A stretch of 37,487 bases of DNA from Patescibacteria group bacterium (GTDB lineage: Bacteria; Patescibacteriota; JACPGU01): positions 1 through 37,487 of the forward strand of contig JAQULF010000009.1 in the NCBI GenBank assembly GCA_028718745.1, read 5' to 3'. A program made the translations under genes and the position numbers. Positions 1-37,487 of this stretch are shown here, piece after piece. The notes below the pieces were generated by a model. It was not told the origin of the DNA. It worked only from the letters and a program-made list of their open reading frames with translations, and did not search any database. Within the stretch, counting starts at the first letter, position 1; every line of letters begins with the position of its first letter.

Positions 1-370
1 ACTTGCCGGAGTTTTCTCCTCCAAATTCTTTTCCAAGCTCTACGGCTTCGTTAATAACGGCTTTTGGAGGTACTTCTTTATCAAATAAAAGCTCATAAAT
101 TCCGATTCGCAGAATTGATCGATCGAACCCGTCGATTTGCTCTATCGGCCATTCGGGAGCCGTCTCTCTTATTTTTGCGTTAATAGCATCAACATTATCA
201 GCCACACCCTTAACTAATTTCTCGCAAAAGGGAATTTCTACTTTTAATCCGGAATTATCGATATTTCTTTGCAAAATTTCAGAGACATTTTTTTCCTCGT
301 CAAAATCCCACTCATAGAGCGTTTGGAGAGCAACCATTCTTGATTGGTGACGAATTGATAAATGAGGCAT
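1..370 (-). CDS. nusB: Transcription antitermination factor NusB (3' end outside window)
   Basis: Minus-strand translation from ATG at 370: [36 protein letters not shown]...[44 protein letters not shown]; NusB-like C-terminal pattern. Confidence 0.88.
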
Positions 371-440
371 GTAGTATTTTAAAATTTAAATTTTAAAATT
401 TAAAATTACGATACAAAATATTTTTTTGCGAAGTCAATAT

Positions 441-647
441 TTATTTTGTCTTAGTTTTTACCTTGCCTAGCGCAGGCTTTAAAACCTGTCGTCCATTATA
501 AGTACCGCAGACTTTGCAAACATTGTGTGGGGTCTTGGGTGATTTGCATTGCGAACAAAGACAGATTCCGGAAAGTTTTACTTTCTGATTTTGCCTTCTG
601 CGCGAAGCTGTTCGCGACTTACTCATTCGTTTTTTTGGCTCTGCCAT
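441..647 (-). CDS. rpmF: 50S ribosomal protein L32
   Basis: 68 aa MAEPKKRMSKSRTASRRRQNQKVKLSGICLCSQCKSPKTPHNVCKVCGTYNGRQVL, L32 zinc-ribbon pattern. Confidence 0.95.
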   Translation of the reverse strand: MAEPKKRMSKSRTASRRRQNQKVKLSGICLCSQCKSPKTPHNVCKVCGTYNGRQVLKPALGKVKTKTK

Positions 648-739
648 GAATTTAGCTTTTAGTGATATAGTTTTTAGCTTTTATTATTTTATACTAAATC
701 GTTTTTTTTGTAAATCAGTTCTTATTTTTTGGAAAATAA

Positions 740-770
740 AAACCAGTCTCGCAGGACTGGTTGAGTTGAC
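740..770 (-). terminator. Intrinsic terminator-like hairpin downstream of the 800..1159 ORF
   Basis: accagtc-tcgcag-gactggt stem next to an A/T run. Confidence 0.6.
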
Positions 771-799
771 TATCGGGTGTAGCGATGGTCTTTAGTCGG

Positions 800-1159
800 T
801 TATTTATCGTAGCGCGAAGGTCCGGTTTTTTTGATGCGATGAAGCGTGAATGTGTACAAATCGTCGGGGTTTTTCCCGACATCGATCTTAATGAAACAAT
901 TTCTGTCGACATATATTTCCCCGCCGTGTTTTGCTATTATGTTGATAACAGCACCGGAAACCAGATCTGCGTTCGCGAAATCAGAACCGGTTTCGTCGAG
1001 GATCTGGCGGCAGGTTATTTCAGTCTTGCCATACCTCGGTAACTCTCTTTCAGCGATCTCTCGTACCGTATCCGATACATTTTTTATGAATTTCTTCGGG
1101 TTCGAGCAGACTTTACGCAGAGCGACGATTATAGCTTTCTTTTTCATTGCTAAGGTCAC
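800..1159 (-). CDS. Hypothetical protein (start may be ATG at 1147)
   Basis: Open frame MKKKAIIVALRKVCSNPKKFIKNVSDTVREIAERELPRYGK...; own terminator downstream. Confidence 0.6.
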   Translation of the reverse strand: MTLAMKKKAIIVALRKVCSNPKKFIKNVSDTVREIAERELPRYGKTEITCRQILDETGSDFANADLVSGAVINIIAKHGGEIYVDRNCFIKIDVGKNPDDLYTFTLHRIKKTGPSRYDK

Positions 1160-1188
1160 GCTCCTTCGTCAGTTTTTTGTCTCTTTTC

Positions 1189-1542
1189 CTAGATTTCTTC
1201 CAGCTTAATCTCTTCTTCCAGTTGGTCGAAGTATTTCATGAGTAGCGCCAGCGTGAGACTGTCATTGCCCGTGTCGCTTTCGACGACTATACCGTCGTTT
1301 TCGGGGTGCCACTCCACCTTGATGGTATAGGCATTTTTTTCGATCGCCTTGCGAGGGTCTTTCCTGCCGGATCCGATATCGCCCCGAATATATATTTCTA
1401 GTACACTTCTCATGCCTTCTTTCGACAGATCGCCTTTCGAGGCGATAGAAGAAACATGGCGGCTTTCGTCGATTGTCACATTAATCTCGAAAGAATGCTT
1501 TATTAGTCTTTTCGTTATCAGTTCCGGAACAAGGGTTGTCAT
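1189..1542 (-). CDS. Hypothetical protein, 117 aa
   Basis: ATG preceded by AAAGGA; open frame just upstream of the 800..1159 ORF. Confidence 0.6.
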   Translation of the reverse strand: MTTLVPELITKRLIKHSFEINVTIDESRHVSSIASKGDLSKEGMRSVLEIYIRGDIGSGRKDPRKAIEKNAYTIKVEWHPENDGIVVESDTGNDSLTLALLMKYFDQLEEEIKLEEI

Positions 1543-1585
1543 TGTTAATGTCCTTTCGTTTCTAGTTTTATTTCTCCTAACTATT

Positions 1586-2230
1586 TTAGCTTATTTTAGT
1601 GAATTTGTCTAATAAAAAGTTCTTCGGATTATTCCTATCCCGATCCCAGGTTTGAGGGTTGGAGAGGATATAAGTATAAATTTCATCGTAGGATTTTTCG
1701 TTGCGGATGATGTGATCATAGAATCCTCTCTGCCATTCAATCTTCAAATCCTGTTTATTGCATATTCTTGTAACCGCAGCTTTAAAACCTTGTATGCTCC
1801 TTGATAATAATCCTTGGTCTGATGATATTTTTGAAAAATATTTTTTATCAAATTTTATTGCAAGTTCAGTTCCTGTAGGGGCGTCATATATGACGCCCTC
1901 CTTGTTGTTTAAAATGTTTTTCTTATGGGCGTCATGTATGACGCCCCTACAACCGTTACTGTTATTTTCCTCTTCTAAAATACTTAATATAAAATGAAGA
2001 TGGTTTGGCATGATTTGAAATATGTCCAATTCTACATTTGGGAAATGTTTGGGGATTTCCAAACAACATTTTTCTGTAATTTTTCCAATTTCATTCAAAA
2101 CCATTTCTCCGTCTACGACCTCTCCAAACAAACATTTACCATCTTCGGTACAAATGGTAATAAAATAATCTCCGGGTTCGGAGTAATCGTATTCTTTCAG
2201 GCGGATTGATTTTCTATTTTTATTTGGCAT
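1586..2230 (-). CDS. REP-associated tyrosine transposase (RAYT, Y1_Tnp/IS200-like)
   Basis: NRKSIRLKEYDYSEPGDYFITICTEDGKCLFGEV...IMPNHLHFIL (HUH-type)...SRSIQGFKAAVTRICN...WQRGFYDHIIRNEKSYDEIYTYILSNPQTW. Confidence 0.9.
   Translation of the reverse strand: MPNKNRKSIRLKEYDYSEPGDYFITICTEDGKCLFGEVVDGEMVLNEIGKITEKCCLEIPKHFPNVELDIFQIMPNHLHFILSILEEENNSNGCRGVIHDAHKKNILNNKEGVIYDAPTGTELAIKFDKKYFSKISSDQGLLSRSIQGFKAAVTRICNKQDLKIEWQRGFYDHIIRNEKSYDEIYTYILSNPQTWDRDRNNPKNFLLDKFTKIS
1876..1898. repeat. Palindromic repeat, family P1 (GTAGGGGC...), inside the RAYT CDS
   Basis: gggcgtcatatatgacgccc perfect 20-bp palindrome at 1879-1898, preceded by gta. Confidence 0.85.
1927..1950. repeat. Palindromic repeat, family P1, opposite orientation to the copy at 1876-1898
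   Basis: gggcgtcat-gt-atgacgcccctac. Confidence 0.85.
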
Positions 2231-2245
2231 TTAGAACACGGAGAT

Positions 2246-5188
2246 CTATTTTACAAAATTTATCAATCTATTTTTCACATAAACCACCTTCTTTGCGCCG
2301 TCGGGAAGAGATGTGAATTTGGGTGAATTTTTGCAAATTTCAAGAACTGCCGATTCATCGGAATCAGCCGGAACATCGATATTTCCGCGAAGTTTGCCAT
2401 TTTCTTGAATGATAATACTGACGAAATCTTCCTTGATTTTTTCCGGATCGTGTCTTGGCCAAGAATACTTCCCACTAAAAATGCTTTCTTCATTGCCAAA
2501 TGACTGCCAAATTTCCTCGGCAATATGCGGGCAGATAGGGGAGAGCAGAAGAATTAAAATCAAATATGGTTGAGGATAAGTATAAAGCAAGTCCTTTTTC
2601 GTTTGCAGATAATTGGTAAATTCCATCAAGGTTGAAATCAAAGTATTGTAACGGAAGCCTTCCAACGCTTCATTAAATTTTTTAATGGTTTTGTGAGTGG
2701 CAACTTCCAATTCCGTTTCGCCGATTTCAAAAGACTGTGTCAAAAGTTTTTGCGAATCAGCATTCTCGGTTCTTTCGGCAATTTCCATTCCTAAATTCCA
2801 AACCTTATTAAGGAAACGAGAAACACCTTCAATACCTTTGCTGTCCCACGCAACTTGCTGATCAAACGGTCCAATAAACATTTCGTAGGCGCGAGTAGCA
2901 TCCGCACCGTATTTTTCTATAAGATCGGTAGGATTTATGACATTGCCGAGTGATTTGCTCATTTTTTTGCCATCTTCAGCCAAAATAATTCCATGCGCAA
3001 TTCTTTTTGCATAAGGCTCTTTTGTTGGAACTAGACCAATATCATAGAAAAATTCATTCCAAAAGCGGGAATAAAGCAGATGGAGCGTTGTGTGTTCCAT
3101 ACCACCTTCGTAAATATCAACCGGCATCCAATATTTTAATTTTTCAAAATCCGCAAAAACTTTGTCATTTTTGGGATCGATATAACGCAAGAAATACCAA
3201 GAAGATCCCGCCCAATTCGGCATAGTATCGGTTTCCCGCTTTGCCGGTCCACCGCATTTTGGACAGGTTGTGTTAACCCAATCTGTTATGGCCGCAAGAG
3301 GGGACTCGCCGGTATCCGTTGGTTCATAGTTCTCTACATCGGGCAATAATACCGGAAGTTGATCTTCAGGTACAGGCACCAGCCCATCTTTTTCGCAATT
3401 AACAATCGGAATCGGCTCACCCCAGTAATGCTGGCGGGAAAAAATCCAATCGCGCATTTTATAATTAACCACAAAATCACCCAAGCCTTCGGATTTTAGC
3501 TTCTCGGTTATTTTTTTCTTACCTTCTTCCGAAGTTAGGCCGTTAAATTCACCGGAATTAACAAGGATGCCATAATCCGTAAAAGCGATCCCTTTATCAT
3601 CTATCTCTCGAAGCCAATAATCTAGGCTGGCGCAAACTATATTATCTGTGGTTAATTCATCTCGATCCACCCACACAACCTCGTGAATTGCATTTTCTTC
3701 ATCAGCAACGGTCTCTCTTTCATCGTTTAATAACTCAAAAAACAACCCATTGGCATTGGCGATTCGGTTCACATTTTTATGAGCGGCATGAAATATAGCT
3801 CGGGTTTTTCCCAATACCTTTTTTAATTTAAAGTTTTTGTAGCCGGTTTCTTCTGTAATTTCTCTTTCGGCTGATTGTATCGGATCTTCTCCCTCTTCAA
3901 TCCCGCCGGTTATAAAAGTAGTCCAAGGCTGTTTTTTCCATTTTAGGCAAAGGTATTTATCCTTCTTTGGATCATAGACTATAACCTCAACCATATTCCG
4001 TTCCTCATATTTTAATCCTTCAACAGGCGGTGTTTTTTGATATGTTACAATGGGAGCGATTGATTGAATGATTTCAATTCCGTATTTCTTGGCAAAAGCA
4101 AAGTCGCGGTCATCATGCGCCGGAACTGCCATTACAGCGCCGGTACCATAATCTGCAATGACATAGTCTGCAACCCAGATTTCAATTTCACGGCCATTGA
4201 TTGGGTTAACAGCAATAATTCCCTCTAGCTTCACACCTGTCTTTTCTTTTTCCTCAACCATGCGTTCGATATTTGATTTCTTTTTTGTTTCATTTATATA
4301 TTTTTCAACTTTCTCAGTGTTTGAAATATGGTTTTTTAGTTCTTCGGTATACTGAGACTCTGGGGCCAATACAATATAGGTGCAGCCATAGAGTGTATCA
4401 ACGCGTGTTGTGAATACTTCTACATATTTCTTGTCATTTGAATTTTGAGATTTGGAATTTGTTTGTAATTTGTTATTTGTAATTTGAAATTTAATGCTCG
4501 TTCCTTCCGATCTTCCAATCCAATTTTCCTGTGCTAATTTTACTCTTTCTGGATAATCAACATGCTTTAATCCTTCCAACAGTTTATCCGCATATGCGGT
4601 AATTTTTAGCATCCATTGTTCCATTCCTTTTTTGCTTGATTCAGTTCCACATCTTTCGCATTTGCCATCAATTACTTCTTCATTGGCTAAGCCAATTTTA
4701 CAGCTTGGACACCAGTTGATTGGCATTTTTTTCTTATATGCTAGACCATGTTCAAAAAATCTTAAAAATAGCCACTGTGTCCATTTGTAATACTTTGGAT
4801 CGGTCGTATCTATTTCTCGAGACCAATCCACTGAATAGCCAAGACTTTTTTCTTGTTTTACAAAATTAGTGATGTTTTGAGCGCTTGCAATAGCGGGGTG
4901 CATTTTATTTTTTATCGCAAAATTTTCGACAGGCAAACCAAAAGCATCCCAGCCGATAGGGAATAGGACATTGTACCCAGCCATTCTTTTTTGTCTCGCA
5001 ATAATATCGCAAATTGTCTGACCCCTAAGATGGCCAACATGAAGACCGACACCAGAAGGATAATTAAACTCAAACATGACATAGTGTTTGGGCTTTTTAT
5101 CAAAGTCTACGGCCTTATATAGATCGGGTGTTTTTTCCCAGACTCCCTGCCATTTGGGTTCAATTTCTTGAGGATTGTATTTGTTCAT
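2246..5188 (-). CDS. leuS: Leucyl-tRNA synthetase with an inserted Nudix domain
   Basis: FNYPSGVGLHVGHLRG (HIGH), KKMSKSLGN (KMSKS), editing-domain GTGAVMAVPAHDDRDFAFAKKYG; Nudix box GGIEEGEDPIQSAEREITEETGY in the middle. Confidence 0.96.
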   Translation of the reverse strand: MNKYNPQEIEPKWQGVWEKTPDLYKAVDFDKKPKHYVMFEFNYPSGVGLHVGHLRGQTICDIIARQKRMAGYNVLFPIGWDAFGLPVENFAIKNKMHPAIASAQNITNFVKQEKSLGYSVDWSREIDTTDPKYYKWTQWLFLRFFEHGLAYKKKMPINWCPSCKIGLANEEVIDGKCERCGTESSKKGMEQWMLKITAYADKLLEGLKHVDYPERVKLAQENWIGRSEGTSIKFQITNNKLQTNSKSQNSNDKKYVEVFTTRVDTLYGCTYIVLAPESQYTEELKNHISNTEKVEKYINETKKKSNIERMVEEKEKTGVKLEGIIAVNPINGREIEIWVADYVIADYGTGAVMAVPAHDDRDFAFAKKYGIEIIQSIAPIVTYQKTPPVEGLKYEERNMVEVIVYDPKKDKYLCLKWKKQPWTTFITGGIEEGEDPIQSAEREITEETGYKNFKLKKVLGKTRAIFHAAHKNVNRIANANGLFFELLNDERETVADEENAIHEVVWVDRDELTTDNIVCASLDYWLREIDDKGIAFTDYGILVNSGEFNGLTSEEGKKKITEKLKSEGLGDFVVNYKMRDWIFSRQHYWGEPIPIVNCEKDGLVPVPEDQLPVLLPDVENYEPTDTGESPLAAITDWVNTTCPKCGGPAKRETDTMPNWAGSSWYFLRYIDPKNDKVFADFEKLKYWMPVDIYEGGMEHTTLHLLYSRFWNEFFYDIGLVPTKEPYAKRIAHGIILAEDGKKMSKSLGNVINPTDLIEKYGADATRAYEMFIGPFDQQVAWDSKGIEGVSRFLNKVWNLGMEIAERTENADSQKLLTQSFEIGETELEVATHKTIKKFNEALEGFRYNTLISTLMEFTNYLQTKKDLLYTYPQPYLILILLLSPICPHIAEEIWQSFGNEESIFSGKYSWPRHDPEKIKEDFVSIIIQENGKLRGNIDVPADSDESAVLEICKNSPKFTSLPDGAKKVVYVKNRLINFVK

Positions 5189-5218
5189 AAAAAGTTATTT
5201 TAAACTATATATTCTTGA

Positions 5219-5270
5219 TGTGCTGGATCCCCGATTTTCTGATGAGTACATCAGAAGCTCGAGGATGACA
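5219..5270. repeat. Partial copy of the M-family (TGTCATCC.../...GGATGACA) repeat
   Basis: tgtgctggatccccgattttctgatgagtacatcagaagctcgaggatgaca matches the right ends of the copies at 23097-23258 and 24657-24825. Confidence 0.75.
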
Positions 5271-5336
5271 GCAAAAGAAACTTTTTATCATTATACTACA
5301 TTCACATTTTTTTAAAAGAAAATTTTAAGAAAACAA

Positions 5337-5370
5337 AAAGCCCGACCGCGGTCTGCGATCGGTGCTTTCA
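5337..5370 (-). terminator. Intrinsic terminator of the Cys-rich microprotein unit
   Basis: Minus strand: gaaagcaccgatcgcagaccgcggtcgggctttttg. Confidence 0.65.
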
Positions 5371-5387
5371 ATGGAATTATCGATATT

Positions 5388-5534
5388 TCAGATAATAGCT
5401 TCTTGGCCGGGACATCCATGGCAGTTAAAACCGCCCGAGTTGTGTAGAAAACAACATAAAATGCCGTTTATGGTATGCCCGCAGAGCCCTTCTTGATTGA
5501 GGTTGGAGGAGCTCTCCTCGGTGCTTTCCCTCAT
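5388..5534 (-). CDS. Cys-rich microprotein, 48 aa
   Basis: MRESTEESSSNLNQEGLCGHTINGILCCFLHNSGGFNCHGCPGQEAII; SD AAGGAAG just upstream of ATG at 5534. Confidence 0.5.
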   Translation of the reverse strand: MRESTEESSSNLNQEGLCGHTINGILCCFLHNSGGFNCHGCPGQEAII

Positions 5535-5545
5535 AGTGCTTCCTT

Positions 5546-5680
5546 TCAGTGTTTCGGTTTGGGTTTTGATTTGCAGAGCTTGCAACCATGGTTAAGATTC
5601 GAATTATCTCTGACATCAATGCAGGACGGAGAGTTATATGTTCCGTCGCACTTGGTATATTTCTTGTTCTTACTTGCCAA
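5546..5680 (-). CDS. Cys-rich microprotein, 44 aa, TTG start
   Basis: AAAGGAGGTGATATC-TTG; MASKNKKYTKCDGTYNSPSCIDVRDNSNLNHGCKLCKSKPKPKH; not in the supplied ORF track. Confidence 0.5.
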   Translation of the reverse strand: MASKNKKYTKCDGTYNSPSCIDVRDNSNLNHGCKLCKSKPKPKH

Positions 5681-5771
5681 GATATCACCTCCTTTGTGTG
5701 ATATGATTTTTGTTTATGTAAAAAAATAAAAATCTCTCAAGATTTAAAGGGCAAACGGTTCACGGATATAA

Positions 5772-5984
5772 CTAAAAAGTAAGTGTTGGACTTTGATTTG
5801 CGGTTACAAGTAAAGTGACAATTGAAATAACAATAATTAAGGCCACCCAGATCCAGACGGGGATTTTTATCTTTTTTTCCAGATATTCTACTTCTTCCTC
5901 AACAGTGTCAATATCGCCAACAATGTTTGGAGTATCGTAGTTTTCAGTAAAATTATTTTGTGGTTCTTCGGTATTTTCGCTCAT
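5772..5984 (-). CDS. Small single-pass membrane protein, hypothetical
   Basis: Acidic N-terminus then VWIWVALIIVISIVTLLV. Confidence 0.55.
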   Translation of the reverse strand: MSENTEEPQNNFTENYDTPNIVGDIDTVEEEVEYLEKKIKIPVWIWVALIIVISIVTLLVTANQSPTLTF

Positions 5985-5989
5985 AAAAT

Positions 5990-6108
5990 GTTTTAAAATT
6001 TTTGAATTTTTAATTTTGTAATTTTTAAATAATGTTTTAAATCCTAATTTTTAAAAATTAGAACATTAGGATTTATTTAAAAATTAAAAATTATAAAATT
6101 AAAAATTA
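5990..6108. repeat. AT-rich imperfect inverted repeat of degenerate aatttttaa words
   Basis: gaatttttaattttgtaatttttaaa...aatcctaattttt / aaaaattag...ttaaaaattaaaaattataaaattaaaaatt. Confidence 0.6.
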
Positions 6109-6111
6109 CTC

Positions 6112-7077
6112 TCATTCTATCCTAAAATCATACACCCCGTCAATTATGGGGTAAGTTCTTTCACATTTTTTGCATCTGATTTCCGGTTTTAAAATCATCA
6201 AATCATCACTTCCGCATTTGGGACAGAGCAAAACATCAGAGATATTGAGATATTGAGATATTGAAATATCGTCTTTCTCTGCAGTTTTCTTTTCCGCTAA
6301 AACAAAAATGCTTGGGCCAAACTTTATCAGACTAAATATCGGTCGAAATATCTTATCTATAAAAAGCATTATTTTGGTTCCCAATACTTTTTTAAAAACC
6401 TTATGGCGAAAATTGGAGACGGAAACCGATTGAATGATTTTTAATCCGGAATCTTGAATTAATTTTTTTATGTATTTTGGATGGAAATTATAAAAAAGAT
6501 CGTCTCCGCGCTTCGTAGGCTCCAATGAAAATGGAGACATTTTTGATTTCTTGAATAACGCTCTGATGACCTCAAAGAAATGCCTTTTATTGGCATATTC
6601 TAAAATTAATTTTCCTTCAGGCCGAATTACTCGCGAAATTTCACCAACTGTAGCGGTTGGATCTTCCATGTGGTGCATCATTCGAACCGACAAAAGACAA
6701 TCTAAAACTTCGGGCTTGAAGGGCAGGTGATAAGCATTGGCGGCAACGAAATAGGTGTTAGCTTGTAGCCCTGCCTCGCCGGCAGGCAGGTTGGTTAGCT
6801 TGTTAGCTTCATTAATCTTTTCTTGAGCTTTTTTGAGATTTTCTACTGAATAATCGACTAGAATTATATTAAAAAAATCGTCTCCGTAAGTATCAAAAAG
6901 GCGGCCAAAACCAGCTCCTAAATCACAGAACCAATTGCGGTTTTTGACTTTTTTTAATAGCTTTTTTATGACTGACTTCTCGGCTTGATTTTCGTAGCTC
7001 CTATTAACTTTCGGATTTTCCCAGTAAGCCTCATAGTCATAACCATATTTGTCGTAATCGGAGATTTCGTTGTTCAT
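6112..7077 (-). CDS. Class I SAM-dependent methyltransferase with C-terminal zinc-ribbon/Trm112-like segment
   Basis: FCDLGAGFGRLFDTYG..., LLSVRMMHHMEDPTATVGEISRVIRPEGKLILEYANK, C-terminal LLCPKCGSDDLMILKPEIRCKKCERTYPIIDGVYDFR. Confidence 0.85.
   Translation of the reverse strand: MNNEISDYDKYGYDYEAYWENPKVNRSYENQAEKSVIKKLLKKVKNRNWFCDLGAGFGRLFDTYGDDFFNIILVDYSVENLKKAQEKINEANKLTNLPAGEAGLQANTYFVAANAYHLPFKPEVLDCLLSVRMMHHMEDPTATVGEISRVIRPEGKLILEYANKRHFFEVIRALFKKSKMSPFSLEPTKRGDDLFYNFHPKYIKKLIQDSGLKIIQSVSVSNFRHKVFKKVLGTKIMLFIDKIFRPIFSLIKFGPSIFVLAEKKTAEKDDISISQYLNISDVLLCPKCGSDDLMILKPEIRCKKCERTYPIIDGVYDFRIE
6770..6790. repeat. GC-rich palindrome, family P3 (CCTGCCTCGCCGGCAGGCAGG), in-frame
   Basis: Encodes NLPAGEAGLQ in the methyltransferase; close relative at 37173-37191 upstream of ftsZ. 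Confidence 0.7.
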
Positions 7078-7119
7078 AATAGCATCTTAGCTTATTTGAG
7101 AGAATAAATCAAACCAAAA

Positions 7120-7710
7120 TTATTCCCTAATCACTTTTCCGATTGTAAGATCTATTATTGTCGAGGGTTTAGCTTCCGGTAGATTTCCGGCGTTAAAAAC
7201 AATATCCGGTTGAATTTCTTGGTTTGAGAATTGGCCGATTATTTCTTGAATGTTTCCGGTGGCTGGTTGGCCGGAAATGTTGGCGGATGTTTGGACTAAG
7301 GGAATGTTAATTTCAGTTAAAACTTTTTGGAGCAGGGGATAGTCAGGAATTCTTAAAGCAATCGTTTCATTATCTAAACCGAAAAGTTCTTTTTTATATT
7401 TTTTTCTTTTTAAAACAAATGAGAATGGTCCGGGCCATTTTTCTTTTAGTTCTTTTTCTTGCTCGGGATTTACCTCGGCTAATTCCTTTGCCATTTCAAG
7501 GCTACTGATAAAAACCGGCAGAGGTTTGTTTAACTCGCGTCTTTTTATTCTAAAAATCTTTTCTACCGCTTCTTTATCACTGGCATCGGCGATTAAACCA
7601 TAAACCGTATCGGTGGGAAAAACCAAAACGGAGCCACTTTTTAGCTCATTAATGATGAGATCTATCTCTTGCGAGGAAAAATTTTTAGAATTTATTTCCA
7701 ATACTCTCAT
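7120..7710 (-). CDS. tsaC: L-threonylcarbamoyladenylate synthase (TsaC/Sua5/YrdC)
   Basis: GSVLVFPTDTVYGLIADA, KIFRIKRRELNKPLPVFI, ETIALRIPDYPLLQKVL, PLVQTSANISGQPAT. Confidence 0.93.
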   Translation of the reverse strand: MRVLEINSKNFSSQEIDLIINELKSGSVLVFPTDTVYGLIADASDKEAVEKIFRIKRRELNKPLPVFISSLEMAKELAEVNPEQEKELKEKWPGPFSFVLKRKKYKKELFGLDNETIALRIPDYPLLQKVLTEINIPLVQTSANISGQPATGNIQEIIGQFSNQEIQPDIVFNAGNLPEAKPSTIIDLTIGKVIRE

Positions 7711-7719
7711 AAACGCTCT

Positions 7720-8208
7720 TTATCTATTCAGAATAAAAACGGCGATATTTAATACCGTGGCGAAGCCGACCCAGAGAGCGTAAGGGACCATTAACATCCC
7801 GGCGATTTCGGAGAGTTTATAAAATTTAATTGTTGTGGCAATAATTAAAGCCAATAAAATCAGAATAACCAGAATGCCAATAAAAGGGGAGTGGAGGCCA
7901 AAAAATACGACTGACCATAAAACATTAAAGGCGAGTTGAATAGAGAAAAGCAGTATCGCCAATTTCTTTTCTTTGGCATGTTCGGTTTTGGTCCAAACCA
8001 AAAAAAGCGCTATACCCATAGCAATAAAAAGAACTGTCCAGACGGGAGCGAAGATGCTACTGGGCGGATTAAAAAAAGGTTTGTTTAGCGTCGTGTACCA
8101 GGTGGTTACTGCCGGAGTAGTGAATATCGCGCCGATAAATCCGGCTATTTGACAGATCACTAGACTAGCTATGAGTTTTAGGGCGAGAATCATTTTATCT
8201 TTTTCCAT
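7720..8208 (-). CDS. TspO/MBR family protein
   Basis: WYTTLNKPFFNPPSSIFAPVWTVLFIAMGIALFLVW...NVLWSVVFFGLHSP. Confidence 0.92.
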   Translation of the reverse strand: MEKDKMILALKLIASLVICQIAGFIGAIFTTPAVTTWYTTLNKPFFNPPSSIFAPVWTVLFIAMGIALFLVWTKTEHAKEKKLAILLFSIQLAFNVLWSVVFFGLHSPFIGILVILILLALIIATTIKFYKLSEIAGMLMVPYALWVGFATVLNIAVFILNR

Positions 8209-8305
8209 TTTTGTTATTTAGTAATAATAATGTTGGTTTTATTTTAACATTTTCTGTTATAGAATAGAAGTATAAAAGTTTGAGACATAGAAATAAAGGT
8301 ATAAA

Positions 8306-9133
8306 ATGAAGAATAGTATAGATGGAGTCGGCTTCCCAAAACCCCCGGAGAAACCTGTTGGAAAGAGTGAATTGATTGAAGATTCACAGGAATTGATGTG
8401 GGAACAGCTAGTGGAATTAAAAGAAGAACTAAAAAGAGAAAATAGTATAACCGAAAAGGGTCATCCTTTTCTCCGCGGGCAAATCGAAAGAGTTATGATA
8501 AGCACAGAAAGGTTGGCTGGCAGTTCTCAAAGTCTAGGACTAGAAAAAGTCGCTGGATGGTATGAAATGAGCAAAGAGGATCTGCTAAAAAGAATGGAGG
8601 GTAAAAAGGTTTTAGATATAGGTTCAAATAAATCAACCTTTGCGAAAGAAGCGCAGGAAAAAGTGAATTGCGAAGTAGTCTCTTTGGATGTAAAAGAAGA
8701 TATTTTAAAAGATAAAAACTCGGCTGTTGTAGCGCGAGGAGAAAAATTGCCTTTTATGGATCAATCTTTTGATGAGGTTTTTGCTACTTTTTCTTTGCCC
8801 TATTGGGCAATGGACGAAAAACAAATAAATGACTTTTTTAGGGAAGCTATTCGTGTAGTAAGGGTTAACGGATATATCAATATCACTCCTGTTGCAACGA
8901 TACAAAACAGATATATTTCGTCTACGAGGTTCCCCGGAACTGTTTCGAATAATCCCTATGCATATATTGCTAACAAGATTCAGATCGAAACAATAGATGC
9001 CCTGCAAAAACTAAAAGAAGGTGGTAATGTTGAAATAGTTTTAGCAAGAAACTATAAGGCCGCTGAAGAAAGAGATAGAGAAAGGTTGAAGAAATATCCT
9101 CCTGCACTGGTTACAATAAAAAAACTAAGATAA
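8306..9133 (+). CDS. Class I SAM-dependent methyltransferase
   Basis: GKKVLDIGSNKSTFAKEAQ, VARGEKLPFMDQSFDEVFATFSLPYW, REAIRVVRVNGYINITP. Confidence 0.8.
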   Translation: MKNSIDGVGFPKPPEKPVGKSELIEDSQELMWEQLVELKEELKRENSITEKGHPFLRGQIERVMISTERLAGSSQSLGLEKVAGWYEMSKEDLLKRMEGKKVLDIGSNKSTFAKEAQEKVNCEVVSLDVKEDILKDKNSAVVARGEKLPFMDQSFDEVFATFSLPYWAMDEKQINDFFREAIRVVRVNGYINITPVATIQNRYISSTRFPGTVSNNPYAYIANKIQIETIDALQKLKEGGNVEIVLARNYKAAEERDRERLKKYPPALVTIKKLR

Positions 9134-9200
9134 TTTTAACCAAAAGCATCTCTCTAAACAAGCAGTTGCATATTTTTCTTATACAATGTAAAATAAGTTT

Positions 9201-9527
9201 ATGAGCATTATCAAGCAATCAAAAGACTATTTAACTAAACTTTTACTTGGCAAAAGCTCTGTTCCGAGTGGGCTTTTTGATTCAAGAGAATATTTTAGGT
9301 TATACGGCCCAATTCATTTTCAGTATGAAAAAAATGACGATTTAATTATTGCCAAAAGCGTAAACTTTGGTTGGGGCAGTATTATTACATCCGGCAAAAA
9401 TGAGCAAGAATTGGATAAAAATATAAAAGATGCCATATTAACTTCTTTTGAAATTCCTTCTTCTTATGCAAGTGAAGCAAAGATAGAGAGGGTTGAAGCA
9501 AGGGAGCATGCATATGCTCTCGCTTAG
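9201..9527 (+). CDS. HicB-like antitoxin
   Basis: HicB-like partial fold; directly followed by and overlapping a HicA-like ORF. Confidence 0.6.
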   Translation: MSIIKQSKDYLTKLLLGKSSVPSGLFDSREYFRLYGPIHFQYEKNDDLIIAKSVNFGWGSIITSGKNEQELDKNIKDAILTSFEIPSSYASEAKIERVEAREHAYALA

Positions 9528-9759
9528 CGAATTACCAGGGTATATGGATCGAAAGAAACTAACCAAGGCCTTGGATCGCCTTGGTTTTATTATTAATGAA
9601 GTTGGCGGAAAAGGCAGTCATTTAAAAGTGGTCTGGCCAAAAAATCAAAAATCAATTACTATCCAAAAAAATCTCCCAAAACAAGTTTTGCTATATGTTT
9701 TCAAAGAAATAGAAATTGTAAGCGGCATAAAATGGGATGATATAAAAAAGTTTTTATGA
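9508..9759 (+). CDS. HicA-like (YcfA-type) mRNA interferase toxin; track start 9493 is TTG
   Basis: MDRKKLTKALDRLGFIINEVGGKGSHLKVVWPKNQKSITIQKN..., HicA-like G-x-GSH motif. Confidence 0.75.
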   Translation: MHMLSLSELPGYMDRKKLTKALDRLGFIINEVGGKGSHLKVVWPKNQKSITIQKNLPKQVLLYVFKEIEIVSGIKWDDIKKFL

Positions 9760-11120
9760 GTAAATCGAATACAAAATTCATCTGTAACAACTGTGGCGCA
9801 GAATATGTTCGCTGGCAGGGGAAATGCACCGCTTGTAATGAGTGGGAAACATTGCAGGAGGTTAAGGTTGCGCCAAGCGCCAAGTCCAGATCTTCGTCTG
9901 CTGGTAATCGTTCACCCGTACAAATCCAATCTTTGGATAAAGTTGATTCCAAAAACTTCGAACGGATCAAAACCAATATCGATGAATTTGACAGAGTTTT
10001 GGGCGGGGGAGTGGTTTTGGGTTCATTAGTACTTCTTGGCGGAGATCCCGGAATAGGAAAAAGCACTTTGCTGCTGCAAAGTTTGGTTGGCATTTCGCAG
10101 AATAAAAATGTTAGCAAAATACTTTATGTTTCAGGGGAAGAATCGGCGCAACAAATTAAGTTGAGGGCTGAACGGTTGAAGATTAAGAACGAGAAAATCT
10201 TTTTATTGGCCGAAAACGATCTCGAATCGATACTTGCCACCATCGAAATAGAGAAACCAAATTTAGTTATCGTTGATTCTATTCAAACTGTTTATTCGGA
10301 TGCCATCGCTTCGGCTTCGGGCAGTATTGTACAGGTAAAAAATGCCACCGAAAATCTGATGCGAGTGGCAAAAACAACCAATGTGCCGGTATTCATCATC
10401 GGGCATGTCACCAAAGATGGGGGAATCGCCGGACCAAAAACATTGGAACATTTAGTGGATGTTGTCTTATATCTTGAAGGCGATCGCTATCAATCATTCC
10501 GAATTTTACGCGGAATAAAAAATCGCTTTGGCAAAACTTCCGAAGTCGGCATTTTTGAAATGGAGCAAGAGGGGATGGTAGAGGTAAAAAATCCTTCCAA
10601 AGTTTTTTTGGAAGAAAGATTAGAAGGAGCATCGGGCGTGGCAGTCAGTTCTATAATAGAAGGAAACAGACCGTTTCTAATTGAAATACAAGCCTTGGCT
10701 GCCAAGAGTTATTTCGGCTTTCCCAAAAGAACCGCCTCCGGATTTGATTTGAACAGATTAAATTTGGTTTTAGCGATTATTGAAAAAAGATTGGGGCTGG
10801 AAATGGGAACCAATGATGTTTATCTCAATGTTGTCGGCGGAATAAAAGTTCGTGAAAATTCAGTTGATTTGGCTGTCGCTCTCGCGATCGTTTCGGCGGT
10901 AAAAAATAAACCAATTTCCGGCGACACGGCTATCTTTGGCGAATTAGGTCTCTCCGGCGAAGTCCGATCTATTCCAAATATTGAAAGAAGAGTTGAAGAA
11001 GCGGTGAGACTGGGATTTAAAACAATAGTGACACCAAGAATGGGAAATAAAAAAATTAATTCAAAAATAAATCTGGTTGAGGTAAAAACACTTAAAGAAG
11101 CGATGAATATTATTAAGTAA
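9756..11120 (+). CDS. radA: DNA repair protein RadA/Sms
   Basis: CNNCGAEYVRWQGKCTACNEWETL zinc finger, GGDPGIGKSTLLLQ Walker A, KNRFG motif; ATGA overlap with hicA. Confidence 0.96.
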   Translation: MSKSNTKFICNNCGAEYVRWQGKCTACNEWETLQEVKVAPSAKSRSSSAGNRSPVQIQSLDKVDSKNFERIKTNIDEFDRVLGGGVVLGSLVLLGGDPGIGKSTLLLQSLVGISQNKNVSKILYVSGEESAQQIKLRAERLKIKNEKIFLLAENDLESILATIEIEKPNLVIVDSIQTVYSDAIASASGSIVQVKNATENLMRVAKTTNVPVFIIGHVTKDGGIAGPKTLEHLVDVVLYLEGDRYQSFRILRGIKNRFGKTSEVGIFEMEQEGMVEVKNPSKVFLEERLEGASGVAVSSIIEGNRPFLIEIQALAAKSYFGFPKRTASGFDLNRLNLVLAIIEKRLGLEMGTNDVYLNVVGGIKVRENSVDLAVALAIVSAVKNKPISGDTAIFGELGLSGEVRSIPNIERRVEEAVRLGFKTIVTPRMGNKKINSKINLVEVKTLKEAMNIIK

Positions 11121-11153
11121 GAAAATATTTAATTTATATTATAAAAAAAATTT

Positions 11154-11819
11154 ATGAAAGTTTTTCACTATACGAGCTTAGATAATTGGAGAAACATAAA
11201 AAGAGGCTCCTATAAAAGCGATGATAAGCCGGGACTAGGGGCTATTCATAATATGGGTAGAGGTTATGATGAAGCATGGGAAACCAAAGCCGTTTTTGCG
11301 TTATTAGAACCCCTGCCAGATAATTGGATAGACAATGAACAATTTAAGCTTACATGGAATTATCTTAATAGTAGTCTGGGAAGGCTTTTATTGGAAATTG
11401 ATATTAATCCAAAAGAAGATAAGGCATTTGTAGTTGATAGAGGGCATCTTGAAGGTTTTTTATACGAAAATAAAGAAGATATCCCAGAACAATATCTGCA
11501 CCATTCTAGAGAAGAAGCAGAAAGAGCTTATGTGGAAAGCAAAATACCGATAGAAGAATATCTGAAAAAAGCCGAGGTATTCAAGTATTCTTTACCTGAA
11601 GTAGTGATTTTGGATAATGTTCCATTAGAAAAAATCAAAATTTCTGAACAACAACCACTTCTAGAAGAAGAATTAAAATCACGCCGAGGAGAATATTTGA
11701 GAGAATTATTAAGAGATATGGAAAACATCCCTGAATTATCACGCTGGTACAACAAATATAACAAAGAAAAAGAGCCCGGGGAATTAAAAGAAATTAAATT
11801 TGGAGAAAAGATGCGATAA
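11154..11819 (+). CDS. Hypothetical protein, N-terminal FHYTSLDNWRNIKRG motif
   Basis: 221 aa open frame. Confidence 0.65.
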   Translation: MKVFHYTSLDNWRNIKRGSYKSDDKPGLGAIHNMGRGYDEAWETKAVFALLEPLPDNWIDNEQFKLTWNYLNSSLGRLLLEIDINPKEDKAFVVDRGHLEGFLYENKEDIPEQYLHHSREEAERAYVESKIPIEEYLKKAEVFKYSLPEVVILDNVPLEKIKISEQQPLLEEELKSRRGEYLRELLRDMENIPELSRWYNKYNKEKEPGELKEIKFGEKMR

Positions 11820-11858
11820 TAGCGCCAAGACCTTGAAAGAAGTTGTTAGTATGGTATT

Positions 11859-12164
11859 ATGATAAAAATGGACAAACAAACTTTTGCTATCATCATTATT
11901 TTGACCACTGTTATTTCTTACTTAATCATAAGAAAGTTTTTTAGTATTGCTCCACGATATATCATGTATGGTATCTTGGGATTAGTTGTTGGGTTAACAA
12001 TCAGTATTACAATCGCTTGGCCCATATCAGCATTTTTTGGGCAATTTGGAACTATTGTCGCGCCTTATATTTTAGGTTTAATTCTAATGGTTTTTGTAGA
12101 GCTCTTTATTGTCGAAGGGCGAAATATCATTATTGTTTTACAAGAGCGTTTTCAAAAAAGATAG
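11859..12164 (+). CDS. Hypothetical multi-pass membrane protein
   Basis: Three hydrophobic segments. Confidence 0.6.
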   Translation: MIKMDKQTFAIIIILTTVISYLIIRKFFSIAPRYIMYGILGLVVGLTISITIAWPISAFFGQFGTIVAPYILGLILMVFVELFIVEGRNIIIVLQERFQKR

Positions 12165-12230
12165 GAGAGTGATAAAATAGAGGCGAAATAGGTATCCTGT
12201 GGAAAAGTCTTGAATTTTATATATAAATAA

Positions 12231-12247
12231 ACCCCGCCAAGGCGGGG
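12231..12247. terminator. Possible terminator hairpin
   Basis: accccgccaaggcggggt stem-loop; no long T-run. Confidence 0.35.
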
Positions 12248-12321
12248 TAAAGGCCCGCCTGCATCGCTATGCGAAGCATTGCGGGCAGGTCGAAAAAACA
12301 AATTAATCAAAAGGAGTTTTT

Positions 12322-12543
12322 ATGAAAAATAAAGGTGTTTTGGGTATCCTAGGTTTGATCGCGTTTATTATCGTATTAATTGGCGCTTTAAACTGGGGAC
12401 TAGTAGGTGCTTTTAATTTGAATTTAGTAGCTTTGATTCTTGGTTATGGCACAGCTGCAAATGTAGTTTATATAATTGTTGGTGTCGCTGCTCTTTACAA
12501 GATAGTTATGATGTGTATGAAAAAAGGTATGAAAAAAGAATAA
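12322..12543 (+). CDS. DUF378 family small membrane protein
   Basis: LIGALNWGLVGAFNLNLVALILG...VVYIIVGVAALYKI; SD aaaggag. Confidence 0.85.
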   Translation: MKNKGVLGILGLIAFIIVLIGALNWGLVGAFNLNLVALILGYGTAANVVYIIVGVAALYKIVMMCMKKGMKKE

Positions 12544-12599
12544 TTCAAACTTTTTTAAATAAAAAGGATCCGGTTTCGGGTTCTTTTTATTTTGCCGTT

Positions 12600-12743
12600 T
12601 GTCATTCCTGTGCTTCCAGATGTACTCCCGCCCGCCTCGCAAGCGAGAGCGTTGCGGGCGCGGCATCGGAAAAACAGGGATCCAGGCCTGGATCCTTGAT
12701 TTCCTGATTTCGGATTACCAAAATACAGGAGCTCAAGGATGAC
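12600..12743. repeat. Divergent M-family repeat containing a nested GC-rich palindromic segment
   Basis: tgtcattcctg...gcccgcctcgcaagcgagagcgttgcgggcg...ggatccaggcctggatcc...caaggatgaca. Confidence 0.6.
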
Positions 12744-12793
12744 ACTAGAAAAAGATGAATGTGCTATTATGAGTATAATAGGGTTGTTTTAAT

Positions 12794-13351
12794 ATGAAAA
12801 TCACTAGGAATTTTTTTAATCGAGACACAAGCATTGTCGCGCAAGAATTATTGGGCAAGGTTTTGGTTGTTGTTAATAATAGGGGAGAAGTAAAAAAAGT
12901 GATGATTACCGAAACCGAAGCTTACCATGGCTTTGATGACAAAGCTTCTCACGCTTCTAGAACTAAAACCGAAAGAAATAAGATTATGTTTGACAAGGCG
13001 GGATTGGTTTATGTCTACCTTATATATGGAATGCATTGGTGCCTCAATTTTACAACGATGCCGGAGGGATTCCCGGCAGCAGTTTTGATTCGTTCAATTG
13101 CGATACCCGTAGGGGCACGGCGCGCCGTGCCCCTACAAATAAGAGGTCCTGGTCGCATTACAAAATGCTTGGGAATCGATAAAACATTTTACGGCGAGGA
13201 TTTGACGAAGAGCAAAAGGATTTGGATTGAGCCCGTAGAGACACACGGCCGTGTGTCTAAAAAATGTGATATAATATCCTCAAAACGCATCGGCGTAGAC
13301 TACGCCGACGAGTGTAAGGAATGGGAGTGGAACTATAAAATAAATCTATAA
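12794..13351 (+). CDS. 3-methyladenine DNA glycosylase (AAG/Mpg family)
   Basis: ITETEAYHGFDDKASHASRTKTERNKIMF, AGLVYVYLIYGMHWCLNFTT, GPGRITKCLGID, RIGVDYADE. Confidence 0.93.
   Translation: MKITRNFFNRDTSIVAQELLGKVLVVVNNRGEVKKVMITETEAYHGFDDKASHASRTKTERNKIMFDKAGLVYVYLIYGMHWCLNFTTMPEGFPAAVLIRSIAIPVGARRAVPLQIRGPGRITKCLGIDKTFYGEDLTKSKRIWIEPVETHGRVSKKCDIISSKRIGVDYADECKEWEWNYKINL
13109..13136. repeat. Palindromic repeat, family P1, in-frame in mpg
   Basis: gtaggggcacggcgcgccgtgcccctac, perfect 28-bp palindrome; encodes VGARRAVPL. Confidence 0.92.
13235..13258. repeat. Palindromic repeat, family P1 variant, in-frame in mpg
   Basis: gtagagacacacggccgtgtgtct; agacacacggccgtgtgtct is a perfect 20-bp palindrome. 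Confidence 0.8.
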
Positions 13352-13356
13352 AACAA

Positions 13357-13382
13357 CAGCCCCCGGAGTGATCCGGGGGCTG
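13357..13382. terminator. Hairpin between convergent genes, likely bidirectional terminator
   Basis: agcccccggagtgatccgggggct; T-rich on minus-strand exit. Confidence 0.7.
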
Positions 13383-13396
13383 GAATTGGGCAGTCT

Positions 13397-14077
13397 TTAC
13401 GCTATCGGAATAAAGTGCGAAAGATGAGAGCACTTTATGCAGTTCAATCTCGAGACTGCCGCGTTGGTAGCTTCTTCGTAGCAAATTATATTTTTCGATT
13501 TCATGTCATTCCGAGGTCCCTCAAAAAGAACCGAGGACTTAATTGAGTAGACTCTCTTATCAACCTTATCAACGAAGAGGGTGTGTTTCATTATTCTGAT
13601 TATTTCATTGTGGCGATGCTGGTCGGCAATGCTGGCGGCCGCAACAGTTACACCTGTTTTGGAGAGGAAGAAGTATTTTCTTTCGCTACTTAGATCGCCA
13701 AAATCAGCGGGTATCGCGGGTGATCCGTCTATATTGCAGACTATCTGACCCACAGTAAATTCCTTACTGCGATCATCTCTCCTCATGAAATTCCGACGAT
13801 ACTCGGAGAGTTGAATCTGCGGCGGAATGGAAAGCAACCGTATAGGTAGACGCCAGACGGAATATGCCTTGAGTGAACCGATGTTTTGGGTGATTGATTG
13901 GTCAAAGCTATAGACTTTCCTATATAAGAAATCACCCTGCCCTTTAGTTTCTGGTTCAAACAGGGCTAGAGTTATTCCTTCCATTATATCCAGCCCAAGA
14001 CCTCGCGTTAACGATAGCTTCTTTATCATATCATCCCTTTCTTCCAGCAACGCGACTTTTTTAATGACCCCGCGCAA
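13397..14077 (-). CDS. Hypothetical protein (ATG at 14029 with SD aaagggatgat more likely than TTG at 14077)
   Basis: Long open frame MIKKLSLTRGLGLDIMEGITLALFEPETKGQGDFLYRK...; terminator downstream. Confidence 0.6.
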   Translation of the reverse strand: MRGVIKKVALLEERDDMIKKLSLTRGLGLDIMEGITLALFEPETKGQGDFLYRKVYSFDQSITQNIGSLKAYSVWRLPIRLLSIPPQIQLSEYRRNFMRRDDRSKEFTVGQIVCNIDGSPAIPADFGDLSSERKYFFLSKTGVTVAAASIADQHRHNEIIRIMKHTLFVDKVDKRVYSIKSSVLFEGPRNDMKSKNIICYEEATNAAVSRLNCIKCSHLSHFIPIA

Positions 14078-14242
14078 GGTCGTTTTTGCGAGCGATTGGC
14101 TCGCGGCTTTTTATATTAAAGAGCAAAAATACCTTAGCTCTCTATTTATTTTAGAACAAAATTTTTGTTTTGTAAATAAAATCCGCAAGGTTGAGTTTTT
14201 CTAAATAGGATGTTAGAATTGTTTTAAGATCATTTTAATTTT

Positions 14243-15097
14243 ATGCAACAAAATCGCATTACAATTTTAGATATTCCAATTGACCAAGTTAATTTTTTTG
14301 ATGCTCTAAAAAAAATTGAGGAATTGGTTAAATCCGGTGGACACCATCAGGTGGCGACAGTGAATCCGGAGTTTATTATTCATTCAACGCGAGACAAGGA
14401 ATTTAAAAAGGCTTTGCAAAATTCGTCGCTAAATACTGCGGACGGAATCGGTATTCTTTGGGCGGCTAAATATCAAAAAATCAAGAAAACAAAAAATCAA
14501 GAAAACAAAAAAATATCCATTTTAAAAAATATCCAATATCTAGTATCCAATATCTTTTGGCTCAAGATTTCTCTGCTCGCAATTATATTTAATCGCAAAT
14601 GGTTATCTTCAGAAATTCCCGAGCGCATTACCGGCATTGATTTGATGTGGGAATTGGCTAACCGAGTGCAGGAAAGAAATTGGAAAGTATTTCTACTTAA
14701 CTGGTCAGGAGGCAGATCAAAAGTGTGGGAGGTTGAAGAAAAATTAAAAACGCTTTATCCCAGAATCAATATCGTTGGCGCTTTGGATAGTTATCCCGAA
14801 GACAGGGGATTGGTTGAAAAAATAGCTAAAACTAAACCCGACATCTTGTTTGTCGCCTTTGGCTCTCCGAAACAAGAGATATTCATTCATAAAAATTTAA
14901 AACATCTGGGCGCAAAAGTTGTTATCGGTGTGGGCGGATCGTTTGATTTTATTATCGGAAAGGCAAAAAGAGCCCCTAGCATTTTTCAAAAACTTGGGGT
15001 AGAGTGGATATGGAGATTGATTCAACAACCGAAAAGAGCCGGTAGAATCTATAACGCCTTTCCAAAGTTTGTCTGGGAGATTTTCAAATCCGAATAG
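14243..15097 (+). CDS. WecG/TagA/CpsF family glycosyltransferase
   Basis: VATVNPEFIIHSTRDKEFKKALQNSSLNTADGIGILWAAK, PERITGIDLMWELA, VAFGSPKQEIFIHKN, GVGGSFDFIIGKAKRAP. Confidence 0.93.
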   Translation: MQQNRITILDIPIDQVNFFDALKKIEELVKSGGHHQVATVNPEFIIHSTRDKEFKKALQNSSLNTADGIGILWAAKYQKIKKTKNQENKKISILKNIQYLVSNIFWLKISLLAIIFNRKWLSSEIPERITGIDLMWELANRVQERNWKVFLLNWSGGRSKVWEVEEKLKTLYPRINIVGALDSYPEDRGLVEKIAKTKPDILFVAFGSPKQEIFIHKNLKHLGAKVVIGVGGSFDFIIGKAKRAPSIFQKLGVEWIWRLIQQPKRAGRIYNAFPKFVWEIFKSE

Positions 15098-15111
15098 GGG
15101 AGGTGATTTGC

Positions 15112-15471
15112 TTGGCAGAAGCGGTAGAAACGGGGGAAGCGAAAGACGCAACCTTAAGAATTCGAGTTCAACTTGAGTCAGGCAATCAAGAACGCCTCCT
15201 TGCTTCAAAAGGAGAAGTGAATATAGTGATTTACGAAATGAAAATAATAGAAGTGAATGTCAAGGAGTCCACCACCAGCAAGAAGTTTATAATTAAAAAA
15301 ATCACGGGATCATCTCCGGACGGAGAAGGAGCACTCAATATTGAGGGGATAATGATCAATGGGGGAGGGGAAACCTTCTTTTTTGAAATGATCTATCTTA
15401 ACCCTTCTCATACCGGCTGGATTTTGAAGATGATCCCCTACATCGAAGAGCCACAAACCCCAGCCGTTTAG
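15112..15471 (+). CDS. Hypothetical protein (start TTG 15112 after GGGGAGGTGA, or 15103)
   Basis: Strong SD; terminator-like hairpin at the 3' end. Confidence 0.55.
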   Translation: MAEAVETGEAKDATLRIRVQLESGNQERLLASKGEVNIVIYEMKIIEVNVKESTTSKKFIIKKITGSSPDGEGALNIEGIMINGGGETFFFEMIYLNPSHTGWILKMIPYIEEPQTPAV

Positions 15472-15487
15472 TGGTTTCTTTTTTTGT
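15451..15487 (+). terminator. Intrinsic terminator-like structure
   Basis: ccacaaaccccagccgtttagtggtttctttttttg. Confidence 0.5.
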
Positions 15488-15516
15488 TTGACAAAAATAT
15501 TTTTGTTTTGTATAAT
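15488..15516 (+). promoter_or_regulatory. Sigma70-type promoter for nusA
   Basis: TTGACA (15488-15493), 17-nt spacer, TATAAT (15511-15516). Confidence 0.85.
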
Positions 15517-15524
15517 ATAGTTAA

Positions 15525-15549
15525 TAGGATATCTTTATCCTATTTTTTT
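15525..15549 (+). promoter_or_regulatory. Hairpin plus T7 at the predicted 5' end of the nusA transcript
   Basis: taggata-tctt-tatccta-ttttttt. Confidence 0.5.
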
Positions 15550-15576
15550 ATTTTTAAAATTAGTTTAGGAGGACGA

Positions 15577-16866
15577 ATGAATGAAGAATTTATATCCGCA
15601 TTAGAACAAGTCGCTGAAGAGAAGAAAATTAGCAAAGAATCAATCCTTGAAGCCACTGAAGCGGCTCTAGCTGCTGCATATCGCAAAGATTACGGCAAGC
15701 CATCTCAAATAATTCGATGTAAAATTGATCCGGCCAAAGGATCAATGGAGTTTTGGATGGAGAAAAAAATAGTTGAAGAAGTGGCGGATGAAAATTCGGA
15801 AATACTTTTGAAAGACGCGAAAAAAGAGGATAAGAACGCCGAGCTTGAAGGAGTAATAAAGTATCCTCTACCAACTCACGAAGATTTTGGTCGTATTGCC
15901 GCCCAAACTGCGAAGCAAGTTATTATTCAAAGATTGAAAGAGGTGGAAAGGGAAGTTGTTTTCAATGAATTCAAAAATATGGAAGGGCAGATGGTCAACG
16001 GCGTTGTCCAGCAGATGGAAGGAGGCAATGTTGTTATCGATTTGGGACGGACCAACGGCATTATGTTTCCGTCCGATCAAATCATGGGGGAACATTATCG
16101 AGTTGGGCAAAGAATCAAAGTCGTGGTCAGTTTAGTGGAAAAAACCAATCGCGGTTCGCAAATTTTAGTCAGCCGCACCCATGATGATTTGGTTCGCTAC
16201 TTATTTATGATGGAAGTTCCGGAAATTGAATCGGGAGCTGTGGCTATCATGGGAATTGCCCGGGAAGCGGGGGTAAGAACCAAAATGTCGGTTCGAGCGC
16301 TTCAAGAAGGAGTGGATCCGGTTGGTTCTTGCGTAGGGCAAAGGGGAACTCGCGTTCAAGCGGTGCTTTCCGAAATCGGCAATGAAAAAATAGACATTGT
16401 CCTTTGGAATGAAGATCCAGCTACCTACATCACAAACGCGCTTTCACCGGCAAAGGTGGAAGATGTTAAATTGAGCAAGAAACTGCAAGAGGCTTTAGTA
16501 TATGTGGCAAATGAACAATTATCCTTGGCTATTGGTAAAAATGGCCAAAATGTCCGCTTGGCAGCCAAATTAACCGGTTGGAAGATAGATGTGGTTGAGG
16601 CCGGAACTAAGCCGGCAAAAGAGTTTGTAGAAGAAAAGGAGGAAACCGTAGAGACGAACGGCAGTTCGTCTGAAAAGAAGAAAAAAGAAGTTAAAGAGAA
16701 AAAGACCAAGAAAACAACGGTTAAAAAAGAGAAGAAAGTTAAAGAGGAAACCGTAGAGGCGAACGGCAGTTCGTCTGAACACGCAGAGCGTGACGGTTCA
16801 CCTGAAAAGAAAGAAAATCCGCCCAAGGCGGACAAGAAAAAGAAATCAAAGAAGAAGGTAAAATAA
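15577..16866 (+). CDS. nusA: Transcription termination/antitermination protein NusA (ATG 15577 preferred over track start 15484)
   Basis: SD aggagg; MNEEFISALEQVAEEKKISKESILEATEAALAAAYRKDYG; S1 segment; DPVGSCVGQRGTRVQAVLSEIGNEKIDIVLW; QLSLAIGKNGQNVRLAAKLTGWKIDV. Confidence 0.95.
   Translation: MNEEFISALEQVAEEKKISKESILEATEAALAAAYRKDYGKPSQIIRCKIDPAKGSMEFWMEKKIVEEVADENSEILLKDAKKEDKNAELEGVIKYPLPTHEDFGRIAAQTAKQVIIQRLKEVEREVVFNEFKNMEGQMVNGVVQQMEGGNVVIDLGRTNGIMFPSDQIMGEHYRVGQRIKVVVSLVEKTNRGSQILVSRTHDDLVRYLFMMEVPEIESGAVAIMGIAREAGVRTKMSVRALQEGVDPVGSCVGQRGTRVQAVLSEIGNEKIDIVLWNEDPATYITNALSPAKVEDVKLSKKLQEALVYVANEQLSLAIGKNGQNVRLAAKLTGWKIDVVEAGTKPAKEFVEEKEETVETNGSSSEKKKKEVKEKKTKKTTVKKEKKVKEETVEANGSSSEHAERDGSPEKKENPPKADKKKKSKKKVK
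16647..16674. repeat. Palindromic repeat in the NusA C-terminal tail, copy 1
   Basis: ccgtagagacgaacggcagttcgtctgaa (agacgaac/gttcgtct stem). Confidence 0.75.
16751..16778. repeat. Palindromic repeat in the NusA C-terminal tail, copy 2
   Basis: ccgtagaggcgaacggcagttcgtctgaa; one difference from copy 1. Confidence 0.75.
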
Positions 16867-16876
16867 AAACCATCAA

Positions 16877-17077
16877 ATGGGTTTCGGAGGTGTTCTTGTG
16901 CAAAACTTTAACATCTTTCTTGTTTATGTGTTGTGTTGCGCGGCAACAGGTGTTCCGGCAATGCTCATCTTCTGGCGGTATCCGTCTTTGAGCCCTAAGT
17001 GGTATTTACTGATCCTTGTAATAACCTTCTTGGGGGCAGGATATTTGTTTGCCCGTTTTAATGTGGCAACAAGCTAA
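16877..17077 (+). CDS. Small membrane protein, hypothetical
   Basis: 66 aa with two hydrophobic segments; TAATG coupling to the next ORF. Confidence 0.5.
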   Translation: MGFGGVLVQNFNIFLVYVLCCAATGVPAMLIFWRYPSLSPKWYLLILVITFLGAGYLFARFNVATS

Positions 17078-17247
17078 TGTTCAGAACAATCGGAGATTGT
17101 ATGAGCCGCCTTGAGCAAGCTGCGCAGCAGGCAGAACAATTTTCCCGCCACTTGTCCTTTTGGACAAAGGCAGCCTTAATTATCCTAATCATCGTCATAG
17201 CCGAACTTGTGAGTTATTGGTACAAAAAAAGACTGGGCGATGGTTAA
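17077..17247 (+). CDS. Small membrane protein, 56 aa (not in ORF track)
   Basis: MFRTIGDCMSRLEQAAQQAEQFSRHLSFWTKAALIILIIVIAELVSYWYKKRLGDG; ATG overlaps the upstream stop. Confidence 0.45.
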   Translation: MFRTIGDCMSRLEQAAQQAEQFSRHLSFWTKAALIILIIVIAELVSYWYKKRLGDG

Positions 17248-17265
17248 GATAAAATCAAAAAGTAG

Positions 17266-17291
17266 TTTCGTTTTAACGAGGCTCTTTTTTT
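17266..17291 (+). terminator. Intrinsic terminator
   Basis: agtttcgtt-tt-aacgaggct followed by ctttttttt. Confidence 0.65.
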
Positions 17292-17304
17292 TGACTAAAA
17301 ATCA

Positions 17305-17333
17305 TTGACAATAAAGTCAAAGTGTGATACAAT
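17305..17333 (+). promoter_or_regulatory. Sigma70-type promoter
   Basis: TTGACA (17305-17310), 17 nt, TACAAT (17328-17333). Confidence 0.75.
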
Positions 17334-17455
17334 TAACACATAATCAGTTTAGGCTAGTATTTCAAATAAACGCACCTAAAAAATTTGAGAATTTCGATAT
17401 ATACAATCCGCCACTGGCGAGATCCGGACAAATGTCCGAAAATGGAGATGAAATC

Positions 17456-18091
17456 ATGCTGAAAAAACGCGAAAGAAAGCCCGCATCCTGCATCGATACC
17501 CTGACGCTTCAACTCGACATGTACTTCGGCACCAAGTTTCGCAAACAGGCGGAAATCGAACTCAACCGCCGCAAACTTCCGCTTCTGCCGCCTCCGATGA
17601 TCGTGAATTTCAGCGACATCAAGGTCGTGGATATCGAACCAAACAGCGACGATCACACCGACCATGTCAAGGATATGGCGCTCGAAGAGGAATGCGACAA
17701 CATCACGACGAACGAGGCTCTGAAAGACCTTCTGGCGCTGGATGGCGACATTGACATCATGATTGTGCGGCTAAAGGCGCACAAGGGGATCGCCGCCATA
17801 CTGAAGCGCGTTTCAGCATCGGTCGCGCGGCTGATTTACTTCATCCAGAACTGCGACCTGAACTATGCCAATTCGCGGCAGCGAAAAAGCATCCGCGAAA
17901 GAATCGAGCGAATTGAGAATAACCTCTGCGACATCACAATCAATCTTGGCGTAGGGAGAGCGGCAGAATTCCCGATTCAAGGATTATTGGGTCGCCTCAA
18001 ATCAAGCCAGAAGTACATCCAGCGAAATGTCGTCGCCGAGGCCACCGACAGAAACGAGAGTTACGCGCGGCAGGCGACGTACTCACTCTGA
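17456..18091 (+). CDS. Hypothetical protein (ATG 17456 with GGAGATG SD; track start 17324)
   Basis: MLKKRERKPASCIDTLTLQLDMYFGTKFRKQAEIELNRRKLPLLPP...; own promoter and terminator. Confidence 0.65.
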   Translation: MLKKRERKPASCIDTLTLQLDMYFGTKFRKQAEIELNRRKLPLLPPPMIVNFSDIKVVDIEPNSDDHTDHVKDMALEEECDNITTNEALKDLLALDGDIDIMIVRLKAHKGIAAILKRVSASVARLIYFIQNCDLNYANSRQRKSIRERIERIENNLCDITINLGVGRAAEFPIQGLLGRLKSSQKYIQRNVVAEATDRNESYARQATYSL

Positions 18092-18114
18092 AGCAACAAA
18101 CTACCATGAAACAA

Positions 18115-18149
18115 GCCCGATCCCGAACAGGGGGTCGGGTGTTTTTTTG
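18115..18149 (+). terminator. Intrinsic terminator
   Basis: cccgatcccgaacagggggtcgggtgttttttt. Confidence 0.8.
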
Positions 18150-18178
18150 TTGACAAGATTTTTTGAGGAGAATATAAT
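18150..18178 (+). promoter_or_regulatory. Consensus sigma70 promoter of clpC
   Basis: TTGACA (18150-18155), 17 nt, TATAAT (18173-18178). Confidence 0.92.
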
Positions 18179-18182
18179 TATA

Positions 18183-18209
18183 TTAGCACTCAAATAGATG
18201 GAGTGCTAA
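18183..18209 (+). promoter_or_regulatory. CIRCE element (HrcA operator)
   Basis: TTAGCACTC-aaatagatg-GAGTGCTAA, exact consensus with N9 spacer. Confidence 0.96.
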
Positions 18210-18230
18210 CAAGTCTTTCTATTGTTTGTT

Positions 18231-18253
18231 GGTTCCGAGTTATACTCGGAACC
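18231..18253. repeat. Palindromic repeat, family P2, left member of doublet
   Basis: ggttccgagt-tat-actcggaacc, preceded by gtt. Confidence 0.8.
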
Positions 18254-18286
18254 CTGATGTACCAAAAAGTATTTTAGGATCATCAT

Positions 18287-18309
18287 GGTTCTGGGTGCAA
18301 CCCAGAACC
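18287..18309. repeat. Palindromic repeat, family P2, right member of doublet, inverted
   Basis: ggttctgggt-gca-acccagaacc, followed by aac. Confidence 0.8.
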
Positions 18310-18366
18310 AACACAAAAGGATGACAGTAAAAAATATGCTATAATAATTTTAAGGAGGTTTATTAT

Positions 18367-20883
18367 ATGGAAATTTTTGGGTTCGATAGATTTAGTAATA
18401 ATGCAAAAAGAATTTTATCCGTCGCGCAAGAAATAGCGCAAAATTCCGGATCAATTGTGATTGATACCGATCATGTTTTGATGGCAATTTTACGGGAAAA
18501 AGTGGGAATCGCGCATGAAATACTGGGTAGTTTTGGGATTGATTTTGAAAGAATCGAAATGGTGGCTAATTTTATGCCTATCGACAACATTCATCAAGCC
18601 AAAAACGCCGGCATATCAGCGGATCTTAAACACGCTTTGGAACAAGCAATTCTTGCCGCGAGAAAAAACAATCATTTTTATCTTGGGACGGAGCATCTTT
18701 TGTACGGAATTTTGATTAACGGCAATTTCATCGCTTATCAAATGATTCAAAACCTAGATACAAATCCGGAATCAATTAAGAAAAATCTGGAAGAACTTTT
18801 CCGAACTTCGGCTCAAGCTGTTGCCGCGGGGGTAGATGAGATGGCTGAAATAAATGGCGGCAAAAAAACTAAAACCACAACTTTGGAAAAATACTCGGTC
18901 GAACTAACTGCCGAAGCTTCTGCCGGGAAACTGGACCCAATTGTGGGCAGAGAAAAGGAAATCGAAAGAGTTGTTCACATTCTCTCGCGCCGAACCAAGA
19001 ATAATCCGGTTCTAATCGGCGATCCGGGCGTGGGAAAAACAGCGATTGTTGAGGGACTAGCGCAAAGAATTGTGGCGGGAACCGTGCCGGTAAAATTAAA
19101 AAATAAAAAAATCTACTCATTAGATTTAGGGGCTTTAATCGCCGGAACAAAATATCGCGGAGAATTTGAAGAGAGATTAAAAAAACTTTTGAACGAATTG
19201 GAAAAAGACCGCAATTCAATTCTTTTTATAGATGAAATTCATACTATTATCGGGGCGGGTTCAGCCGAAGGATCAATGGATGCGAGTAATATGTTAAAAC
19301 CTTCGCTTTCTCGCGGCAAAATTACTTGTATTGGCGCGACGACAGTGGATGAATATCGCAAAAATATTGAAAAAGATAGCGCTTTTGAAAGACGATTCCA
19401 GCCGGTACTCGTAGAAGAGCCATCCATTGAAGATACGGTTAGAATTCTGAAGGGGATTGCCAAAAATTACGAAGATTTTCACCAAGTAGTTGTGGAGCCG
19501 GAAGCAATTCAATTAGCCACCAAACTTTCTCATCGCTATATCGCCGATAGATTTTTGCCGGATAAAGCGATTGATTTGCTGGATGAGGCTTCGTCTTCAG
19601 TGGTTATTCGCGAAAAAGTAGGGGAGGATGAAGGTATTAAAAAAATGGAAGTTAAACTGAAAAATACTTTGGAAGGCAAAAATGAAGCGATTAAAAATCA
19701 AGATTTTGAATTAGCGGCGGAACTGCGCGACCAAGAGAATTTTATTAAAGAAGAAATGGAAAAAAGAAGGGTGGAGCGAGCTGATATTCCAAGAGAAAAT
19801 CGGGTGATTGTGCGGATAGAGGATATTGCTCGAGTGGTTAGTATTTGGACGGGAATTCCGGTTTCGAAATTGATCGAATCGGATAAAAATAAATTCACCA
19901 AACTCGAAGAAATTTTGACAAAGAGAATCGTCGGGCAAGACGAGGCGATTGCTTCGATCTCTCAAGCGATTCGCCGTTCTCGCGCGGGGATTGCCAATCC
20001 GAAAAGACCGATTGGTTCGTTCATTTTTCTAGGACCAACCGGAGTAGGGAAAACCGAATTGGCTAAAGTTTTGGCTTCGGAAATTTATGAGAGAGATGAC
20101 GCGCTGATCAAAATTGATATGAGCGAATTTATGGAACGACATAATGTTAGCCGGCTCGTTGGAGCTCCGGCCGGTTATGTTGGCTATGATGACGGCGGAA
20201 AACTAACCGAACAAGTGCGCAAGAAACCTTATACAATAATCCTATTTGATGAAATCGAGAAAGCTCATCCGGAAGTATTTAACATTCTTTTGCAAATTAT
20301 GGAAGACGGGTATTTGACTGACGCGAAAGGCAGGAGGGTTGATTTCCGCAATACAATTATAATTTTAACTTCTAACATTGGAGTAAATGAATTTACGCAA
20401 ATTGCTAGTATGGGATTTAGGATTAACGAAGAGTCTGTAGGGGCAAGGCATGCCTTGCCCGACCAAGATCGAATCGCAAAAGAATATGAAACCATGAAAC
20501 AGAATGTTTTAGACCAGATGAAAAAGAAATTCAATCCGGAATTTTTGAATCGTTTGGACAACATTATTGTTTTTAAATCGCTGAGGCCAAAAGAAATTAT
20601 TCAAATTGTAAATATAAACTTAGCCGAACTTAAAAAAAGAGTTTTTTCGGAAAAAAATATTAAACTAGAGTTCTCAAGAAAATTGATTGGTTGGATCGCG
20701 GCCAATGGCTACGATCCGGAATATGGCGCCCGCCCAGTCCGCCGAATGATTGCCAATGAAGTGGAAGACAAACTCGCTTCGCAAATTATTTCAGGAGAGA
20801 TTGGAGAAGGGGAGAGTGTGAAGGTTGACTACAAAAATAATGTGGTTGTGTTTGAGAAGAAAAAGGTTTTAGTTAAGAAATAA
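18367..20883 (+). CDS. clpC: ATP-dependent Clp protease ATP-binding subunit, ClpC type
   Basis: Clp N repeats, two AAA modules ([17 protein letters not shown]), UVR-like segment [34 protein letters not shown] aaggagg. Confidence 0.94.
20438..20460. repeat. Palindromic repeat, family P1, in-frame in clpC
   Basis: gta + gggcaaggcatgccttgccc (perfect 20-bp palindrome at 20441-20460); encodes VGARHALP. Confidence 0.88.
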
Positions 20884-20897
20884 AAAACATCGGTAGC

Positions 20898-21068
20898 TGT
20901 CATCCTCGAGCTCCTGTTCGGTACTCCGACAGGAAATCAAGGATCTATGTTAGTTTAAGTAAGTGATTTTTAAATAATTGTCACGCATTCCCGTAGAAGA
21001 TCCTTGATATTCTCTTCGTCTTTTTTATATATAATTTGGTCAAGACGAATTAGAGTTCGAGGATGACA
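20898..21068. repeat. MITE-like M-family repeat, 171 bp
   Basis: tgtcatcctcgag...tcgaggatgaca termini; near-identical inverted copy at 24657-24825. Confidence 0.88.
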
Positions 21069-21095
21069 ACTCTAAGAACATTTAATCATTATTGT

Positions 21096-21722
21096 ATGAC
21101 TATCAAGAAATTAGTAGTAGGTTTTTTGGATACAAACTGCTACATTCTTTCTTCCGGAAAGAGAGCGGTTTTGATTGACCCGGGCGAGAATGTGGAAAGA
21201 ATTTTGAAAGAATTAGATGGATTAACCCCAGTCAAATCCGAAAGGCAATTTGACGGGGTAAAACTGGAAAAAATAATCCTAACCCATCTTCATTTTGATC
21301 ACATCATCGCGGCAAAAAAGATAAAAGAGGCAACATCAGCCCTTATCTGCTGTAACAAAGAAGATTTTAAAATACTAAATAACGATTTATTAAAGGAAGA
21401 AGATGTTGACGAGAACTTACGGGCTGATTTTAAATTTAAAATTTTAAATTTAAACTTTAAAATAATCCATACGCCCGGCCATACCGAAGGTTCAATCTGT
21501 CTTTATGATGAAAAAAATAAAATCCTATTTTCCGGCGACACCATCTTCGCCGGCTCAATCGGTGTTACGAACTATCCGGGAGGGGATTTCAAAAAGATTA
21601 AACGATCTATAGAAAAAAAGCTCTTAACCCTTCCCGACGACACCCTCGTCTATCCCGGCCACTACAAAGAATTCCGGTTGGGAGATGAGAAAGAAGCGAT
21701 AAAAAGTATTTTGGAGCAATAA
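21096..21722 (+). CDS. MBL-fold metallo-hydrolase (track start 21063 lies in the repeat end)
   Basis: LTHLHFDHI, HTPGHTEGSICLY, FSGDTIFAGSIG, VYPGHY. Confidence 0.9.
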   Translation: MTIKKLVVGFLDTNCYILSSGKRAVLIDPGENVERILKELDGLTPVKSERQFDGVKLEKIILTHLHFDHIIAAKKIKEATSALICCNKEDFKILNNDLLKEEDVDENLRADFKFKILNLNFKIIHTPGHTEGSICLYDEKNKILFSGDTIFAGSIGVTNYPGGDFKKIKRSIEKKLLTLPDDTLVYPGHYKEFRLGDEKEAIKSILEQ

Positions 21723-21725
21723 AAA

Positions 21726-21750
21726 AACCGGGGCCCTCGGCCCCGATTGA
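21726..21750. terminator. Hairpin between convergent genes, likely bidirectional
   Basis: ggggccctcggcccc, A-run 5' side. Confidence 0.65.
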
Positions 21751-21798
21751 ATTCCTTTCGTTTTTTTTGCCTTTCGGCGATGTTGTCTGTTTGTCCCC

Positions 21799-22488
21799 TT
21801 AAAACGGCCGTGGGTTTTCTTCCCCATTTTCTTTATGGGGCCGTTTGAATGAGCCATCTGCATAGACCCAATAGATATCTAACCCATTAGCAAGCCGAGG
21901 AAACCGCCCATTGTCTTCGTCGTAAATTCCGATGCTGACGAACTCCGGCCTCCAATCTTCTTCCTCCGGATGAATCCGGAGATGCACAGCTAGGCTGCTC
22001 ATGAGCGAGAGAAAAAGGCTCGGAGCCACGATCTGTGCGCTAACAGATTGCTGCCCCAATTCGAAATGCTTTATCCCGGATATCATCGGGCGAATTGAGG
22101 CGAGGCGCATCAGAAATCTTTCCGCCGTGTCGATTATCATGGGCTCCACAATCTCTTTCGGCGCGAGGTAAAGCTTTTCTGATTCATAAAGAACCAACTT
22201 GTTTTGTCCGCTACCGTCAAAGGCGCAGATTCCCATCTGCCCGTGACAAAAACCGTGAGGATTAAATCGACGCGAAATGTGAGCGTTGATTGTTTCGTGG
22301 ATGCTCTGAACATCCCGTGATTCCAGGTCGAGATGCAGAAAACATTTCGGCTGCGGTAGAGGCGGACCTTTCTCGCGGAATGACCGCGGCCAGCGGGGAC
22401 CATTGTCAAACAGTTTCAAATATGCCCATTCCCCTTCATCCTCCAGTTTCGCAAGCATTGCTTCTACCTTGTCGATGCTGAGTGTCAT
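21799..22488 (-). CDS. Hypothetical protein, 229 aa
   Basis: Long open frame MTLSIDKVEAMLAKLEDEGEWAYLKLFDNGPRWPRSFREK...; own terminator. Confidence 0.65.
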   Translation of the reverse strand: MTLSIDKVEAMLAKLEDEGEWAYLKLFDNGPRWPRSFREKGPPLPQPKCFLHLDLESRDVQSIHETINAHISRRFNPHGFCHGQMGICAFDGSGQNKLVLYESEKLYLAPKEIVEPMIIDTAERFLMRLASIRPMISGIKHFELGQQSVSAQIVAPSLFLSLMSSLAVHLRIHPEEEDWRPEFVSIGIYDEDNGRFPRLANGLDIYWVYADGSFKRPHKENGEENPRPF

Positions 22489-22647
22489 GTGAATTGCCCC
22501 TTTATGTGTATTTTTTTTATTTGCGATTTAAAGATCGTCAATCGTAGAGCAGAATTAGTTATATATTACCATATTTGAGATTATAAGTAAATACTTTTTC
22601 TAGAATCCCATTTTAACAAAAAGCTAATCCAAGCCAAATAAAAGGGG

Positions 22648-22676
22648 TTGACATTTACTCGTTCTTTTACTATCAT
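22648..22676 (+). promoter_or_regulatory. Sigma70-type promoter for hicB-like gene
   Basis: TTGACA (22648-22653), 17 nt, TATCAT (22671-22676); ATG at 22683. Confidence 0.7.
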
Positions 22677-22682
22677 TATGGC

Positions 22683-23003
22683 ATGCTAAAAAGTGTATTA
22701 TCCTTTATAGCGCCAAAAAAAGATTCTAAGATAGTTAGGGTGGATTATGGAATACCGGAAGATATCAAATTAAATATTCGTTTAACCGATGACGGTTATT
22801 TTGTGGTTACTTCTCCTGATTTACCGGGGCTTATAACCCAAGCTAAAAACGGCAAAGAACTGCTAAATATGGTCAATGACGCTGTTTTGACTTATTTTGA
22901 TGTGCCAAGAAATATTGCTAAATCGATTTTCAATACAATTGATATTGATGGTTATGGAAAAATAACTTGTCAGAAAGCGATACAACAAACGGTAAGCGCT
23001 TAA
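22683..23003 (+). CDS. HicB-like antitoxin
   Basis: IRLTDDGYFVVTSPDLPGLITQAKNGKELLNMVNDAVLTYF. Confidence 0.82.
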   Translation: MLKSVLSFIAPKKDSKIVRVDYGIPEDIKLNIRLTDDGYFVVTSPDLPGLITQAKNGKELLNMVNDAVLTYFDVPRNIAKSIFNTIDIDGYGKITCQKAIQQTVSA

Positions 23004-23011
23004 AAATTAAA

Positions 23012-23095
23012 ATGGGGGAGAATAATTTCAATAGAAAGCAGTGCATCAAAGCCCTCAAAAAACTGGGCTTTGTTTTTATTAAAAGCCGCAGTTAA
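23012..23095 (+). pseudogene. Truncated HicA-like toxin remnant (27 aa)
   Basis: MGENNFNRKQCIKALKKLGFVFIKSRS* matches a HicA N-terminus; stop falls 1 nt before the M-family repeat. Confidence 0.7.
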
Positions 23096-23096
23096 C

Positions 23097-23258
23097 TGTC
23101 ATCCCAGAACTCTAATTTGCCATATCAATTATCATATATAAAAATGGCGAAGAGAATATCTGGGATCCAGCACAACAAGAATAAATAATGCATTTATATA
23201 TTATTTCGGTACTGGATCCCCGATTTACTGATGAGTACATCAGTGCTCGGGGATGACA
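23097..23258. repeat. M-family repeat, 162 bp
   Basis: tgtcatcccagaactctaatt...gatgagtacatcagtgctcggggatgaca. Confidence 0.85.
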
Positions 23259-23272
23259 CCTAAAGAAATATT

Positions 23273-24634
23273 ATGCCAAAATTACAACCAATCAACAAAC
23301 TAAAAGGTTTTAAAGATGTGCTTCCGGAGGATTATGTCTACTGGAATCATGTTTTGGCTGTGGCTGACGAAGTGATGTTATCCGGCGGTTTTGATCGGAT
23401 AGATTTGCCAACCATGGAAAAAGAAGATCTCTACAACCGTACCACAGGGGAGGAAACCGATGTAGTTGGCAAAGAAATGTACACTTTTGATACTTCCAGA
23501 ATGATTGGCAGCAAAGATAAGAAAAAGGACAAAGATGAAAATATCGTAGCTTTACGACCGGAAATAACACCAAGCATGGTTCGCGCTTACATCGAAAACG
23601 GCATGCAGACTTGGCCAAAGCCGATTTCGCTCTTTACTATCGGAAAATGTTACCGCCACGAAAATCCGCAGGGAGGCCGATACAGAGAATTTACCCAGTT
23701 GGACGCTGAAGTTTTTGGAGAAGAGGACGCGGCTATTGATGCAAGTCTGATTTCTTTAGTTTGGGATATTTTTCAAAGATTAAAAATGAATGACATTGAA
23801 GTTCATATTAATTCAATTGGATGTACCGAATGCAAGCCGAGGATTAAGAAAATGCTGGTGGATTATTTCAAGAAAAAACAGAGCAAGCTTTGCGAAGATT
23901 GCAAAAAGAGATTGAAGAAAAATCCATTGAGAATTCTGGATTGCAAAAACGAAAGATGCCAGTCAACTATAGCCGGAGCGCCGGTTACAATTGACAATAT
24001 CTGCGAAGAATGTAAAAAACATCTGATGTCAGTATTAGAATATCTGGACGAAATGGGCGTTTCTTATAACTTAACTCCAAATCTGGTTCGAGGACTTGAT
24101 TATTACAATCGCACCGTTTTTGAAGTTACGGGCAAGGACGATAGAAGACAAAACGCGTTGGCCGGCGGAGGTAGATATGATTATTTAATAGAACAAATGG
24201 GTGGAGAACCATCTCCGGCTATTGGTTTTGGTTTGGGAATTGATCGCACTGTAGATTTCTTGAAAAATAATAATATTCGCATTCCAAAGCCAAAATCAAA
24301 GGTAAATATATTTATGATTCAACTTGGCGAGGATGCCAAGAAAATCGCTTTGAAAAAAACTCGGGAATTGCGTAAAATGGATTTATCGACTGGAATCGCT
24401 ATTGGTAAGGACACAATTAAATCGCAATTGCGAGCCGCTGATAAGGTTAACGCTTTATTTTCAGTAATTATCGGACAGAGAGAGGCGGTAACAAATAGCG
24501 CCATCATTCGCGATATGCGTGACGGCGTTCAAGAAACAGTTGAATTGGAAGATTTAAATGGCAGATTATTGAATATGGTAGAGGAGAGGATAAAGGAAGA
24601 GGAAGAGTATAAGAAAAAAGCGAAGAGTAAATAA
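23273..24634 (+). CDS. hisS: Histidyl-tRNA synthetase
   Basis: KGFKDVLPEDYVYWN, ALRPEITPSMVRAYIE, CYRHENPQGGRYREFTQLDAEVFG, LVRGLDYYNRTVFEV. Confidence 0.96.
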   Translation: MPKLQPINKLKGFKDVLPEDYVYWNHVLAVADEVMLSGGFDRIDLPTMEKEDLYNRTTGEETDVVGKEMYTFDTSRMIGSKDKKKDKDENIVALRPEITPSMVRAYIENGMQTWPKPISLFTIGKCYRHENPQGGRYREFTQLDAEVFGEEDAAIDASLISLVWDIFQRLKMNDIEVHINSIGCTECKPRIKKMLVDYFKKKQSKLCEDCKKRLKKNPLRILDCKNERCQSTIAGAPVTIDNICEECKKHLMSVLEYLDEMGVSYNLTPNLVRGLDYYNRTVFEVTGKDDRRQNALAGGGRYDYLIEQMGGEPSPAIGFGLGIDRTVDFLKNNNIRIPKPKSKVNIFMIQLGEDAKKIALKKTRELRKMDLSTGIAIGKDTIKSQLRAADKVNALFSVIIGQREAVTNSAIIRDMRDGVQETVELEDLNGRLLNMVEERIKEEEEYKKKAKSK

Positions 24635-24656
24635 ATTTGCAATAATCCTTTTAAGT

Positions 24657-24825
24657 TGTCATCCTCGAACTCTAATTCGTCTTAACCAAAACTATATACA
24701 AAAAAGACGAAGAGAATATCAAGGATCTTCTACAGGAATGCGTGACAATTACTTAAAAATCACTTACTTAAACTAACATAGATCCTTGATTTTCTGTTGA
24801 GTACAACAGAAGCTCGAGGATGACA
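24657..24825. repeat. MITE-like M-family repeat, 169 bp, inverted relative to 20898-21068
   Basis: tgtcatcctcgaactctaattcgtctt...caacagaagctcgaggatgaca. Confidence 0.88.
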
Positions 24826-24862
24826 AGTAAAAAAGCGAGAAATTAAAATTAACTTAGAACCC

Positions 24863-25699
24863 ATGGGTAAGAAATCTCGTCAAAAAATCATCAATCGCGA
24901 ATTGAAAATCCAGAATGCGGCAAATGGAAAAAAGAAAAGAAAAAAGATTTTAAAAATCTCTTTGTTGGTTATTTTAATTCTTGCCATCCTGGGCGGTGGG
25001 GGATTTGCGTCTTGGAAATATCATTTTAGCAAAAAAACAGTTGCAACTAAAACGGAGGATACAAAAGTGACTCAAAATATCGACAATCAAATTGCGGTTT
25101 TGGATACTAATTATGGCGAAATTAAATTCCGTCTGCTGGCTTCGGCTGCGTCCAAAACAGTTGAAAATTTTGTAAAACTGGCCAATGAGGGATTTTATAA
25201 CGGAATCAAATTTCATCGTGTCATCAAAGATTTCATGATTCAAGCCGGCGATCCATTATCAAAAGATAATTCCAAAATAGATCAATGGGGAACCGGCGGA
25301 CCGGGTTACAAATTTAACGACGAACCGGTTGTTGGCGATTACACTCCCGGAACGGTCGCAATGGCGAATTCCGGCCCAAATACCAACGGCTCGCAATTTT
25401 TCATCATGGCGGGAGATTGGTCGGGCGGAAAATTAGCAAAAAATTATAATATCTTTGGAACTGTTATGTCCGGCATGGATGTGGTTGCCAAAATAGATGC
25501 GGTCAAAACAAATTCAAATGATAGACCCGAACAAGATGTTTTAATTAATAAAATTACAATTGAAACAGAACAAAGTCCAAGCGCAACGGTTTCACCTGAC
25601 GCGAATGCATCCAGCAACCCAATCCAAATTTCTCCCGATATTCAAGCCGTAACCAGCGATGGGAAACCCGTGGATGTCCAAGTAACGCCGACAAAATAA
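24863..25699 (+). CDS. Cyclophilin-type peptidyl-prolyl isomerase, N-terminal TM anchor
   Basis: TVENFVKLANEGFYNGIKFHRVIKDFMIQAGDP, GTVAMANSGPNTNGSQFFI, NYNIFGTVMSGMDVV. Confidence 0.94.
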   Translation: MGKKSRQKIINRELKIQNAANGKKKRKKILKISLLVILILAILGGGGFASWKYHFSKKTVATKTEDTKVTQNIDNQIAVLDTNYGEIKFRLLASAASKTVENFVKLANEGFYNGIKFHRVIKDFMIQAGDPLSKDNSKIDQWGTGGPGYKFNDEPVVGDYTPGTVAMANSGPNTNGSQFFIMAGDWSGGKLAKNYNIFGTVMSGMDVVAKIDAVKTNSNDRPEQDVLINKITIETEQSPSATVSPDANASSNPIQISPDIQAVTSDGKPVDVQVTPTK

Positions 25700-25740
25700 A
25701 AAATATCTCTTTAGTTATAAAATAAAAATAATACAAAAAA

Positions 25741-26580
25741 ATGGCAGAAAAAATGAATGCAGCCTCAATGCCAGCAGTTGAAGGCGGCAAAAAAAGTTCT
25801 TGCTGGAAAATAGGGATTATAGTTTTAGCAGTTTTAGGCGTTCTATTTATCATTTTCATAATCCTGGTTTTGCTTCTAACTAAAGGCGTGGGAGACATAG
25901 CTGATAAAGAAATGAAAGCGTTAAAAGCCAATGATTATGCAGCGGCTTATGCCCTGACATCAAGCGAGTTTCAGTCTACTACTTCGTTGGACCAGTTTAA
26001 GTCGTTTATGCAGCAATACCCGGCCATGGTAAGTAATAAATCTTATAGTTTTAGCGAGAGAAACACCAATAACAACATGGGAGATGTCAAGGGGGTAGTT
26101 GTCGGCATGGATGGCAAAAACTACAATTTGGAACTTCAGATGATCAAAGAAGGATCGGATTGGAAAGTTTTAAACTTCCACTTAACTGCTGCCGGAGCTA
26201 CTAACACTACTCCTCAAACCCAAACTCAAACACCAGCGACGACCGGCACTACCATAACAGCTATTATGGTAAATGATGTTCTTGGAGCGCAGGGGGTTGT
26301 TGATACTAACAGAAATGTGATCAGCTCTTCTGCCAAGGAAATAAATGCTACCGTCTATGTATCCGGCGCAAAGGAAGGCACCAAAATTGGCGCTGCACTA
26401 ATTCAAGAAAGTCCGCAAACCGTAATTTCACAAGTTACCCGAGATATTACTAGCGGGGGAGATCGAATCTATAACTTTATTTTCTCCAGTAAAACCGGAA
26501 CTTGGATACCGGGAAAATATCAGGTCTATTCTGAAATATCTACCGGCGAAAATAACATAATTGAATTTACAATACTATAA
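25741..26580 (+). CDS. Membrane-anchored hypothetical protein with DUF4864/4878-like segment
   Basis: N-terminal TM helix, ALKANDYAAAYALTSSEFQ... and EGSDWKVLNFH pattern. Confidence 0.6.
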   Translation: MAEKMNAASMPAVEGGKKSSCWKIGIIVLAVLGVLFIIFIILVLLLTKGVGDIADKEMKALKANDYAAAYALTSSEFQSTTSLDQFKSFMQQYPAMVSNKSYSFSERNTNNNMGDVKGVVVGMDGKNYNLELQMIKEGSDWKVLNFHLTAAGATNTTPQTQTQTPATTGTTITAIMVNDVLGAQGVVDTNRNVISSSAKEINATVYVSGAKEGTKIGAALIQESPQTVISQVTRDITSGGDRIYNFIFSSKTGTWIPGKYQVYSEISTGENNIIEFTIL

Positions 26581-26604
26581 AAGATTTCTGCAGATAATAT
26601 TGAA

Positions 26605-26640
26605 AAAAGAGGCTTTTTCAAAAAGTCTCTTTTTTTATTT
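26605..26640 (+). terminator. Intrinsic terminator
   Basis: agaggcttttt-c-aaaaagtctct followed by ttttttt. Confidence 0.8.
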
Positions 26641-26712
26641 AAAAATGCTATAATGGAATACGAATCATTACAAATTTAAAACGCTACAAATAATTACAAA
26701 TTAATTGTTAGC

Positions 26713-27600
26713 ATGAAACAGGAAATCACAAACAAAAACAAAGTTTTCTTCAAAAATCCCAGAATCACCAAGAGCGAGATTGTTAATTATTACCAAAAAA
26801 TCGCTCCACACATGTTGCCGCATGTGAAAAATCGTCCGGTAAATATGGTGCGAGCTCCGGATGGAATGTTGGGGCATATATTTTTCCAGCAAAATATGCC
26901 GGCATATTTTCCCAGTTGGATAGATTTTTTTAAAACATTTAGAATATCCAAAGGCGGTTTTGCTCGTCATGTTTTAATAAATAAGCCGGACACCTTGATT
27001 TATCTTGCCAATGAAGGTGTGGTTACAATTCACATTTGGAATAGTCGGGTGAAAAATATCAAAAATCCCGACCGAATTGTTTTTGATCTCGACCCACCGG
27101 AAGGTAAAAATGGTTTTGAATCAGTGCGAGAAGTGGCCTTTTTATTAAAAAAAGAATTAGAAAAAACAGGAATCAAGCCATATCTTATGACCACCGGTTC
27201 CAAGGGCGTCCATTTAGTTTTACCAATAAAAGCTGATACAGGATTTAAAAAAGCAAAGGCTTTTACTAAAGCGATTGTTAATAAAATGGAAGCAGAATAT
27301 CCCCAAAAAGTTACCGGCAACTTTCGCAAATATCAACGAACCGGTAAGGTTTTTATCGATTATCTGCGCAATAATTATGGACAAACCGCAGTTGCTCCTT
27401 ACTCCGTTCGATTAAAATCTGGCGCGCCGATCGCTTGCCCGATTTTTTGGGCGGATTTGGGGAAATATGATTTTGGTCCACAAACAATTAATATAAAAAA
27501 TGTTTTCCAATACCTGCGAAAAGGAGATCCGTGGAAAGGGATTTATAAAAGTCCGAGAAGTGTGGTATATTATGAAAAGAAATTAAAAATGAATAAATGA
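26713..27600 (+). CDS. Stand-alone LigD-type primase-polymerase domain protein
   Basis: YYQKIAPHMLPHVKNRPVNMVRAPDG, PDRIVFDLDPPEGKNGFESVREVAFLLKKEL, MTTGSKGVHLVLPI, GQTAVAPYSVRLKSGAPIACPIFW. Confidence 0.92.
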   Translation: MKQEITNKNKVFFKNPRITKSEIVNYYQKIAPHMLPHVKNRPVNMVRAPDGMLGHIFFQQNMPAYFPSWIDFFKTFRISKGGFARHVLINKPDTLIYLANEGVVTIHIWNSRVKNIKNPDRIVFDLDPPEGKNGFESVREVAFLLKKELEKTGIKPYLMTTGSKGVHLVLPIKADTGFKKAKAFTKAIVNKMEAEYPQKVTGNFRKYQRTGKVFIDYLRNNYGQTAVAPYSVRLKSGAPIACPIFWADLGKYDFGPQTINIKNVFQYLRKGDPWKGIYKSPRSVVYYEKKLKMNK

Positions 27601-27699
27601 ATATATGAATAAATGATTAGAAAAGGCTAGATTATTTTTAATCATTTAATCCTTTATTCATGTAATCATTGACATAATTATTATTAAATTAAAATAAAC

Positions 27700-27948
27700 A
27701 TGAAAAAAATCTTCGTTATTTTAGTATTAGCCGCTGTGATTATCTTCGGCTATTATGCCTACCAATCGCTGAAAAACAGCGCCGGGGGAACCGTATCAAA
27801 AGAAAGCCTAAAGAACCTAATTCAGAACAAGGCGAATGAAACCCAAAAAACTATGGAAGAAAAAACCGACGAGAGCCTTCAGGATTTAAAAGATGATGTT
27901 AGTAATACAATCAAAGACAAGGTGGATCAGACGCTGGGAACGAAATAA
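27700..27948 (+). CDS. Small exported/membrane-anchored hypothetical protein
   Basis: MKKIFVILVLAAVIIFGYYAYQSLK signal-anchor then amphipathic helix. Confidence 0.6.
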   Translation: MKKIFVILVLAAVIIFGYYAYQSLKNSAGGTVSKESLKNLIQNKANETQKTMEEKTDESLQDLKDDVSNTIKDKVDQTLGTK

Positions 27949-27967
27949 AAAAATTTAATATAAAAAA

Positions 27968-28012
27968 GAAACGCTCCGACACAATGTAACATGCCGGAGC
28001 GTTTTTATTTCG
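27968..28012. terminator. Bidirectional terminator between 27700 ORF and purE
   Basis: aaacgctccgacacaatgtaacatgccggagcgttttt. Confidence 0.75.
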
Positions 28013-28028
28013 GCAGATGCCGAGGGTC

Positions 28029-28578
28029 TCACTTCTTAGGATTGAGAAGCTTTTTTCTCGCTTCCGCAGGAGTGAGGTTGGTGTAAAACGGGCGCAGATT
28101 GATAGACCTGTGAATCGGGATGCCGCCTACGATAGCTCGGAGGCATGCGTCTTTGAACCCGTCTGTACCTGCATAGGGACTATTTGGATAGCCCATATGC
28201 GGGTATCCCATAAGAACAGGCTTTCCCGGAAGACAGGAGATGGAGAGTTTTGCGGCTTCGAAGTCTTCCGTGCCCTCCTTTCCCAGCGCCACGCCGATCA
28301 CCTGCACTTGATTGCCAAGGGTATCCAGCATGGAGCAGATGATTCCGGGAAGCGCGAAGGCCTTTCCCCCCCGCGGCGACGATGCGAACATTCTCATTGT
28401 CGCGCGGGATCCTCGCGAGAAAGGCGAGAAGCTCGGGATGATGCCTGTGGCAAGAGAGAACGCTGATGCGGATTCTTACATCTTTTCGTGCCGCGAGTTC
28501 GTCAACTATATCCGCAATCTCCACGGTATAGTCCGAATCGCTGCCGAAAATGATAAGTAATTGCTTTTTGTTTTTCAT
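28029..28578 (-). pseudogene. purE: PurE-like AIR carboxylase / N5-CAIR mutase, frameshifted at a G7 run
   Basis: Frame 1: LLIIFGSDSDYTVEIADIVDELAARKDVRIRISVLSCHRHHPELLAFL...VAAGG; frame 2: KAFALPGIICSMLDTLGNQVQVIGVALG...; join at C7 (28366-28372 plus strand). Confidence 0.85.
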
Positions 28579-28593
28579 GTTTCGCGCCCTCCT

Positions 28594-29586
28594 TCAGGCG
28601 GCCTCGCCGAGGATCATTTTGCGCACTGTACTGTACACATTGACCATCTCCTCAACGAGCCAGTTGGGGAGTACGGTTTCGTCCGGGTTGGCGTCGCTCC
28701 AGCGGCGGATCGGATCTTTGTCGAGGCTTGTGATCTTCCTGTTCATCAGGTCGCGGATGACCCAGAAGGTTGCGGCGTGGGGCGAGAAATACTCGTCGGC
28801 CAGAAGCAGTCGGCCGCGGGCGTCGATGCCCCATTCCGTCTTGTTGTCCGGGACAATGAGCCCAAGCGGGTTCAGGATGCCGTTGACAGCGAGCTGGAGG
28901 AGAAGAGCGTTCTGCTCGAGTGCCAATGCGGTCTGGTTGCCGAATTCCTCAATGACTTTGTCTTTGACGATCCAGGGGTCCTTGTCGCTCTTGTAAGTCG
29001 GTGTCCAGAGCGGTCCGCCGGGCAGAACTTCTCCCGGATTAATGCCGGCGGGGAGCTTGATCCCGCAGATGGTTCCGTCTTCCAGATACTGCTTGCGGCC
29101 GCTGCCGGTGTCGCGCATGTAGTGGCGGGCAATATTTTCGACTCCGAGGATGTCGACCTTAAAGCACAGTGCGGATCGCTCGGCGAGTTCTTCGTCGTAC
29201 CAATCTTCCTTGCCGAAGAACGCCCGGATGTCGTTGCTGATGAAATGCGTTGCGATACCGAGCCGCTCGAATATCGGCGACCAGTAGGCGAGCAGATCAG
29301 CCAGCAGTCTTCCCTGGCCGGGTATCGCCGGCGTGAAGCGTTTGTTGTTACCGGAGACGCGGTCGCAGAAGATGCGGAGCACAGCGCCTTCGCGCGGCAG
29401 AATCTGCATGCTTTTCAGCCTTGTTCCGGCGGGCAATATGTAGACATCCGAAGTCTTGCCGTTGTAGCTTTTCGCGCCGGGAATTTCCAGATTGGTGCCG
29501 AGAAGTCCTCCATCATATACGAATTTTTCCATCTTCATTGTCCCCCGATCAGGCCGTGGCCAGTTTTCACTTCTTCGTTTATTCAC
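28594..29586 (-). CDS. purC: SAICAR synthetase-like (start may be ATG 29541)
   Basis: GAKSYNGKTSDVYIL, MRDTGSGRKQYLEDGTICGIKLPAGINPGEVLPGGPLWTPTYKSDKDP. Confidence 0.85.
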   Translation of the reverse strand: MNKRRSENWPRPDRGTMKMEKFVYDGGLLGTNLEIPGAKSYNGKTSDVYILPAGTRLKSMQILPREGAVLRIFCDRVSGNNKRFTPAIPGQGRLLADLLAYWSPIFERLGIATHFISNDIRAFFGKEDWYDEELAERSALCFKVDILGVENIARHYMRDTGSGRKQYLEDGTICGIKLPAGINPGEVLPGGPLWTPTYKSDKDPWIVKDKVIEEFGNQTALALEQNALLLQLAVNGILNPLGLIVPDNKTEWGIDARGRLLLADEYFSPHAATFWVIRDLMNRKITSLDKDPIRRWSDANPDETVLPNWLVEEMVNVYSTVRKMILGEAA

Positions 29587-31037
29587 GCGGCTTCCGCTAA
29601 TTTTTCTTTCGCGATAGCCACGATTTCCAGCGACTTCTTTGTTGCCCAGCCCGTATAATTCTCGGGCCGGTACATCAGTTCTATGACTTCAGACGGGATA
29701 CTACCCAGCGCTTCTTTTATATCGCCATCTTCTTCGGCCAGAACCTCGAGAACGATGATAAGCGGTACGCCTTCTTTTGTTGCTCGCGGAACCAGCTTTT
29801 CGTTCACTAGCTTGTGAGCGTCGCCGCGATATCCTGCCATCTGCAGAGCAATATAGATTGGCTCTGCCAAAATCAGATGGCTGCTCGATGCGAAGTTCTG
29901 TTGGCACCGATCGGCGTTGATGGTAATGCGACTCAAGAATGACACGCCTTGCTTGTTTGCTCGGTTCAGCGTGTTCAGTTGCTGCATGAGGTTCACGATG
30001 ATAATCGGGAAGTCACGCATTACCGAACTGCCGACCAGATTTCTCTGATGGTCGCTGATAAGAGTGTCGAGGACTTTGCCGAACTCGTTCTTAGTGCGAA
30101 TCCACATCCCCTCGAGGTTCTCGAAGTTGATAGGGTTGCGCTTCTGGGCCATTGTTGAAGAACCGACCTGGCCTTTCTCGCGCGCTTCGGCAACTTCTGC
30201 GATTTCAGTTCGCATGAGTCCTTGACCGTCGCGACCGAATTGTCCGAGCGCGGCAGAAAGCATGGCACATGCATGAAGGAAGTAGGCGAGAGGTTCCGGT
30301 GGAAGAATCTGGGTACTGATTGGCGCGGGCTTCAAGCCGAGGAGTTTCAGTACCCGTGCTTCGAATGTTATGTTGCCGCATTTCTCAGCGATTCCCAGGC
30401 CCACTTGTGCATTGTAAGCGCCAACGGCTCCTGATATCTTACCGACCAGCTCATTGCGCCGGTTTTCCATCATCTGCCAGTTGTACAGAATGCGATAGAG
30501 GATTGTCGAGAGCCAGAAGCCAACCGTGATCGGTAAGGCATGCTGGCCATGAGTCCGGCCGACCTGAATCTGCTCGGCTGTTCTCTCAATCATCTCGACG
30601 AGGCTCGCAACGACTTTCTTTATGGCGGGTTTCAGGGCCTTATCGTATGCCCAGATGTAGTGCAGTATCCGCCCGGTGTCGAGCACATCATAGCTGGTCA
30701 GAAATGCATGCGCCCAGCGTGCGAGCCTGTTGTTGCGCAAGATTCTGCGCTGGATGATGCGAACTACCGCCCCGATGTCGTGTTTCGTTTCCCTGCTTTC
30801 AACGCCGTCCACTTGCGTGGTAGTGATAGCGAGCATTCGCTTTCGCGTTTTCGGCGTCAGGAGCTTCGCTTCGGCGGTTGGTATCACGCCGATCTGGATC
30901 AGAACGCGGAGAACCGCGATCTCGACTAGTATCACGCCACGATACAGGTAGTCGTACCCGAAGATGCTTCGTAGCTGTTTCGGCTGATACCTCGGGTTTC
31001 CGGGCAGAGTCTTGTTATACTCCTTTCTTTTCAACAA
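29583..31037 (-). CDS. purB: Adenylosuccinate lyase family
   Basis: GRTHGQHALPITVGFW, GSSTMAQKRNPINFENLEG signature; TTG start with SD aaggatgtgat. Confidence 0.9.
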   Translation of the reverse strand: MLKRKEYNKTLPGNPRYQPKQLRSIFGYDYLYRGVILVEIAVLRVLIQIGVIPTAEAKLLTPKTRKRMLAITTTQVDGVESRETKHDIGAVVRIIQRRILRNNRLARWAHAFLTSYDVLDTGRILHYIWAYDKALKPAIKKVVASLVEMIERTAEQIQVGRTHGQHALPITVGFWLSTILYRILYNWQMMENRRNELVGKISGAVGAYNAQVGLGIAEKCGNITFEARVLKLLGLKPAPISTQILPPEPLAYFLHACAMLSAALGQFGRDGQGLMRTEIAEVAEAREKGQVGSSTMAQKRNPINFENLEGMWIRTKNEFGKVLDTLISDHQRNLVGSSVMRDFPIIIVNLMQQLNTLNRANKQGVSFLSRITINADRCQQNFASSSHLILAEPIYIALQMAGYRGDAHKLVNEKLVPRATKEGVPLIIVLEVLAEEDGDIKEALGSIPSEVIELMYRPENYTGWATKKSLEIVAIAKEKLAEAA

Positions 31038-31206
31038 GCTGCATCACATCCTTCCGTTGTATTTTTATTTCAAAAAATCTTTTTTCGCTAATTGGAAAAG
31101 AGCAGAGGACCACAAAAATATAGTCCTCCTTTCAGGATTATTATACCGCACTAAGGCAAAAAAGTGAATGTTTTATTATTTTATAAATTAAACTATAATA
31201 TGGAAG

Positions 31207-32673
31207 ATGACCAAAATCGAAAACCACTCCATAAAAATTGTAAGTATTTTAAACAAGGCCGGTTATACGGCCTATTTTGCCGGTGGGTATGTGAGAGACA
31301 AAATTATGAAGAGAAAGGTAAATGATATCGATATTGCTACGAATGCTAAACCTGCCGAAATTAAGAAAGTTCTCGATAAAAACAAGATTAAACACATTGA
31401 AATAGGAGAAAGTTTCGGCGTGATCGCGGCCGTAATTCCGCTAACTAAAAATACTAATGAGATTTTCGAGATTGCCACATTTCGGCAGGATTTCGGGGTA
31501 AGCGACTCCCGCCATCCGCAAAAAGTTAAGTTTTCGTCAGATCCCAGAGAAGATGCGGTGAGAAGGGATTTTACAATTAACGGCTTATTCGCCACCAATC
31601 AAAAAATATCCAATATCCAATATCCAATATCCAAACAATTTTCAATATCCAATACTCAATTTTCAATAATTGATTTTGTAGGTGGTTTAGCTGATATAAA
31701 ATCCAAAACCATCCGCTTCATCGGCGATCCCAATGAGCGAATCAAAGAAGACGCGCTTCGCATGATGCGAGCAGTAAGGTTTGCTTGTCAATTAGACTTT
31801 CAAATTGAGCCTAAAAGTTTTGAAGCCATTAAAAAAAATCACGATTTGATCAAAAAAGTTTCGCAAGAGCGAATCCGCGATGAGTTAAATAAAATTATGG
31901 CCTCAAATAGTCCAAGGTGGGGGATGGAACTACTGGACGAAACCGGACTTCTCGAATACATTATTCCGGAACTTATAGCTGGAAAAGATGCTCCACAACC
32001 TGCAAATTATCATTTTGAAGGAAGTGTTTGGAATCACACCTTGCTCTCCTTGGATAAACTAACTAAAGTGCCGACGGTTTTGAAAAATAAAGGCTATGAT
32101 CATGTTTTGGCTCTGGCGGTTTTGCTTCACGATATTGGCAAGCCGGCAACTATTATGCTGCCGAAAGAAACGGGCGATCGCATTCGCTTTAATAGCCATG
32201 ATGTCGTTGGCGCAAAGATGGCGGCCTCAATTTTACGCCGCTTGAAATATAGCAACGAAGAAACGGACAAAGTTTTTTGGCTGATCCGAAATCACATGCT
32301 TTTTTCTTCACTTTTTAAAATGCGTGAAGCCAAACGGATCAGATTTTTAACTCACCCTTGGTTCCCGGATTTACTCAAGGTTTTTTGGGTGGACGCAAAT
32401 AGTTCAGTCAGAAGTTTTAAGGGTAAACCGCTTCCTCCGGAGCTTTTTGCTTACAATAAGGGCAAAACATTTCTGGAGAAAGAAAAGAAGAAGCCTCGCC
32501 TTCCCAAACCTTTTTTGCGGGGTGAGAATATCATGAAAATTATGGGGATAACTTCCGGAAGCAAATTGGTTGGCGAGATCTTACGCAAGATTTATGACGC
32601 GCAGTTAGAGAAAAAAGTGAAGACGAAGAAAGAGGCAATGGATCTGGCAAAAAAGCTGTTGAAGAAAAAATAA
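31207..32673 (+). CDS. cca: CCA-adding tRNA nucleotidyltransferase with HD domain
   Basis: AGGYVRDKIMKRKVNDIDIATNAKP, REDAVRRDFTINGLF, DALRMMRAVRFACQLDF, VLLHDIGKP. Confidence 0.94.
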   Translation: MTKIENHSIKIVSILNKAGYTAYFAGGYVRDKIMKRKVNDIDIATNAKPAEIKKVLDKNKIKHIEIGESFGVIAAVIPLTKNTNEIFEIATFRQDFGVSDSRHPQKVKFSSDPREDAVRRDFTINGLFATNQKISNIQYPISKQFSISNTQFSIIDFVGGLADIKSKTIRFIGDPNERIKEDALRMMRAVRFACQLDFQIEPKSFEAIKKNHDLIKKVSQERIRDELNKIMASNSPRWGMELLDETGLLEYIIPELIAGKDAPQPANYHFEGSVWNHTLLSLDKLTKVPTVLKNKGYDHVLALAVLLHDIGKPATIMLPKETGDRIRFNSHDVVGAKMAASILRRLKYSNEETDKVFWLIRNHMLFSSLFKMREAKRIRFLTHPWFPDLLKVFWVDANSSVRSFKGKPLPPELFAYNKGKTFLEKEKKKPRLPKPFLRGENIMKIMGITSGSKLVGEILRKIYDAQLEKKVKTKKEAMDLAKKLLKKK

Positions 32674-32694
32674 AATTAAGTAAAGTTAAATAAA

Positions 32695-33000
32695 ATGGAA
32701 AAAGATCTGGTTACAAAATTACACAAAAACTTTGAGGATTACGCTCACGATCAAAATGGGACGGAGTTTTGGTATGCGCGAGACTTGCAAAAACTACTCG
32801 GCTATAATGAATGGAGAAATTTCGAAAGCGTAGTTGAAAAAGCAAAAATAGCATGTTCTGGTGCAAAACAAGCCATTTCCGACCATTTTGTTGGCGTCAA
32901 CAAAATGGTCGACTTAGGGTCCGGAAGTCAGCGAGAAGTTAACGATATTATGCTTACTCGCTATGCATGCTATTTAGTTGGTTCAAAGCTCCTGCTTTGA
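32695..33000 (+). pseudogene. DinD-like gene, N-terminal part, truncated by RAYT element
   Basis: FEDYAHDQNGTEFWYARDLQKLLGYNEWRNFESVVEKAKIACSGAKQAISDHFVGVNKMV...ITRY-type segment; last residues SKLLL* encoded by the repeat. Confidence 0.8.
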
Positions 33001-33638
33001 ACCATAAATGTACAATAACGAATTTAAAAATCATTTAAATAAAAATAAAATGTCTTCATTAAGAATTCATCAAGAAAATGAAAACGCTCCGCACTTTATC
33101 ACTTTAACTATAATAGAATGGTTAAACATTTTTACCCAAAAAGAATATTTTAATTGCGTAATAGAGTGTCTGAAGTTTTCTCAAAAGAATTTAGGATTAT
33201 TGCTTTATGAATATGTGATTATGACCAATCACATTCATTTGATTGTTCAAGCAAGGGAAGGCTATCAATTATCAAAAATAATTCAAAGCTTCAAACAATT
33301 TACTACAAAAGAAATACTTAAACTTTTAGAAACCGACAGAAGAAAATATATATTACGAATCTTAAACAACAGTTTTAGTAAGAGATCAGTCAATCAGATT
33401 TGGCAGGAGACAAATTATCCTGAATTAATTGAATCTGAAAAGTTTCTTCAACAAAAGATTGATTACATATATAACAATCCGGTTATCAAAGGATATGTAG
33501 ATGAACCACAACATTATCTTTATTCTTCTGCCAGAAACCGATATTTAGATGATAATTCAATCATTGAACTTGATAACTTAGTTTACGAATAAACTTCATA
33601 ATGTACATAGTGGTTCAAAGCAGGAGCTTTGAACCAAC
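32977..33638. mobile_element. RAYT element bounded by inverted palindromic repeats (family P2)
   Basis: Left gttggttcaaagctcctgctttgaacca...tgtaca; right tgtaca...tggttcaaagcaggagctttgaaccaac (exact inverse). Confidence 0.88.
33008..33592 (+). CDS. REP-associated tyrosine transposase (Y1_Tnp), second type
   Basis: HFITLTIIEWLNIFTQ, VIMTNHIHLIVQA (HUH), QKIDYIYNNPVIKGYVDEPQHYLYSSARNR. Confidence 0.93.
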   Translation: MYNNEFKNHLNKNKMSSLRIHQENENAPHFITLTIIEWLNIFTQKEYFNCVIECLKFSQKNLGLLLYEYVIMTNHIHLIVQAREGYQLSKIIQSFKQFTTKEILKLLETDRRKYILRILNNSFSKRSVNQIWQETNYPELIESEKFLQQKIDYIYNNPVIKGYVDEPQHYLYSSARNRYLDDNSIIELDNLVYE

Positions 33639-33709
33639 AAAGAAGAATTAAAAGCAAAATCAAATCCGAAAATAAGAAACTAACAAAAAATACGAAGAAA
33701 TTAAAATAA
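33638..33709 (+). pseudogene. C-terminal remnant of the DinD-like gene
   Basis: QRRIKSKIKSENKKLTKNTKKLK*, resembles a DinD C-terminal tail. Confidence 0.5.
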
Positions 33710-33758
33710 AAATATCATTGAAGAAAAAATAAGAGAGAGTAGAATGAAAATACAGAAT

Positions 33759-33829
33759 GTAGTTGGTAGCAGGTAGTAGGTATTATGGATTTTGTTTTCC
33801 ATGCTACTTACTACATACTACTTACTACC
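33759..33829. repeat. Degenerate GTAGTA/CTTACTAC inverted-repeat tract
   Basis: gtagttggtagcaggtagtaggta...ccatgctacttactacatactacttactacc. Confidence 0.65.
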
Positions 33830-33835
33830 AAATTT

Positions 33836-34351
33836 ATGCCAATTATCAAAAACAAGGAACAGCGCGTCGCCGTTTTCGTCGATGTGCAAAACATGTATTA
33901 TACCGCCCGCCATCTTTACCAGTCGAAGGTGAATTTTGGAACTATTTTAAAAGAGGCGGTAGGGGATAGAAAGTTAATTCGCGCTATTGCTTACGCGGTC
34001 AAAGCGCAAATGCCGGAAGAGAAATCCTTTTTTGACGCTTTGCAAAAAAGCGGCTATGAAGTTAAAACCAAAGACCTCCAGATTTTTCCGGATGGCACCA
34101 AAAAAGCAGACTGGGATGTGGGGCTGGCTATGGACATAATAAGGATGGCGCCCAACATTGATTCAATTATTCTAGTTAGCGGAGATGGCGACTATATTCC
34201 TTTAGTTGAATATCTACAAAATCATGGCAAATTGGTTGAAGTAGTCGCTTTTGGCAGAAGTTCCAGCCAAGCGCTAGTCAACAAAGCTGATGATTTTTTT
34301 GATTTGGAAAAAATTTCAAGGAAAATACTTTTGCGGTTTAGAACGAAATAG
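33836..34351 (+). CDS. NYN domain (LabA/DUF88) protein (ATG 33836 preferred over 33785)
   Basis: VAVFVDVQNMYYTARHLY, KADWDVGLAMDII, SIILVSGDGDYIPLVEYLQNHGKLVEVVAF. Confidence 0.92.
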   Translation: MPIIKNKEQRVAVFVDVQNMYYTARHLYQSKVNFGTILKEAVGDRKLIRAIAYAVKAQMPEEKSFFDALQKSGYEVKTKDLQIFPDGTKKADWDVGLAMDIIRMAPNIDSIILVSGDGDYIPLVEYLQNHGKLVEVVAFGRSSSQALVNKADDFFDLEKISRKILLRFRTK

Positions 34352-34372
34352 CGGGGTCTACGATATCTACAT

Positions 34373-34467
34373 CTACGAATTACGAATAGGTACAAATATA
34401 CGAATAAGAGATGAGGGAAAATTATTAGAAAAGAATTCGTACATTCGTAAAAATTCGTAATTCGTAG
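34373..34467. repeat. Inverted repeat of ATTCGTA words
   Basis: ctacgaattacgaat (34373-34387) / attcgtaattcgtag (34453-34467), exact 15-bp inverted repeat. Confidence 0.8.
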
Positions 34468-34496
34468 TAACATACAAATACAAAAATTAAGAAGGT

Positions 34497-35159
34497 ATGA
34501 TTTCTCATCACAAGCACGGCATAAAACAAACATTGGGAGCTTTTTTAGTTGTACTAATTGGCTCCGCAGCTTTATTTTTGGTTATTCGGCCAAACCTTTA
34601 TTCTGTTGCTTCAGAAAAAAAAACTTATGTTCCGCCTGAAGGCATTTTATTAAGCCTGCCCGATACAGACAAGATTGATACAAGCGAAAAGATAACAACC
34701 GAGCCAAATGCAAAATCTCGAGATATTTATATTGCTCAACCGCAAGGCTTGCCATTATTCAAAGTTACTGAAGTTGTCGATGGAAATACTATTATTTTAG
34801 AGGGAATATCCCGAATAAGATTGATTGGTATCAAAGCCCCTGATCAAGATGAAGAGTTTGGCATAGAAGCTACCGATTTTCTGAAAGCCTTGGTTGACCA
34901 GAAGGAAGTTTATTTTCAAATTGATGAAAAAAACCCGCAAGATGAATTAGGCAGATTGCGAGGAATTATCTATATTGATAAAAAGAATGTGAATATCGAA
35001 ATTTTAAGAGCCGGATTTGCCCATATTTTTCCAACCACGCCTTCCATCGTGGGTTATGATGATTGGGCTTATTTTGAAAATGAAGCCCGTGAAGCAAAGA
35101 GGGGATTATGGTCGGGAGAAAAACCCAAACTAAAAGACATTCTTAAACCATCGTTTTAA
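34497..35159 (+). CDS. SNase-like (thermonuclease) domain protein with N-terminal TM
   Basis: VTEVVDGNTIILEGISRIRLIGIKAPDQDEEFGIEATDFLKALV...DELGRLRGIIYI...NIEILRAGFAHIF...FENEAREAKRGLW. Confidence 0.9.
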   Translation: MISHHKHGIKQTLGAFLVVLIGSAALFLVIRPNLYSVASEKKTYVPPEGILLSLPDTDKIDTSEKITTEPNAKSRDIYIAQPQGLPLFKVTEVVDGNTIILEGISRIRLIGIKAPDQDEEFGIEATDFLKALVDQKEVYFQIDEKNPQDELGRLRGIIYIDKKNVNIEILRAGFAHIFPTTPSIVGYDDWAYFENEAREAKRGLWSGEKPKLKDILKPSF

Positions 35160-35275
35160 TCTACTTTTTAGATTGATATAAACCTTATCGCAATTTAAAA
35201 ATTTTTCTAAATTTTTGTCCGCAATTTCGTTGGGATTAAATTGACTCTGCCCCAATAAGGGCAAGGAGGTATCTC

Positions 35276-35650
35276 GTGGCAAAAAAACAAGGATTTACGG
35301 TAGTATTTAACTCCGGGTATGGCGGGGTGATTAAATTAAACTTCCTGCTTCCGACTCAAAACAAGGTCGGAAAATGGGCAAAAAGGATCCATGAGAAGTG
35401 GAGTGATTCAATGGGCCGGAAGGTTTATGCTAGAATCTTTCGGGCCATTATGGAAGATGGCGGATTTCTTATCTGGATCATGATGGAAATCAAGCCACCA
35501 AAACCCGATGAAGCAATCATCATCAAGGAACAATTTGTTATAAAAAAGGGCCCGGGCGACCTATTCATCATCAAAAAAAGCCCCTCTCGCAACTTTCTAA
35601 CGGGGAGATTCATAAAGAATCCCCATACAGTTTCTATCGAGACGGCTTAA
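35276..35650 (+). CDS. Hypothetical protein, GTG start
   Basis: SD AAGGAGGT 6-7 nt upstream; own terminator-like 3' end. Confidence 0.6.
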   Translation: MAKKQGFTVVFNSGYGGVIKLNFLLPTQNKVGKWAKRIHEKWSDSMGRKVYARIFRAIMEDGGFLIWIMMEIKPPKPDEAIIIKEQFVIKKGPGDLFIIKKSPSRNFLTGRFIKNPHTVSIETA

Positions 35651-35671
35651 GCCCGAACCGTTCCTCTACAA

Positions 35672-35712
35672 CGAAAAGGTGCTTCTGCTAATAATGCGGG
35701 GCACTTTTTGTT
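35672..35712 (+). terminator. Probable intrinsic terminator
   Basis: aaaaggtgc...gcactttttgtttt. Confidence 0.5.
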
Positions 35713-35816
35713 TTCCCCAAAAAATCTCCTTTCAAATATAAAATGTTTTAATTATAATAAAAGCATTACTCCTATTGGTCAAAAAATAAAAATATAATGT
35801 AGGCGGATTTTTTAGC

Positions 35817-37073
35817 ATGGCTTCTCAAAAAAAACAAACCAGCGTCGGCATTGACATAGGCAACACTTTTGTGACAACCGTTGTCATGACCCAAGATAAA
35901 GAAACCGGTGATTTGAATATCATCGGCCATGCGCAATCATTAAGTACCGGCATGCGCAAAGGAATGGTGGTGGATATTGATGAAACGGTCTCCGCTATTT
36001 CTCAATCGCTGGAAGAAGCTGAAAGAATGGCTGGCGTTCCAATCGAGCGAGCCTTGGTTTCTATCGGCGGACAGCAAGTTAGCTCATCCAATAGTCGTGG
36101 CGTAGTAGCCGTATCGCACGAGAACGGTACGATTGTCAAAGAAGATATTGATAGAGTAATAGAGGCCGCCAAAGCTTTTTCTATGCCGGCCAATCGCGAG
36201 GTAGTACATGTTATTCCGCGCTCATTTATCGTCGATGGTCAAGAAGGAATCAGAGACCCTTTGGGGATGAAAGGAATCAGGCTTGAGGTAGACGCGCATG
36301 TTATTACCGCATCTTCTCCGGTAGTCAAAAATATTCTAAAATGCGCCTATCAAACCGGAGTTGATATCGAAGAAATGATATCTTCCTCTCTGGCCGCATC
36401 TCGCGCAGTGACTACCCGAAAGCAAAAAGAAATCGGAGTTGTGGTTGTGGACATCGGCGGAGGCGGAACCAATATCGCTGTTTTTGAAGAGGGAGAGGTT
36501 TTCTATACCGGCTTTGTTCCAATTGGCTCAAGCCACATAACCAATGACATCGCCATAGGGCTCAAGGCTTCGATTGAATTTGCCGAAAAGGTAAAAGTTG
36601 AATACGGCGCGGCCACTACTAATCATATTGCGGAAAGAGATTCTATTAATCTTTCGGAAATTGATCCTGAAATTGAAAAAGGATCGGTCAGCAGAAAATA
36701 CATTGTGGAAATTATTAACGCAAGATTGGAAGAGCTTTTTCAAATGGTCAAAGACGAATTGCGAAGGGTTGGCAGAGATGGATTGCTTCCGGCCGGAGCG
36801 ATTATTACCGGCGGTGGAGCGAAGATTGAAGATATTGCCGAAGTGGCTCGCGAGACATTGAGGCTTCCCGCTCAAGTAGGCAAGGTGGTTGAACCGATTA
36901 TATCAATTGATACCGGGATTTTGGATGATCCGTCTTATTCCACCTCTATCGGCCTTTGCCTCTGGGGACTTGATCTTTATCGCGATCAAGCGTTGATGGG
37001 AGGAATCATGAACAGTATCGGGAGAGTGGGAGGAGTGCTTGGTAAATTAAGTAGGGTTTTTAGAAAAAAATAG
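35817..37073 (+). CDS. ftsA: Cell division protein FtsA
   Basis: SVGIDIGNTFVTTVV, VVVDIGGGGTNIAVFEEGEV, AGAIITGGGAKIEDIAEVARE. Confidence 0.95.
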   Translation: MASQKKQTSVGIDIGNTFVTTVVMTQDKETGDLNIIGHAQSLSTGMRKGMVVDIDETVSAISQSLEEAERMAGVPIERALVSIGGQQVSSSNSRGVVAVSHENGTIVKEDIDRVIEAAKAFSMPANREVVHVIPRSFIVDGQEGIRDPLGMKGIRLEVDAHVITASSPVVKNILKCAYQTGVDIEEMISSSLAASRAVTTRKQKEIGVVVVDIGGGGTNIAVFEEGEVFYTGFVPIGSSHITNDIAIGLKASIEFAEKVKVEYGAATTNHIAERDSINLSEIDPEIEKGSVSRKYIVEIINARLEELFQMVKDELRRVGRDGLLPAGAIITGGGAKIEDIAEVARETLRLPAQVGKVVEPIISIDTGILDDPSYSTSIGLCLWGLDLYRDQALMGGIMNSIGRVGGVLGKLSRVFRKK

Positions 37074-37172
37074 TCAATTTTTCGCTTAAAATAATAACTA
37101 TTAGACAAAGCTTAAAAATTATGCTATATTTGGCTTAAAAGGAAATTTTGTTTAATTTTTATATATAACAAA

Positions 37173-37191
37173 GCCTGCCTCGCCGGTAGGC
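37173..37191. repeat. GC-rich palindrome, family P3, upstream of the ftsZ SD
   Basis: gcctgcctcgccggtaggc; shares cctgcctcgccgg with 6770-6790. Confidence 0.65.
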
Positions 37192-37206
37192 GGGGATGGA
37201 GGAATA

Positions 37207-37487
37207 ATGCCTATGAAAATGAAAAAAACCAATATTTCTTCTGAAAGCTCTCTTGCGACAGCTAGTAATATAGTTGGAGCGAGTGGGGATGTTTTTGCTA
37301 GGATCAAGGTAATTGGCGTTGGCGGATCAGGCTGTAACGCCGTCGACCGCATGATTAACGCAAAATTGAAAGGCGTAGAATTTGTTGCGGCAAATACCGA
37401 TGCTCAAGCTCTTTATCACTGCCAGGCTCCGATAAAAATTCAAATCGGAAAAGAAACGACACGCGGACTTGGAGCCGGAGCTGATCC
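37207..37487 (+). CDS. ftsZ: Cell division protein FtsZ (3' end outside window)
   Basis: [63 protein letters not shown]. Confidence 0.97.

Follow-up and report, generated by a model that had tools for sequence, protein, structure and literature searches.

A RAYT gene between inverted REP hairpins in a split dinD gene: a candidate transposable unit in a Patescibacteria genome

The dinD gene at positions 32695–33709 of the window (the whole 37,487-nucleotide stretch that was analysed, contig JAQULF010000009.1 of a Patescibacteria group bacterium) is broken by a RAYT gene lying between two inverted REP hairpins. We consider it likely that this is a compact transposable unit which landed in an acquired dinD gene, and that the short gene-less REP pairs (REPINs) of the genome were moved in trans. 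From the anatomy of the units we infer their mobility as whole units; the strand-transfer chemistry, mobilisation in trans and the cause of the deletion in dinD are likewise inferred.

The RAYT unit and the broken dinD gene

The unit spans 32977–33638 on the forward strand (662 bp) and consists, in order, of GTT, a hairpin, ATGTACA, the RAYT open reading frame, TGTACAT, the inverted hairpin and AAC, with ends like those of the three other RAYT units of the genome. The original prediction had placed a hairpin-bounded element at 32695–33709; the element is there, but those limits are those of the whole broken dinD gene and 32977–33638 is the better description. Each REP is 27 nt long and comprises GTT, a perfect 10-bp stem and a TCCT loop. 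The left REP (32977–33003, + strand), next to which lies the conserved inner ATGTACA, has its GTT at 32977–32979 and the hairpin GGTTCAAAGC-TCCT-GCTTTGAACC at 32980–33003. This is the exact reverse complement of the right hairpin, GGTTCAAAGC-AGGA-GCTTTGAACC at 33612–33635, which is followed by AAC at 33636–33638 and makes up the right REP (33612–33638, − strand), identified by repeat analysis and with REP model R1. Exact inversion had been predicted for the outer ends as a whole, and it holds for the hairpins but not for the inner sequences (ATAAATGTACA and TGTACATAGT), which are merely similar. The left REP scores 63.9 bits with R1, a model that was trained on this REP itself.

The open reading frame at 33008–33592 (+ strand, 194 aa) scores 97.9 bits against the NCBIfam model NF047646 (REP_Tyr_transpos), above the cut-off of 80, and also matches Pfam Y1_Tnp, in agreement with the predicted HUH transposase between the hairpins. 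The HUH motif is NHIH (H75, H77), WQ lies at residues 132–133, and Y153 is part of YIYNNP; these motifs are conserved across five aligned relatives (alignment A1), with NHIH and YIYNNP invariant or conserved. The start common to the relatives is probably the ATG at 33050, which would give a protein of 180 aa. A PDB sequence search returned TnpA_REP (4er8) as its sole match.

To the left of the unit, the 5' fragment of dinD (32695–32976, + strand, codons 1–94) matches positions 1–96 of the 288 positions of the DinD model NF008573 (E = 1.5e-39) as well as the Bro-N domain; its 136 bits fall below the full-length cut-off of 242, as for a broken gene. This N-terminal part is 67% identical to the closest DinD ortholog found, a full-length protein (L072), and, as predicted, the frame reads on into the REP and ends there in VGSKLLL and a stop codon. 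To the right, 33641–33709 (+ strand) encodes what had been suspected to be the DinD C-terminal tail, the last 22 codons and the stop (RRIKSKIKSENKKLTKNTKKLK). The suspicion was borne out by alignment to the C-terminus of L072, in which RRIKSKIKSENKKLTKNTKKL pairs with KKLERKLKSEDKKLPETVKKL at 10/21 identities and the stop falls at the homologous place; the BLOSUM62 score of 56 was equalled by none of 5000 shuffles. Approximately 163 codons (~490 bp) are missing between the two fragments. A search of the assembly for this lost middle part, also foreseen, gave just two other dinD paralogs (35% and 53%). DinD orthologs of other genomes, the proposed check, are mostly full length. A second truncated dinD homolog of 174 aa is encoded at G000:C1:55851 (L014), directly followed by a GNAT-like open reading frame.

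The broken gene is flanked upstream by a CCA-adding tRNA nucleotidyltransferase gene (31207–32673, + strand; Pfam PolyA_pol, PolyA_pol_RNAbd and HD) and downstream by a gene for an NYN-domain protein (33785–34351, + strand; PF01936, 129.7 bits). These two genes adjoin each other in both family relatives that were compared (G001 and G002), where the NYN orthologs are 84–87% identical and the gene order CCA transferase, NYN, nuclease, FtsA-like is the same. Both dinD and the RAYT gene are absent from the short spacer between CCA transferase and NYN in these two genomes, and dinD is therefore an accessory gene at this site; the comparison is with relatives that have no dinD here at all. The RAYT unit within dinD at this site is found only in the present genome of the three, and related RAYTs of other genomes occupy other contexts, so that the conservation of the arrangement which would have spoken against the original prediction was not seen.

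The decay of dinD could have preceded the unit: if its middle was lost before the RAYT gene arrived, or in a donor before transfer, the unit would merely mark a gap. The accessory status of dinD at the locus and the truncation of the C1:55851 copy fit such a history, but both fragments end exactly at the unit ends, are still open and retain the ancestral stop, which would require a coincidence, and we regard it as doubtful. It is very improbable that the structure is an artefact of assembly, with reads of different REP units joined or the middle of dinD collapsed between near-identical units. REPs occur at ~40 places in this 28-contig assembly, which would provide opportunities for such errors; against this, the middle of dinD is on no other contig and the contig join is judged sound because CCA transferase and NYN are adjacent in both relatives.

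A 15-bp direct repeat, TTGAAGAAAAAATAA, at 32659–32673 and 33718–33732 was considered as a target duplication and rejected, since the right copy was matched upstream of NYN in G002, is ancestral there and thus gives no evidence of duplication; the repeat may mark the place where dinD was acquired, or be due to chance. Two further features of the locus were observed. An AT-rich run (ATCCAATATCCAATATCC...) at 31610–31680, in the frame of the CCA transferase, encodes NIQYPISKQFSISNTQFSI and has the look of a low-complexity insertion that keeps the frame. An imperfect inverted repeat of TAGTAGG/CCTACTA-like units at 33763–33831, in the interval that separates the dinD tail from NYN, is a possible terminator or another type of repeat.

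RAYT units, REPs and REPINs elsewhere in the genome

The genome contains three more RAYT units, at C6:14550–15335, C4:32931–33585 and C18:2862–3502. Together with the unit in the window (C9) they have the same end geometry, starting GTT/GG and ending CC/AAC, measure 641–786 bp and lie in four unrelated flanks. The C9 and C6 units have one REP type in common and different flanks; C4 and C18 each have a stem sequence of their own. The RAYT copies are 57–82% identical to the first, and the catalytic motifs are intact in all four. The C6 and C4 genes were at one point taken for broken, with one TAA inside, a reading that was dropped because the TAA is the gene's own end and 4/4 open reading frames are intact. 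Units with shared boundaries in unrelated flanks, accompanied by REPIN-like miniatures, are what the suggested search for further copies yielded, and they uphold the view of the element as a self-contained candidate for a mobile RAYT.

The covariance model R1 identifies 40 REPs in the 0.89 Mb of the assembly; since it was trained on REPs of this same genome, its E-values here are not independent, and independent support comes instead from stem covariation and from the same bracket in other genomes. Across 28 REPs, 100% of the stem cells are paired and 6/10 pairs are changed on both sides, a degree of compensation reached in 0/500 shuffles. The foot GTT(G) is present in all REPs of the genome that were inspected. 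At least 13 inverted REP pairs of 85–112 bp enclose no gene and are REPIN-like, and there are several solo REPs. Most of the gene-less pairs read as internally deleted RAYT units with the same ends and inner sequences, the REPINs sharing ~55 bp of left end and ~45 bp of right end with the RAYT unit. One of them, an 85-bp REPIN of the C18 sequence type, lies in the window at 18228–18312 (R1 matches at 18228, + strand, and 18312, − strand), 19 bp ahead of an open frame beginning at 18331.

The RAYT gene of the C6 unit (G000:C6:14581–15279, L015) contains a 39-aa in-frame insert, placed between the HUH and Y motifs and absent from C9, C4 and C18, which corresponds to two further REP hairpins with the loop TTTAAT. 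Inactivation of the gene by a nested REPIN was ruled out as an explanation: the insert is in frame, the open reading frame stays open, and an in-frame REP insertion within tnpA_REP has been described as a trait unique to subclass 2.4 (PMC6006769).

Solo REPs were also seen in frame inside three genes (G000:C1:125705, C1:87051 and C4:26663; L027, L129 and L130), which look like ComF-like, TlyA-like and U32-peptidase-like genes, names read from the protein sequence and not from a family search. By eye, the net gain in length at these three sites seems smaller than a REP plus the inner motif, as if target bases had been replaced. Ahead of another solo REP, at G000:C12:9706 (L024), part of its foot and stem is present a second time (GTTGGTTCAAAGT-GTTGGTTCAAAGC), which may be left over from a strand transfer that was aborted or took place repeatedly.

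Phylogenetic analysis places the C9, C6 and C4 RAYTs in a supported clade (96/94), which is consistent with amplification within the lineage. Monophyly of all four RAYTs of the genome is unsupported (37/23), and that of C18 may be a separate acquisition. In the family relatives, a RAYT of this clade is absent from G001, and G002 has only one of 29% identity. Comparison of C9 with C6 reveals a mosaic of three blocks, about 91% identical on the left, about 60% in the middle and about 98% on the right (Fisher p = 2e-20 for the middle against the rest, p = 0.01 for left against right), a pattern that suggests that units have recombined with each other. In the two outer blocks, dN and dS are 0.062 and 0.41 on the left (ratio about 0.15) and 0.013 and 0.157 on the right (about 0.08). 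Since dN is far below dS, both copies have been kept as working genes under purifying selection, and since the copies are not near-identical (dS 0.16–0.41), movement here would not have been very recent.

Related RAYTs in other genomes and a possible route of movement

Other Patescibacteria, as well as Nitrospirota, Planctomycetota and Chryseobacterium, have RAYTs that are 40–62% identical. Inverted REP pairs of this type accompany several of these genes, in some cases with the TCCT loop (L102, L106, L113 and L110), and in L102, L106 and L113 the gene is bracketed by the inverted REPs. A genome from another Patescibacteria family (G334) carries two RAYT copies that are 95% identical over 585 bp and have different flanks. 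A third copy has lost its 3' half; its 5' half stops where the second unit begins, and the right REP is present twice. At this locus (G334:C5) the second unit lies inside the first, the 3' part of which is gone, a structure that suggests recombination between REPs.

The main rival to movement of the unit is that only REPINs move, so that a REPIN entered dinD and the RAYT gene was then copied into it by gene conversion, its REP ends recombining homologously with a resident REPtron. Gene conversion between units is evident in the C9/C6 mosaic, with its blocks of very different divergence, so a REPIN already in place could also have received a RAYT gene in this way; the end segments shared by REPINs and unit would serve such an event, and according to the literature REPtrons are not mobile as whole units (PMC6006769). 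This explanation would require repeated conversion at four or more REPIN sites, with C4 and C18 having REP pairs of their own. It copes better with the mosaic than with four separate units or with the two G334 copies, whose flanks are unrelated but which are 95% identical along the full length of the unit. We regard it as unlikely.

Movement of the whole unit is favoured in that the ends are identical at unrelated sites, derivatives that have lost the gene exist and the catalytic residues are intact. Following the TnpA_REP and IS608 paradigm, the RAYT protein would bind each terminal REP as a single-stranded hairpin, guided by the GTT(G) foot, with Tyr153 making the cut alongside; the strand lying between the two ends would then be carried to another site, with no duplication of the target. 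Internally deleted units, the REPINs of 85–112 bp, would be mobilised in trans. At the present locus, dinD would first have been gained, between CCA transferase and NYN, and the unit would have landed in it afterwards. Insertion by a Y1 enzyme should not of itself delete target DNA. The loss of ~490 bp would be most simply explained by two neighbouring insertions in dinD whose directly repeated REP ends later recombined. The structure of G334:C5 and the C9/C6 mosaic support such secondary REP–REP recombination, which we put forward tentatively, at slightly less than even odds. For Patescibacteria RAYTs of this clade more widely, the balance tips slightly towards their still being true transposons, in which the unit moves, spawns REPINs and removes stretches of host genes.

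RAYTs have been described as domesticated host genes (PMC8049555), and the RAYT gene studied here could serve the host in REP or single-stranded DNA processing, with its copies being ordinary paralogs. Purifying selection agrees with this view, as does a RAYT found at the same place in G383 and G385 (85% over 1.87 kb), from which it follows that vertical keeping also occurs, in at least one lineage; the syntenic loci align, but at a divergence too high to resolve an exact empty site or a clean pair with and without a REPIN. Ordinary paralogs would not be expected to be multi-copy with exact common ends in unrelated flanks, to disrupt dinD and to be accompanied by miniatures, and we consider domestication as the explanation quite unlikely, although domestication and mobility are not mutually exclusive.

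Relation to known RAYT systems

Judged from its sequence, the unit is one of the REPtrons of RAYT/TnpA_REP, a known family, and belongs to Quentin subclass 2.4 by motif only. As in REPtrons generally, REP hairpins lie on both sides of its gene and recur elsewhere in the genome. YIYNNP and NHIH conform to the class 2 signature of Y---NP plus HUH (PMC6006769), and the NH[IFV]H, WQ and YIxNNP motifs of subclass 2.4 are all present, as is its in-frame REP insertion, in the C6 copy. The protein does not fit IS200/IS605 subclass 1.1 (Y---Q), given YIYNNP and a score of 28.8 bits against NF033573, for which the cut-off is 55. The foot departs from the GT[AG]G of REPtrons, being GTTG in this genome and GCAG in G334; GT[AG]G is not universal among REPtrons, and subclasses 2.6 and 3 are without it (PMC6006769). 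The rule of one full gene per REP type with no movement of the unit does not seem to fit here either, as C9 and C6 share a REP type and the G334 copies are 95% identical. One unit occurs at different sites with precise ends, as expected of a mobile element.

Subclass 2.4 of Quentin 2018 (Bertels group 4) thus shares with the present units its motifs, the REPs that flank the gene and the dispersed REPs, but it is reported to have a mean of 1.5 copies at 40% identity, in contrast to four copies at 57–82% here, and the GTTG foot, the complete brackets in unrelated sites and the Patescibacteria host are further differences. TnpA_REP of E. coli is likewise an HUH-Y1 protein, the PDB relative 4er8, acting with a REP hairpin that has a 5' tetranucleotide foot; E. 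coli differs in having a single REPtron, three REP pairs, a GTAG foot and a bulge in the stem. IS200/IS605 elements (IS608, ISDra2) have in common with these units a Y1 transposase, hairpins at both ends, several copies and a presumed lack of target duplication, whereas here the motif is Y...NP and not Y...Q, the hairpins form an inverted pair and there is no tnpB. The TIRtrons, or TIRYT (Di Nocera 2013), also consist of a Y1 gene between terminal inverted repeats, some of which are repeated in the genome, but these are mostly of subclass 2.1 with a C-terminal HTH, unlike the true REPs with loop and foot found here. Pseudomonas REPINs, likewise paired inverted REPs with a length of about 100 bp, are also presumed to be mobilised in trans; REPINs are few in the present genome (at least 13 pairs), and most can be recognised as RAYT units with an internal deletion.

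What is unusual against the published record is therefore the mobility of the unit, as deduced from anatomy, the GTTG foot and the Patescibacteria hosts; a search of the open-licence literature gave no mention of RAYTs in Patescibacteria. The domestication of bacterial transposases has RAYTs as its standard case, in which the step from mobile IS to domesticated gene is open. If the proposed movement is real, the units would represent a surviving stage on the way from IS200-like elements to domesticated RAYT/REPIN systems, and would contradict the published statements that REPtrons are immobile as a unit and that RAYTs do not copy themselves. REP elements also join the sources of gene disruption in ultra-small Patescibacteria genomes. 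The present genome makes the question of mobility directly testable, with a defined substrate (a 27-nt REP with a GTTG foot) and proteins of about 180–195 aa. The units of G334 would be a good system for unit mobility and for REP–REP recombination; L156 (G334:C5) and L148 (G334:C37) have the foot GCAGG, and three copies are nested or in tandem.
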